A DNA stretch of 64,000 bases. Source: Bacteroidota bacterium. Lineage in GTDB: Bacteria; Bacteroidota; Bacteroidia; JAFLBG01. The stretch spans positions 1 through 64,000 of the forward strand of contig JAFLBG010000001.1 in the NCBI GenBank assembly GCA_017303975.1, given 5' to 3'. Position numbers and translations under genes: made by a program. Numbering within the stretch: position 1 is the first letter of the stretch; each line of letters opens with the position of its first letter. This document shows, piece by piece, positions 1 to 64,000 of the stretch. The notes beneath the pieces were generated by a model. The model saw only the letters and a program-made list of their open reading frames with translations. It was not told where the DNA came from and made no database searches.

Positions 1-87
1 AACTTCATCTACTACTTGAAGTTTAAAGGCTAAACTGTAATCTTTCTGAGCCCTTCGTAAATGACTCCTTTGGTCAATGTGTTCCAT
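1..87 (-). CDS. IS3-family transposase OrfA, N-terminal 29 codons (partial)
   Basis: The minus-strand frame starts with ATG at base 87 and stays open to the window edge. The 29 visible residues contain RRAQKDYSLAFKLQVVDEV, the characteristic start of the helix-turn-helix OrfA protein of IS3-type elements (DYSLxFKLQVV). OrfA binds the IS ends and is normally fused to the DDE integrase OrfB by a programmed frameshift. OrfB would lie outside the window. Nothing can be said about whether the element is intact. Confidence 0.7.
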   Translation of the reverse strand, partial: MEHIDQRSHLRRAQKDYSLAFKLQVVDEV

Positions 88-127
88 ATAAGTTAACTTT
101 TGTGTCAACTTATTTCAGGATGAGGCA
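1..127 (-). mobile_element. IS3-family insertion sequence, left end (partial)
   Basis: This is the terminal part of an IS element that continues beyond the window start. Read on the minus strand it begins TGCCTCATCCTGAAATAAG, ends with the TG/CA dinucleotides usual for IS3 elements, and leads 40 bases later into a transposase OrfA start. The inner terminal sequence resembles IS3 ends I know from other Bacteroidota. The outer boundary is placed at base 127 from the CA dinucleotide. The target duplication cannot be checked because the other end is outside the window. Confidence 0.7.
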
Positions 128-130
128 TTA

Positions 131-180
131 CAATAAAAAGAAAGGGGGTATAAAATTTTATGCCCCCTTTCTTTTTATTG
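131..180. terminator. Bidirectional intrinsic terminator
   Basis: There is a perfect 18-bp inverted repeat (131-148 with 163-180; CAATAAAAAGAAAGGGGG and its complement) around a 14-base A/T loop. The G5/C5 core is flanked by A/T runs on both sides, so transcripts of either strand would end in a U-rich tract. It lies immediately outside the IS end and 34 bases past the stop of the minus-strand lipoprotein gene, which it probably terminates. Confidence 0.8.
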
Positions 181-213
181 CATGAGCTTAAATAAGTCGA
201 ATGAACATCGAAT

Positions 214-561
214 TTAATCATTAAGCGAACCCGAATTAATCCAACACTTTATCTTTTTCCTATCATCTAACGATAAAGGCTTAGATGGTGGCATTTTTTT
301 ATCGACCAACACGTGTCTATTTAACGAACCGTTATTTGATTTTGACAGTAACCCTTTGTAAGTAGTAAAATCACCGTAAGAAGAACCACTGTTATGGCAG
401 CCCCCGGAATTGCAGTTTGCGTCTATAATAGGTTTTATATCGCTCTTGTAAGATGAATTTATAGTTGAGCAGTCCAGATTTTTGTACTCATCTTTTTTAC
501 AGGAATTGTGTATGACCAACAAGGTGGTCATACACAAAAAAATTGAAAGCTTTATTTTCAT
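214..561 (-). CDS. Small lipoprotein with cytochrome c-like heme motif
   Basis: A 115-residue protein with a lipoprotein signal peptide (hydrophobic stretch to about residue 20, then the lipobox NSCKK). The mature part contains NCNSGGCHN near residues 49-57, a CX4CH variant of the CXXCH heme c motif, and a later MPPSKP that could supply the axial methionine. It ends in a helix-like KKIKCWINSG segment. This is the layout of short monoheme cytochrome c domains in Bacteroidota lipoproteins. It is the last gene of a tight cluster, 4 bases after the preceding lipoprotein. Heme attachment through CX4CH is inferred. A structural disulfide is the alternative. Confidence 0.6.
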   Translation of the reverse strand: MKIKLSIFLCMTTLLVIHNSCKKDEYKNLDCSTINSSYKSDIKPIIDANCNSGGCHNSGSSYGDFTTYKGLLSKSNNGSLNRHVLVDKKMPPSKPLSLDDRKKIKCWINSGSLND

Positions 562-565
562 AAAT

Positions 566-946
566 CTATTCCGTTACGGGAATGTTTACTTCCGTCATTT
601 TCTTTCTGTCGCTCCATTTTATTTTTACCGGAACACCACCTTTTACAGGCATACTGATTGCCGCATCAAAACCAACTGCGTACAAATAGTATTCCCCTGG
701 ACGCATATTATCTATGTGAACATGGTTGTCGGAATCTTCTCCTGTTACCTTTAAATCATAATTATTTTCAGGATCAGAAGGAAGTTCTTGTGTGCCAAAT
801 TTTATATATACAACTGCACCATTGATTGGTTGCTCATGATGAAATATTTCTGCATGTATCGTGGCTTTTCCACCTACATCATTCTTCTTACATGAAATAA
901 ATGCTAAAAAAGAAATTAGTGTTAATAGTTTTATTGTTGTTTTCAT
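566..946 (-). CDS. Lipoprotein with Ig-like/carboxypeptidase-regulatory-type fold
   Basis: A 126-residue protein with a signal peptide ending in the lipobox FISCKK, so an outer-membrane lipoprotein is likely. The mature part (GKATIHAEIFHHEQPINGAVVYIKFG, ending TEVNIPVTE) has the alternating pattern of a beta-sandwich such as the carboxypeptidase regulatory-like domain, including a PGEYYLYAVG strand typical of that fold. It sits between the beta-barrel gene (10 bases upstream) and the cytochrome-like lipoprotein (4 bases downstream), so the three are probably cotranscribed. No catalytic residues are recognisable and the function is unknown. Confidence 0.6.
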   Translation of the reverse strand: MKTTIKLLTLISFLAFISCKKNDVGGKATIHAEIFHHEQPINGAVVYIKFGTQELPSDPENNYDLKVTGEDSDNHVHIDNMRPGEYYLYAVGFDAAISMPVKGGVPVKIKWSDRKKMTEVNIPVTE

Positions 947-956
947 TTTTGTTGTT

Positions 957-1874
957 TTAAATTGTTATTGTAAAAGAAGCTTTTAATCTTAATGTTGTTT
1001 TTTCTTGCACGCTACTCCACCAATTTTGCCTTACCGGGATAAAGCCGTTTAGCAATAATCCGAAACGCGAAAAAAACAACTGCGTTCCAATTGCTGCGCA
1101 CAACATGTTTCCTCCCGTTTGATAATTTACTTTTCCCGAAATAGTTTGTGCACCAAATATTTCGTTGGTAAGACCTGTGCTAAGAAAAAAAGTAGGTTTA
1201 CTTATGTTTAACGAATCTATACTCTCACAAGTATTAGTCTTATTAATTCCATACATCACAAAAAAACTCTGATTGTAATAATTTCCAAAATTATTTTTGT
1301 CTGAATTACTTATGGTTAGCTTGTTTGCGGAGCTCCAAATAAAAACAAAACTGTTTTTTACCAATTGGTAATTAACTTGCAACAACGGGTCGAAATTTCC
1401 TGAGCCAAACACAATTATGTTTTGGTTTAACGAACTCTTTCCTGTTGGTACTTCAACACCTGCGGATACATTAAACTTGTTTCTATTGTTAAAAGTAAAC
1501 GACTTACCTACCAAAAAAGGTATATCAGCTATTCCACTTTCTTTATAAATAGAAACAATTCTTGAATATGGAACTAGTGTCGAAACACCAAAACCTCTTC
1601 CAAACCTATATTGTAAGGCTATCAAGCTTACAGAAGTAGATTGCAGCTTAATATTGGTTGTATCGATTACTGTTGTTGCATCATTTGATAAAATAGTCTC
1701 CTTAAAAAATCGATTATCAGATGTCAATTCAATAGATAGTGGTTGACTTCCATAAATCGAAAAATTTAAACCATCTATAGTTCCAGATGCACTACTACCT
1801 GCTCCGCAATTGCATTGTGCACTTGCAAATCCACACAGTACAACAGCCAAAATACAGAAGAAAATTTTTTTCAT
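957..1874 (-). CDS. Outer-membrane beta-barrel (transporter-like) protein
   Basis: A 305-residue protein with a Sec signal peptide (MKKIFFCILAVVLCGFASAQ). The mature part begins with a Cys-containing NCGAGSSASG segment, then shows amphipathic beta strands of about ten residues separated by turns, and ends in the aromatic-poor beta strand LRLKASFTITI. This resembles the phenol-degradation/MetA-like transporter barrels of Bacteroidota. Substrate is unknown. It is followed directly by two lipoprotein genes, which suggests an envelope module with the barrel as the outer-membrane part. The start is the only ATG before the signal peptide. Confidence 0.6.
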   Translation of the reverse strand: MKKIFFCILAVVLCGFASAQCNCGAGSSASGTIDGLNFSIYGSQPLSIELTSDNRFFKETILSNDATTVIDTTNIKLQSTSVSLIALQYRFGRGFGVSTLVPYSRIVSIYKESGIADIPFLVGKSFTFNNRNKFNVSAGVEVPTGKSSLNQNIIVFGSGNFDPLLQVNYQLVKNSFVFIWSSANKLTISNSDKNNFGNYYNQSFFVMYGINKTNTCESIDSLNISKPTFFLSTGLTNEIFGAQTISGKVNYQTGGNMLCAAIGTQLFFSRFGLLLNGFIPVRQNWWSSVQEKTTLRLKASFTITI

Positions 1875-1962
1875 ATATGTATATTGGTGTAGAATTAAAA
1901 AATGCTCGTATTTCGTTTATCCTGTTTTAATAGAATACGAACACATAAACTAAATAGTGTGT

Positions 1963-2325
1963 TTATAAAGAAGGTGGGTGAAAAACGGCATCTAAGAAGC
2001 CGGCTTGGGAGGGTAATAAAAAATCAAAAAATTTAATTCTGGGATTGTTTTGCGCAATAAAAACAGATGTTGGGAAGCAGATATACAACAAGGTTTCGAT
2101 TTTTTCCTTTAAAAAATTTGGCAAGGGATTTTCTGATTTTTCTTGCTTTTCTAATTCAGCCCTTAAACAACAGTTTCCCTCACAATCATTCTCCTCTATT
2201 TCTTTTTTAATACATAAATTTTTTGCAATAAAATCTTGATTGATTTTAAACCGAATGAAAATAAAAGATTTTATAGTTCCCTGTAGAAAGAATGCAGCAA
2301 TTAATATGATTGTAATTATTCTCAA
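1963..2325 (-). CDS. Small Cys-rich protein with an NC(x)2(N)C motif
   Basis: A 120-residue protein with an N-terminal hydrophobic segment (IITIILIAAFFLQGTIKSFIFI). The segment KNLCIKKEIEENDCEGNCCL matches a small-protein family I have seen in Bacteroidota next to metal- or envelope-related genes (consensus like C.NK......C.GKC.L). It ends in FHPPSL. The metal-binding role is an inference from the Cys spacing. The reading frame has no ATG: the only conventional start is TTG at 2325, 17 bases after the frr stop. It lies upstream of the barrel/lipoprotein genes in the same direction, with an 88-base gap. Confidence 0.5.
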   Translation of the reverse strand: MRIITIILIAAFFLQGTIKSFIFIRFKINQDFIAKNLCIKKEIEENDCEGNCCLRAELEKQEKSENPLPNFLKEKIETLLYICFPTSVFIAQNNPRIKFFDFLLPSQAGFLDAVFHPPSL

Positions 2326-2341
2326 ACTCTAACTATCCTCA

Positions 2342-2905
2342 TTAAACCGTCATTATTTCTTTCTCTTTTATTTCTAAATGTTTATCACATTTTTGAGAAT
2401 AGGTATCTGTGAGTTGTTGAATTTTTGCTTCGCCCTCTTTAGCCTCATCTTCCGGCATTCCATTCTTTTTCAATTCCTTTATGCTTTCGTTTGCATCACG
2501 TCTTATATTACGTAGTGATACTTTACAATTCTCTCCTTCACCTTTGGTTCTCTTTACCAAATCTTTTCTTCTTTCTTCGGTAAGTGGCGGCACAACAATA
2601 CGAATTAAAGTACTGTCATTTTGCGGATTCAATCCAATATTTGCAGCCTGTATAGCCTTCATAATAGGATCTATCATTGATTTATCCCAAGGTTGTATAG
2701 CAAGTGTTCTTGCATCTAATGTATTTACATTGGCCGTTTGATTCAGCGGCATTTTTGCACCATACGCATCAACCATAATACTATCAAGCATATTAGGCGA
2801 TGCTTTTCCTGCTCTAATTTTAGCCAACTCTCCCTCCAAATGAGAAATAGCATTTTCCATTTCTTCTTTCGAGTTGTTTAATATATTTTGCATTTCTGAA
2901 TTCAT
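2342..2905 (-). CDS. frr: Ribosome recycling factor
   Basis: This 187-residue protein splits post-termination ribosomes together with EF-G. The length matches the family (about 185). It carries the conserved N-terminal LEGELAKIRAGKASPNMLD segment, VDAYGAKMPLNQTANV, the PPLTEERRKDLVKRTKGEGENCKVSLRNIRRDAN block and the C-terminal long helix. It follows pyrH with a 53-base gap, the usual pyrH-frr order. The first ATG (MNSEMQNILNN) fits the family start. Confidence 0.97.
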   Translation of the reverse strand: MNSEMQNILNNSKEEMENAISHLEGELAKIRAGKASPNMLDSIMVDAYGAKMPLNQTANVNTLDARTLAIQPWDKSMIDPIMKAIQAANIGLNPQNDSTLIRIVVPPLTEERRKDLVKRTKGEGENCKVSLRNIRRDANESIKELKKNGMPEDEAKEGEAKIQQLTDTYSQKCDKHLEIKEKEIMTV

Positions 2906-2958
2906 AAAATAAAATGTTTATTTTTTCTTAAAAATACAGCTTAATTTTTAATTTTCAA

Positions 2959-3666
2959 TTACGCCTCTACTAGCGTTCCAACAGGCTCTCCCGTTACCAC
3001 CTTTTTAAGGTTTCCTAATTTATTCATATCAAAAACAATAATAGGAAGTTTGTTTTCGTTGCATAGCGTAAAGGCGGTCATATCCATTACCTCAAGGTTC
3101 TTTTGATATACTTCTGTAAATGTAATTTTTTCATACTTCACCGCATTTTTATCCTTTTCAGGATCGGCCGTATAAATGCCATCTACTCGTGTTCCCTTTA
3201 AAACTACATCAGCCTCTACTTCAATTGCTCGAAGTGATGCAGCTGTATCTGTTGTAAAATAAGGGTTTCCGGTTCCAGCACCAAAAATAACAACTCTGTT
3301 CTTTTCTAAATGTCTTACTGCTCTGCGTCTTATAAATGGCTCACAAATTTGTTCCATTTTAATGGCAGACAATAAACGTGTATGCACATTTATTTTTTCT
3401 AATGCCGATTGTAAAGCCATACTATTTATAACCGTAGCAAGCATTCCCATATAATCTCCTTGCACCCTATCCATTCCACCCTGCTCGGCCTGTACGCCTC
3501 TAAAAATATTTCCACCGCCAATAACAATTGCTATTTGCACTCCGGCATTTACAACTTCTTGTATTTCTTTGGCATATTGCTCTAAGCGATTATGGTCTAT
3601 CCCAAATTGCTTGTTTCCCATTAGGGCTTCTCCGCTTAGTTTTAAAAGGATTCGTTTATATTTCAC
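2959..3666 (-). CDS. pyrH: UMP kinase
   Basis: A 235-residue bacterial UMP kinase of the amino-acid-kinase fold. It phosphorylates UMP to UDP in pyrimidine nucleotide synthesis. Visible motifs are KLSGEALMG (residues 8-16), the GGGNIFRG glycine loop near residue 50, the [17 protein letters not shown] nucleotide-binding block, and [11 protein letters not shown]. Length matches the family. It lies 100 bases after tsf, separated from it by a strong terminator, so it probably has its own promoter and is cotranscribed with frr. Confidence 0.97.
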
Positions 3667-3730
3667 GTTAGAAGGGTTTTATATTAAATTTTAAAATGTG
3701 TGCAGCGCTTTTACAAAATTTAACCCTAAA

Positions 3731-3762
3731 AAAAATCCCGATGAAACTCATCGGGATTTTTT
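3731..3762 (-). terminator. Intrinsic terminator after tsf
   Basis: A perfect 11-bp stem (AATCCCGATGA, 3734-3744, with its complement at 3748-3758) has a 3-base loop and is followed on the minus strand by a run of T. It begins 6 bases past the tsf stop codon. It separates the rplM-rpsI-rpsB-tsf transcript from pyrH-frr. Confidence 0.85.
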
Positions 3763-3767
3763 AAGAA

Positions 3768-4613
3768 TTAACTTAACGAATGGCGTTTAAAGCCAAGTAT
3801 TTTCAACTCCTTATCATTGTTGGCCAAATACTGACCAATTGATATTTTATTGTCTTTTATAAACTCTTGATTTAATAAAGTAGATTCTTTGTAAAACTTA
3901 TTAAGTTTACCCATGGCAATTTTCTCCAACATCTCTTCTGGTTTCCCTTCTTGACGAGCTTGCTCTTTACCAATTTCAATTTCTCTTTTTAGAGTTTCTG
4001 CATCAACATCATCTTTATCTAACGCAACAGGAGCCATAGCTGCAATTTGCATAGCAACATCTTTCGCAATCACATCAATATCTTTAGTTGTGCTCTTATT
4101 AAATCCAACTAAGCTAGCTACTCTATTTCCGGGGTGGTTATATCCAAGGACTTTTTCTCCTATAATAACCTCGTATCTTGAAATTTCAATTTTCTCTCCA
4201 ATTTTACCAACTTGCTCAGTAATTTTTTCTCCAACAGTAATTGTTGTTCCTGTAAAGTTTAAAGCTTTTAATTCTTCTGCTGTTTTTGGATTAGATGCCA
4301 AAGCAACATCAACAATTGTATTTACAAATGCCCCAAACTCTTCATTTTTAGCAACAAAGTCTGTTTCGCAGTTTACAACTACTAAAACACCTCTTTTGCC
4401 GTCTGCAGTAACCTTTGTAACAACCAAACCTTCTTTTGCATCTCTATCGCTTCTGTTAGCTGCTACTTTTTGTCCTTTTTTACGCAAAAAATCAATTGCT
4501 GCTTCAAAGTCGCCATTGGCTTCGCTTAGCGCTTTTTTACAGTCCATCATACCGGCACCGGTAATCTGTCTCAACTTATTTACATCTGCTGCTGAAATCA
4601 TTACTGTTGACAT
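3768..4613 (-). CDS. tsf: Elongation factor Ts
   Basis: A 281-residue guanine-nucleotide exchange factor for EF-Tu. The N-terminal UBA-like domain is visible (LRQITGAGMMDCKKALSE, residues 14-31), followed by the EF-Tu-contacting TDFVAKN motif at 84-90 and the two subdomains, ending NKISIGQYLANNDKELKI. It follows rpsB at 31 bases, as in most bacteria, and is terminated by the hairpin directly downstream. An alternative start four codons later (MISAADV) is possible. Confidence 0.97.
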   Translation of the reverse strand: MSTVMISAADVNKLRQITGAGMMDCKKALSEANGDFEAAIDFLRKKGQKVAANRSDRDAKEGLVVTKVTADGKRGVLVVVNCETDFVAKNEEFGAFVNTIVDVALASNPKTAEELKALNFTGTTITVGEKITEQVGKIGEKIEISRYEVIIGEKVLGYNHPGNRVASLVGFNKSTTKDIDVIAKDVAMQIAAMAPVALDKDDVDAETLKREIEIGKEQARQEGKPEEMLEKIAMGKLNKFYKESTLLNQEFIKDNKISIGQYLANNDKELKILGFKRHSLS

Positions 4614-4644
4614 AAATTATATACTTTTTGGGTTACTATAAAAA

Positions 4645-5538
4645 TTAATCCTTTTTCTTAGGCGCCTGTTTTTTTGCAACAACTGGAGCTTTTTTAACTG
4701 CTAATTTTTTAGTTGCTGTTTCAACAACCTCTTCTCCACCTTCTACTTCAAAAGCAATTTGCTTAACACGTTTTTCTCTCTCTTCTTGTTCTTCTTGCTC
4801 CATGATAGATGTTTTACCCTCTTTTTCTTCTGAAGCAGCTTCTTTATCAATCTTTCTATCTGCCAAACCTTCTTGAATAGATTTTGTAATAACATCCATA
4901 ATAAGTGCTATAGAAGACGATGCATCATCATTTGCAGGAATTGCATAATCAACTAAATTTGGATTTGAGTTTGTATCAACAATCGCAAATGTAGGTATGT
5001 TAAGTCTTTTAGCTTCTGCAACAGCAATGTGTTCTTTCATGATATCAACCACGAAAATAGCTGCAGGCAATCTTGTTAAATCAGCAATACTACCCAATTG
5101 AGTCTCCAACTTAGCTCTCTCACGAGAAATAGAAAGACGCTCTTTTTTAGAAATATTGTCAAATGTACCATCAGTAGCCATTTTATCAATGGATGCCATT
5201 TTTCTGATAGCTTTTCTGATAGTTACAAAGTTGGTAAGCATTCCGCCCGGCCATCTTTCTGTAACATAAGGCATGTTAATGTTTTTTACTTTATCCGCAA
5301 CAATGCTCTTTGCTTGCTTCTTTGTAGCAACAAACAACACTTTTTTTCCTGAGCGTGCAATTCCTTTTAAGATAGTTGCTGCTTCATCAAGCTTTACAAC
5401 GGTCTTATTAAGGTCGATGATGTGGATACCGTTTTTTTCAGTAAAAATGTAAGGAGCCATGCTCGGATTCCATTTTCTTCTAAGGTGTCCAAAATGTGCA
5501 CCCGCTTCCAAAAGTTGTTCAAATGTAACTCTAGCCAT
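4645..5538 (-). CDS. rpsB: 30S ribosomal protein S2
   Basis: S2 starts MARVTFEQLLEAGAHFGH and carries KKVLFVATKKQAKSIV and RWPGGMLTNF, all family hallmarks. At 297 residues it is longer than the E. coli protein (241). The extra length is a charged C-terminal tail after about residue 230 (acidic/basic repeats ending KKAPVVAKKQAPKKKD), which is common in Bacteroidota S2. It lies between rpsI and tsf in the conserved order. Confidence 0.97.
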   Translation of the reverse strand: MARVTFEQLLEAGAHFGHLRRKWNPSMAPYIFTEKNGIHIIDLNKTVVKLDEAATILKGIARSGKKVLFVATKKQAKSIVADKVKNINMPYVTERWPGGMLTNFVTIRKAIRKMASIDKMATDGTFDNISKKERLSISRERAKLETQLGSIADLTRLPAAIFVVDIMKEHIAVAEAKRLNIPTFAIVDTNSNPNLVDYAIPANDDASSSIALIMDVITKSIQEGLADRKIDKEAASEEKEGKTSIMEQEEQEEREKRVKQIAFEVEGGEEVVETATKKLAVKKAPVVAKKQAPKKKD

Positions 5539-5565
5539 TCTTTTTGTATAAGTAAGTTTAAAATA

Positions 5566-5952
5566 TTAACGTTTGCTAAATTGAAATTTCTTTCTTGCTT
5601 TCTTTTGACCAGGCTTCTTACGCTCTACCATTCGTGGATCGCGCGTTAAAAGACTTTCTACGTTTAATGTAGCTTTTGTCTCCGGATCATTTTCTACCAA
5701 TGCTCTAGAAATAGCCAATCTGATTGCTTCCGCTTGTCCGGTAATTCCACCGCCATATACGTTTGCAATTACATCAAAATTGGTTTCATTCTTTGTTAAT
5801 GTTAAAGGCAAAGCAACCGAACGTTGTAAAACAAATGTTTTAAAATATTCTTTGTAGCTTTTATCGTTAACGGTAATTTTTCCTTCACCTTTTTGCAGAT
5901 ATACTCTAGCAACAGATGTTTTTCTTCTTCCTACTGTATTAATAACTTCCAT
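5566..5952 (-). CDS. rpsI: 30S ribosomal protein S9
   Basis: A 128-residue S9 with the signature GRRKTSVARVYLQKGEGKI at the N terminus, the GGGITGQAEAIRLAISRAL block and the basic C terminus KKARKKFQFSKR, which reaches the P-site tRNA. It follows rplM by 5 bases. The L13-S9 pair is an almost universal bacterial couple. Confidence 0.98.
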   Translation of the reverse strand: MEVINTVGRRKTSVARVYLQKGEGKITVNDKSYKEYFKTFVLQRSVALPLTLTKNETNFDVIANVYGGGITGQAEAIRLAISRALVENDPETKATLNVESLLTRDPRMVERKKPGQKKARKKFQFSKR

Positions 5953-5957
5953 GTTAA

Positions 5958-6413
5958 TTATTTAAGTGAGTCTATTTTAATTTGTTTTGGTTGTTGTGCT
6001 GCTTTATCGTGCTCTGCGCCTTCGTAGATAAACACGTTTTTTCTCATAACATCACCCAATCTGTTTTTAGGCAACATTCCATGAATTGCTTTTCTAATAA
6101 CTAAAGTAGCATCTTTTGCCATTAACTCCTTTGGTGTAGCAAAACGCTGACCACCCGGATAGCCAGTATGTCTTTTGTAAACTTTATCTTGAAGCTTATT
6201 TCCGGTCAATCTTACTTTTCCGGCATTGATGATAACTAGATTATCTCCGTTATCTACATGTGGTGTAAAATCTACCTTGTGCTTGCCCAATAAAACATAA
6301 GCAGCTTGCGATGCAAGTCTTCCTAACACTTGATTTTCGGCATCAATTAAAATCCAATTCTTCTTTACAGTTGCCTTGTTGGCATGTACTGTTTTGTAAC
6401 TCAAATTATCCAC
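5958..6413 (-). CDS. rplM: 50S ribosomal protein L13
   Basis: A 151-residue L13 with the conserved WILIDAENQVLGRLAS, GKHKVDFTPHVDNGD and the KRHTGYPGG segment. It is the first gene of the rplM-rpsI-rpsB-tsf operon. The start codon is GTG (base 6413). Family members in this phylum begin M(D)xLSYKT, which matches this start, and no ATG lies nearby. A promoter with good Bacteroidota consensus lies 47 bases upstream. I saw no clear L13 leader structure in the short leader. Confidence 0.97.
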   Translation of the reverse strand: MDNLSYKTVHANKATVKKNWILIDAENQVLGRLASQAAYVLLGKHKVDFTPHVDNGDNLVIINAGKVRLTGNKLQDKVYKRHTGYPGGQRFATPKELMAKDATLVIRKAIHGMLPKNRLGDVMRKNVFIYEGAEHDKAAQQPKQIKIDSLK

Positions 6414-6459
6414 GTTAATATATTTTAAAATAGTGTATAAAAAACCCTAAAATGGGCAG

Positions 6460-6491
6460 CGAAGATAGGAACTTTTTTTGATAAGAACAAA
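6460..6491 (-). promoter_or_regulatory. Bacteroidota-type promoter of the rplM operon
   Basis: On the minus strand TTTG (6491-6488), a 20-base spacer and TATCTTCG (6467-6460) match the TTTG-N19/21-TAnnTTTG consensus with one mismatch in the -7 box. Transcription would start about 40 bases before the GTG codon of rplM. Confidence 0.6.
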
Positions 6492-6648
6492 ATTTATTAA
6501 CAAATTAACAAATAAGCGTTTTTTTTATGTCCCCAACCTCCTTTATTTGCAAAAATTGTTGGAAACCGTTTGTGTATTATTACCTACCTAAAAAAACAGT
6601 TCTGTGTCCGCCCACACAGTAAAGATAATTTCTTTTTAATAAAATTTA

Positions 6649-6656
6649 TATATTTG
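6649..6656 (+). promoter_or_regulatory. -7 promoter element of the metalloprotease gene
   Basis: TATATTTG matches the TAnnTTTG box exactly. It lies 18 bases before the ATG at 6675, which supports that start over the longer upstream frame. The -33 element is only a T-rich stretch. Confidence 0.55.
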
Positions 6657-6674
6657 GGCAATAATACAAATACT

Positions 6675-8813
6675 ATGTTTAAAAAAATACTAACGTTAAC
6701 CGGATTTTCTCTGATTGCAGTATCACTTATGCAGGCACAGCCTTGTAGTTCTAGCGAAATGACGAATGAGCTAAAGGCAAAAGACCCACAAATTGAGTTG
6801 TTAGAGAAGCAGCACAGAGAATATGTAGCCGACTATATAGCCAATCACAAAAAAGATGGCTCTGCTAAAATGACAACCCTTTATACAATTCCGGTTGTTT
6901 TTCATATCATTCACAATGGTGGCTCCGAAAATGTTTCGGATGCAATAATTCACCAAGAAATTGCAAAACTTAATAAATATTATAGCAAAACCAATAGCGA
7001 TATAACAGCCGTAATACCTTTTTTTGACACCATTGCAGCAGATTGCCAAATAGAATTTAAATTGGCACAACTGGACCCAGAAGGCAACTGCACAAACGGA
7101 ATTGATAGAATACAATCTCAAAAAACATACGTGGGAGATGATGGAGCAAAATTAAATCCATGGCCAAGAGATAAATATTTGAATATTTGGGTGGTAAATA
7201 AAGTTCGCCAAGTTGCATCCTCTGGGGTTACACTTGGATACGCCTATTTCCCTTCTTCTGTAACCGGCACTAATTTTGTTTTTGATGGTCCAATCGTTTC
7301 GTCTTCTACATTAGGAAACAGCCCAAGCTCTGGAGAGCCAACAACTGTTGCTCACGAAATTGGTCACTATTTAGCTTTGTACCATCCTTGGGGCAGTGGT
7401 GAAGTAGCCACAGCATGTGGAGATGACTTTATATACGATACACCGGAAACAAAAGGCTCATTCAGTACTTGTAACCTGAATTTAGCTTCTTGTAATCCTC
7501 CTATAATTGAAAATGTTCAAAATATAATGGATTACTCTAGTTGCACCAACATGTTTACCAGAGACCAAAAGACTGCGATGCATGCAACCTTAAACAGCCC
7601 AATTGCAGGCAGAAACAACCTGTGGCAACCAGCTAATTTAATTGCAACCGGAGTAAACACTCCAACAGCTGTGTGTGCACCTAAAGCTGACTTTTATTTC
7701 GATTCTCCTACAAATTGTGTGGGTTCTAATGTTATTGTAAAAGACAATTCATATGATTCCCCTGCTACTTCATACAGTTGGAATTTTGCAAACGCAACGC
7801 CAGCTACTGCAACATCAAAAAACGTAACAAATGTTGTATTTAATGGCGCAGGATATCAATACGTTAGCTTAACTAGCTTTAACTCTAGCGGTCAAGACAC
7901 TAAAATTAAGACGGATTTTTATACGTTCCCTTCTCCAGCATTGATTAATACGCTTCAACAAGATTTTGAATACATCTCTTCTTTTAGTGACGATTGGTAT
8001 TTATCTAAGTCGGATAAAATCGCCTCCTATGGTTGGTCTGTGGTTAATTTTGCGGGACGAAACAGTACTTCTAGCGCAAAGTTAAATAGCTATTTTGGTG
8101 TTTCTCAAGTTCCTAGCTACTTTATTACACCTCCGGTAAACATTACAAGCATTTCTAGCCCTAAACTTGAATTTTACTATTCTTGTGCTACCGCAGCTTC
8201 TAATACAAACCTAATGTCAGACAAGTTAATTGTTTATGGATCAACCAATTGTGGAAAATCTTGGACTCCAGTTTATACACAAACAAATTCTGTGGCATTA
8301 GCAAATGCTGGATTTTCTTCTGTAGATTACGCTCCTACATCCACAAGCAACTGGACAAAGGTATCTGTAACAATACCAAATATCTTAAAAACAAATAAAA
8401 CGGTTTTTAAATTTGAATTTACTTCTGCAGGAGGTTCCGGACACGTGTCAAATGTCAATTATGAGTCGGAGTTTGGCTATAGCAACAATATTTATATTGA
8501 TGACATTAACATTGGAACCCCTTTGAGTACTGAAGATGAACTTTCTTCTCTAGTTAACTTCCACTCATTCCCAAACCCTACAGAATCGGGCAATTTTTCG
8601 CTTGTAGTTAATTTGCAAGAAGCAACATCACTTGATGTAACTATAAGCAACAATCTGGGACAAACGGTTTACATGTCAAATTTGGGCCAAAAAACAGTTG
8701 GAACTCACCTGTTTGATATCGATTTGTCTAATAAAGATCTTTCAAATGGCATTTACTTTATCAACCTAAAAACTGAAATGGGTTCTGTTCAACGAAAAAT
8801 TATTTTCAACTAA
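6675..8813 (+). CDS. T9SS-secreted M43-type zinc metalloprotease
   Basis: A 712-residue secreted protein. A signal peptide (MFKKILTLTGFSLIAVSLMQAQ) is followed by a pappalysin-like (M43) catalytic domain with the zinc site HEIGHYLALYH (His227, Glu228, His231, His237) and a downstream Met-turn candidate NIMDYSSC. The usual Gly three residues after the second His is Ala here. A PKD-like segment (near residues 340-420) and a beta-rich domain follow, and the protein ends in a type A T9SS sorting domain (FPNPTESGNFSL, with NGIYFINLKT and a basic end). An open frame extends upstream to 6570, but the signal peptide and the promoter fix the ATG at 6675. Confidence 0.85.
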   Translation: MFKKILTLTGFSLIAVSLMQAQPCSSSEMTNELKAKDPQIELLEKQHREYVADYIANHKKDGSAKMTTLYTIPVVFHIIHNGGSENVSDAIIHQEIAKLNKYYSKTNSDITAVIPFFDTIAADCQIEFKLAQLDPEGNCTNGIDRIQSQKTYVGDDGAKLNPWPRDKYLNIWVVNKVRQVASSGVTLGYAYFPSSVTGTNFVFDGPIVSSSTLGNSPSSGEPTTVAHEIGHYLALYHPWGSGEVATACGDDFIYDTPETKGSFSTCNLNLASCNPPIIENVQNIMDYSSCTNMFTRDQKTAMHATLNSPIAGRNNLWQPANLIATGVNTPTAVCAPKADFYFDSPTNCVGSNVIVKDNSYDSPATSYSWNFANATPATATSKNVTNVVFNGAGYQYVSLTSFNSSGQDTKIKTDFYTFPSPALINTLQQDFEYISSFSDDWYLSKSDKIASYGWSVVNFAGRNSTSSAKLNSYFGVSQVPSYFITPPVNITSISSPKLEFYYSCATAASNTNLMSDKLIVYGSTNCGKSWTPVYTQTNSVALANAGFSSVDYAPTSTSNWTKVSVTIPNILKTNKTVFKFEFTSAGGSGHVSNVNYESEFGYSNNIYIDDINIGTPLSTEDELSSLVNFHSFPNPTESGNFSLVVNLQEATSLDVTISNNLGQTVYMSNLGQKTVGTHLFDIDLSNKDLSNGIYFINLKTEMGSVQRKIIFN

Positions 8814-8832
8814 ATTATAGAAACACGTTTTT

Positions 8833-8867
8833 AAAAAATAGGCACTACAAGAGTGCCTATTTTTTTT
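8833..8867 (+). terminator. Intrinsic terminator after the metalloprotease gene
   Basis: A 14-bp stem (8833-8846 with 8852-8865, core TAGGCACT) has a 5-base loop and is followed by eight T residues. It starts 20 bases after the stop codon. Confidence 0.85.
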
Positions 8868-8921
8868 GTATCACAAATTAATTTTACGGTCATTTTAGTA
8901 CCAATCTATAAGAAAATTATA

Positions 8922-8929
8922 TAGCTTTG
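8922..8929 (+). promoter_or_regulatory. -7 promoter element of the ATP synthase operon
   Basis: TAGCTTTG fits TAnnTTTG exactly and is followed by C, as is common in this phylum. It lies about 20 bases before the atpB start. The -33 box is weak. Confidence 0.55.
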
Positions 8930-8949
8930 CACTGCAATTTTAAAATCCG

Positions 8950-10101
8950 TTGTTTGTGTTAGCAAAAAGAAAATTAGTTTTATTTGTTGCAGTATCATTT
9001 ATACTCTCCTTCACTTTTGTTTCAAAATCCTTTTCAACTTCCGAAACACATTCGGATAGTGTAGTTGTTGATGCTGCCGCTATTGAGGATGAGCCTGTGT
9101 TTGATAAAGAAGAACTATCGCACGAGAAAGGTTTTAATGCAGGAGAATTGATAATGGAACACATTGGAGACGCCTACGATTGGCACTTGTGGGGTCATAC
9201 GGCCATCCCTTTGCCTGTTATTATTTATTCCGACAAGGGTTTAGATGTTTTTTTATCAAGCAAGTTTGAACATGGGCACGCTAGTTACCAAGGCAACTAT
9301 AACTATAAATTAATACACGGACACGTAAAAGTCGTAAACAATGCGGGTGAAGAGGATGCTGAAGCAACTGCAAAGCTTTGGGATATATCAATAACAAAAA
9401 ATGTTCTTGCAATATTTGTTACAATTGGTTTAATGATTTGGATGTTTATTAGCGCTGCTAATATGTATAAGCGCAATCCGGGTCAGGCGCCCAAAGGTAT
9501 TCAATCTCTATTAGAGCCTCTTATTGTTTTTGTGCGAGACGAGGTTGCAAAATCAGCCATTGGAGAGAAAAAATACGAGCGCTTTCTTCCATTTTTGCTT
9601 ACCGTTTTCTTCTTTATATGGATTAGTAATTTATTGGGATTAATTCCACTTGTTGGTGGTGCTAATGTTACCGGAAATATTGCCGTTGCGCTTGTTTTAG
9701 CAGCAATGGTTTTTTTGATTACAATTATAAACGGAAATGCCCACTACTGGAAACACACATTAGCAATGCCTGGGGTTCCTGTTGGTGTTTTGTTTATTTT
9801 AACACCAATTGAGATTATAAGTTTGTTTTTGAAACCCTTTGTTTTAATGATACGACTTTTTGCCAACATCATGGCGGGCCATATCATTGCATTGTCTTTC
9901 TTTAGTTTGATATTTATTTTTGCAGAGATGAACGTTGCTCTTGGATTTGGGGTTTCTTTGCTTTCTATTGCATTTACTGTTTTTATGGGATTCTTGGAAT
10001 TGTTGGTTGCTTTTTTACAAGCGTACGTATTTACGTTGCTTACGGCAATGTATTTTGGTTCCGCTGTTGAAGAGGGTCACCATGCAGAAGAGCATCATTA
10101 A
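8950..10101 (+). CDS. atpB: F0F1 ATP synthase subunit a
   Basis: A 383-residue proton-channel subunit. The N terminus is a signal-like hydrophobic segment followed by a roughly 110-residue periplasmic stretch, longer than in E. coli but usual in Bacteroidota. The channel region has several membrane segments, with the essential arginine in LMIRLFANIMAGH (Arg302) and the C-terminal helix ending in a His-rich EEGHHAEEHH tail. There is no ATG at the start: TTG at 8950 or GTG at 8956 must be used, both just downstream of the promoter. It is the first gene of atpBEFHAG. Confidence 0.95.
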   Translation: MFVLAKRKLVLFVAVSFILSFTFVSKSFSTSETHSDSVVVDAAAIEDEPVFDKEELSHEKGFNAGELIMEHIGDAYDWHLWGHTAIPLPVIIYSDKGLDVFLSSKFEHGHASYQGNYNYKLIHGHVKVVNNAGEEDAEATAKLWDISITKNVLAIFVTIGLMIWMFISAANMYKRNPGQAPKGIQSLLEPLIVFVRDEVAKSAIGEKKYERFLPFLLTVFFFIWISNLLGLIPLVGGANVTGNIAVALVLAAMVFLITIINGNAHYWKHTLAMPGVPVGVLFILTPIEIISLFLKPFVLMIRLFANIMAGHIIALSFFSLIFIFAEMNVALGFGVSLLSIAFTVFMGFLELLVAFLQAYVFTLLTAMYFGSAVEEGHHAEEHH

Positions 10102-10150
10102 GAAACCCGCTGTAATCTCCGATAGCGGTTTTAAAATCGGAGAATAATAA

Positions 10151-10417
<267 letters not shown>

Positions 10418-10429
10418 TCAACATCTTTT

Positions 10430-10462
10430 AAATGCTTTGCAACGGTTGGTTGCAAAGCATTT
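10430..10462 (+). promoter_or_regulatory. Intercistronic hairpin between atpE and atpF
   Basis: A perfect 13-bp stem (AAATGCTTTGCAA, 10430-10442, with its complement 10450-10462) has a 7-base loop. No long T tract follows, so a partial terminator or an RNA-stabilising/processing structure is more likely than full termination. The role is inferred. Position and symmetry are seen. Confidence 0.6.
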
Positions 10463-10502
10463 ATTTAAAATTAAAAAGATTAAATAGGTAAATAATTAAT
10501 AT

Positions 10503-10997
10503 ATGGAATTAGTAAAACCCGCATTTGGACTCGTTTTTTGGATGTGTATTTCTTTTGGGATCATCTTTTTTATTCTTAAAAAGTTTGCCTGGGGTCCAAT
10601 TTTAACAATGCTTAAAGAGCGCGAAACATCTATTCAAAATGCATTAGATTCGGCTAAAAAAGCAAAAGAAGAAATGTTGGCATTGCAATCTAACAACGAG
10701 CGCATTGTAAACGAAGCAAAAGCAGAAAGAGATAAATTAATGAAAGAAGCTCGCGAAATAAAAGATGCTATAATTTCGGAAGCAAAAAGCACAGCAAGCA
10801 AAGAGGCAGACAAACTATTAGCAATTGCAAGAGAAAACATCCAAAACGAAAAAATGGCTGCTATTACAGAGCTTAAAAATCAAGTAGCAAAGCTATCTAT
10901 CGAAATAGCAGAAAAAATATTGAGAGAAGAATTGTCTTCTGCCGAAAAGCAAAAAGCTATTATCAATAATTCATTACAAGAAGTTAATTTAAACTAA
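10503..10997 (+). CDS. atpF: F0F1 ATP synthase subunit b
   Basis: A 164-residue peripheral stalk subunit with one N-terminal membrane helix (GLVFWMCISFGIIFFIL, about residues 9-25), a short turn with KFAWGPI, and a long charged helix rich in Lys, Glu and Ala that forms the right-handed coiled coil. Length and order (after atpE, 11 bases before atpH) are typical. Confidence 0.95.
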   Translation: MELVKPAFGLVFWMCISFGIIFFILKKFAWGPILTMLKERETSIQNALDSAKKAKEEMLALQSNNERIVNEAKAERDKLMKEAREIKDAIISEAKSTASKEADKLLAIARENIQNEKMAAITELKNQVAKLSIEIAEKILREELSSAEKQKAIINNSLQEVNLN

Positions 10998-11008
10998 CTT
11001 ATATTTCT

Positions 11009-11566
11009 ATGAAAGGAACAAGGGTTGCAACACGTTATGCAAAATCTCTTTTAAAGTTATCGACCGAAAGAGGAGAGCTAGAGCGTGTATTTGCCGACAT
11101 GCAACTTATTTACAATACACACACCGGGAGTAAAGACTTGGAGCTTTTTCTAAAAAGCCCCATTATTAAATCAGACAAGAAGGATGCTGTGTTGGGTGAA
11201 ATATTTGGCGATAAAATAAGTAAAATAACAAAAGAGTTTATAGAAATAATTGTTCGCAAAAAAAGAGAAGAGCATTTGGGTATTATTGCCGAAAGCTTCG
11301 TAAATCAATACAGAGAACAAAAGAAAATCTTAACAGCTGTGGTAACTACCGCTATTGGATTAGACGATTCTATACGAACAAAAGTACTCGAACTCATTAA
11401 AAAATCAGCCAAAGGCGAAGTTGAAATACAAGAACATGTTGACAAAGATATTATAGGTGGATTTGTATTGCGAGTTGGGGATAAACAAATAGATGCAAGT
11501 ATTGCACGCAAATTAAAACAACTTGCAAGTAATTTTTCAGACAACCCTTACGTAAAAGAATTTTAG
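11009..11566 (+). CDS. atpH: F0F1 ATP synthase subunit delta
   Basis: A 185-residue subunit joining the peripheral stalk to F1. It begins with the typical RVATRYAKSLLKLS and has the C-terminal signature DKDIIGGFVLRVGDKQIDASIARKLKQL. It follows atpF closely and precedes atpA by 46 bases. Confidence 0.95.
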   Translation: MKGTRVATRYAKSLLKLSTERGELERVFADMQLIYNTHTGSKDLELFLKSPIIKSDKKDAVLGEIFGDKISKITKEFIEIIVRKKREEHLGIIAESFVNQYREQKKILTAVVTTAIGLDDSIRTKVLELIKKSAKGEVEIQEHVDKDIIGGFVLRVGDKQIDASIARKLKQLASNFSDNPYVKEF

Positions 11567-11612
11567 AAAACAGAAATAAAAAACAGAATTTAACTTTTAA
11601 ATTATAGTATAT

Positions 11613-13196
11613 ATGGCCGAAGTAAAACCAGCAGAAGTTTCTGCAATTTTAAGACAACAATTATCCGGTTTTAAAACCGAATCTCAACTAGAAGAAGTTG
11701 GATCTGTATTGCAAGTGGGTGACGGTATTGCTCGCATCTACGGTTTATCCAAAGTACAATCGGGCGAGCTTATTGAGTTTGAAAATGGCTTAAAAGGTAT
11801 TGTATTAAACTTGGAAGAAGACAACGTAGGAGCTGTATTACTAGGCTCTTCCGGAGATATTAAAGAAGGTTCGGTTGCAAAAAGAACCGGGAAAATTGCC
11901 TCTATAAAAGTTGGTGAGGGAGTGTTGGGTCGTGTGGTAGATACATTAGGAAATACCATAGACGGTAAGGGTCCAATCAAAGGCGAAACTTTTGAAATGC
12001 CATTAGAAAGAAAAGCTCCGGGTGTAATTTTCCGTCAACCGGTAAACGAACCGCTACAAACAGGTATAAAAGCTATTGACGCCATGATTCCTATTGGTAG
12101 AGGACAACGTGAGTTGATTATTGGAGATAGACAAACCGGTAAAACAGCTGTTGCTATTGATGCTATCATCAATCAAAAAGAATTTTATGAAAAAGGAGAA
12201 CCGGTATATTGTATATATGTAGCAATTGGTCAAAAAGGTTCTACGGTTGCAGGAATTGTGCGTGTATTAGAAGAAAACGGAGCATTGCCTTATACGGTAG
12301 TTGTTTCCGCATCTGCATCAGATCCTGCACCAATGCAGTTCTTTGCACCAATGGCAGGAGCAGCAATTGGCGAGTACTTTAGAGATACCGGTCGTCCTGC
12401 ATTAGTTGTGTATGATGATTTATCTAAACAAGCGGTGGCATACAGAGAGGTTTCTCTTTTATTAAGAAGACCTCCGGGGCGTGAAGCGTATCCGGGTGAT
12501 GTGTTTTACTTACACTCCCGTTTATTAGAGAGAGCCGCAAAAGTAAATGCGTCTGATGATATTGCAAAAAACATGAACGACTTGCCAGAATCGCTTAAAA
12601 ACAAAGTAAAGGGTGGAGGCTCACTTACAGCCCTTCCTATCATTGAAACACAAGCCGGTGACGTTTCTGCATATATTCCAACAAACGTAATTTCGATTAC
12701 AGATGGACAAATTTTCTTGGAGTCTAACTTGTTTAACTCCGGTGTTCGTCCTGCTATTAACGTAGGTATTTCGGTATCTCGTGTAGGTGGAAATGCACAA
12801 ATTAAATCGATGAAAAAAGTTGCTGGTACATTAAAGCTAGACCAAGCACAGTATAGAGAGTTAGAGGCGTTTGCTAAATTTGGTTCTGATTTAGATGCTG
12901 CCACAAAATCTGTATTGGATAAAGGTGCGCGTAACGTAGAAATATTGAAACAAGGACAATTTTCTCCACTACGTGTAGAGCAACAAGTTGCTATTGTTTA
13001 TTGTGGATCAAAAGGATTGTTGCGCGATGTTCCGGTAAATAAGGTGCGAGAATTTGAAGCGGAGTTTTTGCAGTTTTTAGAAGTAAAACACAAAAACGTT
13101 TTAGATGGTTTGAAAGCAGGAAAGCTAGACGATGCAATTACTGGCGTATTGGAGAGCGTTGCGAAAGATCTATCAAAAAAATATAAGACAAACTAA
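11613..13196 (+). CDS. atpA: F0F1 ATP synthase subunit alpha
   Basis: A 527-residue nucleotide-binding F1 subunit. The Walker A motif GDRQTGKTA is at 171-179, the conserved [13 protein letters not shown] precedes it, and VSRVGGNAQ near residue 390 carries the arginine that reaches the catalytic site of beta. Length matches the family (about 525). The catalytic beta and epsilon genes (atpD, atpC) are not in the window, as is usual for Bacteroidota, where they form a separate locus. Confidence 0.98.
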
Positions 13197-13210
13197 GAAT
13201 GTAGAATTGA

Positions 13211-13251
13211 GAATTAAAAAGTAGAGAAAACAAACTCTTACTTTTTAATTC
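13211..13251 (+). promoter_or_regulatory. Intercistronic hairpin between atpA and atpG
   Basis: An A/T-rich 13-bp inverted repeat (GAATTAAAAAGTA, 13211-13223, with its complement 13239-13251) is extended inward by GAG/CTC. It fills the 76-base atpA-atpG gap. A second partial copy of the same AATTAAAAATTAGG-type sequence follows it. It may stabilise or process the mRNA. Function is inferred. Confidence 0.45.
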
Positions 13252-13272
13252 CTAATTTTTAATTTAGGTAAT

Positions 13273-14154
13273 ATGCCAAACTTAAAAGAAGTACGAAATA
13301 GAATAGTATCAGTAAGCTCTACACAGCAGATTACGAGTGCCATGAAAATGGTGTCGGCCGCTAAACTAAAAAGAGCACAAGATGCAATTATAAAAATGCG
13401 TCCGTATGCTTCTAAATTAAGAGAAGTATTAGAAAACTTAAGTGCGGGCCTAGATGCGTCCGATAGTGCATATTCTAAGCAAACAGAAGCAAAAAACGTG
13501 CTGTTGGTTGTTATTACCTCGAACAGAGGATTGGCGGGTGCTTTCAATGCAAACATTATTAAAAAAGCAAATCAGACAATAAAATACCAATACAAAAATG
13601 CACAAGTTGATGTGTTATGCATTGGTAAAAAAGGGTTTGATTTTTATAAAAAAACTGACCGTAAATTTTTTGCGGACGATTATACAGGAAGCAACAATTC
13701 TCTTTTTGATAAACTAAACTACAATTCTGTTGCGCCTTTGGCAGAAGCTGTAATGCAGGCCTTTTTATCAGGTAAATACGACAAAGTTGATATCGTGTAC
13801 AATCAGTTTAAAAATGCTGCGGTTCAACATGCTTCCACAGAGCCATTTTTACCGGTTTCTCCCAATACCACATCTTCGTCTAAAACAAAGAAGATGGAGT
13901 ATATATTTGAGCCGAATAAAGAAGAAATTATAAAAGATTTAATACCGCTTTCATTAAAAACACAATTTTATAAGGCACTGCTTGATTCTAGTGCTTCGGA
14001 GCACGGTGCTCGTATGACTGCAATGCACAAAGCAACCGACAACGCAAAAGATTTAATTAAGCAATTAAAACTTACCTACAACAAAGCCCGTCAGGCAAAC
14101 ATTACAAAAGAGATTTTGGAAATTGTTGGTGGTGCAGAAGCGTTGAACGGATAA
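13273..14154 (+). CDS. atpG: F0F1 ATP synthase subunit gamma
   Basis: A 293-residue central shaft subunit. The N-terminal coil MPNLKEVRNRIVSVSSTQQITSAMKMVSAAKLKRAQ and the C-terminal helix SEHGARMTAMHKATDNAKDLI with NKARQANITKEILEIVGGA are the family hallmarks that form the rotating coiled coil. It is the last gene of the operon and is followed by a probable terminator. Confidence 0.97.
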   Translation: MPNLKEVRNRIVSVSSTQQITSAMKMVSAAKLKRAQDAIIKMRPYASKLREVLENLSAGLDASDSAYSKQTEAKNVLLVVITSNRGLAGAFNANIIKKANQTIKYQYKNAQVDVLCIGKKGFDFYKKTDRKFFADDYTGSNNSLFDKLNYNSVAPLAEAVMQAFLSGKYDKVDIVYNQFKNAAVQHASTEPFLPVSPNTTSSSKTKKMEYIFEPNKEEIIKDLIPLSLKTQFYKALLDSSASEHGARMTAMHKATDNAKDLIKQLKLTYNKARQANITKEILEIVGGAEALNG

Positions 14155-14193
14155 GCGTTTATATAACACGTATTATATCGCTTCGTTTTTATT
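14153..14193 (+). terminator. Probable terminator of the ATP synthase operon
   Basis: Stem segments AAGCG (14153-14157) with CGCTT (14179-14183) and ATATAA (14161-14166) with TTATAT (14173-14178) are followed by CGTTTTTATT. The stem has an internal bulge and starts at the stop codon of atpG, so confidence is moderate. Confidence 0.45.
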
Positions 14194-14264
14194 AATTTTT
14201 TTGCTGTGTGCTATAAGGTGCTCTATCTGTTATTTATAATCAACATCCAAAACACTTGCAACGA

Positions 14265-15017
14265 ATGATACTATTAAAGAGGGTTATTTGTGTAATTGTT
14301 TTGTTATTTACCCTTACGACAAACGCACAAATAAAAAAACTTAAAACCAACACACCTATGAATACTTCGGACAAAAAAATTAGAGTTGAAATTTGGAGCG
14401 ATGTGTTGTGTCCATTTTGTTATATAGGCAAACGAAAATTTGAAAATGCACTACAACAGTTTAAACAAAAAGATAGTGTTATTGTTGAATGGAAAAGTTA
14501 CCAATTAGACCCGGAATTTGTTTCCGGAGATGCAAAATCGTACGTTGATTATTTAGCAACCAGAAAAGGGTTTTCGCTGCAACAAGTTAACCAAATGTTT
14601 GGGAATGTAACCGAAATGGCTCAATCAGTAGGCTTAAATTATCGGTTTGATAATGCTATTGTTGCTAACTCGCACAAAGCGCATCAGTTGACACATCTAG
14701 CTAAGAAACACCGCAAAGAATCAGAAATAGAAGAAGCGCTTTTTTCGGCACATTTTATTGAAGGAAAAGATATTGGAAACGAGGATATCTTAATTGCTAT
14801 TGCCAAATCTAGTGGAATAGATGAGCAAGAAGCAAAAACAGCTCTACAATCTAATCTTTACGCCAACGATGTAGCAAAAGATATAGAAGAAGCTACAAAG
14901 CTTGGTGTGCAAGGCGTTCCCTTTTTTGTATTTAATAGAACGTACGCTGTTTCCGGTGCACAGGATAGCAATGTTTTTTTAAAAACACTTGAAAAGGTTG
15001 CTACAGAACTAAAGTAA
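14265..15017 (+). CDS. DsbA/FrnE-family thiol oxidoreductase with signal peptide
   Basis: A 250-residue protein of the FrnE branch of the DsbA superfamily (2-hydroxychromene-2-carboxylate isomerase-like). The active-site motif is CPFC (Cys49-Cys52) in VEIWSDVLCPFCYIGKRKFE, with the helical insert and the C-terminal GVQGVPFFVFN cis-Pro loop. Most FrnE proteins are cytoplasmic and start just before this motif. Here a hydrophobic leader (VICVIVLLFTLTTNAQ) precedes it, which suggests export. ATG at 14265 is chosen over TTG at 14256. A third ATG (MNTSDKK) would give the leaderless form. Substrate unknown. Confidence 0.8.
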   Translation: MILLKRVICVIVLLFTLTTNAQIKKLKTNTPMNTSDKKIRVEIWSDVLCPFCYIGKRKFENALQQFKQKDSVIVEWKSYQLDPEFVSGDAKSYVDYLATRKGFSLQQVNQMFGNVTEMAQSVGLNYRFDNAIVANSHKAHQLTHLAKKHRKESEIEEALFSAHFIEGKDIGNEDILIAIAKSSGIDEQEAKTALQSNLYANDVAKDIEEATKLGVQGVPFFVFNRTYAVSGAQDSNVFLKTLEKVATELK

Positions 15018-15033
15018 ACTACCAACGAGTATC

Positions 15034-15744
15034 CTACAAATGCTCGCTTACAATATCGTTTAAGCCCTTTATTTTTTTGGTAAAAACAAATTTGCCTTTT
15101 GTAAAATTGTTTACCGGCCAACCATTCCAAATAGTATAGTTTCCTTGGGAGTCTTTGTAGTTATACAATGCATTTGTATTCTCATTAAACTCCCAAATCA
15201 TTGTAGTAGCCGATTTAATTGGGTCTGTAACATCTTCCTCTATTTGTTCAGGAAACACAACAGATACATTTGTAAATTTATGGTAGATAGTTTGCTGCAA
15301 CCAACCATTGCCCACACCAAAAATGGTAAGTATATCAGAAAGACCACCCGCAATTGCAGTTGCTTGTAATTTAAACTCTACGGTAAATACGTCTGTTACG
15401 CCTTCTCCCACAAAAAACTCTCCGGTATTAAAACGCAGATTAGCATAATCAAAAACTTGATTCATCTTTCCGGAAGCCTGCGACCAATTGGTATTTCCAT
15501 AAACCAGTCGTGTTGCTAATGGAGCTTGTGTTCCCAACATGCCATTGTCGTCTGTTAGTTGTATGGCGGTAACAGGAAAAGAAATCTGTGAAAGGATATC
15601 GTTTCCAGCTGCATCATAAGCTTCTGTAAGCTCCCAATTTCCCTGCATTAGTATTTTTGTTGCGGTAGATTCTTTTGCACAGCTAGTAAATAGTGTAGCT
15701 AAAACTGCTAAAAGAAAGATGTTTCTAAATAAAATCTTTATCAT
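15034..15744 (-). CDS. Hypothetical lipoprotein
   Basis: A 236-residue protein with a lipoprotein signal (NIFLLAVLATLFTSCAKE). The mature part begins with an MQGNWELTEAYDAAGND segment that resembles the start of lipocalin-like/DUF4923-type beta barrels of Bacteroidota lipoproteins. The rest has strand-like repeats (FKLQATAIAGG, TTMIWEFNENTNALYNYKDSQG) and no catalytic motif. It is convergent with the DsbA-like gene with 16 bases between stops. Function unknown. Confidence 0.55.
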   Translation of the reverse strand: MIKILFRNIFLLAVLATLFTSCAKESTATKILMQGNWELTEAYDAAGNDILSQISFPVTAIQLTDDNGMLGTQAPLATRLVYGNTNWSQASGKMNQVFDYANLRFNTGEFFVGEGVTDVFTVEFKLQATAIAGGLSDILTIFGVGNGWLQQTIYHKFTNVSVVFPEQIEEDVTDPIKSATTMIWEFNENTNALYNYKDSQGNYTIWNGWPVNNFTKGKFVFTKKIKGLNDIVSEHL

Positions 15745-15903
15745 ATAAGTGGTCTTAATCGTTACTAAATATAAAAATATCTTGTGTATAAAATAATTTA
15801 TATTGCTAAAACAACAAGTGTGCCAAAAACCTAGTCGCTCTTTTTTTTGTTTTTATTGTGTTTTTTGTTACATTCATCATACGTTTAATTAAAAACCATC
15901 GTA

Positions 15904-16755
15904 ATGAAAACCGAATTAAAAAACAAATTGAAGAATTACGCAAAAGGTGCAGCGGCACTTTCGTTAGTTTCAAATATTGTGGATGCGCAAGCTGTATATA
16001 CAGATATTATACCTGATTACGTTGGTAAAAACCACTTGGATAATTACCAGCTAGATTTGAATAACGATGCAATTAAAGACTATAAATTGAATTTATTTAA
16101 GTTGTCTTATGGCTCTTCTGTATATAAAATGACTTATATTGAACCATTAGACACCAATAATATGTTTAACGGAACTGGCAGTTCTAGCTTCTATTTACCT
16201 ACTGCCAACAACTCAGGAGTTGTAATTGACAATTCTTTAAGCTGGACAAAGGGAAATATAAGCTCTGCTTCATACAATTTATTAGCTTTAAAGGTAACCA
16301 GTAGTAGTGGTGGTGGTGTTTTAGGAGACTGGGTTGGTAAGTCTGATAAATACTTGGGCTTTAAATTTAAAATAGGTGCAAATTACCATTATGGCTGGGC
16401 AAGATTAGATGTTTCTTTGGGTGTAGATTCTTTTAAAGTAAAAGATTACGCATACAATGCAACACCGAATACACCGCTTACAACCGGACTTGCTTCTGGT
16501 GTTTCAACCAATGTAAATAACAACAAAGCACGTATTGCATTAAACGAAAACACACTAGTAATTACCTACAAAGAAGCAACTCTTCCGGAAAACACGTTCT
16601 ATTCTATTACTGATATGAAAGGATCTGTTATTCGCAGAGAACGTATGATTAATAAGAAAGAACAAGTAGATGTATCTGAATTAAACCAGGGCGTATATGT
16701 TGTTTCTATAGAATCAAACGAATACAACCAACACCAAAAAGTGTTTAAGAAATAA
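15904..16755 (+). CDS. Secreted protein with T9SS-type C-terminal domain
   Basis: A 283-residue protein with an N-terminal MKTELKNKLKNYAKGAAALSL segment leading to a cleavage site near AQA. The central part has beta-rich repeats with a NYHYGWARLDVSL strand, a motif seen in several Bacteroidota secreted proteins of unknown function. The C terminus (ISDMKGSVIRRERMINKKEQVDVSELNQGVYVVSIES, in shortened form) matches type A T9SS sorting domains. It is flanked by a terminator at 16775. Function unknown. Confidence 0.6.
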   Translation: MKTELKNKLKNYAKGAAALSLVSNIVDAQAVYTDIIPDYVGKNHLDNYQLDLNNDAIKDYKLNLFKLSYGSSVYKMTYIEPLDTNNMFNGTGSSSFYLPTANNSGVVIDNSLSWTKGNISSASYNLLALKVTSSSGGGVLGDWVGKSDKYLGFKFKIGANYHYGWARLDVSLGVDSFKVKDYAYNATPNTPLTTGLASGVSTNVNNNKARIALNENTLVITYKEATLPENTFYSITDMKGSVIRRERMINKKEQVDVSELNQGVYVVSIESNEYNQHQKVFKK

Positions 16756-16774
16756 TTTATAAATACTATTAACT

Positions 16775-16807
16775 AACCCCGGGAGTGTTTTTTCTCGGGG
16801 TTTTTTA
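16775..16807 (+). terminator. Intrinsic terminator
   Basis: AACCCCG (16775-16781) pairs with CGGGGTT (16796-16802) and six T residues follow. It lies 20 bases after the stop of the T9SS protein gene and 16 before the next start codon. Confidence 0.75.
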
Positions 16808-16817
16808 TTTTTAACAC

Positions 16818-19496
16818 ATGAGTTCACCAAACTATACAATACCCAAAGAAGGTTCGCTTGGGTTACTAGCTCTGGGCGCAAAAGGATTAAAAGCTTGGCG
16901 AGAAGTAAGAAACGGAAAGACGCCTATTATTGAACCTGACAAAGAAAAAAAATCAGACAAAAAAAAGCGTAAAGTTTTGGTTGTTGGTTGGGATTCTGCT
17001 GACTGGCAAATTATAAATCCGTTGATGGATAAGGGTTTGATGCCAACCTTGGAATCATTAGTGAATAAAGGTGTTATGGGGAATATTGCAACACTAGACC
17101 CTCCGCTATCTCCTATGTTGTGGTCTTCTATTGCAACCGGAATGGCACCTTATAAACATGGTATATTGGGCTTTGTAGAGCCCGATCCAACAACCGGAAA
17201 AATTAGACCAGTAACATCTACATCTAGAAAAGTAAAAGCAATCTGGAATATCCTTTCGCAAAAGGGTTACAAAACACATACCGTTGGTTGGTGGCCTAGC
17301 TACCCTGCTGAGCCTATTAATGGAATTTGCGTTTCTAACAAATATACCGAGTTTAGTGAGAACATAGATACTCCATGGAAATTACCTAACGAAGTTATTT
17401 ATCCAGAAACGTTAAATTCTATTTTTTCTGAGTTTAGAATACACCCGCAAGAGCTTACCGATGCACATATTTTGCCATTCATTCCGGATGCAGCAAAAGT
17501 AGATCAAGAAAAAGAAAAAAGCATTCAGATATTGGCAAAAGAAATAGCTCGCTCTTCTTCTTACCACGCAGCCGCTACATGGATAATGGAAAATGAAGAA
17601 TGGGATTTTTTAGCTGTTTACTTAGATACGTTAGACCACACCTGTCATTCGTTTATTAAATTTCATCCTCCACAACTGCCTGGATTGCCAGATGATTACT
17701 TTAATCTATACAATGATGTGGTATCAAGCATGTATCGTTACCACGATATGATGCTGGAAAGGCTTGTAAAATTAGCGGGAGAAGACGCCACAATAATACT
17801 TTTGTCGGACCACGGATTTTACAACAACCACATGCGCCCAACTTGGCTACCGGAACACTTTGCGGCACCAGCACTAGAACACAGACCATTTGGGGTATTG
17901 TGTATCAGCGGTCCGGGAATAAACAAAGACGAGAGAATTTACGGTTCCTCTATAATTGATATTACACCTACTATACTTCAATTATTTGATTTAGAAGTAG
18001 GAAAAGATATGGAGGGAAAAGTGCTAACACAGGCGTTTACGGAAAAACAAACAATTAAATACATAGACAGTTGGGAAAAGGTAGATGGCGCGAGCGGAAT
18101 GCACCCAACGGATAAGATTGTTGATCCATGGGCTTCAACAGAAGCGCTGAATCAACTAATAGAATTGGGCTATGTATCACCACTAGAAGATGACGACAGA
18201 AAGAACTTAGAAAACATGAATGCAGAAACGCAGTTTTCGTTGGCATGTAGTTATATCCAATTTCAAAAATACGATTCAGCTCTTACTATTCTTAAAGAGT
18301 TGTATCAACAGTTTCCGGAAAAAAACCATTTTGCTTTGCGCTTTGCGGCCTGTCTAGAACACACCGGAAACACTAGCGAAACAAGAGAAATAATAGAACA
18401 TCTTAGAAAAGACTCGAAAAACAAATTACCACAATTAGATTTACTGGAAGGCTCTATATTGCTAAAAGAAAACAAACCGAGAAAAGCACTAGAGTGTTTG
18501 AAAAAAGCAGAGGGAGTTTCATTACATCTACCACACTTTCATATTAAAATTGGTCAAGTATATAGTAAAATAAAGCGTTGGAGCGATGCACAGCGAGCTT
18601 TTGAAATGGCATTGAAAATTGATTCAGATAGTCCGATGGCTAAATTGGGATTGGCAATTGCATACCTAAAAATGGAAATGCTTGAAGATGCTGCTAATGC
18701 TGCATTAGATGCTGTTGGATTGCAACACGAACTTACATCGGCTCACTACTATCTTGGTGAAGCATTATACAAACTAGGAGAATACGAAAGAGCTGTTGAT
18801 GCTTTTAACACGGCACTTTCGCAAAGCCCTGGAATGAAAAAAGCACACGAGTGGTTAATTAAAATTTATTCGGAAAACAAGATAAATCCTGCGTTAGTTG
18901 AGCAACACCAAGCATTTATAAAAGATAAAATAAAAGGCACCGTGTATGTGGTATCCGGACTGCCGCGCTCTGGAACATCGATGTTAATGCAAATGTTGCA
19001 TGCGGGTGGAATGCCAATATTAACCGATAATTTACGACAAAACGATTCCAACAATCCAAAAGGATATTTTGAATACGAAAAAGTAAAATCTTTAAACAAG
19101 GACAAAGATTGGGTAGTAGAAGCCAAAGATAAATGCGTAAAAGTGGTAAGCCCACTAATTCAGTTGCTGCCGGGTAATTTTAATTATAAAATAATTTTTA
19201 TTCGCAGAGATATAAATGAAATACTTACATCGCAACAAATAATGTTAGGAAAAAATCCTAAAGATTTTCCGGTTGTGCTGCAACAGGCGTATCAAAAATA
19301 CGTAGAGCAATCGTTTACGTGGATGAAGGCAAATCCAAATGTTTCTTATATGGAGTTGAATTACACTGATGTCGTAAATAATCCACTAGAACAGTCTGAA
19401 AATATAGTATCTTTCTTGGGTGTGGATTTGGATATAGAAAAAATGAAACGGTCGGTAGATGGCACCTTGTATAGAAACAAAGCTGTGGTTGATTAA
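16818..19496 (+). CDS. AlkP-superfamily phosphodiesterase-TPR-sulfotransferase fusion
   Basis: An 892-residue three-domain protein. Residues about 51-400 are a type I phosphodiesterase/nucleotide pyrophosphatase of the alkaline phosphatase superfamily, with metal site residues in VLVVGWDSADW (Asp59), a PPLSPMLWSSIATGM nucleophile region and the LLSDHGFYNN metal motif. Residues about 460-700 are tetratricopeptide repeats. Residues about 706-892 are a sulfotransferase with the PAPS-binding loop SGLPRSGTSMLMQML and the later FIRRDINEILTSQQ segment. There is no signal peptide. The order suggests an enzyme that removes or transfers phospho- and sulfo-groups on one substrate, but this is inference. 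The next gene is a TauE/SafE-type exporter. Confidence 0.8.
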   Translation: MSSPNYTIPKEGSLGLLALGAKGLKAWREVRNGKTPIIEPDKEKKSDKKKRKVLVVGWDSADWQIINPLMDKGLMPTLESLVNKGVMGNIATLDPPLSPMLWSSIATGMAPYKHGILGFVEPDPTTGKIRPVTSTSRKVKAIWNILSQKGYKTHTVGWWPSYPAEPINGICVSNKYTEFSENIDTPWKLPNEVIYPETLNSIFSEFRIHPQELTDAHILPFIPDAAKVDQEKEKSIQILAKEIARSSSYHAAATWIMENEEWDFLAVYLDTLDHTCHSFIKFHPPQLPGLPDDYFNLYNDVVSSMYRYHDMMLERLVKLAGEDATIILLSDHGFYNNHMRPTWLPEHFAAPALEHRPFGVLCISGPGINKDERIYGSSIIDITPTILQLFDLEVGKDMEGKVLTQAFTEKQTIKYIDSWEKVDGASGMHPTDKIVDPWASTEALNQLIELGYVSPLEDDDRKNLENMNAETQFSLACSYIQFQKYDSALTILKELYQQFPEKNHFALRFAACLEHTGNTSETREIIEHLRKDSKNKLPQLDLLEGSILLKENKPRKALECLKKAEGVSLHLPHFHIKIGQVYSKIKRWSDAQRAFEMALKIDSDSPMAKLGLAIAYLKMEMLEDAANAALDAVGLQHELTSAHYYLGEALYKLGEYERAVDAFNTALSQSPGMKKAHEWLIKIYSENKINPALVEQHQAFIKDKIKGTVYVVSGLPRSGTSMLMQMLHAGGMPILTDNLRQNDSNNPKGYFEYEKVKSLNKDKDWVVEAKDKCVKVVSPLIQLLPGNFNYKIIFIRRDINEILTSQQIMLGKNPKDFPVVLQQAYQKYVEQSFTWMKANPNVSYMELNYTDVVNNPLEQSENIVSFLGVDLDIEKMKRSVDGTLYRNKAVVD

Positions 19497-19530
19497 AAAG
19501 ATTTATACGCAAGAGAAACAATAGCTTTTT

Positions 19531-20259
19531 ATGGATATTTTATTTGTTGTTTTACTCTTGTTGGCTGAGATAGTTGGAACTGTTGGTGGTTTCGGTTCGT
19601 CTATGCTACTGGTGCCCTTAGCTTCCTATTTCTACCCATTTCAAGAGGTATTATTGCTTACGGCAACTATACATATAATAAGCAATACCAGTAAATTAAT
19701 TTTGTTTCATAAACACTTTAGTTGGAAAACTATTTTGTTGATTGGCATTCCGAGTGTGTTGTTTGTTTTGCCTGCGGCCTATTTCTCCAAACACCTTACA
19801 AACATAAGTGCCAACCTGTATTTGGGAATATTTTTGATTGTGTTCTCGGTGGTGCTTTTGGTAAAGAAAAACATTGTGCTAAAAACAAGTTCGACTAATT
19901 GTATTATAGCAGGCTCTGTTTCCGGATTTTTTGCGGGACTGCTTGGCACGGGCGGTGCTATACGAGGAATTATGTTGGCTGCGTTTAATCTCGAGAAATC
20001 TATTTTTGTTACAACCTCTGCTGCTATTGATTTTTCAATAGATCTGTCGCGCTTTTTTGTGTATAAAAGTCAAACGTCATTCTCTAATTTTTCTCTTACC
20101 TCTTTATTGGTACTGATTTGTGTGGCCTTTGTTGGAAGCTATTTGGGAAAACTAATACTAAAAAAAATAAATGCAGAACAGTTTAAAAAAATTGTCTTGG
20201 TGCTTATACTTTGTGTTGGTATTGTGAATATCTATTCTTTTGTGATTCAGAAAATCTAA
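19531..20259 (+). CDS. TauE/SafE-family sulfite/organosulfonate exporter
   Basis: A 242-residue membrane protein with about eight hydrophobic segments. It has the family's internal duplication pattern with GTVGGFGSSMLLVPL in the first half and GFFAGLLGTGGAIRGIML in the second. The family exports sulfite or small sulfonates, but many members are uncharacterised. It lies 34 bases downstream of the sulfotransferase fusion on the same strand, so a shared sulfur-related role is possible. Confidence 0.8.
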   Translation: MDILFVVLLLLAEIVGTVGGFGSSMLLVPLASYFYPFQEVLLLTATIHIISNTSKLILFHKHFSWKTILLIGIPSVLFVLPAAYFSKHLTNISANLYLGIFLIVFSVVLLVKKNIVLKTSSTNCIIAGSVSGFFAGLLGTGGAIRGIMLAAFNLEKSIFVTTSAAIDFSIDLSRFFVYKSQTSFSNFSLTSLLVLICVAFVGSYLGKLILKKINAEQFKKIVLVLILCVGIVNIYSFVIQKI

Positions 20260-20288
20260 AATATACATAACAATTTTTACCTTTAGCT

Positions 20289-21446
20289 GTGGCAACAAAC
20301 AAACCCAAAATAGGTGTAATTGGTGGAGGTCAATTAGGATTGATGCTTGCTCAAGCTGCCGAAAAACTGAGCGAAAAATTAAACTTCTTAGATGACTCGA
20401 ATGATGCTCCCTGTAAGGGAATTTCGGCTTCCTTTATTCAAGGAAGTTTATATGATACATCTGCGCTAGAAAAGCTAGCAACCATATCAAATATAATAAC
20501 CTACGAAACAGAACACACCAATGCAAGCGCCATAGAGGAGTTCGAGAAGCAAGGGAAAAAGATTATTCCAACACCAAGTGTATTGCGGATAATGCAAAAT
20601 AAGGTAAAACAAAAAGAGTTTCTGTTTAGAAATGATTTGCCTACCGCACCATTTGTTGTTGCAGAAAACTGGAACGAATTAAAAAACAAATTAAACAAAA
20701 TAAATTCTACGAAAGTTGTTGTTAAGTCGGATACTGGAGGATACGATGGTAAAGGTGTTTGGATTGGAACAAAGGAAGAAATAGAAAAAGTAAATTCGAA
20801 TCCTGTAGGAGGAAGTCAATTATTAATTGAAGAGTGTATCCCTTTTGAGAAAGAACTTGCAGTGATGCTTGCAAAAGATCAATATGGAAATTATACTATC
20901 TACCCTGTTGTTGAAATGTATTTTGATGAAAAAGCTAATTTGTTAGATTATCTTTTTTGTCCTGCACATATTAGCAATTCCGTTCAAGAAAAAATAAACA
21001 GTATTATTGACAAACTTGCGAAATCAATAGAAAGTCCAGGATTATTCGCCATTGAACTTTTCCTAACACACACCGAAGATGTTTTTATAAATGAAATTGC
21101 TTCGCGACCACACAACTCACAACACCACACTATTGAAGCCTGCAACATATCTCAATACGAACAATTAATCCGAATTTTATTGGGTGAAAAGATAAAGCCG
21201 GTAGAATTGAACTATACAAGTGCTATTCTAAACATTGTTGGCCCATTAAACTTTACCGGAGAATATATTACAAGTGGAGAAAAAGAAATTAGTACAAAGG
21301 AAAATATTTTTGTACATATGTATAATAAGTCCATTAGTAAGCCTAATCGAAAGTTGGGACACATTACAGTATTGGGAAATACGATGGATGAAGTAAAAGA
21401 AAAGATAGCCTTTGTGAAAAATAATTTTAAAATTGTAAAAAAGTAA
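20289..21446 (+). CDS. purK: 5-(carboxyamino)imidazole ribonucleotide synthase
   Basis: A 385-residue ATP-grasp enzyme that carboxylates AIR with bicarbonate and ATP in purine synthesis. It has the N-terminal IGVIGGGQLGLMLAQAA, the ATP-grasp core VVKSDTGGYDGKGVWIG and EECIPFEKELAVM, and the metal-binding NEIASRPHNSQHHTIEAC. The start is GTG at 20289, just after a TACCTTTA promoter-like box. It precedes purE. Confidence 0.95.
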   Translation: MATNKPKIGVIGGGQLGLMLAQAAEKLSEKLNFLDDSNDAPCKGISASFIQGSLYDTSALEKLATISNIITYETEHTNASAIEEFEKQGKKIIPTPSVLRIMQNKVKQKEFLFRNDLPTAPFVVAENWNELKNKLNKINSTKVVVKSDTGGYDGKGVWIGTKEEIEKVNSNPVGGSQLLIEECIPFEKELAVMLAKDQYGNYTIYPVVEMYFDEKANLLDYLFCPAHISNSVQEKINSIIDKLAKSIESPGLFAIELFLTHTEDVFINEIASRPHNSQHHTIEACNISQYEQLIRILLGEKIKPVELNYTSAILNIVGPLNFTGEYITSGEKEISTKENIFVHMYNKSISKPNRKLGHITVLGNTMDEVKEKIAFVKNNFKIVKK

Positions 21447-21460
21447 TTGTACTAAGTGAT

Positions 21461-21485
21461 ATGCTTCGACACCGCTCAGCATAAC
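21461..21485. repeat. Intergenic interspersed repeat remnant
   Basis: ATGCTTCGACACCGCTCAGC followed by ATAAC resembles the common Bacteroidota intergenic repeat ATGCTTCGACAAGCTCAGC-ATGAC with a few changes. It lies in the purK-purE gap. Identification rests on memory of that repeat family. Confidence 0.45.
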
Positions 21486-21524
21486 CTAGTTGTAATTATA
21501 GAATATAACAAACAAGCACTATTT

Positions 21525-22019
21525 ATGAAAAACGCACAAGTAGCAATAATAATGGGGTCTGATTCTGATTTGCCGGTAATGCAAGAGGCCGCAAGCATTC
21601 TAACTGAATTTGGAGTTGCTTTTGAAATGACTATTGTATCTGCACACCGCACGCCTAAACGCATGTATGAGTTTGCCGAAAACGCTGAAAAAAGCGGAAT
21701 AAAAATAATAATAGCGGGAGCCGGTGGTGCTGCTCATTTACCGGGGATGGTTGCATCTATTACGAAGCTACCTGTTATTGGTGTTCCCGTTCAGTCAAAA
21801 TATTTATCAGGAATCGATTCACTTTACTCTATCGCTCAAATGCCTCCGGGAGTGCCTGTTGCAACCATGGCTATAAACGGTGCGAAAAATGCGGGGTTAA
21901 CAGCCATTCGTATTTTGGCATTAAACGACAAAACAATTTCAAAAAAACTAGAAGCCTTTATTAATAAGCAAACCAAGACTGTTTTGGAAAAGGCCGAAAA
22001 AATGAAAAAAGGGAAATAA
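21525..22019 (+). CDS. purE: N5-carboxyaminoimidazole ribonucleotide mutase
   Basis: A 164-residue class I PurE, which moves the carboxylate of N5-CAIR to give CAIR directly after PurK. Motifs are [28 protein letters not shown] and the [14 protein letters not shown] loop. The frame is open upstream to 21456, but the family start and length support ATG at 21525, and the earlier part crosses the repeat remnant. Confidence 0.96.
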
Positions 22020-22023
22020 AGGT

Positions 22024-22047
22024 GTTACTAAAATACTATTTTGTAAC
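22024..22047. terminator. Possible bidirectional terminator
   Basis: GTTAC (22024-22028) pairs with GTAAC (22043-22047), extended by AAAAT/ATTTT inside. It lies between the convergent ends of purE and the lipoprotein gene and overlaps the latter's stop. The stem is A/T-rich, so this is tentative. Confidence 0.35.
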
Positions 22048-22662
22048 CGAGCCTTTTCTTAAAATGAATTTTTCATCTTGAAAAATTATTTCATGCTCTG
22101 ACAGTTCAATTTTTTTCAAAGAATCTTCTTCTGCTACCGGATCTAAATAGGTTGATGATTCAAGTATTTTTATTTTCACTTCAGCGTTTTTACTAAATTC
22201 AATTTTACTTTCTAAAAAATACTCGGCTCCTCCATCTCCAAAGTATGCACCAACCCAATACGAAGAATCTGAAACCAACATTTTTTCTGTATCATATAGC
22301 TTAAGAACAATATTCATCCAATTGTATTCATGTGGCAAGCCTATGAGATAACCGGTATATTTATTTGAAATTTGAAATTTTCCAATAGCTAGAGGTTGCA
22401 ACGATTTATTGCTATAGTACTCTACATTGGGAAAGTTTGGAAGGACTTGCAAATTGAACCTCTTTATTGCAAAAGAATCTAATTCCTTATACTTGCCAAA
22501 ATCCTCTTTCTGAATGTGTGTTACGCGAATTGGAGTAGTATCATGTGTTATAAAAAAAGAATCGAAATCAGCTACTTGACTTGTTAGTTGAGGTTTACAC
22601 GAATAGATAATTGACATGAAAACGAAAGCCAAAAAATAAAATAAGCTATTTTTCCAATTCAT
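22036..22662 (-). CDS. Hypothetical lipoprotein
   Basis: A 208-residue protein with signal peptide and lipobox (FVFMSIIYSCKP). The mature part has no family I recognise. It contains beta-type segments (GKFQISNKYTGYLIGLPHEYNW, KIEFSKNAEVKIKI) and charged ends. It starts 13 bases after the mnmG stop and is probably its operon partner. Function unknown. Confidence 0.55.
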   Translation of the reverse strand: MNWKNSLFYFLAFVFMSIIYSCKPQLTSQVADFDSFFITHDTTPIRVTHIQKEDFGKYKELDSFAIKRFNLQVLPNFPNVEYYSNKSLQPLAIGKFQISNKYTGYLIGLPHEYNWMNIVLKLYDTEKMLVSDSSYWVGAYFGDGGAEYFLESKIEFSKNAEVKIKILESSTYLDPVAEEDSLKKIELSEHEIIFQDEKFILRKGSVTK

Positions 22663-22675
22663 GCGAAAGTTTAAT

Positions 22676-24541
22676 TTATCTACCCATATATATCAACAAA
22701 ACAGATATATCCGAAGGACTTACACCACTTATGCGTGATGCTTGACCAATAGTGCCAGGTTTAATTTTAGAAAGTTTTTGTTTTGCTTCTGTTGACAAAG
22801 AACTGAGTTGTGTGTAATCAAAATCTTCATGTAGTCGGATATTCTCCAAGCGCTTCATTTTATCGGCAGTTTCGTTTTCTTTAGAAATATAGCCTTCGTA
22901 TTTCATTAGTATTTCTGCTTGCTCTAGCGTTTCTAGAGAATATTGAGAAATGTAATTTTTAACACGTTCGTTGTATAATGCAAAATCAAGTAGTGTTACA
23001 AATGGTCGAGCCAACACACCAAACATTTTTACTTTTTGAGTTAGCAGAACAGAACCAACAGCCTCTAGTGCCGGATTTATCTCAGAAGGGTCGACACTTT
23101 CTGTTTTAAAATATTTTACAATTTCTTGTGCTTGCTTTTGCTTTGCCAACACTTTATCTAAGCGTTCCTTTTTTACTAATCCCAATTCAAACGCTCTGGG
23201 AGTGAGGCGTGCATCGGCATTATCTTGCCTTAACAAAATACGATACTCGGCACGAGATGTAAACATGCGATAGGGTTCATCGGTACCTTTGGTAACCAAA
23301 TCATCGATTAAAACTCCTATATAGGCCTCAGAACGTTGCAATATAAAAGGATCGCGACCGTGTACTTTTAAATGCGCATTAATACCAGCCATTAAGCCTT
23401 GGCAAGCAGCCTCTTCATATCCTGTGGTTCCATTTATTTGTCCTGCAAAATAGAGGTTTTCTATTTGTTTAGTTTCAAGTGTAAGCTTTAATTGTTGCGG
23501 TGGAAAATAATCGTATTCAATTGCATATCCGGGACGAAAAACTTTTACGTTTTCAAAACCGGGTATAGTTGTAAGTGCTTTGTATTGGACATCTTCGGGC
23601 AACGAAGTAGAAAATCCATTTACATATATTTCGATGGTATTCCAGCCCTCCGGCTCTACAAATATTTGATGCCTGTCACGTTCAGCAAAACGAGTTATTT
23701 TATCTTCGATACTAGGACAATAGCGTGGCCCCAACCCCTTGATACGTCCCTGAAACATGGGTGACTTTTCAAATCCAGTCTTTAATAATTCGTGTGTTGC
23801 GCTATTGGTGTAGGTTATATGGCAGCTTCGTTGTTCTTTTAATGGTTGTGTTTCATCGGAATAGGAAAACTTACATGGCTCTTCATCTCCCTTTTGTTCC
23901 TCCATTTTAGAGTAATCTAACGAACGACCATCAATACGAGGCGGTGTGCCTGTTTTCATTCGTCCTCCCTCAAAGCCAAGCTGAACCAACTGTTCTGTAA
24001 TTCCTGTAGAGGCCTTCTCTCCTGTTCTTCCACCACCAAATTGTTTTTCGCCAATATGTATTATACCATTTAAAAATGTTCCATTTGTAAGAACAACAGA
24101 CTTTGCGCGTATTTCAATACCCATGCCCGTTACAATACCACAACATCTCCCCTCCTCTACTATCAAGCCTTTCACCATATCCTGAAAGAAATCTACATTG
24201 GGAGTTCTCTCCAGCATGAGCCTCCACTCTTCAGCAAAGCGCATTCTATCGTTCTGTGTACGAGGGCTCCACATAGCGGGACCTTTGGAGCGATTGAGCA
24301 TACGAAACTGTATCGCACTTCTATCGCTTACAATACCCGAATAGCCGCCCAACGCGTCAATCTCTCTAACAATCTGACCTTTGGCAATACCTCCCATGGC
24401 AGGATTGCAGCTCATTTGTGCAATAGTCTGCATGTTCATAGTTACCAAAAGAGTCTTAGACCCCATATTAGCAGCAGCAGCAGCAGCCTCACATCCGGCA
24501 TGACCGGCACCAACCACAATTACATCGTATTCTTTAAACAT
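22676..24541 (-). CDS. mnmG: tRNA uridine-5-carboxymethylaminomethyl synthesis enzyme MnmG
   Basis: A 621-residue FAD enzyme (GidA) that with MnmE modifies wobble uridine 34 of several tRNAs. The dinucleotide-binding motif is GAGHAG (11-16), followed by the family signatures CNPAMGGIAKGQIVREIDALGG, GGREGG-type FEGGRMKTGTPPRID and AGQINGTTGYEEAACQGL. The C-terminal MnmE-binding helical domain ends QASRISGVSPSDISVLLIYM. A near-consensus promoter lies directly before the ATG, leaving almost no leader. Confidence 0.98.
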   Translation of the reverse strand: MFKEYDVIVVGAGHAGCEAAAAAANMGSKTLLVTMNMQTIAQMSCNPAMGGIAKGQIVREIDALGGYSGIVSDRSAIQFRMLNRSKGPAMWSPRTQNDRMRFAEEWRLMLERTPNVDFFQDMVKGLIVEEGRCCGIVTGMGIEIRAKSVVLTNGTFLNGIIHIGEKQFGGGRTGEKASTGITEQLVQLGFEGGRMKTGTPPRIDGRSLDYSKMEEQKGDEEPCKFSYSDETQPLKEQRSCHITYTNSATHELLKTGFEKSPMFQGRIKGLGPRYCPSIEDKITRFAERDRHQIFVEPEGWNTIEIYVNGFSTSLPEDVQYKALTTIPGFENVKVFRPGYAIEYDYFPPQQLKLTLETKQIENLYFAGQINGTTGYEEAACQGLMAGINAHLKVHGRDPFILQRSEAYIGVLIDDLVTKGTDEPYRMFTSRAEYRILLRQDNADARLTPRAFELGLVKKERLDKVLAKQKQAQEIVKYFKTESVDPSEINPALEAVGSVLLTQKVKMFGVLARPFVTLLDFALYNERVKNYISQYSLETLEQAEILMKYEGYISKENETADKMKRLENIRLHEDFDYTQLSSLSTEAKQKLSKIKPGTIGQASRISGVSPSDISVLLIYMGR

Positions 24542-24548
24542 AACGTTG

Positions 24549-24579
24549 CAAAGATACGGCAGAAATAGGGTTTTGCAAA
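24549..24579 (-). promoter_or_regulatory. Consensus promoter of mnmG
   Basis: On the minus strand TTTG (24579-24576), a 19-base spacer and TATCTTTG (24556-24549) match the Bacteroidota consensus exactly. The ATG follows 7 bases after the box, so the mRNA would have almost no 5' leader. Confidence 0.75.
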
Positions 24580-24698
24580 AGATGTTTTATATAAACCCCA
24601 AAGCAAGAATAGCCAAAATTGATTCGTTTTCTAATTTGTACTATATTAACATAGATTATTTACCTATTTAACCACAACACAGAAACCTCCACAACTTA

Positions 24699-25865
24699 AT
24701 GAAAAATTTATTTTTTGTCTTATTATCACTACTAACTATTAGTGCAAACGCACAACCCGTTAATGATAATTGTTCCGGAGCAATAACAGTAACAGTGGCT
24801 GCCAATCAAGCCAGTAGCGCACCTATTGCTGTTAGCACTTTTTCTGCGACAAACTCAGGGGTAAGTCCTGATTGTAGTCAATTTATGAGTTCATCGATAA
24901 AAGATGTTTGGTATCAGTTTACTGCGCCCTCTGCGCACATTGCGATGACTTTTAGCAACAAAAGTTTAAACAACAAAATTGGTTTTGCCTTATATACCAA
25001 CACGTGCTCATCTCTACTAGACGCATATTGTGGAAACGATAGTGCTAAATTCAATGGACTAACTGTGGGACAAACTTATTTTCTGCAATTGTACTACAAT
25101 GGTGCAAACTTGGTGGGAACATTTGACTTTTCTATTTTTTCTTTTGTAAACAACGCTACAGCACAAAATGACGAGTGCATCAACGCCACACCAATTACCA
25201 TTTATAGCAACACAGCAACATGTATTCCTACAACAATAAACATGAGTGGCTCTAGCCTCTCCGGATTTTATGGCAGTTGCACCAGTATGGTAGGTGTTAA
25301 TCCGGGAGATGTTTGGATTAAATTTACAGCCACAAGCAATACTGCAAACTTTGTGTTTAGCAATGGTACCGGGCAAGCGGCTTCGGCCATACGATATCAG
25401 ATTTATACACAACCTTGCTCTTTGTTTACTACAAACGTTGCGCAACAATCGGTTTGTGCGTATTTATCATCGTCTATGTATGGGCAACTAGATGTGGCAG
25501 CAGCCTCTATTTCTTTAACAGTAGGGCAAACCTATTATGCCAAAATATATCCCGCTACCAACATAACAGGAGGAACTATTGATTTTTGCATTGTTTCAAA
25601 CGGTTCACAAAATGGTATAATAAAAGAGCGAGCCTTTTCAAGACTCCCAATGATGCCAAATCCTACTAATGGTGATTTTGAATTTGCATTACCTTATGGA
25701 AAAAACATTAAATCTGCTTGGCTGCAATCGTCCTTGGGAACACGCATAAGCTTGCCATCAACTACTGTGCAGCAGCTACAAGGCTTTTTATCACAAGGGT
25801 TGTATCATCTTTTTGTAGAGGATGAACAAGGAAATATTTATACAGAAAAGGTGTGTGTGTATTAG
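24699..25865 (+). CDS. T9SS-secreted protein with two PPC-like domains
   Basis: A 388-residue protein with a signal peptide (MKNLFFVLLSLLTISANAQ). Two similar beta-sandwich units follow, each starting with a VNDNCSGA/QNDECINA-type segment and containing DVWYQFTAPS or DVWIKFTATS and GQTYFLQLYY or GQTYYAKIYP. These are hallmarks of the pre-peptidase C-terminal/bacterial adhesion fold common in Bacteroidota. The end (MPNPTNGDFEFALPYG to the final EKVCVY) is a T9SS type A sorting domain. No catalytic domain is present, so an adhesive or structural surface role is likely. Confidence 0.75.
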   Translation: MKNLFFVLLSLLTISANAQPVNDNCSGAITVTVAANQASSAPIAVSTFSATNSGVSPDCSQFMSSSIKDVWYQFTAPSAHIAMTFSNKSLNNKIGFALYTNTCSSLLDAYCGNDSAKFNGLTVGQTYFLQLYYNGANLVGTFDFSIFSFVNNATAQNDECINATPITIYSNTATCIPTTINMSGSSLSGFYGSCTSMVGVNPGDVWIKFTATSNTANFVFSNGTGQAASAIRYQIYTQPCSLFTTNVAQQSVCAYLSSSMYGQLDVAAASISLTVGQTYYAKIYPATNITGGTIDFCIVSNGSQNGIIKERAFSRLPMMPNPTNGDFEFALPYGKNIKSAWLQSSLGTRISLPSTTVQQLQGFLSQGLYHLFVEDEQGNIYTEKVCVY

Positions 25866-25952
25866 GTAGATTATAAAATACACATATAAGTGAGAAAATA
25901 AATTTAGAGCGTCTATTTTGTAGTGACAACAAACGTCCTAAAAAACATGGAA

Positions 25953-25977
25953 AAATTTGGAATCGGATTCCAAATTT
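25953..25977. terminator. Palindrome between convergent genes
   Basis: AAATTTGGAATC (25953-25964) and its exact complement (25966-25977) flank one G. It lies between the convergent genes ending at 25865 and 26007. No clear T run follows on either side, so it is a possible terminator or a protein-binding palindrome. Confidence 0.4.
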
Positions 25978-26006
25978 GTAAGAATGCCTTTACCCTTAAT
26001 TATCTA

Positions 26007-26585
26007 TTATCTAGGTATTGTTCCGTTTAAATTAATATTCACTCCGTTTTTAGGCTGTGGAGCAGCGGGCGCAGTATTGTTTATAATAATTACATCGTTT
26101 CTGTTATTTATTTCGTTTTGGCGCTTGGTATGCGGCATTCCATTTTGTCTTATAAAACGCTCAACAGCATTGTTATCCAAATCTCCATCTGCTATCAGCT
26201 TGTCTTCATATACAAACTCTATATTTTTAATGCTTTTCATAAAATAATAGGAAACTTCTGTGATCGAATTTGTGTTTAAAAATGTAATCTCTCTATATAG
26301 CACATTTCCATTGGTGTTTGCCGATTTTCCTTCATTTGGGTCGCTGTATTCACGGGTTTTAACAAAAATTAAATCTTTACCCTCTAAATTTTGAATGTAA
26401 TAATCCTCGCAACCATAAAGCGTCTTGCTTTTTAATTTTGATACTTTAAACAAGCTTCCGGTTTCGTTAGAAACAATGCCCGTTTCTTTATCATACTTTA
26501 ATTTACCACCAGCAAATACATTGGCAATAAATAGCAGAGAGATTAATGTTAAAAATATTTTTTTTATCGCTATTGTTTTTTTCAG
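26007..26585 (-). CDS. Hypothetical exported protein without a normal start codon
   Basis: A frame of about 193 residues that encodes a signal peptide (KKIFLTLISLLFIANVFAGG) and a soluble domain (YDKETGIVSNETGSLFKVSKL, later YEDKLIADGDLDNNAVERFI) with a Pro-rich tail. I recognise no family. No ATG, GTG or TTG occurs between the promoter (-7 box at 26589-26596) and the signal peptide. The codons available are CTG at 26585 or ATA a few codons later. TTG codons exist only further upstream (26615), within or before the promoter. CTG at 26585 is given as the best guess. A sequencing error or a real non-canonical start are both possible. Confidence 0.5.
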   Translation of the reverse strand: MKKTIAIKKIFLTLISLLFIANVFAGGKLKYDKETGIVSNETGSLFKVSKLKSKTLYGCEDYYIQNLEGKDLIFVKTREYSDPNEGKSANTNGNVLYREITFLNTNSITEVSYYFMKSIKNIEFVYEDKLIADGDLDNNAVERFIRQNGMPHTKRQNEINNRNDVIIINNTAPAAPQPKNGVNINLNGTIPR

Positions 26586-26588
26586 GCG

Positions 26589-26620
26589 CAAAGATACACG
26601 GGTAGAGTGCAACAAAACAA
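26589..26620 (-). promoter_or_regulatory. Promoter of the exported-protein gene
   Basis: TATCTTTG (minus strand, 26596-26589) exactly fits the -7 box, followed by CGC. TTG at 26620-26618 with a 21-base spacer can serve as the -33 element. It lies inside the longest version of the open frame, so the protein must start downstream of it. Confidence 0.6.
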
Positions 26621-26772
26621 GTGTTTGGGGAAATATATTTTTGAGGGCTGATTTGAATATCCACTTCTATTTAAACACCTATAATTAAGATCTTCAAATC
26701 ACTTTTTTATATGTAATTTTTATATTGTAATCACGAATTTTTATATCCTACCGTCAAAAAACGTTAATTTGT

Positions 26773-26817
26773 TGAATGGATTCATGAAATTCATGTAAAA
26801 ATTGTGAATGCATTCAC
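26773..26817. promoter_or_regulatory. Three phased palindromes upstream of lepA
   Basis: TGAATGGATTCA (26773-26784), CATGAAATTCATG (26783-26795) and GTGAATGCATTCAC (26804-26817) are inverted repeats sharing TGAA/TTCA half-sites. Their centres are at 26778.5, 26789 and 26810.5, about one and two helical turns apart. They lie in the divergent region between the exported-protein gene and lepA. This looks like an operator array for a dimeric regulator, identity unknown. Confidence 0.5.
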
Positions 26818-26871
26818 AGAATTAACGAAAACGTTCGATTTTTAAACAACTCAACCTATCTTATAATTCCT

Positions 26872-26879
26872 TACTTTTG
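26872..26879 (+). promoter_or_regulatory. -7 promoter element of lepA
   Basis: TACTTTTG matches TAnnTTTG and is followed by CA. The lepA ATG at 26887 is only 8 bases downstream, so the transcript would have a very short or no leader. Confidence 0.6.
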
Positions 26880-26886
26880 CACAGCT

Positions 26887-28677
26887 ATGGAAAACATTAG
26901 AAATTTTTGCATTATTGCTCATATCGACCACGGAAAAAGCACGTTGGCCGATCGTTTGTTAGAATACACTAAAACCGTGTCTAAGCGTGACATGCAGGCT
27001 CAAGTGTTAGATGATATGGATTTGGAGCGTGAGCGCGGTATTACCATTAAAAGCCATGCTATTCAAATGGATTATGAGTTGAATGGTAAAAAATATGTAC
27101 TTAATTTGATTGATACTCCGGGGCACGTAGATTTTTCTTACGAGGTTTCTCGTTCTATTGCTGCCTGCGAAGGCGCTTTGCTTATTGTAGATGCAGCACA
27201 AGGGATACAAGCACAAACGATATCTAACCTGTATCTAGCTCTAGGCAATGATTTAGAAATAATTCCTGTTTTAAATAAAATAGATTTGCCTAGCGCAGAG
27301 CCCGAAGTTGTGAAAGACCAAATTGTAGATTTGTTGGGATGCAAGCGCGAAGAAATAATTGGCGCTAGCGGCAAAACGGGTCTTGGTGTGTATGATATCC
27401 TTGCTGCTATCGTAGAGAGGATTCCAGCACCTAAAGGAGATCCTAAAGCCCCTCTTCAAGCCTTAATATTCGATTCTGTTTACAATTCATTCCGTGGTAT
27501 TATTGCCTATTACAAGATTGTAAATGGCACCATGAAGAAAAACGAAATAGTAAAGTTCATGAACACCGACACACAGTACGGAGCTGATGAGATAGGTGTA
27601 CTTCGACTTCAAATGGAGCCTCACGACCAAATAAGTGCGGGTAATGTCGGGTATATTATTTCCGGTATAAAAGAAGCAAAAGACGTAAAAGTGGGTGATA
27701 CGATTACTTCTGTTGCAAATCCTTGCGAAAAAGCTATTGAAGGATTTGCAGAGGTTAAACCAATGGTATTTGCTGGTATTTATCCGGTAGATACTGAGGA
27801 TTACGAGGAGTTGCGCGCATCCATGGATAAGTTAAAATTAAACGATGCTTCCATTACCTATGAACCGGAATCTTCGGCTGCACTTGGTTTTGGCTTTAGA
27901 TGTGGCTTCTTGGGTATGTTGCACATGGAGATTATTCAAGAGCGATTGGAGCGCGAGTTTAATATGACTGTTATTACAACGGTTCCAAACGTATCGTACA
28001 AAGCCTTTACTACCAAGGGAATTGAGATGGCTGTAAATAATCCGTCTGATTTGCCTGATTTCAGTACGCTTGATAGGGTTGAAGAACCTTACATAAAATC
28101 TACTATTATTACGAAGTCCGATTATATAGGACAAATTATTTCGTTGTGTTTAGAAAAGCGCGGTGTTATAATGAACCAAACCTACTTAACCACCGACCGT
28201 GTAGAACTTATATTTGAAATGCCATTGGGCGAAATTGTATTTGATTTTTACGATAGATTAAAAACTGTTTCTCGTGGGTATGCTTCGTTTGACTATCAGC
28301 CATTGGATTACAGAACATCGGACTTGGTTAAACTAGATATCTTAATTAATGGTGACCAGGTGGATGCCTTGTCAGCATTGATACACAGACAAAACTCCTA
28401 TACATTCGGAAAAAAGATTTGTGAAAAACTGAAAGAATTAATTCCTCGTCAACAGTTCCAAATAGCCATACAGGCTGCTATTGGTGCTAAAATTATATCG
28501 AGAGAAACTATATCTGCTTTACGTAAAGATGTAACTGCAAAATGTTATGGTGGAGATATTTCGCGTAAACGTAAATTATTAGAAAAACAGAAAGAGGGTA
28601 AAAAACGTATGCGCCAAGTTGGAAGTGTAGAAATTCCACAAAGCGCATTTATGGCGGTGTTGAAGCTGAATGATTAA
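26887..28677 (+). CDS. lepA: Elongation factor 4 (LepA)
   Basis: A 596-residue translational GTPase. The G1 loop is AHIDHGKST (11-19), G2 lies in [10 protein letters not shown]3 is DTPGH, and G4 is [11 protein letters not shown]. The C-terminal LepA-specific domain ends [21 protein letters not shown] in typical fashion. It back-translocates or remodels stalled ribosomes. Length is typical. Palindromes upstream suggest regulation. Confidence 0.98.
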
Positions 28678-28718
28678 TGATAATGGCTTCTTAAATATTG
28701 AAGCTTAAATCTTATTTC

Positions 28719-28898
28719 TTATTTAAGCGTACCGTTTTTCTCTGCTTCTTTGTTGTAGATGTTTATTCTTCTAACCCACAATATAAGGGCTGCAAAACAA
28801 ATTACGATAAATAATACATTAGGACCATCGCCCAATTTTTCGATTATTTTAAAAGAAGCTTCAAAAAGTTCTCCTATTCCGTAGAAAAATTCTGTCAT
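28719..28898 (-). CDS. Small DUF6341-like membrane protein
   Basis: A 59-residue minus-strand frame starting with ATG at 28898 (MTEFFYGIGELFEASFKIIE) with one central membrane helix (NVLFIVICFAALILWV) and a charged C terminus. It resembles the short DUF6341 proteins of Flavobacteriales (xxFFxxIxxLFE..., one helix with W near its end). It is divergent from a DUF6427-like gene, its usual neighbour in that group. Function unknown. The resemblance is from memory and needs an HMM search. Confidence 0.55.
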   Translation of the reverse strand: MTEFFYGIGELFEASFKIIEKLGDGPNVLFIVICFAALILWVRRINIYNKEAEKNGTLK

Positions 28899-28952
28899 AG
28901 TTCTTATTTTGTACTAATATACACTTTTTTGTATTTAATTAAATAAACCACC

Positions 28953-29921
28953 GTGATCAATTTTTTTAGAAACAACACCCCTTTTGCAACAATAATCATT
29001 TGTGTTTTGGGTGTATTACTTTGGTTTTCGGGGTTTTTAAATAGTACTTCTATAATCGTAAAACACGAAATGCCGTTGTTCGAAACAATAGCATTTTCGT
29101 ATAACAAAGCCTCCATAGCGGTAAGCGCCTTCTCTTTATTACTTATTTTAGGAAGCAGCCTCTTATTAAACCGACTTTGCAATGATTACGAGTTATTAGG
29201 CAGACCAAACTATGTTGTGGGTTTAATTTATTTGCTTATCTGCTGCTCTTTACCCGGCTTGTTAAAACCTAACGCATTTCATTTTTCAAACATTATAATT
29301 GTGTTGGGGCTTCAAAGGCTTTTATCCGGCTACAGACAAACCTCTGCCCTCTCTTCTGTTTTTGATTCGTCTTTGCTGTTCGGCATTGCCACATTGTTTG
29401 ATTTTTCTAGTGTTACATTGGTATTGTTTGTTTGGATTTCTATTGCCATTATCCGCCCGTTTAATTGGCAAGAATGGGTTATCCCCGTTATCGGCTTCAT
29501 TATACCGTATTTATTTTTGGGTGTGTATTTCTTTTGGATTGACCGAATTGATTATCTTATTTACGATAAAATGCTTTACAATATTATTTACGAGCCGTTT
29601 GTTTTAAACTTTACAAGTAAGGAAATGCCTGTAATATATACCCTTTTGGCTATTCTTATTTTTTCTCTTTTTAATTACTTTACAGGAGGAGTAACACCCA
29701 AACTAAAATCGCAAAAGGTACTTCAGGTGCTTTTGGTTTTGCTTTTTGTAAACCTAATTGGTGTGTTGTTTTCGAGGGAAATTGGGTATGAAATGCTTGC
29801 ACAGTGTGCAATTCCACTGTCGGTATTTATTGGGCGGTATTTGTATGTGATTAGACGACCGTTTTTTTCTGAATTGTTCTTCTTTTTGCTGTTAGCCGTT
29901 ATTATTGTGTGTAAATTTTAG
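28953..29921 (+). CDS. DUF6427-like polytopic membrane protein
   Basis: A 322-residue protein with about nine hydrophobic helices. The start MINFFRNNTPFATIIICVLGVLLW and the central RLLSGYRQTSALSSVFDSSLLFGIATLF segment recall the DUF6427 family of Bacteroidota. GTG at 28953 is the start. Function is unknown. It is followed after 3 bases by a serine hydrolase gene on the same strand, so they may be cotranscribed. Confidence 0.55.
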   Translation: MINFFRNNTPFATIIICVLGVLLWFSGFLNSTSIIVKHEMPLFETIAFSYNKASIAVSAFSLLLILGSSLLLNRLCNDYELLGRPNYVVGLIYLLICCSLPGLLKPNAFHFSNIIIVLGLQRLLSGYRQTSALSSVFDSSLLFGIATLFDFSSVTLVLFVWISIAIIRPFNWQEWVIPVIGFIIPYLFLGVYFFWIDRIDYLIYDKMLYNIIYEPFVLNFTSKEMPVIYTLLAILIFSLFNYFTGGVTPKLKSQKVLQVLLVLLFVNLIGVLFSREIGYEMLAQCAIPLSVFIGRYLYVIRRPFFSELFFFLLLAVIIVCKF

Positions 29922-29924
29922 TGT

Positions 29925-31121
29925 ATGTTGGTAAAACAACAAGGTGTTCTGTTTTTTATATTTATTTGTTCAATAGGAACATACGCACAAAAAACAAAAA
30001 CAGAAAAAATAGATTCGCTATTAAAAAAATTATATTACTCTAACCAGTTTAATGGAGCAGTGTTGATTAGGGAAAAAGAAAAGGTTATATATAAAAAAGG
30101 TTATGGATGGGCCGACTATAACAAAAAGGATACTATTGATTCGAATACCCGTTTTCATATAGCATCCATATCAAAACCTTTTACAGCTATTGCTATCATG
30201 CTTTTAAGAGACGAAGGAAAATTAGTCCTGAGTGATGATATCACGAAATACCTACCCGAATTGACCCACTATAAGGGCATTACGATACGACATCTATTAC
30301 AGCACACCTCGGGTATTAACTATCCTGAAAACTTGAAAGGCAATCGCGAATTCAAGCTTTTTGAAAAAAAATATTTAGACACTATTCCCAAAAAGGACCA
30401 ACCTTACTACCAAACAAATGAGTTTAATTTACGGTATTTGGCAACCTGCAAACCAAAACTATTTAATACACCGGGCGAAAAATTTATGTATAGTAACATT
30501 GCCTATAGCTTATTACCTATAATTATTACTCGCATTACTCACATTAAGTTTGAAACATTTATGGAAAACAATGTTTTTAAACCGTCTGGTATGCATAACA
30601 CTTTTATTTACAATGGAAGAATGGACGATACACTAACAAATTTTGCACGACCAGATATGACAAAAACGTGCAAAGGCGATGATGTAAATGGAAGCAATAT
30701 GATTTGTGCTTCTATTGAAGACATGAATATGTTTGATATTGCATTGTTTTCGGAAAAACTAATTCGACTAAAAACCTTGCAAGAAATGATTACAACAAGT
30801 GTTATTGATGATAAAATCTTAAATACAAAATATGGTCTTGGGTGGGAACTTTTTTCTAACAAGCACGATTCGCTAATTTATCATATGGGAAATTATTTAT
30901 CTTATACAACACAGTATAAACACTGTGCTAAAAATGATTATACGATACTAATTTTTATGAATATGGAAAAGGGGAATACTAAACTATATGTTTCCCGTTT
31001 TATAGAATGCCTATTAAAAAACGATTACAAACGCTTAAACGCACTTAAGCTCTTCAATCCTCCCAAATACTGGTTTAAAAAGAAAAAAATTCCCAAAAAG
31101 TATAGGATAGATTATAATTAA
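29925..31121 (+). CDS. Secreted serine hydrolase of the class C beta-lactamase fold
   Basis: A 398-residue protein with signal peptide (GVLFFIFICSIGTYAQ). The penicillin-binding-protein-like fold shows SxxK as SISK (Ser81, Lys84), the HTSGI segment, and YSN near residue 185 as the second motif. A third motif is probably HMG late in the sequence, in place of KTG. This family includes esterases, D-aminopeptidases and beta-lactamase-like proteins. The substrate cannot be told. A second member lies at 55937-57106. Confidence 0.8.
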   Translation: MLVKQQGVLFFIFICSIGTYAQKTKTEKIDSLLKKLYYSNQFNGAVLIREKEKVIYKKGYGWADYNKKDTIDSNTRFHIASISKPFTAIAIMLLRDEGKLVLSDDITKYLPELTHYKGITIRHLLQHTSGINYPENLKGNREFKLFEKKYLDTIPKKDQPYYQTNEFNLRYLATCKPKLFNTPGEKFMYSNIAYSLLPIIITRITHIKFETFMENNVFKPSGMHNTFIYNGRMDDTLTNFARPDMTKTCKGDDVNGSNMICASIEDMNMFDIALFSEKLIRLKTLQEMITTSVIDDKILNTKYGLGWELFSNKHDSLIYHMGNYLSYTTQYKHCAKNDYTILIFMNMEKGNTKLYVSRFIECLLKNDYKRLNALKLFNPPKYWFKKKKIPKKYRIDYN

Positions 31122-31161
31122 CCACATAATAACTAAATTAGTACAAACTAAATTTTTTACT

Positions 31162-31866
31162 ATGCGTTTTGGAGTAGTTATTTTTCCCGGTTCTAATTGT
31201 GATCAAGACATGATTTATGTGTTGAAAAAAATAATGGGACAAGATGTTGTTGAATTGTGGCATAAAGACACAGACTTACAAAACACCGATTTTATTGTAC
31301 TTCCCGGTGGATTTTCGTACGGAGATTATTTGCGCTCTGGCGCAATTGCCCGTTTTTCGCCTATCATGGAAAAGGTAACGGAGTTTGCTAACAAGGGCGG
31401 ATATTTAATGGGCGTTTGCAATGGTTTTCAAATATTGTGCGAAGCGGGTTTGGTTCCGGGTGCATTGATGCACAATGCAGAGAGAAAATTTATTTGCAAA
31501 AATGTATTTATAAAATCCGAAACAACAGGCACTCTGCTTACCAAACACATACCTCAACACAAGGCACTTAAAATACCTATTGCACACGGAGAAGGAAATT
31601 ATTATGCAGATGCCGAAACACTAAAACAACTAAACACCAACGGGCAAGTGCTTTTTAGATACTGCAACGAGAATGGCGAAATAACAACCGCGTCAAATCC
31701 TAACGGTGCTATTGAAAACATTGCAGGTGTTTGCAATGCGGGCAAAAATGTATTTGGTATGATGCCACACCCGGAAAGAGCCGCAGACAAAAACCTTGGA
31801 AATACAGATGGTTCCTTGTTATTTGAGTCTATGTTAAAAGAGCTGTTAGTAAAGGCTTCGGTATAA
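31162..31866 (+). CDS. purQ: Phosphoribosylformylglycinamidine synthase, glutaminase subunit
   Basis: A 234-residue class I glutamine amidotransferase that feeds ammonia to PurL in purine synthesis. The start MRFGVVIFPGSNCDQD is diagnostic. The nucleophile is Cys86 in GVCNGFQ, and the His/Glu pair is in MPHPERAAD. A free-standing PurQ implies a separate PurL and PurS elsewhere, not the fused PurL of many Bacteroidota. Confidence 0.95.
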   Translation: MRFGVVIFPGSNCDQDMIYVLKKIMGQDVVELWHKDTDLQNTDFIVLPGGFSYGDYLRSGAIARFSPIMEKVTEFANKGGYLMGVCNGFQILCEAGLVPGALMHNAERKFICKNVFIKSETTGTLLTKHIPQHKALKIPIAHGEGNYYADAETLKQLNTNGQVLFRYCNENGEITTASNPNGAIENIAGVCNAGKNVFGMMPHPERAADKNLGNTDGSLLFESMLKELLVKASV

Positions 31867-31896
31867 TTATCGTATCCTACCGATTCGTAAAAACCA

Positions 31897-32715
31897 TTAA
31901 TTAGCCTTTGCTATTGGATTGGCTAAACCGGAATACGAAACTAAATCCATTTTTATAGAACCCACTAAAATTTCGGCTTCTGCCCTTACAGGTATGTGAT
32001 TTTTATCGTCCGTAATCCACACTGTTAAATCTTCTTCGTGCTTAAATACCCGTCCCTTCTGAATTACAGGACGAAATTTTAAACAATTGAATTTGCCAAT
32101 TCCTATTTTTATCGTTTCTTTTCCAACGTATTTTATTTTTAGCGGATACACTTCGTTGTCTACAAAACAGGTAGAGGCCTCAAAAATATCGCCATACTTG
32201 GCATTTGTAAAATCCATGCAACGTGCTTCGTAAAAAGCAGAAATCATGTCTTGTGTGTTAGTAGGAATATCGAATGTTTTTCCACCACCTACATCAACTT
32301 TATTCTTGTAATGATTGAAAAAATAATCTTGGCTATCGGTATATCCGCCCTCCTTTATTCGTCTTACAAACAACCATGGAAAAAGAGCCTCTTCGTCAAT
32401 ATAACTTTCGTATCTATCGCGCACTTTAAAAAACCAATCGAAGGTACCTTTTGAATTGCCCGTTCCAACAACGTGTAAAGCCTTTCGAGAACCAAATGTT
32501 TTTGTTTCGTCTTTTATTTCAAGTACTGCTTCGCCTGCATCCATAAAACCATAGCGCAAATGGTATGTAAGCACTTCTCCTTTTTTAAAAGAGTTTACCT
32601 CCATTTTACGGAACTCTACCTTTTTTCCTGCTGTATCAACCACCACAACCTCGTTTCGCTTTGAAAAAGCAAAACCTATAAGCGCAATGCACGCAAGTAG
32701 AATTATTTTTTTCAT
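31897..32715 (-). CDS. DUF3108 domain protein
   Basis: A 272-residue exported protein with signal peptide (MKKIILLACIALIGFAFS). The DUF3108 signature is clear: GEVLTYHLRYGFMDAGEAVLEI near the N terminus, VGTGNSKGTFDWFFKVRDRYESYID, and a second half with GKFNCLKFRPV and DLTVWITDDKNHIPVRAEAEI. This is a periplasmic beta-rich family of unknown role, common near transport or lipid genes. ATG at 32715 is chosen because it is the start of a normal signal peptide. The frame runs to 32742. Confidence 0.85.
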   Translation of the reverse strand: MKKIILLACIALIGFAFSKRNEVVVVDTAGKKVEFRKMEVNSFKKGEVLTYHLRYGFMDAGEAVLEIKDETKTFGSRKALHVVGTGNSKGTFDWFFKVRDRYESYIDEEALFPWLFVRRIKEGGYTDSQDYFFNHYKNKVDVGGGKTFDIPTNTQDMISAFYEARCMDFTNAKYGDIFEASTCFVDNEVYPLKIKYVGKETIKIGIGKFNCLKFRPVIQKGRVFKHEEDLTVWITDDKNHIPVRAEAEILVGSIKMDLVSYSGLANPIAKAN

Positions 32716-32765
32716 AGTTACCATCTTCATATCAATACACATGCAAATGATGTGCCAATACCTAC

Positions 32766-35700
32766 TTATACGACAATGTTGACAATTTTGTTCGGTACCA
32801 CTATAATTTTTTTAGGTGCTTTTCCTTCTAGAATTTTTTGCGTTTGTTCAAGCGCAAGCACCTCTTTTTCAACATCTTCCTTGCTTAATGCCAAATCTAA
32901 TTCATGGAAAAATTTTGTTTTTCCGTTGATGGAAACCGGGTATTTGAAAGAACTTTCAACTAAGTATTCCTCCTTAAATTCGGGAAATTGAGCATTTACA
33001 ATGCTTTTATACCCATGCGGAATAGCGTTAATATCAAAGCTTTCGCCATACTGTAATTTAGCCCATAGCATTTCGGCTATATGCGGTGCATACGGAGCAA
33101 TGATAATAGCCAAAGGCTCCAAAATAGCTTTTTTGTTGCATTTTAAGTCGGTTAATTCATTTACACAAATCATAAAATTGCTTACCGAGGTATTGAACGA
33201 AAAACGCTCAATATCATCAACTACTTTTTTAATGGTTTTGTGTAACGCCTTTAATTCCTCTTTTGTAGGGGCATCGTTGCTTACATTGAAAGCTCCAACC
33301 CCTCCCTGACCCTCCCCCGGGAGGGAATGATATAGTCTCCACAATTTTTTTAAGAAGCCGTGCACGCCTGTAATACCATTGGTATTCCACGGTTTATGTT
33401 GCTCCAATGGACCCAAAAACATTTCATACAAGCGTAGTGTGTCTGCGCTGTAGTCACGAACAATATCATCTGGATTTACAACATTGTATTTGGATTTGGA
33501 CATTTTTTCTGACTCTCGTCCACAAATGTATTTTCCATCCTCTTCACAAAAAATTTCATCAATTAATAGTGATTTATATCTTTCACTATTTTTAAATCCC
33601 TGAACGTCTAGCTCGTTAGAAATTGGATCGACAAGACTAATATCTACATGAACAGGATGAACACTTTGCATCTTTTCTGCTAACGTAATGCTATTAAATC
33701 CTAGTTGTTTTTGTCTTTCCAACTCATTTCTTTGTATTGACTCGATTAATTGATCTTTTAAACCTTTGTTGAAATTATCATACGATGATTTTGGGACAAT
33801 GTACTTTTGAGCATTTGGCATACCATTCACATCTAAATTATCAAGAAATGGCATGGTAAGACCTGTTGAAAAACCATACACAAACGCACTCACCCCCTGT
33901 ATCATCCCTTGATTAATCAACTTTTTAGCGGGTTCTTGAATATTGATATAACCTAAGTCGGCTAAAAACTTTGTCCAGAAACGCACATAGAGCAAATGCC
34001 CTGTAGCGTGCTCTGCACCGCCAATGTACAAATCTACATTTTGCCAATAATCAGCAGCTTCTTTAGATACAAACTCATTTGGATTTTTTGCATCCATGTA
34101 ACGCAAGTAATACCAGCTACTTCCAGCCCAACCGGGCATAGTGGTAGTTTCCAAAGGAAAAGCGGCCCCTCCTAAATCCTCCCCATTAGGGAGGACTTTT
34201 GTGTCGAGCTCCGATTTTAATTTTTGCACGACCCTATCTACATCAGCAAGTATTTCCTCGTTTTTATACCGAACTACTGAAAACCCCGCTAATTCAAGTT
34301 GTTGGGTTCTCAATTCATCTTGTTCTTTCTGAAAATCATGGTACTTACCATCTACTTCAATAACAACCTTTTTTTCTAAGCAAACAAAGTCTGCAATACT
34401 TGTGCCTATTACATGTTGTCTTCGAATTTTATAACCCAACTGCTCCTTTCGAATATGCTCCCAAAGCACTGACTCTGCCTCAGTTTGATCTTTTCTTTTT
34501 TCTCTTGACAACTCCTTTGTAGCAGGCCAAATAGTTTTATCAGCAGTATGAAACGAAGGGCTTGCCTTCCCCTCTCCCCTCTGGGGAGAGCCGGAGTGGG
34601 GCCTATACATCCAACCCTTAGCCCTTGCTAATGGCGGCTCTCCTGTTTCGGTAGGTAAAAATTTATCTATTTCGGGCAATTCAATTGGTAGGTCTTTTTC
34701 ATCTACTGCATAAGGAATTCCGTCTTTGTAATAGATAGGAATAGGCTCTCCCCAATAGCGTTGGCGGCCAAACACGGCATCACGCAAACGATAATTTATT
34801 TCTCTTTTTCCTAATCCACTTTTTTCAATTTCGTCAATCGCCTTCTTCATGGCTTGTTTCACGTCCATGCCATTTAAAAAATCCGAATTAACTAGTGTTC
34901 CCTCCTTTGCTTCGTATGCTTCCTTACTTATATCGCCTCCCTTAACAACCTCGGTAATGGGCAAATTGAAGTGCTTTGCAAATGCATAGTCGCGGCTATC
35001 GTGCGCAGGAACTGCCATTACAGCACCTGTTCCATATCCGGCTAAAACATAATCGCCAATCCAAACAGGAATAGGCTTTTGCGTAAACGGATGTAACACA
35101 TAAGAACCTGTAAACTGCCCACTGATGCGCTTTACATCAGCTTGTCGTTCGCGCTCACTTCTATTTTTAGATACTTGTACGTATTCATCAACAGCCTTTT
35201 TATTCTCCGGTGTTGTTATTTGGCTTACCAATTCATGTTCCGGAGCAAGTGTTACAAAAGAAACACCGAAAACGGTATCTGGTCTAGTTGTAAAAACCTC
35301 TATCTCAAACTTTGAACTTTCAACTTTGAACTTTAAACTAGTACCTTCCGATCGTCCTATCCAATTGCGTTGCGCCTCTTTGATACTTTCGCTCCAATCT
35401 ATTCCATCTAAATCTTTTAGTAAACGCTCTGCATAAGCCGTAATTCGAAGGCTCCACTGCTTCATCATTTTTCTTTCTACCGGATAGCCTCCTCGTTCGG
35501 ATACACCATCTTTTACCTCATCATTGGCCAACACTGTTCCCAATTGCGGACACCAGTTTACAACAGCTTCTCCCAAGTACGCCAAACGATACTCTTGCAA
35601 TACCATTTGCTTTTCTGCTTCCGAAAGCTCTTTCCAAGCCTTGCCAACGTTTTCGTGCTTTGTATTTTGTGTTTCGAATTTTTGTATAAGCGTCTCTATT

Positions 35701-36167
35701 GGCTCAGCCTTATTGGTTTCCGGGTTGTACCAACTATTAAATAATTTAATAAAAATCCATTGTGTCCATTTATAATAGTTTGGATCGCACGTTTTAACTT
35801 CTCTATCCCAATCAAAGGAAAAACCTAATTTATCTAGCTGTTCGCGATATCTCTTTAAATTTTTTTCGGTTGTAACAGCAGGATGTTGCCCGGTTTGAAT
35901 AGCATATTGCTCGGCAGGTAAACCAAACGCATCGTAACCCATAGGATGCAACACATTAAATCCTTTTAAGCGTTTGTAGCGACTTACAATATCAGACGCA
36001 ATGTATCCCAATGGATGCCCCACATGTAGCCCGGCTCCGGATGGATACGGAAACATATCCAATGCATAATACTTTGGTTTCGATTTGTCAATCTCTGCCT
36101 TATATACATTATTTTGGGCCCAGTATTGTTGCCATTTTTTTTCGCTTTCAGAAAAATTGTATTCCAT
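32766..36167 (-). CDS. leuS: Leucyl-tRNA synthetase with in-frame mobile insertions
   Basis: A 1133-residue class I synthetase, about 200 longer than usual. The HIGH-type motif is HVGH (48-51), the CP1 editing domain has [20 protein letters not shown] and [14 protein letters not shown], and KMSKS starts at Met889. The normal flanking sequence PPLARAKGW and [23 protein letters not shown] is split by a 146-codon block (34165-34602, about residues 522-668) that encodes a DUF559 nuclease domain. A solo hairpin repeat (33299-33325) adds about 11 residues near 948. A longer-than-usual segment lies between about residues 762 and 839. All of it is in frame with no stop, so one long enzyme is probably made. 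Confidence 0.9.
33299..33325. repeat. Solo hairpin repeat inside leuS
   Basis: CCCTCCC (33310-33316) and GGGAGGG (33319-33325) form a perfect hairpin, preceded on the plus strand by CCCCTCCC (33299-33306) and TGA. The layout (arm CCCCTCC, short spacer, G/C-rich hairpin) equals that of the two repeats that flank the DUF559 block. It is translated in frame as LPGEGQGGV within an LWRLYHS...FNVSN stretch that is contiguous in relatives as far as I recall. Confidence 0.75.
34165..34195. repeat. Hairpin repeat, inner-3' end of the leuS element
   Basis: GCCCCTCC (34165-34172), spacer TAAA, then TCCTCCCC-ATTA-GGGAGGA (34177-34195) with a 7-bp stem. It is the inverted partner of the repeat at 34572-34602. 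Confidence 0.8.
34572..34602. repeat. Hairpin repeat, inner-5' end of the leuS element
   Basis: CTCTCCCC (34572-34579), loop TCT, GGGGAGAG (34583-34590) is a perfect 8-bp stem, followed by CCGGAGTGGGGC (34591-34602). The outer arm GGAGTGGGGC is complementary in type to GCCCCTCC at the other end of the element. Confidence 0.8.
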
Positions 36168-36290
36168 AACTAGTATTTGATTCGCTAAAATACAAAATTG
36201 GCGGGTTGTTTGTAATTAACACTTTATAACTATGTTTTACTTATTTAAAACACAAAAGCATGCAAACTTTTATTATTTTAGAAGCCTAAT

Positions 36291-37160
36291 ATGTCGGAAA
36301 ACGTAAGTAAACATAAAACGCAGTCATCGTCTATTACAACAGTAGTAAGCCTATCTCTTGTTTTGTTTACGTTGGGGTTATTGGGTTTGCTAATTCTAAA
36401 CACTCAAAAGCTTTCGAACTATGTAAAAGAAAATATTTCGTTCCAAATAATTTTGTCCGATAACATTACAGAGGCGGATGCAAGTAAATTGCAAAAAACA
36501 CTGGATGCGTCTGATTATACCAAGAATAGCGAGTTTATTACCAAAGAAAAAGCAGCAGAAGATTTGAAAAAAGACTTGGGCGAAGATTTTATAGGATTCT
36601 TAGGGTATAATCCGTTGTTGGCTTCTATTAACATAAATTTAAATGCCGAGTATGCAAACACAGATAGCATAGCTGTTATAGAGACGGAGCTGTTGAAGAA
36701 TAAAAAAATAAAGGAGGTTATTTATCAAAAGAATCTGATTGCTACTGTAAACGAAAATGTAAAAAAAATAAGTTTGGTAATATTAGTATTTAGCTTTTTG
36801 CTTATGATTATTGCTTTGGCATTAATAAATAACACAATTCGACTTTCTATCTATTCCAAGCGATTTATTATTCGTACCATGCAATTGGTAGGCGCAACAC
36901 AAGGGTTTATAAGAAGACCATTTGTTTTGAAAGGTATATTACACGGCATATACGGAGCTATTATAGCTATCGTACTGTTAAGTGGATTGCTATACCTAGT
37001 ATCCAGACAGTTTCCGGATATTATGCAACTGCAAGACACTACCATGCTACTTACTTTGTTTGGAGCAGTAGTATTGATGGGAATTGTTATTTCCGGAATA
37101 AGCACAGCTCTTGCAGTGCGAAAATATTTACGAATTAAACCAGAAGATTTATATTATTAA
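36291..37160 (+). CDS. ftsX: Cell division protein FtsX-like permease
   Basis: A 289-residue protein with one N-terminal membrane helix, an extracytoplasmic domain (ENISFQIILSDNITEADASKLQ...) and three C-terminal helices, the FtsX arrangement. FtsX with FtsE couples ATP hydrolysis to septal peptidoglycan hydrolase control. The IYSKRFIIRTMQLVGATQGFIRRPF loop is characteristic. ftsE is not in the window. First gene of the ftsX-DUF3098-uppP-truB cluster. Confidence 0.92.
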   Translation: MSENVSKHKTQSSSITTVVSLSLVLFTLGLLGLLILNTQKLSNYVKENISFQIILSDNITEADASKLQKTLDASDYTKNSEFITKEKAAEDLKKDLGEDFIGFLGYNPLLASININLNAEYANTDSIAVIETELLKNKKIKEVIYQKNLIATVNENVKKISLVILVFSFLLMIIALALINNTIRLSIYSKRFIIRTMQLVGATQGFIRRPFVLKGILHGIYGAIIAIVLLSGLLYLVSRQFPDIMQLQDTTMLLTLFGAVVLMGIVISGISTALAVRKYLRIKPEDLYY

Positions 37161-37161
37161 T

Positions 37162-37428
37162 ATGGCCAAACAAGTAACAAATACAACCAATACGAGCAAC
37201 CAAAATTATGTTTTTGGAAAGCAAAATTACACCCTTCTTTTAGCCGGCATTGCATTAATTTTAATTGGCTTTATGCTTATGATTGGCGGTGGCTCCGAAG
37301 ATCCTACCGTATTTAGCGAAGCCATTTTTGATACACAACGATTAACCGTTGCTCCTATTGTGGTTTTGAGTGGTTTTACTGTAATTATATTTGCGATTAT
37401 AAAAAAGCAGAAGGCCGTAGAGAAATAA
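37162..37428 (+). CDS. DUF3098 small membrane protein
   Basis: An 88-residue protein with two membrane helices (YTLLLAGIALILIGFMLMIG and TVAPIVVLSGFTVIIFAII) joined by a loop with GGGSEDPTVFSEAIFDTQR. This is the DUF3098 family, which sits between ftsX and uppP in most Bacteroidota. Function unknown, a role in cell envelope or division is inferred from neighbours. The start is ATG at 37162, one base after the ftsX stop. The longer frame overlaps ftsX. Confidence 0.88.
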   Translation: MAKQVTNTTNTSNQNYVFGKQNYTLLLAGIALILIGFMLMIGGGSEDPTVFSEAIFDTQRLTVAPIVVLSGFTVIIFAIIKKQKAVEK

Positions 37429-37494
37429 TTCTCTATACGATAAACCTATTATTAAACCGGTTATTAAATCTAGTACCGGTAAATCTATGCAGCC

Positions 37495-38289
37495 ATGTCG
37501 TTACTTCAAACTATTATCATTGCTATCATCGAAGGCCTAACCGAGTTTTTGCCCATATCTTCAACAGGACATATGATATTGGCATCTTCATTGATGGGCA
37601 TTCAAGACTCAGAGTTTACCAAAACCTTTGAAATAGTAATACAACTAGGCGCAATATTTGCGGTGCTAATCTTGTATATAAAACGCCTACTTGCCGGAAT
37701 CGATATTTATTTAAAATTGGGCATTGCCTTTATACCTACAGCTATTATTGGTATTGTAGCATACAAAACTATAAAAGCCTATTTGTTCAATCCTTTGGTA
37801 GTAAGCCTTTCCTTAATTATTGGCGGTATTGTATTGTTGTTTATTGATAAATGGATAAAGCCAAAAAACGATACATATGTAGAGATAAAAGATTTATCCT
37901 ATCTCGATTGCTTTAAAATTGGTTTATTTCAGTGCATCTCTATGATACCGGGTGTTTCAAGAGCTGCGGCAACCATAATTGGAGGAATGGTTCACAAACT
38001 AGACAGAAATCAAGCTGCCGAATTTTCGTTTCTATTGGCTATTCCCACTATGTTTGCGGCATCAGGCAAAGATTTGATGGAGTCTATGGATTTAATTACA
38101 GCAGCTAATTTGCAAACTATTTTAATTGGCAGCGTTATCGCTTTTATTACCGCGCTATTTGCTGTTAAAGGGTTTGTGGCTTTTTTAACTAAATACGATT
38201 TTAAACCATTTGGTTATTACCGCATTGTTATTGGTGTTGCGTTTTTAATCTATGCTTACTCGACAGGATTGTCTCTATCTACAAATTAA
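37495..38289 (+). CDS. uppP: Undecaprenyl-diphosphatase
   Basis: A 264-residue BacA-type enzyme that recycles undecaprenyl pyrophosphate to the lipid carrier of peptidoglycan synthesis. EGLTEFLPISSTGHMIL (13-29) carries catalytic Glu and Ser/Thr, and the second motif is PGVSRAAATIIGGM. About eight membrane helices. It gives bacitracin tolerance in other bacteria. It lies 8 bases before truB. Confidence 0.96.
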   Translation: MSLLQTIIIAIIEGLTEFLPISSTGHMILASSLMGIQDSEFTKTFEIVIQLGAIFAVLILYIKRLLAGIDIYLKLGIAFIPTAIIGIVAYKTIKAYLFNPLVVSLSLIIGGIVLLFIDKWIKPKNDTYVEIKDLSYLDCFKIGLFQCISMIPGVSRAAATIIGGMVHKLDRNQAAEFSFLLAIPTMFAASGKDLMESMDLITAANLQTILIGSVIAFITALFAVKGFVAFLTKYDFKPFGYYRIVIGVAFLIYAYSTGLSLSTN

Positions 38290-38297
38290 AAAACACC

Positions 38298-39020
38298 ATG
38301 AACAAACTTGCGGATATACAAACACAGCCCTTAAACTACGAACTAACGCATTCTTTAGCAGAATACGAAGCTGGAAAAGTTTTGTTAATTGACAAACCCT
38401 ACGGATGGACATCTTTTCAGGCAGTAAACAAAATCAAGTATGCAATCAAACATCAATTTAAAAAAATAATTAAAATAGGACATGCCGGAACCCTTGACCC
38501 ACTTGCTACAGGGCTGCTTATTGTTTGTACCGGAAAAGCCACAAAAACAATAGACCAAATACAAGCACTGCCCAAGGAATACACCGGAACTTTTTTTCTT
38601 GGAGCCACCACACCTTGTTTTGATTTAGAAAAAGAGGTGGACGCTACTTACCCCACAGAACATATTACCAACAAACTCATATACCAAGCCGCCAAAGACT
38701 TTGAGGGTGATATTATGCAAACACCACCCGTTTTTTCGGCAGTAAAAATAAATGGAAAAAGAGCGTACGATTACGCTAGGGCAGGACAAGAAGTAGAAAT
38801 AAAGGCAAAGCCAATTACAATCTATTCGTTTGAAGTAACAAAAATAGAAATGCCCCTACTGCACTTTAAAATTAAATGCAGCAAAGGCACATATATCAGA
38901 TCTATAGCAAGAGACTTTGGATTGGCATTAAATAGTGGCGCACACCTGACTTCGCTTAGAAGGACAATGATTGGAGAGTATAACCTATCTAACGTCACTA
39001 ATATAAAGGTTGACATCTAA
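38298..39020 (+). CDS. truB: tRNA pseudouridine(55) synthase
   Basis: A 240-residue TruB that makes the pseudouridine of the T loop. The catalytic Asp67 lies in GHAGTLDPLATGLL, preceded by the KPYGWTSFQAV entry motif, with PPVFSAVKINGKRAYDYAR and CSKGTYIRSIARDFG as further landmarks. Length is short but within the range. It ends convergently with the downstream peptide gene, with a 2-base stop-codon overlap. Confidence 0.96.
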   Translation: MNKLADIQTQPLNYELTHSLAEYEAGKVLLIDKPYGWTSFQAVNKIKYAIKHQFKKIIKIGHAGTLDPLATGLLIVCTGKATKTIDQIQALPKEYTGTFFLGATTPCFDLEKEVDATYPTEHITNKLIYQAAKDFEGDIMQTPPVFSAVKINGKRAYDYARAGQEVEIKAKPITIYSFEVTKIEMPLLHFKIKCSKGTYIRSIARDFGLALNSGAHLTSLRRTMIGEYNLSNVTNIKVDI

Positions 39021-39262
39021 TCAATATAATAACACTCCCAGATTATCAACGTTGTAAGTGCTGTCAATTTTGGTGTGCTTGTCTTTTCTCTTAGGCAACC
39101 AGGTTTAGAACCCTCATCAACAGTACAAATTGCCTTTGTATCACAAACTTGCGGATTTGTAACACTAGAAGTGTCGCCACCACCAACAGTTTGTTTTTGA
39201 TTTTTATCAAGCTCTGTTACAAAGCTCTCTACTTTTAATTCACTTAAGGTTAATTTCTTCAT
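39017..39262 (-). CDS. RiPP-like precursor peptide (pinensin-type leader), copy 1
   Basis: An 81-residue peptide. Its N terminus (MKKLTLSELKVESFVTELDKN, then KQTVGGG) matches the leader of Bacteroidota GG-type/pinensin-like RiPP precursors. After the GG site comes a core with four Cys and many Thr/Ser, ending SKPGCLREKTSTPKL and WECYYID. It is paralogous to the gene directly upstream, with the same C-terminal pattern (GSxPxC..., LxLI-W-x-C-x-YID). No LanB/LanC, C39 peptidase or exporter gene lies nearby. The start ATG at 39262 gives the normal leader. The longer frame to 39298 is less likely. Confidence 0.6.
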   Translation of the reverse strand: MKKLTLSELKVESFVTELDKNQKQTVGGGDTSSVTNPQVCDTKAICTVDEGSKPGCLREKTSTPKLTALTTLIIWECYYID

Positions 39263-39307
39263 GGTAATTTTTTTAATAGTATTCAAACAAAAATTCAATA
39301 CAGCTAG

Positions 39308-39559
39308 TTAATCAATGTAAAGGCATTGCCAAAAAATTAAAGTACCCAATCCTAATAATTGATCTATGGGATGCGTCTTTGCTCTTACACATGTTGGCCT
39401 AGAACCGCAATTATTTCCGCACTTTGTACCCAACTCCGATTCGTTCTGACAACCATACGCATTACTTGCGCCATTTATGGTTTGCTTTTCTTCGGCAGAA
39501 AGGCTGGTAACGAAACTTTCTACCTTAATTTCTTTTAAACTCAATTTAGCTGCTTTCAT
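39308..39559 (-). CDS. RiPP-like precursor peptide (pinensin-type leader), copy 2
   Basis: An 83-residue peptide with the leader KLSLKEIKVESFVTSLSAEE followed by KQTINGASN. The core has five Cys (GCQNE, TKCGNNCG, TCVR, WQC) and ends GLGTLIFWQCLYID. The leader and C-terminal parts align with copy 1, while the middle differs. It lies 45 bases upstream of copy 1 on the same strand. The double glycine is NG-A in this copy, so cleavage by a GG peptidase is uncertain. Function unknown. Confidence 0.6.
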   Translation of the reverse strand: MKAAKLSLKEIKVESFVTSLSAEEKQTINGASNAYGCQNESELGTKCGNNCGSRPTCVRAKTHPIDQLLGLGTLIFWQCLYID

Positions 39560-39689
39560 AAACTTTTAATATTGGTTATAAAACAAGTATACCAAGAACA
39601 AGTATTTATGAGTAGTACAAAAAATGAGTAAATGAAAAAGTCTAACCAAGCTCCGAAATAACCCTATGGTTATCTATCGATTTAATTCG

Positions 39690-39697
39690 TACCTTTG
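39690..39697 (+). promoter_or_regulatory. -7 promoter element of queA
   Basis: TACCTTTG matches TAnnTTTG and is followed by CA. It is 48 bases before the queA ATG. No good -33 box is visible. Confidence 0.5.
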
Positions 39698-39744
39698 CAT
39701 TCGTTTTTATATTTATTTATAAACCATTAAATCCCGTAAGATTT

Positions 39745-40794
39745 ATGAAATTATCGCAGTTTAAATTCAACCTGCCCAAAGATGCCATTGCAGAAAACCC
39801 TGCAAAAAACCGTGAAGACGCCAGAATGATGGTAGTTCACCGCAAAACAGGCAAAATAGAACACAAAAAGTTTAAAGATATTATCAACTATTTTGATGAT
39901 GGCGATGCCTTTATTTTAAATGATACCAAAGTTTTCCCGGCACGTATGTACGGCAACAAGGAAAAAACCGGTGCTAAAATTGAGGTTTTTTTATTACGCG
40001 AATTAAATAGAGAAAGCCGACTGTGGGATGTATTGGTAGATCCTGCTCGTAAAATAAGAATTGGTAACAAACTATATTTTGGTGATGACGATTCATTAGT
40101 AGCAGAAGTTATTGACAATACAACATCAAGAGGTAGAACGCTACGTTTCTTGTTTGATGGACCTTACGAAGATTTCAAAAAAACAATTGAAACATTAGGA
40201 GAAACTCCACTGCCTAAATACGTTCGTAGAACACCAACTGAAGATGACAAAGAACGCTACCAAACCGTATATGCACGCAACGAAGGTGCAGTAGCTGCGC
40301 CAACAGCAGGAATGCACTTTAGCAAAGAGTTGCTAAAACGTATGGAGCTTAAAGGAATTAACTTTGCAAACATTACACTTCATATCGGACTTGGAACATT
40401 CAGACCGGTAGAGGTAGAGGATTTGACAAAGCATAAAATGGATTCGGAAGATGTTGAAATTTTGCAAAGTGCTGTGGATATTGTAAATAAAGCAAAAGAC
40501 AATAAAAAAAGAGTGTGTGCTGTAGGTACCACTACCATGCGTTCTATAGAAACTTCTGTTTCAACAACCGGTCATTTAAAACCATACAAAGGTTGGACAA
40601 ACAAATTTATTTTTCCTCCGTATGATTTTAGTGTTGCAAATGCCATGGTAACCAACTTTCATTTGCCTGAATCAACTCTTTTAATGATGGCGTGTGCGTT
40701 TGGTGGATATGATTTGATAATGAAGGCATACAAAGAGGCTATAAAAGAAAAGTATAAGTTTTTCTCTTATGGCGATGCGATGCTGATTTTGTAA
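39745..40794 (+). CDS. queA: S-adenosylmethionine:tRNA ribosyltransferase-isomerase
   Basis: A 349-residue QueA that transfers and isomerises the ribosyl part of SAM onto preQ1-tRNA to make epoxyqueuosine. Motifs are the N-terminal [29 protein letters not shown]-type [11 protein letters not shown], and [13 protein letters not shown], with [23 protein letters not shown]. Length is typical. It closes the ftsX-truB-queA cluster. Confidence 0.97.
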
Positions 40795-40811
40795 TTTTTT
40801 GTTATATAACC

Positions 40812-40887
40812 ACTGTCAGTTCGAGCGGAGTCGAGAACTAGACGGTGGTTTTATTTGAATGTTATTTTATCCGTTCGAACTGACAGT
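40812..40887. repeat. Intergenic inverted repeat
   Basis: ACTGTCAGTTCGAGCGGA (40812-40829) and TCCGTTCGAACTGACAGT (40870-40887) are inverted copies with one mismatch, 40 bases apart. The CTGTCAGTTCGAGCG-AGTCGAGAAC form is familiar as an interspersed Bacteroidota repeat. It fills the queA-ispD gap and may act as a terminator or a mobile repeat end. Confidence 0.65.
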
Positions 40888-40934
40888 AGTGAAAAACACT
40901 AGTACAATTTCTACAACCCCTTACCGTTTCATAA

Positions 40935-41639
40935 ATGCCTAACCCAATTGATACCGTAAAAAAATACGCCATCATTGTTGCCGGAGGAACAGGGTCAAGA
41001 ACAAGCTTACCCATTCCTAAACAATTTGTCAAACTTCTTGATAGACCAGTGCTAATGCACACTATTGCTAAATTTGCTGAGTGTTTTCCTGATATTGAAA
41101 TTATAGTTCCACTCCCTGTATCACAAATTGAAAATTGGAAAAGGCTTTGTGTTGACTATAATTTTACAATTGTACATACCACAATAGCGGGCGGAGATAC
41201 ACGATTTCAATCTGTTAAAAATGCACTAAACACCATTAAAGAAGAGGGTGTGGTTGGAATACACGATGCTGCAAGACCTTTGGTTAGCAAACAGGTAATT
41301 CTAAATTCCTACAAAACAGCCGAAATGTATGGCAATGCTGTGCCTGCAATTCCGATGAACGAATCTCTCAGACAAATAGACTCGAGAAGAAGTGTTGCTG
41401 TTGATAGAACACGGTTTTGTATTGTACAAACGCCACAGTGCTTTAAAATTGATTTGTTAAAAAACGCTTTCGAGCAAGGCTATAATAATGCTTTTACCGA
41501 TGATGCATCTGTGTTAGAAGCTACTGGGGTAAAAATCCATTTAATTGATGGAAACCCTGAAAATATTAAAATCACAAACCCGCGAGATTTTTTAATTGCG
41601 GAGGCTCTTTTTAAAAGCACACAAAGTCCGTTAATCTAA
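40935..41639 (+). CDS. ispD: 2-C-methyl-D-erythritol 4-phosphate cytidylyltransferase
   Basis: A 234-residue MEP-pathway enzyme that transfers CMP from CTP. The nucleotide motif is VAGGTGSRTSLPIPKQF (16-32; the usual position holds R-M, here R-T), with HDAARPLVSKQVI and QTPQCFKIDLL further on. Length matches. The start at 40935 lies 48 bases after the inverted repeat. Confidence 0.93.
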   Translation: MPNPIDTVKKYAIIVAGGTGSRTSLPIPKQFVKLLDRPVLMHTIAKFAECFPDIEIIVPLPVSQIENWKRLCVDYNFTIVHTTIAGGDTRFQSVKNALNTIKEEGVVGIHDAARPLVSKQVILNSYKTAEMYGNAVPAIPMNESLRQIDSRRSVAVDRTRFCIVQTPQCFKIDLLKNAFEQGYNNAFTDDASVLEATGVKIHLIDGNPENIKITNPRDFLIAEALFKSTQSPLI

Positions 41640-41649
41640 AAAATTATCT

Positions 41650-42291
41650 CTAATATAAAACCCTACACGTATTTGTTGATTTGTTGGAAATACTTGTTAT
41701 CCTATTTCCCCTAAGGCTAAGCAAACTCAAGTCCTTCATATAAGACACATAATAAAACGAAGGATTGGTTATTTGATTGTTGTCTAAATACAACTTTCGC
41801 GTGTTTGTTAAGAATGAACAATAATACCCAATTTCCTTTATTTGATTGTTATTTGCGCTTAGCACTTCTAGATTTTTTAAAAAACTTGTATAATACCCAA
41901 GTTCTCGCAGTTGGTTTCCATCTATATATAACTCTCTTAGATTTACCAAAAAGCTTGTATAATAGCCTATTTCGGGAATGTTATTATTTCTAACACTTAA
42001 AACTTCTAGATTCTTTAAAAAAGAAATGTAGTATCCTAATTCCGAAAGCTGATTATTGTCTAAAATCAACACTTTTAAATTTGGTAGGAGAGATATTTGG
42101 TAGGGTATTTTTGTAAGTCCGGTACCAGATAAATCCAAAACTCTTACTGTGCTTTGGTTTTGCATAGCAGCGTTTATGCTATAATAAACCACACCATCGT
42201 TCTCATAATTACTATAGCAATTTGAATTATAGCGTTGAGAGAAAATCAAAATAGGTAAAAAAAGAATTGCTACTAGTATTTTTAGTTTCAT
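41650..42291 (-). CDS. Exported leucine-rich repeat protein
   Basis: A 213-residue protein with signal peptide (ILVAILFLPILIFSQ). About six leucine-rich repeats of about 23 residues follow (consensus ELGYYxSFLKNLEVLSxxNN), with a conserved GYY at each turn, ending in a capped SNKSTNTC. The repeats are nearly identical, so they arose by recent duplication. Probably a surface or periplasmic protein-binding scaffold. No anchor or sorting signal is seen. Confidence 0.7.
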   Translation of the reverse strand: MKLKILVAILFLPILIFSQRYNSNCYSNYENDGVVYYSINAAMQNQSTVRVLDLSGTGLTKIPYQISLLPNLKVLILDNNQLSELGYYISFLKNLEVLSVRNNNIPEIGYYTSFLVNLRELYIDGNQLRELGYYTSFLKNLEVLSANNNQIKEIGYYCSFLTNTRKLYLDNNQITNPSFYYVSYMKDLSLLSLRGNRITSISNKSTNTCRVLY

Positions 42292-42335
42292 TATAATTTT
42301 GTTTTAACTACAGAAACCAAATTTTGTGCCAAAAA

Positions 42336-43220
42336 TTATTTTTTGCTCAATCGCTTGTCCGTTGCATATTTCAAAAGAGCGTTGGCTATTACAACTGCTA
42401 GTACAATAGCTGTAACTAAATAAAAACCGGTACTCATTTTTTCGCTATCGTTAAAAATAAAATATGCAAAAAATATACCATACACCGTTTCTAAATTAAT
42501 GGTAAGCGCAATTGTATATGGACTAATATTTCTAAGTATTTCCATGCTTATTATAAACGGAATAGTTGTGCACAAAATTCCCAAGAGCGCTAAATAAAAC
42601 CAATCTAGCTCTGTAGGCAAAGGCCACGATCCAATATCTTTAAATAAAAACAAAGTAAGCGCAAGTAATCCTCCCGCTAATTCAAAAAAAGAGATTGTTA
42701 CCGGGTCGTCACCTCTTTTTATAAGCCACCCATTTAAAACACCAAACAAAGACGAAGTAAATGCAGAAAAAATACCCATCGCTATTCCTAATTTATACGA
42801 AAACTCCAACTTGAAAAGCAGTGCCATAGAAACCGCAACAATCAAACCAAAAATAATTTCGTAGGCTCGTATTCTTCGTTTAAATATGAGCGGTTCTAAA
42901 ATAGAGGTGAAAAAAGAAATGGTGGCCAAACAAGCAAGTGTTATAGAAATATTACTCACTTTAATGGCACCGTAAAATGTAATCCAGTGAAGCATTATTA
43001 CCAACCCTACTGCAGAATAAGTAATTACTTTTTTCCAAGAAATTAGAATGTTAATTTTTTTATACCAAGCCCAAAAAGCAATACCAGCAACAGCAATAGG
43101 CAATCGGTACCACACTAAATATAGTGCAGGCAGCTCTATAAGTTTTCCAAGTATAGCTGTCCACCCCCATATAAATACAACAAAATGTAATAGATAAAGG
43201 TCTCTTGAGCGTGTATTCAA
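42336..43220 (-). CDS. EamA-family (DMT) transporter
   Basis: A 294-residue membrane protein with about ten helices and the two EamA repeats (FVVFIWGWTAILGKLIELP in the first half, NGWLIKRGDDPVTISFFELAGG in the second). It probably exports small metabolites. Substrate unknown. The start is TTG at 43220, 6 bases after the stop of the LytTR regulator gene, so it may share its transcript. Confidence 0.85.
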   Translation of the reverse strand: MNTRSRDLYLLHFVVFIWGWTAILGKLIELPALYLVWYRLPIAVAGIAFWAWYKKINILISWKKVITYSAVGLVIMLHWITFYGAIKVSNISITLACLATISFFTSILEPLIFKRRIRAYEIIFGLIVAVSMALLFKLEFSYKLGIAMGIFSAFTSSLFGVLNGWLIKRGDDPVTISFFELAGGLLALTLFLFKDIGSWPLPTELDWFYLALLGILCTTIPFIISMEILRNISPYTIALTINLETVYGIFFAYFIFNDSEKMSTGFYLVTAIVLAVVIANALLKYATDKRLSKK

Positions 43221-43226
43221 AAGTGT

Positions 43227-43976
43227 TTAAATAAAATTCAATTTCTTTTGAAGATCTTCTTTAAAAGAACCACCGATTGGTATTCTTTTAGAACTATTTT
43301 CTAAAATTAAATCGGATGACTCAATAGCAGCTATCTTATCTATATTCACAATGAAAGATCTATGTACTCTCATAAATTCGTTAGAAGATAGTTTTTTTTC
43401 TATATCCTTCATGGTAGAATGTATAGTGAATTTACCAATTGTAGCGTTTATAATAACATAATCTTTTAGCGCTTCTACAAAAAGTATTTCTTTCGATTTA
43501 ATTTTTACTTGTTGTGAATTTGATTTTACAAATAGGGACGATTTGTCTTTATTTTCAACAATAGAATATAAAAAGTCTCTTTCTTTTTTTATTTCATTTA
43601 TTTTTTCGTGTTTATACACAGCCATTTCAATAGCTGTATGCAAATCGATCTCTTTAAATGGCTTTAATATATATCCATAAGGTTCTGTTATTTTTGCTTT
43701 GCTTAGGGTGTTTTCATCAGCATATGCAGTTAAATATATTACCGGAATATTGTATTTTTCCTTTATTACTGACGCAGTTTCTATACCATCCTGCTTTCCT
43801 TTAAGCATAATATCCATTAATACCAGTTCTGGCTTTTGCTCATCAATAAAGATTATTGCGTCTTCTCCTTTCGAACAAATTCCAATTACATTGTGTCCTA
43901 ATTTTTTTAAGCTCAATTGAATGTCTTTTGCTACGATACTTTCATCTTCTACAATTAAAATATTTTTGGCACTCAT
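43227..43976 (-). CDS. LytTR-family response regulator
   Basis: A 249-residue two-component regulator. The receiver domain (residues 1-120) has the acidic pair in IVEDE and phosphoacceptor Asp55 (LVLMDIMLKG), and Lys near 106 in YILKPFKE. The LytTR DNA-binding domain (about 150-249) has VKSNSQQVKIKSKEILFVEALKDYV and FMRVHRSFIVN. It lies 9 bases after the histidine kinase gene, its likely partner. Confidence 0.92.
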   Translation of the reverse strand: MSAKNILIVEDESIVAKDIQLSLKKLGHNVIGICSKGEDAIIFIDEQKPELVLMDIMLKGKQDGIETASVIKEKYNIPVIYLTAYADENTLSKAKITEPYGYILKPFKEIDLHTAIEMAVYKHEKINEIKKERDFLYSIVENKDKSSLFVKSNSQQVKIKSKEILFVEALKDYVIINATIGKFTIHSTMKDIEKKLSSNEFMRVHRSFIVNIDKIAAIESSDLILENSSKRIPIGGSFKEDLQKKLNFI

Positions 43977-43985
43977 ATTATTTTT

Positions 43986-46205
43986 TTATGTGTTTTTAAA
44001 AATGATTGTGTAATGTACGCCATTATTAGTATCAATCTTTACATCAGCATTAATTTGTTCTGCTAAGGTAAAAATTAACTGCATTCCAAGTGTGGCTGAT
44101 GATTTATAATCAAACCCGTTGGGTAGTCCTACTCCATTGTCTCCTACCCGTATTTTAATAAGGTCTGATTTATAGTTTTTTACGCTTAAATATAATTGCG
44201 GATTTTCTTTATTAATAAAAGCATATTTAAGCGAATTAGAAATAATTTCATTTACCACCAAGCCGCATGGTATGGCAGTATCTATATTCATATCTATTTT
44301 CTCTATTAATAGCTCTGTTTCTACTTTTTGTAATGAATATGAGTGCACCAAGTTTTTTACCACATTGGTTAAATAATCTGCAATATTTATTCTAGAAAAA
44401 TCTTTTGTTTGGTAAAGTGTTTCATGTATAAAAGCCATTGATTTAATTCTATTTTGGCTCTCTTTAAACAAGTTTATTGTGTATTCGTCTGTTATGTATG
44501 ACGATTGAAGATTTAATATACTGGAAATAACCTGCAAATTATTTTTTACTCGATGATGCACCTCTTTTAATAAAACTTCCTTTTCTTGAAGCGATTGTTT
44601 CAATTTTTGCTCTGCATTTTTACGGTCCTTTATTTCTTCCTTTAATTGCTTATTTGTTTCTTCTACAATTTGCAATCGCATTTGTTCCTTTTCAATTTTC
44701 CTTTGTTGTGTTAAGTCGTGGTAAACAACTAATACGGCATATTTTCCTTCAAAAATAAATGGTATTGGTTTTGATTCTATGTCTAAAACTTCGCCCACTG
44801 CATTCTTTATTTTAATGGGTAGAAAAGGTAAACTTTTATTGCCTTTACCAAATTCCATTCTGCGCTTTTTTACAGTAGAATGATACTGTGGAAGGATATA
44901 ATGAAAAATAGATTTATTTTTTAATTCGCTCAAATGATTTATTCCCATTATTTTTAAAGCGCTTGGGTTTGCAAATATTACATATCCTTTTAAATCATGT
45001 ATAAAAATTCCATCGGGCGATAGTTCTACTAATCTTCTGTAATTATCCTCGCTCGATTTTATTTTTAATTCAAATTCTTTTCTTGCTGTAATATCTGTAA
45101 TAAATCCTTCCAAATACAAAAGTTTTCCTTCGTCAGAATACACGCCCTCTCCTCTTTCCCAAACCCATTTTTCTTGTCCTTTTTTAGGTTTGATTCTATA
45201 TTGCAATTCAAAGTGTTTTTTATTCTTTAATGCACTATTTACTTGCTTAATAATATAAGTTCTATCTTCTGGAACAATAATATCAGAATATGATTTTTTC
45301 TTGTTATTTAACATTTCCTTTTCAGTATATCCTGTTAAATCATAACATCCGTTGCTAATAAAAAACATGGTCCAATGTTTATCATTTGCACATCTATAAA
45401 CCATTCCCGGCAAATTGTTCATCAAATTGGAAAGTGTTCTTTCCTTTTCCTGCAATTTTCTTTCAGAATTTTTTCTATCAGTAATATCAAATGAAATACC
45501 TATACAACCAACTATTTTTTTTCCATTGAACAAGGGTTTAAGATAGGTTTGAAAATGTACATTTTTAAATACGTGTTCGTATTTCACTTTTTTACCTTTT
45601 AGTGCATTAAGATGCATGCGTATAGGTAAAAACTCTTTATCTGATGTCGAAAAAAGATCATAAAGAGAAACTCCTGTAACTTCGTTAGGTTTTTGATCTA
45701 ACTTTTTTAAACCTGAACCATTAGAAGATGTAAAAACAAGGTTTGTATCGGTTGTCCAAATTATTGCTGGTGATTGAGATAATACTATTTCTAACTCTGA
45801 TTTATTTCTAGCTATTTCTAATGTCTTTTCCTCAGTTATATTATTAGCAACAAGTAAATAATATTCTACTTTTTTATTTTGTATTATCGGAATAATTTCT
45901 GTTTTATACCAAGATTTTTCATTACTTGTGGCTGATTTAATTCCTGAAACCTTTATATAATCAGCCTTTTTTGATTGAGTAACTTTTTTAATTTTTTTCT
46001 TATATAGTTCTACATGTTCCGGATGTACAAAATCATATAAAGACTTTCCTATAAAATTTTTTGCATATACTGTGTTGTAAACAGTATAAATACAATAGTT
46101 TTTATCTATAACAAGAAAGTTAGACGAAGAAAATTTTGTTAAACTTTCCCAAACTAATTTTTCTTCAATATTATTACTTAGATTTTTTTTCTGCGCTTGT
46201 ACCAC
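43986..46205 (-). CDS. PAS-domain sensor histidine kinase (HisKA_2 type)
   Basis: A 739-residue cytosolic kinase with about four PAS domains (visible at [11 protein letters not shown]..., [27 protein letters not shown] and [13 protein letters not shown]), then a coiled-coil ([23 protein letters not shown]), the HisKA_2 phosphoacceptor [13 protein letters not shown] near residue 550, and the ATPase domain ([19 protein letters not shown]). No membrane helix is clear. The GTG start overlaps the end of the MORN gene by 32 bases, which suggests translational coupling. It probably phosphorylates the adjacent LytTR regulator. Confidence 0.92.
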
Positions 46206-47742
46206 TTGATAATACTTCTTGTTCGGTAGGTTTTACTTTTACGCCATCAAATTTTATTTCTATATCATTTACATACGTAATGGTTAATAATAAAAGTCCA
46301 GTAGCATCTTTAAACACCCATTCTCCATCTTTATTTCCCATTATATATTTACCTTCTTGCATCAACTTACCATTTGAATGATAATATTTATGTTTACCAT
46401 CTGCACTACCATCAATAAATTTACCTTCAAAACGTAATTTTCCATTTGTGTAAAAATGCTTCCATTCTCCATCTCTTTTATCTGCTTTATAAGCGCCTTC
46501 TTCCCTGTAATCACCCATTTCATATACCCAAGTTCCTTCTTTCAATCCATCTAAATATTCTCCTTTTGTTATTACTTTTCCGGAATCACTATACTCAATC
46601 ATATTTCCTTCCAACTTATCATTTACATAATTTTCTTCTCGTAATAAATTACCACTTTCGTAATACCATTTCCATAATCCTTGTGCTTTACCCTTTTTAT
46701 CGTATTTACCTTTTTGCTCTACTTTTCCATTCGGATGATAAAATACCCACTCACCTACTCGTTTAGCATCCTTATACTCTCCCTGTGCCTTTATTTTGCC
46801 ATTGGTATGGTATTCTTTCCATATTCCTTGTTGATTACCTTTTTCATCCATTATTCCTTCGGCAATAATAACACCATCAGAATATATTTTAGAAGATACA
46901 ATTAATCCGGAATCATTATAATCTCTATGCACTCCTTCCGGAACACCATCTTTATAACCTCCGGTAAATTTTAATTTGCCGGTTGGATGATATTCCGTAA
47001 AAATGTCAACTTTTTTTAACTCTGGTGCGTCTTCTTGTAATTTTCCGTTGGTATATTTTTCTACTTTTAATAAACTTCCATTCAGCGCATAATCCTTAAA
47101 ATACCCGTCCTTCTTATCGTTTAAATATCTTCCTTCATTTTTTAAATTTCCATTATCATAAAAATCTTTCCACACTCCTTGTTTTAAACCATCTCTATCT
47201 TTTCTGTTTATTCTTTCTGATTTTCTGGTAAATCCTAATTTATATTCGGTAAGTGTAATAATATTTCCCAATGTATCGTATTCAAAAGCATTTCCATTCT
47301 CCTTGCCATCTACAAAAGGAATTTTATCTTTTATTTTTCCATTGGAATGATAATTAAAACTAAAATTTTGTTTAACGTCTTCTTTAAAATTTTCAATGGA
47401 TAAAAGTTTGCCTGTTTTTGAATCGTATGTCTTTTTTTCGCCTGTTTTTTTTCCGTTTTCGTAGTAGTATTCGAGTGTTAAAATGCCGTCTTCATTGTAA
47501 AATTTCCATAAACTATCCAGCACAAAATTTTCCCTATTTCCTTCGGATTTAACTTTTCCATTCGGAAAATACGTTTTCCAATATCCATCCGGTTTTCCTT
47601 GTCGTAGTGTACCTTCACTTGATTTCTTTCCATCTGCGTAATAATAAATTTTAAATTCGCTTGCACCAGTTTCGGTTTGTTGACCGTAAGAGCAAACAAA
47701 AGTAAGAAGAATTAATACGATGTTGAACAACCTTCTACACAT
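46174..47742 (-). CDS. Exported MORN-repeat protein
   Basis: A 522-residue protein with a signal peptide ([16 protein letters not shown]) and about twenty MORN-like repeats of about 22-24 residues (pattern YHxNGKxxxEGxYxxGxxxGxWxxY), similar to the YwqK-type antitoxin family name in databases. It probably forms a long beta-hairpin sheet in the periplasm or surface. It is the first gene of an operon with a histidine kinase and a LytTR regulator, and may be an envelope input to that pair. This is inference from position. Confidence 0.8.
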
Positions 47743-48182
47743 ACTTATTAAACAACATTTATATTATATATTTTATTTAATTATTATTTATGTATCTATT
47801 ATTAGCTTGTTAATTAAGTTAGTTATTTTTTTACTGTTTTATTGTATTTATCAGATATTAAATACTATTAACAACTTATTAAATACTAATATTTTATAGA
47901 CTATTGTAAATCTGCTAATTAGGTTGTTATAAACATTCTGTGTATAAACCTGAGTATGGATAAAAATGTACAGTTTTTAATTGTTAATATCCGTCTTTTG
48001 TTGTTAATATTAGAATATTAAAAACTGGAAAGTAAAATTTGATTGTTAGTTGTTTTTCATAATGAAGATAATATGTGTATACATGCCAATAAGGTTATAA
48101 ACAGATATTAACAATTAAAAAGGGTAATTAACAGATAGTTTTTAATAATTCTATTCTATTTTTACGATATAAAATTCAACAA
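47743..48182. other. AT-rich intergenic region with DnaA-box-like sites
   Basis: A 440-base stretch with no supported gene. It holds a perfect 17-bp inverted repeat (47974-47990 with 48105-48121), further copies of TTGTTAATAT (48001-48010), and five nonamers like the DnaA box TTATNCACA: TGTGTATAA (47939-47947, exact on the other strand) and one-mismatch sites at 47927-47935, 47955-47963, 48074-48082 and 48095-48103. The genes on both sides are transcribed away from it. It could be the origin of replication, or a divergent promoter region only. Confidence 0.4.
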
Positions 48183-48611
48183 ATGAAGCTAAGTATTGGT
48201 TCTGATCATGCAGGGTTTACTTTAAAAGAGGTAATTAAAACAAAACTGTCCAAAGAAAATTTCGTAATTAACGATTGTGGTACTTATTCGTTAGATAGTG
48301 TTGATTATCCCGATTTTGCTCATAAAGTAGCTACAAGTGTTGTAAATAAAGAAGTTGAATTAGGTATTTTGGTTTGTGGTACCGGTAATGGTGTTGCAAT
48401 TGCGGCTAATAAACACAAAGGAATTAGAGCTGCATTATGTTGGAATAAAGAGATAGCAGCACTTGCAAAACAACATAACAACGCAAATATTATTTCTTTA
48501 CCGGCTAGATTTATTACGGATAATGAAGCCATTGAAATAATAAACACCTTTTTAAACGCCACATTTGAAGGAAATAGACATCAAAAGAGAATAGAAAAAA
48601 TAGATTTATAA
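48183..48611 (+). CDS. rpiB: Ribose 5-phosphate isomerase B
   Basis: A 142-residue RpiB/LacAB-type isomerase of the pentose phosphate pathway. It has GSDHAGFTLKE at the start, VDYPDFAHKVA, and CGTGNGVAIAANKHKGIRAAL with the catalytic Cys/Thr loop. Length is typical. A M28 peptidase gene follows after 3 bases. Confidence 0.95.
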   Translation: MKLSIGSDHAGFTLKEVIKTKLSKENFVINDCGTYSLDSVDYPDFAHKVATSVVNKEVELGILVCGTGNGVAIAANKHKGIRAALCWNKEIAALAKQHNNANIISLPARFITDNEAIEIINTFLNATFEGNRHQKRIEKIDL

Positions 48612-48614
48612 AAA

Positions 48615-49574
48615 ATGATTCGTATTGTTTTTTTATTCTTTTTATTTTCTTCAATCGCAAGCGCAACTTCCATAGAACAACTAGTTGAAAGAATTAGCAC
48701 AGACAGCTTAAAAAGTTATATTACCACACTTTCTTCAGATGCTATGGAGGGAAGAGAAACAGGCACCTTAGGTCAAAAGCAAGCCGCTGATTACATAGCT
48801 AAAAAATTTAGAAAAATCGGCTTAGAATCCTTTACAGATAATTACCTGCAACAGTATGATTATTCTGTTGATACAGCAAATAAAATATATACAAATTTAA
48901 CAGGCCATAATGTAATTGGATTTATACGAGGAAATTTACCAAACGCGAAAACACTTATTATATCTGCTCATTACGACCATTTAGGTATAAAAGATTCTTT
49001 GGTTTACAATGGCGCAGATGACAATGCTTCTGGAGTAGCCGCGATTATAGAAATAGCTCGCATTTTTTCTGATGAAGCAAAATTAGGCAATAAGCCCGAT
49101 AATACTATTTTATTTATTGCATTTAGTGGAGAAGAAAAAGGATTGTTGGGGTCTAATTATTATGTTAAAAATACTGTGATACCTTTAAATAAATGTATAG
49201 CGAATATAAATATTGATATGATTGGAAGGATTGATGCAAAACATGCCACCGATTCAAATTATGTATATGTAATAGGCTCTGAAAAAATTAAGAAAAGTTT
49301 AAAGCGATTGATAATAAAACAAAATAGTTTGTACAACAACCTATCTCTCGATTTTTCATTTGACAGAAATGATGTAAACAGGTATTACTACAGATCCGAC
49401 CATTACAATTTTGCAAAAAATAAAATCCCAATTGCTTTTTATTTTAATGGAACTCATGAAGATTACCACAAACCTTCCGATGATGTTTCTAAAATAAAGT
49501 TTGAGTTATTAACTAATAGAGTAAAACACATTTATGGTGTAGTTTTTAAAATAGCACAATTAAAAAAGTTGTAA
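48615..49574 (+). CDS. Exported M28-family zinc aminopeptidase
   Basis: A 319-residue protein with signal peptide (IVFLFFLFSSIASA). The M28 zinc-site motifs are SAHYDHLG, GADDNASGVAAI and SGEEKGLLGSNYYV, with later Asp (NIDMIGR) and His (YHKPSDD). It probably removes N-terminal residues from peptides in the periplasm. It is cotranscribed with rpiB by position. No T9SS domain is present. Confidence 0.9.
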   Translation: MIRIVFLFFLFSSIASATSIEQLVERISTDSLKSYITTLSSDAMEGRETGTLGQKQAADYIAKKFRKIGLESFTDNYLQQYDYSVDTANKIYTNLTGHNVIGFIRGNLPNAKTLIISAHYDHLGIKDSLVYNGADDNASGVAAIIEIARIFSDEAKLGNKPDNTILFIAFSGEEKGLLGSNYYVKNTVIPLNKCIANINIDMIGRIDAKHATDSNYVYVIGSEKIKKSLKRLIIKQNSLYNNLSLDFSFDRNDVNRYYYRSDHYNFAKNKIPIAFYFNGTHEDYHKPSDDVSKIKFELLTNRVKHIYGVVFKIAQLKKL

Positions 49575-49632
49575 GTATATTTTTAACATTAATGTGTATT
49601 TTTAAGTAAATGTTTTTGATAAAATAAAGTTT

Positions 49633-51012
49633 ATGCCAACACAGTTTGATGAATTTATTGAATCTTCCGAAGTAAAATCGTTTGATAGAGAACACAGACG
49701 AAAATTGTTATTTAATATTCATCAATACGATAAAAAGGTTGAAGAAGGAAAACATCAGTTTTCTAATTTAGAATTGGCAAAAACAAGAGCTTCGGCATTA
49801 AAGACAAAAGTAATTGAGAATCTTGATAAATATTTAATAGAATTCGAGTCTAATTTTATTAAGCGAGGAGGAAAGGTTATTTGGGCGCAAGATGCAGAAG
49901 AAGCTATGAAAGAGATTGTGCAAATAATGAAAAAGCACAATACAAAAACTGTTGTTAAGTCGAAGTCGATGACAACAGAAGAAATTCATTTTAACGAAGC
50001 TGCTGCTAAAGAAGGCATAGAAAGCCTTGAGACGGATTTAGGAGAATACATTGTACAATTACGCAACGAACCACCTTATCACATTGTTACACCCGCCATG
50101 CATCTTTCTAAGGAGGATGTAGCAAAAACATTTAACGAGAAGCAGGGAACACCAATAGATTGGACACCTCCTGAAATTGTAGCGCATGTTAGAAAATTAT
50201 TGCGCGAAAAATATACAAAAGCAGAGGTTGGTGTAAGCGGTGGTAATTTTTTAATTGCGGATGTTGGTGCTGTTGCGGTAACCGAAAACGAAGGAAACGC
50301 AATGCTTTCGATGGCATACCCAAAAGTACACATTGCTATTGTTGGTATCGAAAAAATAATTCCATCACTTACCGATTTAGATTTATTTTGGCCACTATTA
50401 TCTACTTATGGAACCGGTCAGAAAGTTACAGTGTACAATTCTATATTAGCCGGACCAAAACAAGAAGGAGAAACCGATGGACCTCAAGAAATGTATGTGG
50501 TGTTGCTTGATAATGGAAGAACAAATTTATTAGCAGAACCGGAACAACGCAGAGCGCTTAATTGTATTCGTTGTGGAGCTTGTTTAAACGGATGTCCTAT
50601 TTATAAGAGCGTTGGGGGCCATTCTTATGCTTCAACATACAGTGGACCCATTGGTTCGGTTATAACGCCTCACTATAAAGGAATGCAAGAGTTTAAGCAT
50701 TTAAGTTATGCGTCATCGTTATGTGGAAAATGTACAGAAGTCTGTCCCGTAAAAATTGATTTACATAAGCTGCTATTGTTTAATCGTAGAGACTCCGTTA
50801 AAAATGGCTTTTCGACCAAAGTAGAAAACGGTACTTGGTATTTTTGGAAGAAAGCCATGTTAAAGCGAAGTACCATGGAAAAAGGTGGAGCCAAAGTCAA
50901 AAATTTTATGCTCCGTCAATTCTTTAAAAAACAATGGGGTGATAGACGGGAATTGCCTGTTGTTGCGGCAAAATCATTCAATCAATTGTGGAAAGAAAGA
51001 AATAGAATTTAA
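49633..51012 (+). CDS. lutB: LutB-like lactate utilisation iron-sulfur protein
   Basis: A 459-residue LUD-family protein with the LutB pattern: an N-terminal LUD domain (HNTKTVVKSKSMTTEEI, GAVAVTENEGNAML) and two 4Fe-4S motifs, CIRCGACLNGCP near residue 311 and CGKCTEVCP near 363. It takes part in lactate oxidation to pyruvate with LutA and LutC, which are not in the window. Its stop overlaps that of the convergent T9SS gene by three bases. Confidence 0.93.
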   Translation: MPTQFDEFIESSEVKSFDREHRRKLLFNIHQYDKKVEEGKHQFSNLELAKTRASALKTKVIENLDKYLIEFESNFIKRGGKVIWAQDAEEAMKEIVQIMKKHNTKTVVKSKSMTTEEIHFNEAAAKEGIESLETDLGEYIVQLRNEPPYHIVTPAMHLSKEDVAKTFNEKQGTPIDWTPPEIVAHVRKLLREKYTKAEVGVSGGNFLIADVGAVAVTENEGNAMLSMAYPKVHIAIVGIEKIIPSLTDLDLFWPLLSTYGTGQKVTVYNSILAGPKQEGETDGPQEMYVVLLDNGRTNLLAEPEQRRALNCIRCGACLNGCPIYKSVGGHSYASTYSGPIGSVITPHYKGMQEFKHLSYASSLCGKCTEVCPVKIDLHKLLLFNRRDSVKNGFSTKVENGTWYFWKKAMLKRSTMEKGGAKVKNFMLRQFFKKQWGDRRELPVVAAKSFNQLWKERNRI

Positions 51013-52190
51013 GGAATAATAATTTTTTTACTTTGCTTTATTCCCGCATCATCTACAGACACAAAGTAAACACCGGAAGTTAGTTTTCTAAGGTCTAATT
51101 TTATTTTTCCATCCAAAAAATTTTCCATATTCTTTGGAACACTAATTTTTTGACCCATTGCATTGGCAACAAAAATATCCGGCATTGTTTGCGGTAACTC
51201 TATAAAATTAACAATGGCATAGTTTAAATCCATGTTGTGGTAAATATAAATGTCGTCATCTGTTTTTACTCGCACAGATCTTACGTCAGAGTATTTGAAT
51301 TTACCATCAAAATCGACTTGTTTAAGTCGGTAATAAAATCTGCCTGCATACAATTCTTTGTCAGTAAAATAGTAATTAACAATTGTATTGCTATTTCCAC
51401 TGCCCTTTATTCTACCTACTTCTACAAAAGTTTTAGCGTCAAGCGAACGTTCAACAACAAAATATTCGTTATTTATTTCAGTGGCAGTAGTCCAATACAA
51501 ATCCACTTCATTTTTTCGTTTAGAAAAAAGTTCGAAAGAGGTTAGCTCTACCGGAAGACCATAGTTGATAACACAAAATTCACCACAAGCAGGAGGGAGT
51601 CCATACGTTGAGCTTACTGTTATATGGTCAACTTGTGCTGTAGCTGCTACCCCGGCTGCCGCATCTCTATTGGCAGAAAACGCTAATCCAAAAAAAGCAG
51701 ACATTACATCAGCCCTTCCAACACAGGTTTGTCCGGCATCTAAGGCATAGGTTCTAATGGCGTCTGCTGCTGGCCAGTTAGTATTATTAGCATAATCGCA
51801 CCCGGTTTGAATAGCACCATTTATCACCCACCTTACTCTGTAATCATCAATATTTGTGTTGGGATTACTTCGTTCTACAGAGAATGTTATTACTCCTGGT
51901 GCACAATCAGATGTCATCGATATTCCAAAATTTCTTGCAATTAAATAATCGGTATAACTTCCGTTTGCGGCTAAATCAGTTGTGTTTGTGGAATACGAAT
52001 CGTCAGATGCTGTAATATTTCCTTTGTTGCTCCAAGTAGAGGTTGAGCCGGCAATGGCAACAGTTTCAGTAGAAGCCGGACTATGAGGTCCGGAAACACC
52101 AGCTGTACAACCAAACAATGCCTTAAGTTGAGAAAAACAAAACGAGCAACTTAATAATATAAAAACAACTAAAAGCGAAAAACGTTTCAT
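51009..52190 (-). CDS. Secreted protein with T9SS sorting domain
   Basis: A 393-residue protein with signal peptide (MKRFSLLVVFILLSCSFCFSQ). A beta-rich N-terminal domain (STNTTDLAANGSYTDYLIARN, SVERSNPNTNIDDYRVRWVI) is followed by GLPVELTSFELFSKRKNEVDL, a linker typical of T9SS proteins, and a C-terminal type A sorting domain (GQKISVPKN... SGVYFVSVDDAG...SKKIIIP). Function unknown. ATG at 52190 is used because it begins the signal peptide. The frame extends to 52238. Confidence 0.7.
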   Translation of the reverse strand: MKRFSLLVVFILLSCSFCFSQLKALFGCTAGVSGPHSPASTETVAIAGSTSTWSNKGNITASDDSYSTNTTDLAANGSYTDYLIARNFGISMTSDCAPGVITFSVERSNPNTNIDDYRVRWVINGAIQTGCDYANNTNWPAADAIRTYALDAGQTCVGRADVMSAFFGLAFSANRDAAAGVAATAQVDHITVSSTYGLPPACGEFCVINYGLPVELTSFELFSKRKNEVDLYWTTATEINNEYFVVERSLDAKTFVEVGRIKGSGNSNTIVNYYFTDKELYAGRFYYRLKQVDFDGKFKYSDVRSVRVKTDDDIYIYHNMDLNYAIVNFIELPQTMPDIFVANAMGQKISVPKNMENFLDGKIKLDLRKLTSGVYFVSVDDAGIKQSKKIIIP

Positions 52191-52280
52191 GACTAATGCA
52201 GGATAATTGTATGACAAATATATCAATTTTGGCGACAAGTGACCAGAGAACAGGTTAAAACGTAATTTGCATAAAATTAA

Positions 52281-52288
52281 TACCTTTG
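52281..52288 (+). promoter_or_regulatory. -7 promoter element of the long purF gene
   Basis: TACCTTTG fits TAnnTTTG. The ATG at 52299 is 10 bases after it. No -33 element at the right distance is clear. Confidence 0.5.
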
Positions 52289-52298
52289 TAGTTCATAT

Positions 52299-54200
52299 AT
52301 GAGCGATAGCATAAAACACGAATGCGGAATAGTTCTTATTAGGCTATTAAAACCTTTACAATATTACTGCGACAAATACGGAACACCCTTGTATGCCCAC
52401 AACAAGTTGTATTTGCTTATGCAAAAGCAACACAACAGAGGCCAAGACGGAGCCGGTGTTGCATCTATTAAGTTTGATTTACCCCCAGGGATGCAGTATG
52501 TAGATAGGTTTCGCTCTAATACCAGTTCTGCTATATCAGAAATTTTTTCATCTATCAACGAAAAATTTGAAGAGGCAAAAGAAAACAACGCAAGCGATTT
52601 TACAAACGCTGCATGGCTAAAAACAAATGTTCCTTTTTCGGGTGAACTTTTTCTTGGTCACTTGCGCTACGGAACATATGGTGGAAACAGTATTGAAAGT
52701 TGCCACCCGTTTTTACGACAAAATAATTGGAGAACCAGAAATTTAGTTGTTGCCGGAAATTTTAATTTAACCAACGTAGATGAGCTTTTCCAGCAGTTAA
52801 TAGATTTGGGTCAGCACCCACGCGAAAAGGCAGATACCATTACTGTAATGGAAAAAATTGGTCATTTTCTAGACGAAGAAAATGATAGACTTTACAACGA
52901 GTTTAAAGACAAGGGTTATTCACAAGAAAAAATATCATCGTTAATTGCCGATACAATTAATGTTGAAACTATTTTGAAGAATGCTAGTAAAAAATGGGAT
53001 GGTGGATATGCTATGGTTGGTTTAATTGGACATGGCGATGCATTTGTGTTTAGAGATCCGAACGGAATACGGCCTACGTTTTATTACCAAGACGAAGAAG
53101 TTGTAGTTGTTGCTTCCGAAAGACCTGCCATACAAACTGTTTTTAATGTGCCTATTGGAAGTGTTAAAGAGTTAACTCCCGGTTGCGCATTAATTATTAA
53201 GAAGAATGGCGATACAGCAGAAAAACAAATTATATCGCAAAAGGAAAAAAAATCTTGTTCGTTCGAACGTATTTATTTTTCAAGAGGAAACGACAAAGAT
53301 ATTTATACAGAAAGAAAAAAATTGGGTTACAACCTAACAGATAAAGTGCTTCGTGCTGTTGATGGGGACATAAAAAACACCGTTTTTTCCTATATACCAA
53401 ACACCGCAGAAGTTGCTTTTCTTGGGCTAGTAGAGGGTGTTCAAAATCATTTAGATAAGCAAAACGCAGAAAAAATTGCAGCACTTAGTATAAACAATAC
53501 ACTAAGCGGAATTCAAGAGTTGTTATCTATAAAACCAAGAGTAGAAAAAATTGCCATTAAGGATGTAAAGCTTAGAACCTTTATTACACAAGATAATAAG
53601 CGCGATGACATGGTAGCGCACGTGTACGATACCACCTATGGATTGGTTAGAAATCATATTGATAATTTGGTTGTTTTGGACGATAGCATTGTGCGTGGAA
53701 CTACCCTTAAACAAAGCATCATCAGAATTTTAGACAGGTTGCATCCAAAGAAAATAGTAATCGTTTCTTCCGCTCCTCAAATCCGTTATCCGGATTGTTA
53801 TGGTATCGATATGGCCAGACTGGGCGACTTTATAGCTTTTCAAGCTGTTATAACATTGGTAAAAAAATCGGGTAAAGAAAATTTCTTACAAGAAGTGTAT
53901 GCTTTTGCAAAACAGCAACAGCATTTGCCCAAAGAAGAAATTATAAATCCCATTCAAAAGATATACGATTTGTTTTCGTACGAAGAAGTAGGAAAGCAAA
54001 TAGCAGAATTATTAAAACCTGTTGATTTAAAAGCAGAATTAGAAATTTGTTACCAAACCGTAGATGGTTTGCACGCTGCGTGCCCTAATCATACCGGAGA
54101 TTGGTATTTTACCGGCAACTACCCTACTCCCGGAGGAAACAGGGTTGCCAACCTTTCGTTTATTTACTACATGGAAGGCAATAAAGCACGCGCCTACTAA
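52299..54200 (+). CDS. Amidophosphoribosyltransferase (long Bacteroidota form)
   Basis: A 633-residue protein of the PurF family that makes phosphoribosylamine from PRPP and glutamine. The N-terminal nucleophile is Cys9 in KHECGIVLIRLL, freed by removal of a short propeptide. LGHLRYGTYGG and AGNFNLTNVDEL are glutaminase landmarks. The PRPP loop VVLDDSIVRGTT lies near residue 457. It is about 130 residues longer than ordinary PurF. Bacteroidota often carry such a second, long PurF. Whether it is the main PurF here cannot be told. Confidence 0.85.
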   Translation: MSDSIKHECGIVLIRLLKPLQYYCDKYGTPLYAHNKLYLLMQKQHNRGQDGAGVASIKFDLPPGMQYVDRFRSNTSSAISEIFSSINEKFEEAKENNASDFTNAAWLKTNVPFSGELFLGHLRYGTYGGNSIESCHPFLRQNNWRTRNLVVAGNFNLTNVDELFQQLIDLGQHPREKADTITVMEKIGHFLDEENDRLYNEFKDKGYSQEKISSLIADTINVETILKNASKKWDGGYAMVGLIGHGDAFVFRDPNGIRPTFYYQDEEVVVVASERPAIQTVFNVPIGSVKELTPGCALIIKKNGDTAEKQIISQKEKKSCSFERIYFSRGNDKDIYTERKKLGYNLTDKVLRAVDGDIKNTVFSYIPNTAEVAFLGLVEGVQNHLDKQNAEKIAALSINNTLSGIQELLSIKPRVEKIAIKDVKLRTFITQDNKRDDMVAHVYDTTYGLVRNHIDNLVVLDDSIVRGTTLKQSIIRILDRLHPKKIVIVSSAPQIRYPDCYGIDMARLGDFIAFQAVITLVKKSGKENFLQEVYAFAKQQQHLPKEEIINPIQKIYDLFSYEEVGKQIAELLKPVDLKAELEICYQTVDGLHAACPNHTGDWYFTGNYPTPGGNRVANLSFIYYMEGNKARAY

Positions 54201-55106
54201 TTAGCAATTTTCCGCAATAAGTTTATCAATACTTTTTACTACAAGAAAAGAATCTTTACTACTAAGGGCGTTAATGTGTGTGTCAGTACAACCTATTTTC
54301 TCAAATAGATTCGTTGCTTTTATTTTTTCGAGTGCATTGTTTGAAAAAAGCCCGTGCGTTGTAATTGCTATAATTTTATTTGCACCGGCTTGCTTATAAG
54401 CCCTTGCTGCATTAATTAAAGAGCCTCCGGTTCTAATCATGTCATCATAAATTACAACTGTTTTGTTATTTACATCAGCATTTATTGAAAGCACCTCTGT
54501 CTCTGTTCCACTGATTCTTTTTTTACTTATAAAACCAATATCTACGCTCATATCAGTAGCTAGCGATTCTACCCACTTTGCTCTACCTGCATCTGTACTG
54601 GCAAGTACAAAATCTGTTCCGGCAAGTTCTTTGCAAAGTTCTATTATTAAGGGTTTGCAGTAAACATGAATGGGCTTAACTGTAGTTTCAAAATAATGCG
54701 GTAGTCCTTCGGTGTGTAAATCGAACAATATTATTTTGTTACCGTTGTTGCAGGCAGGAATAGAAGAAAGTAGCAGCGCTCTTGTTTTAGCTGTTACTAC
54801 TTCTCCATACTTTATCGCTCTTTCCATGGTAGAATAGCCAAAGTAGGGAATAACAATAGTAAGTTCTGAACACCCATTTTGCGCTAGAGTACAGGCTAGG
54901 TCGTACAGTTCTAGTGTATCATTCTCGTTTATAGTGCCCCCAATTAAGACAACATTTCTTTTTTCTACAGGAGTTATTATTCTTTGGTAACGCTCTCCAT
55001 CAGGAAACAAAGTTGTTTCAACCGTTCCGCAATCTGCTTTTGTTGATGCAACCAATTGGTCTCGTAAATAAGAGTAGTTTTTTGTAGAGAAAAATAGTTT
55101 GTTCAT
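54201..55106 (-). CDS. Ribose-phosphate pyrophosphokinase (divergent)
   Basis: A 301-residue PRPP synthetase. FPDGERYQRI and RNVVLIGGT near the N terminus, the catalytic loop region PYFGYSTMERAIKYGE, DLHTEG and the PRPP-binding DDMIRTGGSLINAA are present, but the usual KR-rich catalytic loop is changed. It is a divergent form, end to end with the convergent long purF gene, which uses its product. It follows an NrtR-like gene by 12 bases. ATG at 55106 is chosen over GTG two codons earlier. Confidence 0.85.
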   Translation of the reverse strand: MNKLFFSTKNYSYLRDQLVASTKADCGTVETTLFPDGERYQRIITPVEKRNVVLIGGTINENDTLELYDLACTLAQNGCSELTIVIPYFGYSTMERAIKYGEVVTAKTRALLLSSIPACNNGNKIILFDLHTEGLPHYFETTVKPIHVYCKPLIIELCKELAGTDFVLASTDAGRAKWVESLATDMSVDIGFISKKRISGTETEVLSINADVNNKTVVIYDDMIRTGGSLINAARAYKQAGANKIIAITTHGLFSNNALEKIKATNLFEKIGCTDTHINALSSKDSFLVVKSIDKLIAENC

Positions 55107-55118
55107 CAACACAAGTTA

Positions 55119-55766
55119 TTAAATGGTTTTTTCTAATGCTTTCGGAGCTATTTTATAGTATTGTGCAGCACGATGGTTTACGTTTCTTTGTAGTTCTTTT
55201 AGCGGCTCTACAATTTTCTGGGAAATAATTTTTTTTCTGAAATTTCTTTTGTCGAATGTTTTATTGGATAGCACCTCTACCATATTTTGCATTTGAGAAA
55301 TGGTAAACCGCTTGGGCAATATAGCTGCTAAAAACAAAACACTATTTACGCGTGTTTTAATTTTATCATAAGAATCTTTAATAATTATTTTGTGGTCAAA
55401 ACCGAGCGTTGGAAGGTTTTTCAACGAGAACCATTTTTTATTTTCTGTGGAGATAGGTTCTATCTCCGGAATAATACATACGTAAGAAATAGAAACACTT
55501 CGCTCTTTTGGATTTCTTTTAACGCCTGCATAGGCAGCGAGTTGCGTTATATAAAAATTTTTTGCGCCTGTTTTTTCTTTTACTTCTTTTGATATTGTTT
55601 CTGTAGCGTCTTCTTTTAGTTTAAGAGGTGTTCCGATAATTGTCCAAAAATCTTTCGCTTCTTTTTTATTTAACAACACATAAAAATTGTTTTTATGATA
55701 AGTTAAGACAACACAATCAATAGTTACAAGTGCTCGTTCTTGTTTGTATGTATACTTTTTTGCCAT
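55119..55766 (-). CDS. NrtR-like regulator with degenerate Nudix domain
   Basis: A 215-residue protein. The N-terminal Nudix fold (VLLNKKEAKDFWTIIGTPLKLKEDATETISKEVKEKTGA) has a degraded Nudix box: the normal REVxEExG reads KEVKEKTG, so hydrolysis is unlikely. The C-terminal part (FTISQMQNMVEVLSNKTFDKRNFRKKIISQKIVEPL) matches the winged helix of NrtR-type repressors. It precedes the PRPP synthetase gene in the same direction. A sugar- or nucleotide-derived ligand controlling PRPP/NAD genes is inferred. Confidence 0.82.
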   Translation of the reverse strand: MAKKYTYKQERALVTIDCVVLTYHKNNFYVLLNKKEAKDFWTIIGTPLKLKEDATETISKEVKEKTGAKNFYITQLAAYAGVKRNPKERSVSISYVCIIPEIEPISTENKKWFSLKNLPTLGFDHKIIIKDSYDKIKTRVNSVLFLAAILPKRFTISQMQNMVEVLSNKTFDKRNFRKKIISQKIVEPLKELQRNVNHRAAQYYKIAPKALEKTI

Positions 55767-55831
55767 AGTGTAAAATTTACGTAAAGGTAGTATTTTATAG
55801 GAAAAGAAGTTAAATCCAATCCAATTATGTC

Positions 55832-55856
55832 ATTCTAGCTTTACGAGAAGTAGAAT
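55832..55856. repeat. Short intergenic inverted repeat
   Basis: ATTCTA (55832-55837) and TAGAAT (55851-55856) flank 13 bases in a GTCATTCTAGC...AGTAGAATCC context. It resembles the common Bacteroidota GTCATTCTG-type interspersed repeats. It lies in the 170-base gap upstream of the NrtR-like gene. Confidence 0.35.
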
Positions 55857-55936
55857 CCAAAACTTACCGCATAGACAGTAAATATATATTGATTAAGACT
55901 TCGGAAATCCTTGTATGAAAATAAAAACAAAGGAAA

Positions 55937-57106
55937 CTAGTTATTGGTAGCGTATTTATTTAATGCAATATCTAAATAGGAATATGCATCAGGGGAGTGA
56001 TCGTCTGTTTCTTTTCTTTTTGCTCTATCCCATCCTAGGCGCACCACGACTAGGTTTTCTGAAGGTACAACAAATACGTATTGTCCCAAAATTCCTCGTG
56101 CGTAAAAAATGTTCTTGGTTTTGTAATTCATAATCCACCAGGAATATCCATAGCAAGTGTTTTTTTCTCCACGTGTATTTACAAGATTGGCCGGCACAAC
56201 CGATTCACTAGCATATTGCTCCGATACAATTTGTTTATCATTCCATTTGCCTTTATGTAAATACAGCAATCCAATACGAGAAAAGTCTCGTGCGTTAGAA
56301 TTAAAACAACAATACGCTTTTTCGTTACCAGCATCGTCAATGTCCCACCAAGCGGTATTTTTGGCGTTAATAGGATTCCAAAGTTTTTGAGAGGCGTATT
56401 CATTCAAACTTAAGCCGGTCGCACTCTCCAAGATTATCCCCAACAGTTGGGTGTTACCACTTAAATAATTAAAAACCTTTCCGGGCTGCTCTGTAGCCTC
56501 ATAACCAAGCGTAAGTTTGTTAATGTCCTTTCCGTAATATGCTTTTGCTGGATAAGCAAGTGGATTTTTGTAGTGCTCATCAAACCCAATTCCAGAGCTC
56601 ATTGTAACCAAGTGCCGAATTGTAATTTGCTGCTTGACTCCAACTTTAAAACTCGGAATAAAATCAGCAACCGGTTGGTCGATATTTTTTATTTTACCTT
56701 CATTTATTGCAATACCAACAAGTATAGAAACAATTGTTTTTGCCATAGAAAACGAGTTGCTGCGAGAGTCTTCGCTGTATCCATCCCAATAATGTTCGTA
56801 AACCACCGAATCGTTCTTGATGACCAAAAAAGCTTCTGTTTTGTATTTCTCAATAATAGCAAGCTCTTCCGGAGTTAGTTCTTTTTTATTGTAAGACGAT
56901 GAATTGGGCAATGCGCGATAATTTTTCGCAACTACATCTGTGTGTTTAAAGTACTTATGATCTTCAATACCAGGTCCGGTGCGGCCTTTAAGGTAGGTGT
57001 ATGCAACTGCTCTATACACATGGTTGTTGTTGGTAAGCTGAATTAACAATGCTCCGCACAACAAAAACGATAATGTAATTAATACCCCTTTTTTTAACCT
57101 ATTCAT
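55937..57106 (-). CDS. Membrane-anchored serine hydrolase, class C beta-lactamase fold
   Basis: A 389-residue protein with an N-terminal hydrophobic segment (GVLITLSFLLCGALLIQL) that may be an anchor or an uncleaved signal. The SxxK motif is SMAK (Ser120, Lys123) and YLSGN (near residue 215) takes the YxN position. Later Gly-rich segments (GILGQYVFVVPSENL) replace KTG. It resembles 6-aminohexanoate-oligomer hydrolase/EstB-like proteins. It shares the fold with the protein at 29925-31121 but is not closely similar. Confidence 0.8.
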   Translation of the reverse strand: MNRLKKGVLITLSFLLCGALLIQLTNNNHVYRAVAYTYLKGRTGPGIEDHKYFKHTDVVAKNYRALPNSSSYNKKELTPEELAIIEKYKTEAFLVIKNDSVVYEHYWDGYSEDSRSNSFSMAKTIVSILVGIAINEGKIKNIDQPVADFIPSFKVGVKQQITIRHLVTMSSGIGFDEHYKNPLAYPAKAYYGKDINKLTLGYEATEQPGKVFNYLSGNTQLLGIILESATGLSLNEYASQKLWNPINAKNTAWWDIDDAGNEKAYCCFNSNARDFSRIGLLYLHKGKWNDKQIVSEQYASESVVPANLVNTRGEKNTCYGYSWWIMNYKTKNIFYARGILGQYVFVVPSENLVVVRLGWDRAKRKETDDHSPDAYSYLDIALNKYATNN

Positions 57107-57155
57107 AAAGCGCTATTACTTCTATTGCTTGTACGGTGTTTTTTAAAAAAGGATA

Positions 57156-58295
57156 CTATCCTAATGCCTTTTTTAAATCTTCTAATAAATCATCAATGTC
57201 TTCGATACCTACACTTAGTCGCAGTAATGAATCTACCACGCCCGATTTTTCTCTTTCTGCTTGTGGTATAGAGGCATGAGTCATAGTGGCTGGATGGCCA
57301 ATCAAACTTTCTACTCCACCTAAAGATTCTGCTAATGAAAACACCTCAGTGCTCGATGTAATCTTGAATGCTTCGTCTTTTGAATTTCCTTTCAGCGTAA
57401 ACGAAATCATACCACCAAAGTCTTTCATTTGTTTTTTTGCTATTGCATGGTTCGGATGGTCCGTAAATCCTGGCCAATACACCTTATCTACCTTGGGGTG
57501 TTGTTTCAAAAATTCGGCAACCTTTTTACCATTATAGCAATGGCGTTCCATGCGCACATGCAGTGTTTTTATTCCACGCAGTACTAAAAAACTATCCATT
57601 GGCCCCGGAGTTGCTCCACACGAGTTGTGTATAAACGCCAACTGCTCATATAGCTTATCATCATTTGTGCACGTTGCTCCCATTACTACATCGGAGTGTC
57701 CGCCTAAATATTTTGTTACGGAGTGCATAACAATGTCGGCACCTAGATTAAGCGGGTTTTGAAGGTAAGGAGAAGCAAAGGTGTTGTCAACAACCAAAAT
57801 CAGATTATTTTTTTTTGCAATCTCTGAACAAGCCGCTATATCAATAATTTTCATGGTTGGGTTGGTTGGTGTTTCCACCCAAAGCATTTTTGTGTTATTG
57901 TTTATGTAAGAGTTTATATTGCTTGCATCGTGCATGTTTACATAATGAAATTTTATTCCAAAAGGTCTGAACACCTTTTCAAACATGCGATACGAGCCTC
58001 CATATAAATCATCGGCTGCAATTACCTCATCACCCGGGCGCAATAATTTTATGATGGCATCGGAAGCCCCCATTCCGCTTGAGAAACACAAGCCATATTT
58101 TGCATTTTCAAGAGAAGCAATACATTTTTCTAATGCACTTCGTGTTGGGTTTTTACCGCGTGCGTAGGCGTATCCTTTGTGCTGACCCGGACTTGGTTGT
58201 ACATACGTAGATGTTTGGTAAATAGGAGTCATGATAGCTCCTGTTGTAGGATCTGGCTCTTGGCCTGCATGTATTGCTTTGGTTGCGAATTTCAT
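57156..58295 (-). CDS. Cystathionine gamma-synthase/lyase-type PLP enzyme
   Basis: A 379-residue PLP-dependent transsulfuration enzyme. ARGKNPTRSALE, SSGMGASDAI, ADDLYGGSYRMF and the PLP lysine Lys195 (SVTKYLGGHSD) are conserved, with NPTMKIID and the C-terminal SLGGVESLIGHPATMTHASIP. It converts homoserine-derived substrate and Cys to cystathionine, or cleaves cystathionine. The two activities cannot be separated by sequence alone. Confidence 0.92.
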   Translation of the reverse strand: MKFATKAIHAGQEPDPTTGAIMTPIYQTSTYVQPSPGQHKGYAYARGKNPTRSALEKCIASLENAKYGLCFSSGMGASDAIIKLLRPGDEVIAADDLYGGSYRMFEKVFRPFGIKFHYVNMHDASNINSYINNNTKMLWVETPTNPTMKIIDIAACSEIAKKNNLILVVDNTFASPYLQNPLNLGADIVMHSVTKYLGGHSDVVMGATCTNDDKLYEQLAFIHNSCGATPGPMDSFLVLRGIKTLHVRMERHCYNGKKVAEFLKQHPKVDKVYWPGFTDHPNHAIAKKQMKDFGGMISFTLKGNSKDEAFKITSSTEVFSLAESLGGVESLIGHPATMTHASIPQAEREKSGVVDSLLRLSVGIEDIDDLLEDLKKALG

Positions 58296-58304
58296 AAAAA
58301 GGTG

Positions 58305-58643
58305 TTATTTATATAATTCAAAAATAATAGTTGAGTCTTCTTTTTCAATAAAATGTTTAATACTTAAAAAGTTAGCGTTTAAAGTACTTATAATGTTTTG
58401 TGTGGATGTGTTTCCGGTACGAAAAAAAATAATTTTTGGTGATTGTTTTTTAAGTATTGCTAAATCTATAAAGTCGGAGTCAAAAGTAACGATAGTATAA
58501 TTATGTTGTTTCGCATAATACCAAATGTCAACATCTGATTTGTTTTCTAGGTATAATTCCTTTACCGAAGCGCTATTAGGAAATAGGCTCGAAATTGTTT
58601 TAACAACTCGAAAAGAAATGTTTTGATCAAACAGTAGCTTCAT
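58305..58643 (-). CDS. DUF5615 PIN-like toxin
   Basis: A 112-residue protein with the PIN-like pattern MKLLFDQNISFRVV and DVDIWYYAKQHNYTIVTFDSDFIDLA, typical of DUF5615. The conserved Asp residues suggest a metal-dependent nuclease. Its ATG overlaps the stop of the DUF433 gene (ATGA), the usual toxin-antitoxin arrangement. Activity is inferred from the family. Confidence 0.82.
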   Translation of the reverse strand: MKLLFDQNISFRVVKTISSLFPNSASVKELYLENKSDVDIWYYAKQHNYTIVTFDSDFIDLAILKKQSPKIIFFRTGNTSTQNIISTLNANFLSIKHFIEKEDSTIIFELYK

Positions 58644-58861
58644 GACGCAATATGCAGCTTGTGCTCTTTATCAGCGGCAAAAGCTAAGCAAGCTCTTATC
58701 TTTTCCTCATCTAATTCTGGAAAGTCTTCTACTATTTGTTGGATGTTCATTCCGGATGCCATCCAACCCAATACATCATAAACTGCAATACGAGTATTAA
58801 TAATGCAAGGTTTTCCGAATCGAATGGATGGAGTTATCGTTATATGATTATGGTAATTCAC
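58640..58861 (-). CDS. DUF433 antitoxin-like protein
   Basis: A 73-residue DUF433 protein: ITITPSIRFGKPCIINTRIAVYDVLGWMASGMNIQQIVEDFPELDEEKIRACLAFA, the standard pattern with a helix-turn-helix-like core. It is translated just upstream of the DUF5615 toxin gene and is its likely antitoxin. Confidence 0.85.
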   Translation of the reverse strand: MNYHNHITITPSIRFGKPCIINTRIAVYDVLGWMASGMNIQQIVEDFPELDEEKIRACLAFAADKEHKLHIAS

Positions 58862-58903
58862 GGTATAAAAGTACTCAAAAATATAAGAAATGTCAAAGAG
58901 CTA

Positions 58904-59827
58904 TCAGTTGCGTTGCTTTACTACATACAACGGTCTATTCCTAACGTTGGTGTTTATGCGTGATATATACTCTCCAATTATCCCCAAACAAATTAACTGA
59001 ATGCTACCGATAAACAATATAGCAAACAACAACAATAAAGCAGATGATGGATGTTGATTTGTTTCTAACCAATTAAAAAAAAGATAACCCAATAACACTA
59101 CCGATATTGTTAATAAGCACAAGCCTATATTAGAAGCTATTTTTAGTGGTGTGCTGGAAAAAGCCGTTATTCCATCAACAGCCATTGCCCACAATTTTTT
59201 GTACGTATAGGTTCCCTTTCCGGCATATCTGGGTTCTCTGTCAAACTCAACAAACGATTGGTTAAAACCAAGCCAAGCAATTTGTGCTCGTAGAAAGCGC
59301 TGCTGTTCGGGCATTTGTCTGAGCTGCTCAACAATACGTTTGTTTAGGATTCTAAAATCGCCTGTATCTATTGGTATTTCGAAAGGAATTATTTTTGAAA
59401 AAACTCTGTAAAAATATTTTGCAACTAGCTTTTTCAAAAAGCGCTCACCCTTTCTCTCTCTACGTTTTGCATACACTACATCAAAACCCTCATTTAATTT
59501 GTTATATAGCTCAGCTATTAATTCCGGTGGGTCTTGCAGGTCGGCATCTATTATAACCACCGAGTTTCCTAGTGCAGCATCAATGCCGGCAGATAACGCT
59601 ATTTGATGTCCGAAATTTCTACTTAAATCAATGTACTTTACGTTGTTGTCAATAGACGCAAAGCGTTTAATGAGTTCTATCGACTTATCTTTACTACCAT
59701 CATTCACAAACAGTAGCTCGTAATTCGAAGAGATTTTTTTTATACTTGCCGTAATACGAGTATAAGCTGCATCCAACACCAATTCTTCGTTGTGTACAGG
59801 AATAATGACTGAAATTTCTGGTTGCAT
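58904..59827 (-). CDS. Family 2 glycosyltransferase with C-terminal membrane helices
   Basis: A 307-residue GT-A enzyme with IPVHNEELVLDAAY, FVNDGSKDKSIELI, DADLQDPPELI and DTGDFRILNKR, all typical of polyprenyl-phosphate hexosyltransferases (DPM1/GtrB-like). Two membrane helices follow (IGLCLLTISVVLLGYLFF and LLLLFAILFIGSIQLICLG). It probably loads a sugar onto undecaprenyl phosphate for a GT-C enzyme. Two such membrane proteins are encoded divergently downstream. Confidence 0.9.
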   Translation of the reverse strand: MQPEISVIIPVHNEELVLDAAYTRITASIKKISSNYELLFVNDGSKDKSIELIKRFASIDNNVKYIDLSRNFGHQIALSAGIDAALGNSVVIIDADLQDPPELIAELYNKLNEGFDVVYAKRRERKGERFLKKLVAKYFYRVFSKIIPFEIPIDTGDFRILNKRIVEQLRQMPEQQRFLRAQIAWLGFNQSFVEFDREPRYAGKGTYTYKKLWAMAVDGITAFSSTPLKIASNIGLCLLTISVVLLGYLFFNWLETNQHPSSALLLLFAILFIGSIQLICLGIIGEYISRINTNVRNRPLYVVKQRN

Positions 59828-59884
59828 TAAATGTATTTGTTAAAATAAAAGACGTTGTAATTTTCTTTTACTTAATTTGTAGTA

Positions 59885-61774
59885 ATGTCTGCTAAAATAA
59901 AAATACTTTTTGTAGTCCTCTATTTTTCTATACTTTATTATTCGGGAAACATAGAGCTACTTAACCAACCACCGGTAGGCAGCCACACCTGGCGGCAAGC
60001 AGATTGTGCCTCGTTTGCAAAAATGTACTACGAGCACGGTATGAACTTTTTAGAACCCCGCGTACACAATTATTTGAGTAACGATGGGTATGCAGCCGGA
60101 GAATGCCCTTACTTGTACTACTTCATTGCTATACTCTATAAGCTTTTTGGGCAACATGATTTTATTTTTAGGGGAACAACCCTTTTTATTTTTTTTATTG
60201 GGTTGTACAATTTGTTTTTATTTACCTATCGGGTAACAAAAGATCAATTTGCAGCTCTGATTGTGCCGCTATTGCTTTATTCCATCCCGTACATTAATTT
60301 TTTTTCCGTTAGTTTTTTGCCCGATACTTCTGCGCTCAGCTTTACATTTGTTGGTTGGAATTTTTTATATAAATACCGGGAAACAGCTAAGAATAGAGAC
60401 ATTTGGATAGCAATGTTTTTTTTCTCACTCGGTATTTTATTAAAGGCAAATGCTGCGCTAAGCTTAATTGCTATTGCAGCGCTATTCTCTTTAGAAATGG
60501 TTGGCTGGGTTACGCTAAAAAAAGAGAACAGTTGGTTTAAAAGAATGGATGCAATACCCATATTATTCGCCTTCTTGCTGGCTGCGCTTTGGTACAGGTA
60601 TGCTATATACTACAACCAAAGCCATTTTGTTTCTTTTTTAGGAACAAGCACTTGGCCCGGTTGGCCTATTTGGGAATCAGAACACGAAAATTTTTTTCAT
60701 TCACTTAGAAGGTTGGTTCAGTTTACCAATATTTATTGGGGACCCGCACAATTCTTTTTATTTATCCTATTAAGCGTATATGTTTTTATAAACAATAAAG
60801 AGCTCTCTGTTTTTTTTAGGGGGGTGTATTTTCTTTTATTGATAGGTATTGCAGCCTTTGTATTTAATTTTTATGTAGGCGTAAGCGAGAATATTTATTA
60901 CACCATCAACCTTACCATACTACCCGTGTTCACATCTATTTTTTCGTTTCATATATTTAAAAAAACCAACTCAAAAATATACGAGAGTATATTGTTTAAG
61001 GGGCTGGTATTAGCAGTGTTTGTTTACTTTGTTTATGACATGCCAAAGCAGTGGCAAAAGCACAACCAACAGCCTGCAAAATGGAATTCGGCACTGTTTT
61101 ATGAGCCGGAGTTTTTGAAATTAGCCGACAGTGTATTGACTCCCAAAGACGCTAAAATTATTTGTATTCCGGATGTTACGCCAAACGCTACTCTTTACAA
61201 TATGAACAGGCAAGGTTGGACATCGTTTACATTCAAATCTTTTACAAAACAAATTATTGCCAGCTGTGCCTTGAATGGAGCAAAATACATTATTGTTGAT
61301 TCGGATAACCTGCAAAAAGATACAACACTGAAACATTCTCTAGGAAAAAAACTCGCTACGTATAAAAATGCATTTATTTACACCATAAATCCAATTAAAG
61401 GAAATAGAATAAAAACAAAAAGCAATGTTTATTTATTTTCAGATCCTGGTAAACAGAATAAAATAATTGCCGATAAAACTATTCCGGGATTATGGGAAAC
61501 ATTTTATATACATCAACTAGATAGCAACCACATTGCACTTGTTGATTATGGTGGAAACTATTGGTGTTCCGAACTAAACACAACAGAAAAGTTTATTACA
61601 GCATCCAAACAAAGAATTGCAGACTGGGAAACATTTGAAACCATAAACCACCCCGATGGATCTGTTTCCTTTAGAGCGGCAAACGGAAAATATTTATTGT
61701 TGCACCCGCAAACAAAAGAAATTAGAGCCACAAGCAAAACAATGAACGACTCAACTCTTTTTTTTATTGAATAG
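59885..61774 (+). CDS. GT39/ArnT-like membrane glycosyltransferase
   Basis: A 629-residue protein with about ten membrane helices. The first periplasmic loop has PPVGSHTWRQADCASFAKMYYEHG, a pattern seen in Bacteroidota GT39/ArnT-type glycosyltransferases that use lipid-linked sugars. The C-terminal region is soluble and beta-rich (residues about 440-629). It is divergent from the GtrB-like gene, which could provide its donor. Acceptor unknown. Confidence 0.65.
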   Translation: MSAKIKILFVVLYFSILYYSGNIELLNQPPVGSHTWRQADCASFAKMYYEHGMNFLEPRVHNYLSNDGYAAGECPYLYYFIAILYKLFGQHDFIFRGTTLFIFFIGLYNLFLFTYRVTKDQFAALIVPLLLYSIPYINFFSVSFLPDTSALSFTFVGWNFLYKYRETAKNRDIWIAMFFFSLGILLKANAALSLIAIAALFSLEMVGWVTLKKENSWFKRMDAIPILFAFLLAALWYRYAIYYNQSHFVSFLGTSTWPGWPIWESEHENFFHSLRRLVQFTNIYWGPAQFFLFILLSVYVFINNKELSVFFRGVYFLLLIGIAAFVFNFYVGVSENIYYTINLTILPVFTSIFSFHIFKKTNSKIYESILFKGLVLAVFVYFVYDMPKQWQKHNQQPAKWNSALFYEPEFLKLADSVLTPKDAKIICIPDVTPNATLYNMNRQGWTSFTFKSFTKQIIASCALNGAKYIIVDSDNLQKDTTLKHSLGKKLATYKNAFIYTINPIKGNRIKTKSNVYLFSDPGKQNKIIADKTIPGLWETFYIHQLDSNHIALVDYGGNYWCSELNTTEKFITASKQRIADWETFETINHPDGSVSFRAANGKYLLLHPQTKEIRATSKTMNDSTLFFIE

Positions 61775-61781
61775 CTAAAAG

Positions 61782-63137
61782 ATGCCTATGAAACCATCCT
61801 CCATAGCCATATTTATAGTTGTTATAGCTTGTGCAGTAATTGACATTAGTTTAAAAAACTGGCAAAAAGAGGAACGTGTTATAGAGCACGATATACATAG
61901 CTATTACGCATATCTTCCTGCCTATTTTATTTACGATGACATAGCGTTAAAAAAAAGCGACTATCGTTATGGCGACAATCAATACCGATTCTGGCCGGCA
62001 TATACCGCAGAGGGCGAAAAAGTAATTAAAATGACCATGGGCACTGCCATGTTGTATTCGCCATTTTTCTTTGCCGGGCATTTGTATGCAAAAAATTCAA
62101 CGTACGAGCCCAATGGATTCTCAGAGCCCTACAAAATAGCTCTTCTGCTAAGTGCATTGTTTTATTTGGGTTTGGGCTTATTGGTTACAAAAAAAATTTT
62201 AGAATTGTTTTGCTTTTCCGAAGCAGTAATCTCTCTTACCCTTTTGGTGTTGGGTTTGGGAACGGGCTTGTTGTGCTACTCCTCTCAATCTGCGCCAATG
62301 TCGCACGTATATAGTTTTTTTCTTTTTGCTGTTTTTATTTATTACAGTTGTAGGTGGCACGAAAATACATCTATAAAAAATGTGCTTATTATTGGTTTTT
62401 CGTTTGGTCTAATTTCTTTGGTAAGGCCATCTAATGGTGTGATTGCATTGTTTTTTATTCTATATAACGTAACAGATAGAAATTCGTTACTGCAAAAAAT
62501 TAAACTGTTTAAAAATTTTTGGTGGCAGCTTGTTTTAATTATTGTTTGTACAGCAATTGTTTGGGTGCCCCAAATAGCTTACTGGAAAAGTGTTACGGGT
62601 GATTATTATTATTATGCATACGGAAACGAAACGTTTTATTGGTTGAAACCTAAATTTTTGGATGTATTGTTTAGTTACCAAAAAGGATGGTTAGTATATA
62701 CACCACTTATGTTACTTGCTATTGGTGGTGTTTACTTTTTAAAGGATGAACTTAGAAAATTTAGATTAGGAATTATTCTTTTTCTTATTAGTAACACATA
62801 CATCATTTCTTGTTGGTGGTGTTGGTGGTACGGGGGCTGTTTAGGTCAAAGAAGTTTTATTGAAAGTTATGCATTACTAGCAATACCATTAGCCGCAATT
62901 ATTCATGTTATTCTCAAGCAAAAAAAGTATGTATCTATTTCTGCTGGTGTTGTTGTGGTGTTTTTTTGTTGGCTCAATATTTTTCAAACGTACCAGTTTG
63001 AGTTTAAATCGTTGCACCACGATGGAATGTCGAGGAAATTATATTTTAAGCAGTTTGGAAAGCTCGATAAAGTAGCCGATTTTGAACAGCATGTTCGTTG
63101 GCCCAATTACGAAGAAGCGCTTAAGGGAAATCGATAA
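61782..63137 (+). CDS. Polytopic membrane protein, GT-C-like
   Basis: A 451-residue protein with about ten hydrophobic helices. An acidic pair early in the first periplasmic loop (EHDIHSYYAYLPAYFIYDD) and the loop YRFWPAYTAEGEKVIKMTMGTAMLYSPFF suggest a GT-C glycosyltransferase. It follows the GT39-like gene after 7 bases, so both are probably expressed together. I cannot name a family or substrate. Confidence 0.5.
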   Translation: MPMKPSSIAIFIVVIACAVIDISLKNWQKEERVIEHDIHSYYAYLPAYFIYDDIALKKSDYRYGDNQYRFWPAYTAEGEKVIKMTMGTAMLYSPFFFAGHLYAKNSTYEPNGFSEPYKIALLLSALFYLGLGLLVTKKILELFCFSEAVISLTLLVLGLGTGLLCYSSQSAPMSHVYSFFLFAVFIYYSCRWHENTSIKNVLIIGFSFGLISLVRPSNGVIALFFILYNVTDRNSLLQKIKLFKNFWWQLVLIIVCTAIVWVPQIAYWKSVTGDYYYYAYGNETFYWLKPKFLDVLFSYQKGWLVYTPLMLLAIGGVYFLKDELRKFRLGIILFLISNTYIISCWWCWWYGGCLGQRSFIESYALLAIPLAAIIHVILKQKKYVSISAGVVVVFFCWLNIFQTYQFEFKSLHHDGMSRKLYFKQFGKLDKVADFEQHVRWPNYEEALKGNR

Positions 63138-63157
63138 ACCAAGTATATTTTCAGAGA

Positions 63158-64000
63158 TTAATTGTCTCTATCTCTCGAATTCCTTGCTGTTATTGGCAGA
63201 GGGTTGGAGCTAATTTGCTCTAGGTTTTTGCGAGATCTAAAAATATCACAAGCCAAATAAATCGCATTTCTAAAAGACTGTTCGTTTGCTTGATTCTTTC
63301 CTGCAATATCATATCCTGTACCGTGGTCGGGAGATGTTCTAACCACATCTAACCCTGCGGTATAATTAATGCCTGTGCTAAATGCTAGTGTTTTAAAGGG
63401 AATTAAGCCTTGGTCGTGGTACATAGCCAATACTGCATCAAACGAGCTGTGTGTGCCTTGACCAAAAAATCCGTCAGCCGAATAAGGGCCAAATACCATC
63501 AAGCCCTCTTGTCTTGCTTTTTCAATGGCGGGAATAATAGCTGTTTTTTCTTCGTCTCCAATTACTCCGTTATCTCCCGCATGCGGATTAAGCCCTAAAA
63601 CCGCTATGCGTGGCTTACGCACACCAAAATCTTTTATGAGTGATTGATTCAGTAGTTTAATTTTTCTGTACACATTGTCGGTTGTAATGTGCTGTGCTAC
63701 CTGTGCCACCGGAACATGCCCCGTAACCACCGCAACCCTCAGTTGTTCCGAAGCTAATATCATCAATGCGTTTCCGGAAAACTTTTTCTCCAGAAATTCG
63801 GTGTGCCCGGGAAACTTAAAATCGTTTGATTGTATGTTGTTCTTGTTAATTGGGGCTGTTACTAACACATCAATCTTTTTATTCAACAGTGCCACCGTTG
63901 CAGCATCTAGCGATTTAAACGCATACTTTCCTCCATTGGCTGTAGGTTTACCCAATTCCATCTCCACTTCTTCTTCGTAGCAACTTACGAGATTTATTTT
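63158..64000 (-). CDS. pdxA: 4-hydroxythreonine-4-phosphate dehydrogenase (partial)
   Basis: The C-terminal 280 or so residues of PdxA, an NAD enzyme of vitamin B6 synthesis. The frame is open to the window edge, with GTG at 63967 only an internal codon, since the upstream residues continue the PdxA fold (KINLVSCYEEEVEMELGKPT). Metal-site residues are in PGHTEFL, in YHDQGLIPFK and in LNPHAGDNG. The N terminus lies outside the window. Confidence 0.93.
   Translation of the reverse strand, partial: KINLVSCYEEEVEMELGKPTANGGKYAFKSLDAATVALLNKKIDVLVTAPINKNNIQSNDFKFPGHTEFLEKKFSGNALMILASEQLRVAVVTGHVPVAQVAQHITTDNVYRKIKLLNQSLIKDFGVRKPRIAVLGLNPHAGDNGVIGDEEKTAIIPAIEKARQEGLMVFGPYSADGFFGQGTHSSFDAVLAMYHDQGLIPFKTLAFSTGINYTAGLDVVRTSPDHGTGYDIAGKNQANEQSFRNAIYLACDIFRSRKNLEQISSNPLPITARNSRDRDN

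Follow-up and report, generated by a model that had tools for sequence, protein, structure and literature searches.

Two adjacent short genes between truB and queA, here called P1 and P2, probably encode precursors of class I lanthipeptides that carry a pinensin-family leader and, judging from sequence comparison, would be matured in trans by an enzyme set shared with other precursors and encoded elsewhere in the genome. Both are read from the minus strand in the same orientation, P2 followed by P1 with a gap of 45 bp, and the ORF map of the window (the whole 64-kb stretch of DNA analyzed) agrees with the position between the housekeeping genes truB and queA given by the initial annotation. 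The features of this interval are as follows:

38298..39020 (+), truB, convergent with P1; ORF, named by sequence recognition without a family search
39017..39262 (-), precursor P1, 81 aa, downstream of P2; ORF with NF038180 match of 44.9 bits
39020..39112 (-), P1 C-terminal core module, GSKPGC...TLIIWECYYID; alignment, selection and shuffle test
39176..39262 (-), P1 leader, ending in TVGGG (double-glycine motif); NF038180 match and leader comparison
39308..39559 (-), precursor P2, 83 aa, first in a putative bicistron; ORF with NF038180 match of 42.1 bits
39311..39406 (-), P2 C-terminal core module, GSRPTC...TLIFWQCLYID; alignment, selection and shuffle test
39467..39559 (-), P2 leader, ending in TINGA (GG/GA-type cleavage motif); NF038180 match and leader comparison
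39745..40794 (+), queA, divergent from P2; ORF, named by sequence recognition

The stop codon of P1 overlaps the 3' end of truB. Its start codon is an ATG; mechanical extension would reach a TTG at 39298, the use of which is unlikely. A Bacteroidota -7-like element, TACCTTTG, is found upstream of queA on the plus strand, and no upstream element common to the precursors was detected besides A/T-rich words. At the P1/P2 site, we observed no notable flanking repeats, terminator or composition shift pointing to a recent insertion. Elsewhere in the window, the leuS frame (32766-36167, 1,133 aa) contains an apparently inserted stretch of ~110 aa resembling a DUF559-type endonuclease, a putative assignment made by eye.

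The leaders of P1 and P2 belong to the known pinensin-lanthipeptide leader family. Neither peptide matched Pfam, and the matches of both to the NCBIfam model NF038180 (leader_pinensin) exceed its curated cutoff of 24 bits. The leader consensus is KLxLxEIKVESFVT...T[IV]xG[GA], with P2 ending in NGA instead of GG. The alignment of the two peptides, 49% identical across its length, confirms the initial description of a pair that is alike in leader and C-terminal module and diverged in the middle: the pS/pN values are 0.91/0.29 in the leader and 0.71/0.33 in the C-terminal module, against 0.75/0.53 in the middle. With synonymous differences close to saturation (0.71-0.91 per site) and the amino acids held in the leader and C terminus, P1 and P2 are genuine genes under protein-level selection, with a faster-changing middle. 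The resemblance extends beyond the leaders, the cores alone giving a local alignment score of 85 compared with a maximum of 53 in 20,000 shuffles.

The cores contain four cysteines in P1 and five in P2. Two of these are common to both cores, each with a Ser or Thr at a fixed spacing (SxxxC and TxxxxxC; n = 2 sequences), and the remaining cysteines differ. This spacing would most likely fit two common (methyl)lanthionine rings together with a variable part. The P1/P2 core (GSxPxC...TLIxWxCxYID) was absent from the viral contigs and plasmids searched, and searches of the genome contigs with leader and C-terminal patterns and of 395 genomes of the class, which included no close relative of the host, gave leader relatives only and no core of the P1/P2 type. 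The earlier suggestion of a distinct peptide family thus holds for the core, found nowhere else among the sequences searched, but not for the leader, which is that of the known family NF038180.

We found no match to LanB, LanC or C39 within the 64-kb window and no CxxxCxxC radical-SAM motif among its frames of at least 200 aa, in agreement with the initial annotation, which had reported that such enzymes were lacking nearby and had raised, as one of two possibilities, a reliance on distant ones to be sought in the genome. The host genome (3.43 Mb in 70 contigs, 99.8% complete) indeed contains a complete pinensin-type set at three other loci, and the proposal is supported. On contig C23, a single Lant_dehydr_N protein (LanB-N, 1,016 aa) adjoins a single Lant_dehydr_C protein (LanB-C, 332 aa); contig C10 carries a single LanC of 661 aa with WCHG and LCHG zinc-ligand motifs; and contig C8 encodes an HlyD adaptor together with a single C39-peptidase ABC exporter (730 aa). 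The exporter keeps Cys16, His90 and Asp106 in its C39 peptidase and, along its entire length including the peptidase, matches PCAT1-type bacteriocin transporters of solved structure (4ry2 and others). All frames at the enzyme loci are intact. We considered assembly fragmentation as a cause of the dispersal and rejected it: because the LanB pair, LanC and the exporter are all contig-internal with unrelated genes on both sides, their separation is not an assembly break.

LanB-N (L019:10320-13370) contains a charged, K/E-rich low-complexity insert at residues ~430-490 and is longer than its relatives of 969-971 aa. LanC (L023:13381-15366) and its relatives at L041, L043, L088 and L095 measure 660-696 aa; their first ~420 aa score best as a LanM cyclase half and are followed by a C-terminal extension of ~230 aa with no Pfam or NCBIfam match.

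Counting P1 and P2, the host genome contains 12 ORFs with a pinensin leader above the cutoff, the other ten included, at eight loci. They occur singly or paired on contigs C1, C4, C5, C6, C7, C10, C13 and C24, and none adjoins LanB or LanC, the closest being 9 kb from LanC. Mean pairwise identity among the 12 is 57% for leaders and 29% for cores, and the leader ends in G[GA] in all but one. The precursors C24, C4b, C10, C13 and C6a are visibly of one core type, and the window pair forms a type of its own. P1 and P2 seem orphaned because the precursors are scattered over eight places and the enzymes lie on three other stretches; mining that starts from LanB/LanC neighborhoods overlooks such precursors. 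One precursor, C6b (L025:4949-5161), has a core without cysteines and hence cannot form lanthionine rings; it is possibly decayed or differently modified. This case, the placement of precursors singly in unrelated contexts and the lack of local enzymes could be taken to mean that P1 and P2 are decaying, functionless remnants of a lost cluster. We regard this as highly improbable, given the contrast between their silent and amino acid sites and the intact frames of both the pair and the enzymes.

Regarding the possibility raised initially that homologs always form part of a known lanthipeptide cluster, the outcome is divided: leader relatives do occur in canonical clusters (L041, L095 and L096), whereas the members in the host genome do not. 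The cluster at L041, from a Flammeovirgaceae MAG, comprises two precursors, a C39 exporter, LanC, HlyD, LanB-N and LanB-C, and that at L095, from genome G354, comprises an exporter, HlyD, LanB-N, LanB-C, four precursors and LanC. Compared over their full length with the proteins of these two clusters, the host proteins show identities of 60-65% for the exporter, 36-43% for LanB-N, 34-38% for LanC and 38-43% for HlyD, and the host LanB-C is 47% identical to that of L095. A MAG labeled Ignavibacteria, outside Bacteroidia, has approximately four pinensin-leader-like precursors with LanB-C and LanC (L043). Among the 395 class genomes, Lant_dehydr_C was present in all five that bear the leader and in 40 of the 390 others (Fisher P = 1.6e-5). 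The five come from five different families, the weakest case being G011, where the LanB-C match is weak and LanC was not seen within the 19 kb read. A further genome, G046, has seven leader matches on six contigs; its C10 groups LanC, one LanB-C and one precursor, C14 has a second LanB-C and an exporter, and no LanB-N was located. This partly dispersed arrangement suggests that the scattered layout is not unique to the host.

The co-occurrence bears on another reading, in which the C39 exporter removes the leaders of P1 and P2 and secretes the peptides, but these receive no thioethers; their cysteines would form disulfides, and they would act as an unmodified bacteriocin or signal pair. Such a pair could make use of the GG/GA motif and the C39 exporter, both of which exist, and of the four and five core cysteines, and would agree with the lack of a modification enzyme nearby. 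The leader, however, is of the lanthipeptide-specific pinensin type and goes beyond a mere GG signal, it was never found without LanB-C in the class sample, and LanB and LanC are complete in the host; we therefore consider an unmodified pair quite unlikely.

Under the favored reading of maturation in trans, the leader would dock on the stand-alone LanB-N, which would glutamylate Ser and Thr of the core using Glu-tRNA, the established donor for class I dehydratases (PMC9993889). The neighboring LanB-C would then eliminate glutamate to give dehydroamino acids, LanC would close (methyl)lanthionine rings, for which the SxxxC and TxxxxxC pairs are the likeliest sites, and the C39-ABC exporter with HlyD would cut after GG/GA and secrete the product, this single enzyme set acting on all 12 scattered precursors. 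Bacteroidetes leaders of the LxLxK type ending in GG have been linked with C39 proteases, and pinensin LanBs are split and pinensin-family LanCs LanM-like (Walker et al., PMC7268733). We infer the action of the remote enzymes on P1 and P2 from leader similarity alone; the reactions, the ring pattern, export and any activity of the products are predictions of the same sequence-based kind. As to the biological role, our best guess would be antagonism, perhaps exerted by the two peptides as a pair.

A role in signaling deserves separate consideration, as many precursor loci lie close to members of a protein family that we call A3. These are helical proteins of ~490-520 aa; the one member scanned matched neither Pfam nor NCBIfam models, and the PDB hits were weak and TPR-like. 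Examples are the following:

L020:5363-6832 (+), A3 member, host
L022:322-1773 (+), A3 member, host
L023:5902-7407 and 7432-8970 (+), A3 members, host
L025:2721-4214 (+), A3 member, host
L026:4850-6322 (-), A3 member, host
L090:6274-7830 (-), A3 member, G046
L092:4475-6040 (-), A3 member, G046

A3 proteins are located at most 10 kb from six of the eight precursor loci in the host (P ~4e-6 under random placement) and adjoin two of the seven precursors in G046 (P = 0.03). This could indicate that P1 and P2 are signaling peptides, modified or not, with cognate receptors, the A3 family (~500 aa) being the candidate partner. The window, however, contains no A3 member, and none was seen around the C4 pair in the 9 kb read there; the family is also encoded in genomes that lack the leader, and its TPR-like sequence similarity is weak. 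Signaling, the second alternative of the initial annotation, is an unlikely explanation.

Maturation in trans would place the host system close to several known ones. Pinensin-type clusters of Bacteroidota (pinensins; NF038180; Walker et al. 2020, PMC7268733, precursor family I 17) share with it the leader, the split LanB, the LanM-like LanC and the C39 exporter with a GG-type leader, but in the host the precursors and enzymes are unlinked, and the core of P1 and P2 is unrelated to the other cores found in our searches. In two-peptide lantibiotics such as roseocin (PMC10027976), the leader is likewise conserved between the two precursors and the cores differ, comparable to the adjacent and co-oriented P1 and P2; unlike those precursors, P1 and P2 also share their C termini and have no local synthetase. 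In the class II prochlorosins and synechococsins (ProcM/SyncM; PMC10783134), few enzymes serve many scattered precursors that have a leader in common but diverse cores, as proposed here, although the enzyme there is a LanM and the leader of Nif11 type, in contrast to the class I split LanB and LanC and the pinensin leader of the host, and the precursors number 29-79 compared with 12. ProcM, moreover, carries a CCG motif that has been linked to promiscuity, whereas the host LanC has the ordinary CHG motif.

The leader and enzymes are of a known kind, and the likeliest interpretation is that the scattered layout is the one known from class II prochlorosins, here combined with class I enzymes. 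Our literature search, mostly of freely accessible papers, found no description of dispersed class I precursors in Bacteroidota. Tentatively, and with rather less confidence, the whole may be seen as a class I counterpart of the prochlorosins, in which a scattered precursor library is served by one unlinked set of split LanB, LanC and exporter and many loci include an A3 protein as receptor, regulator or immunity protein. Should a single set of split LanB and LanC indeed process 12 diverse cores, this would represent a naturally promiscuous class I set of interest for engineering and a second, independent case of the scattered-library design known from the prochlorosins.
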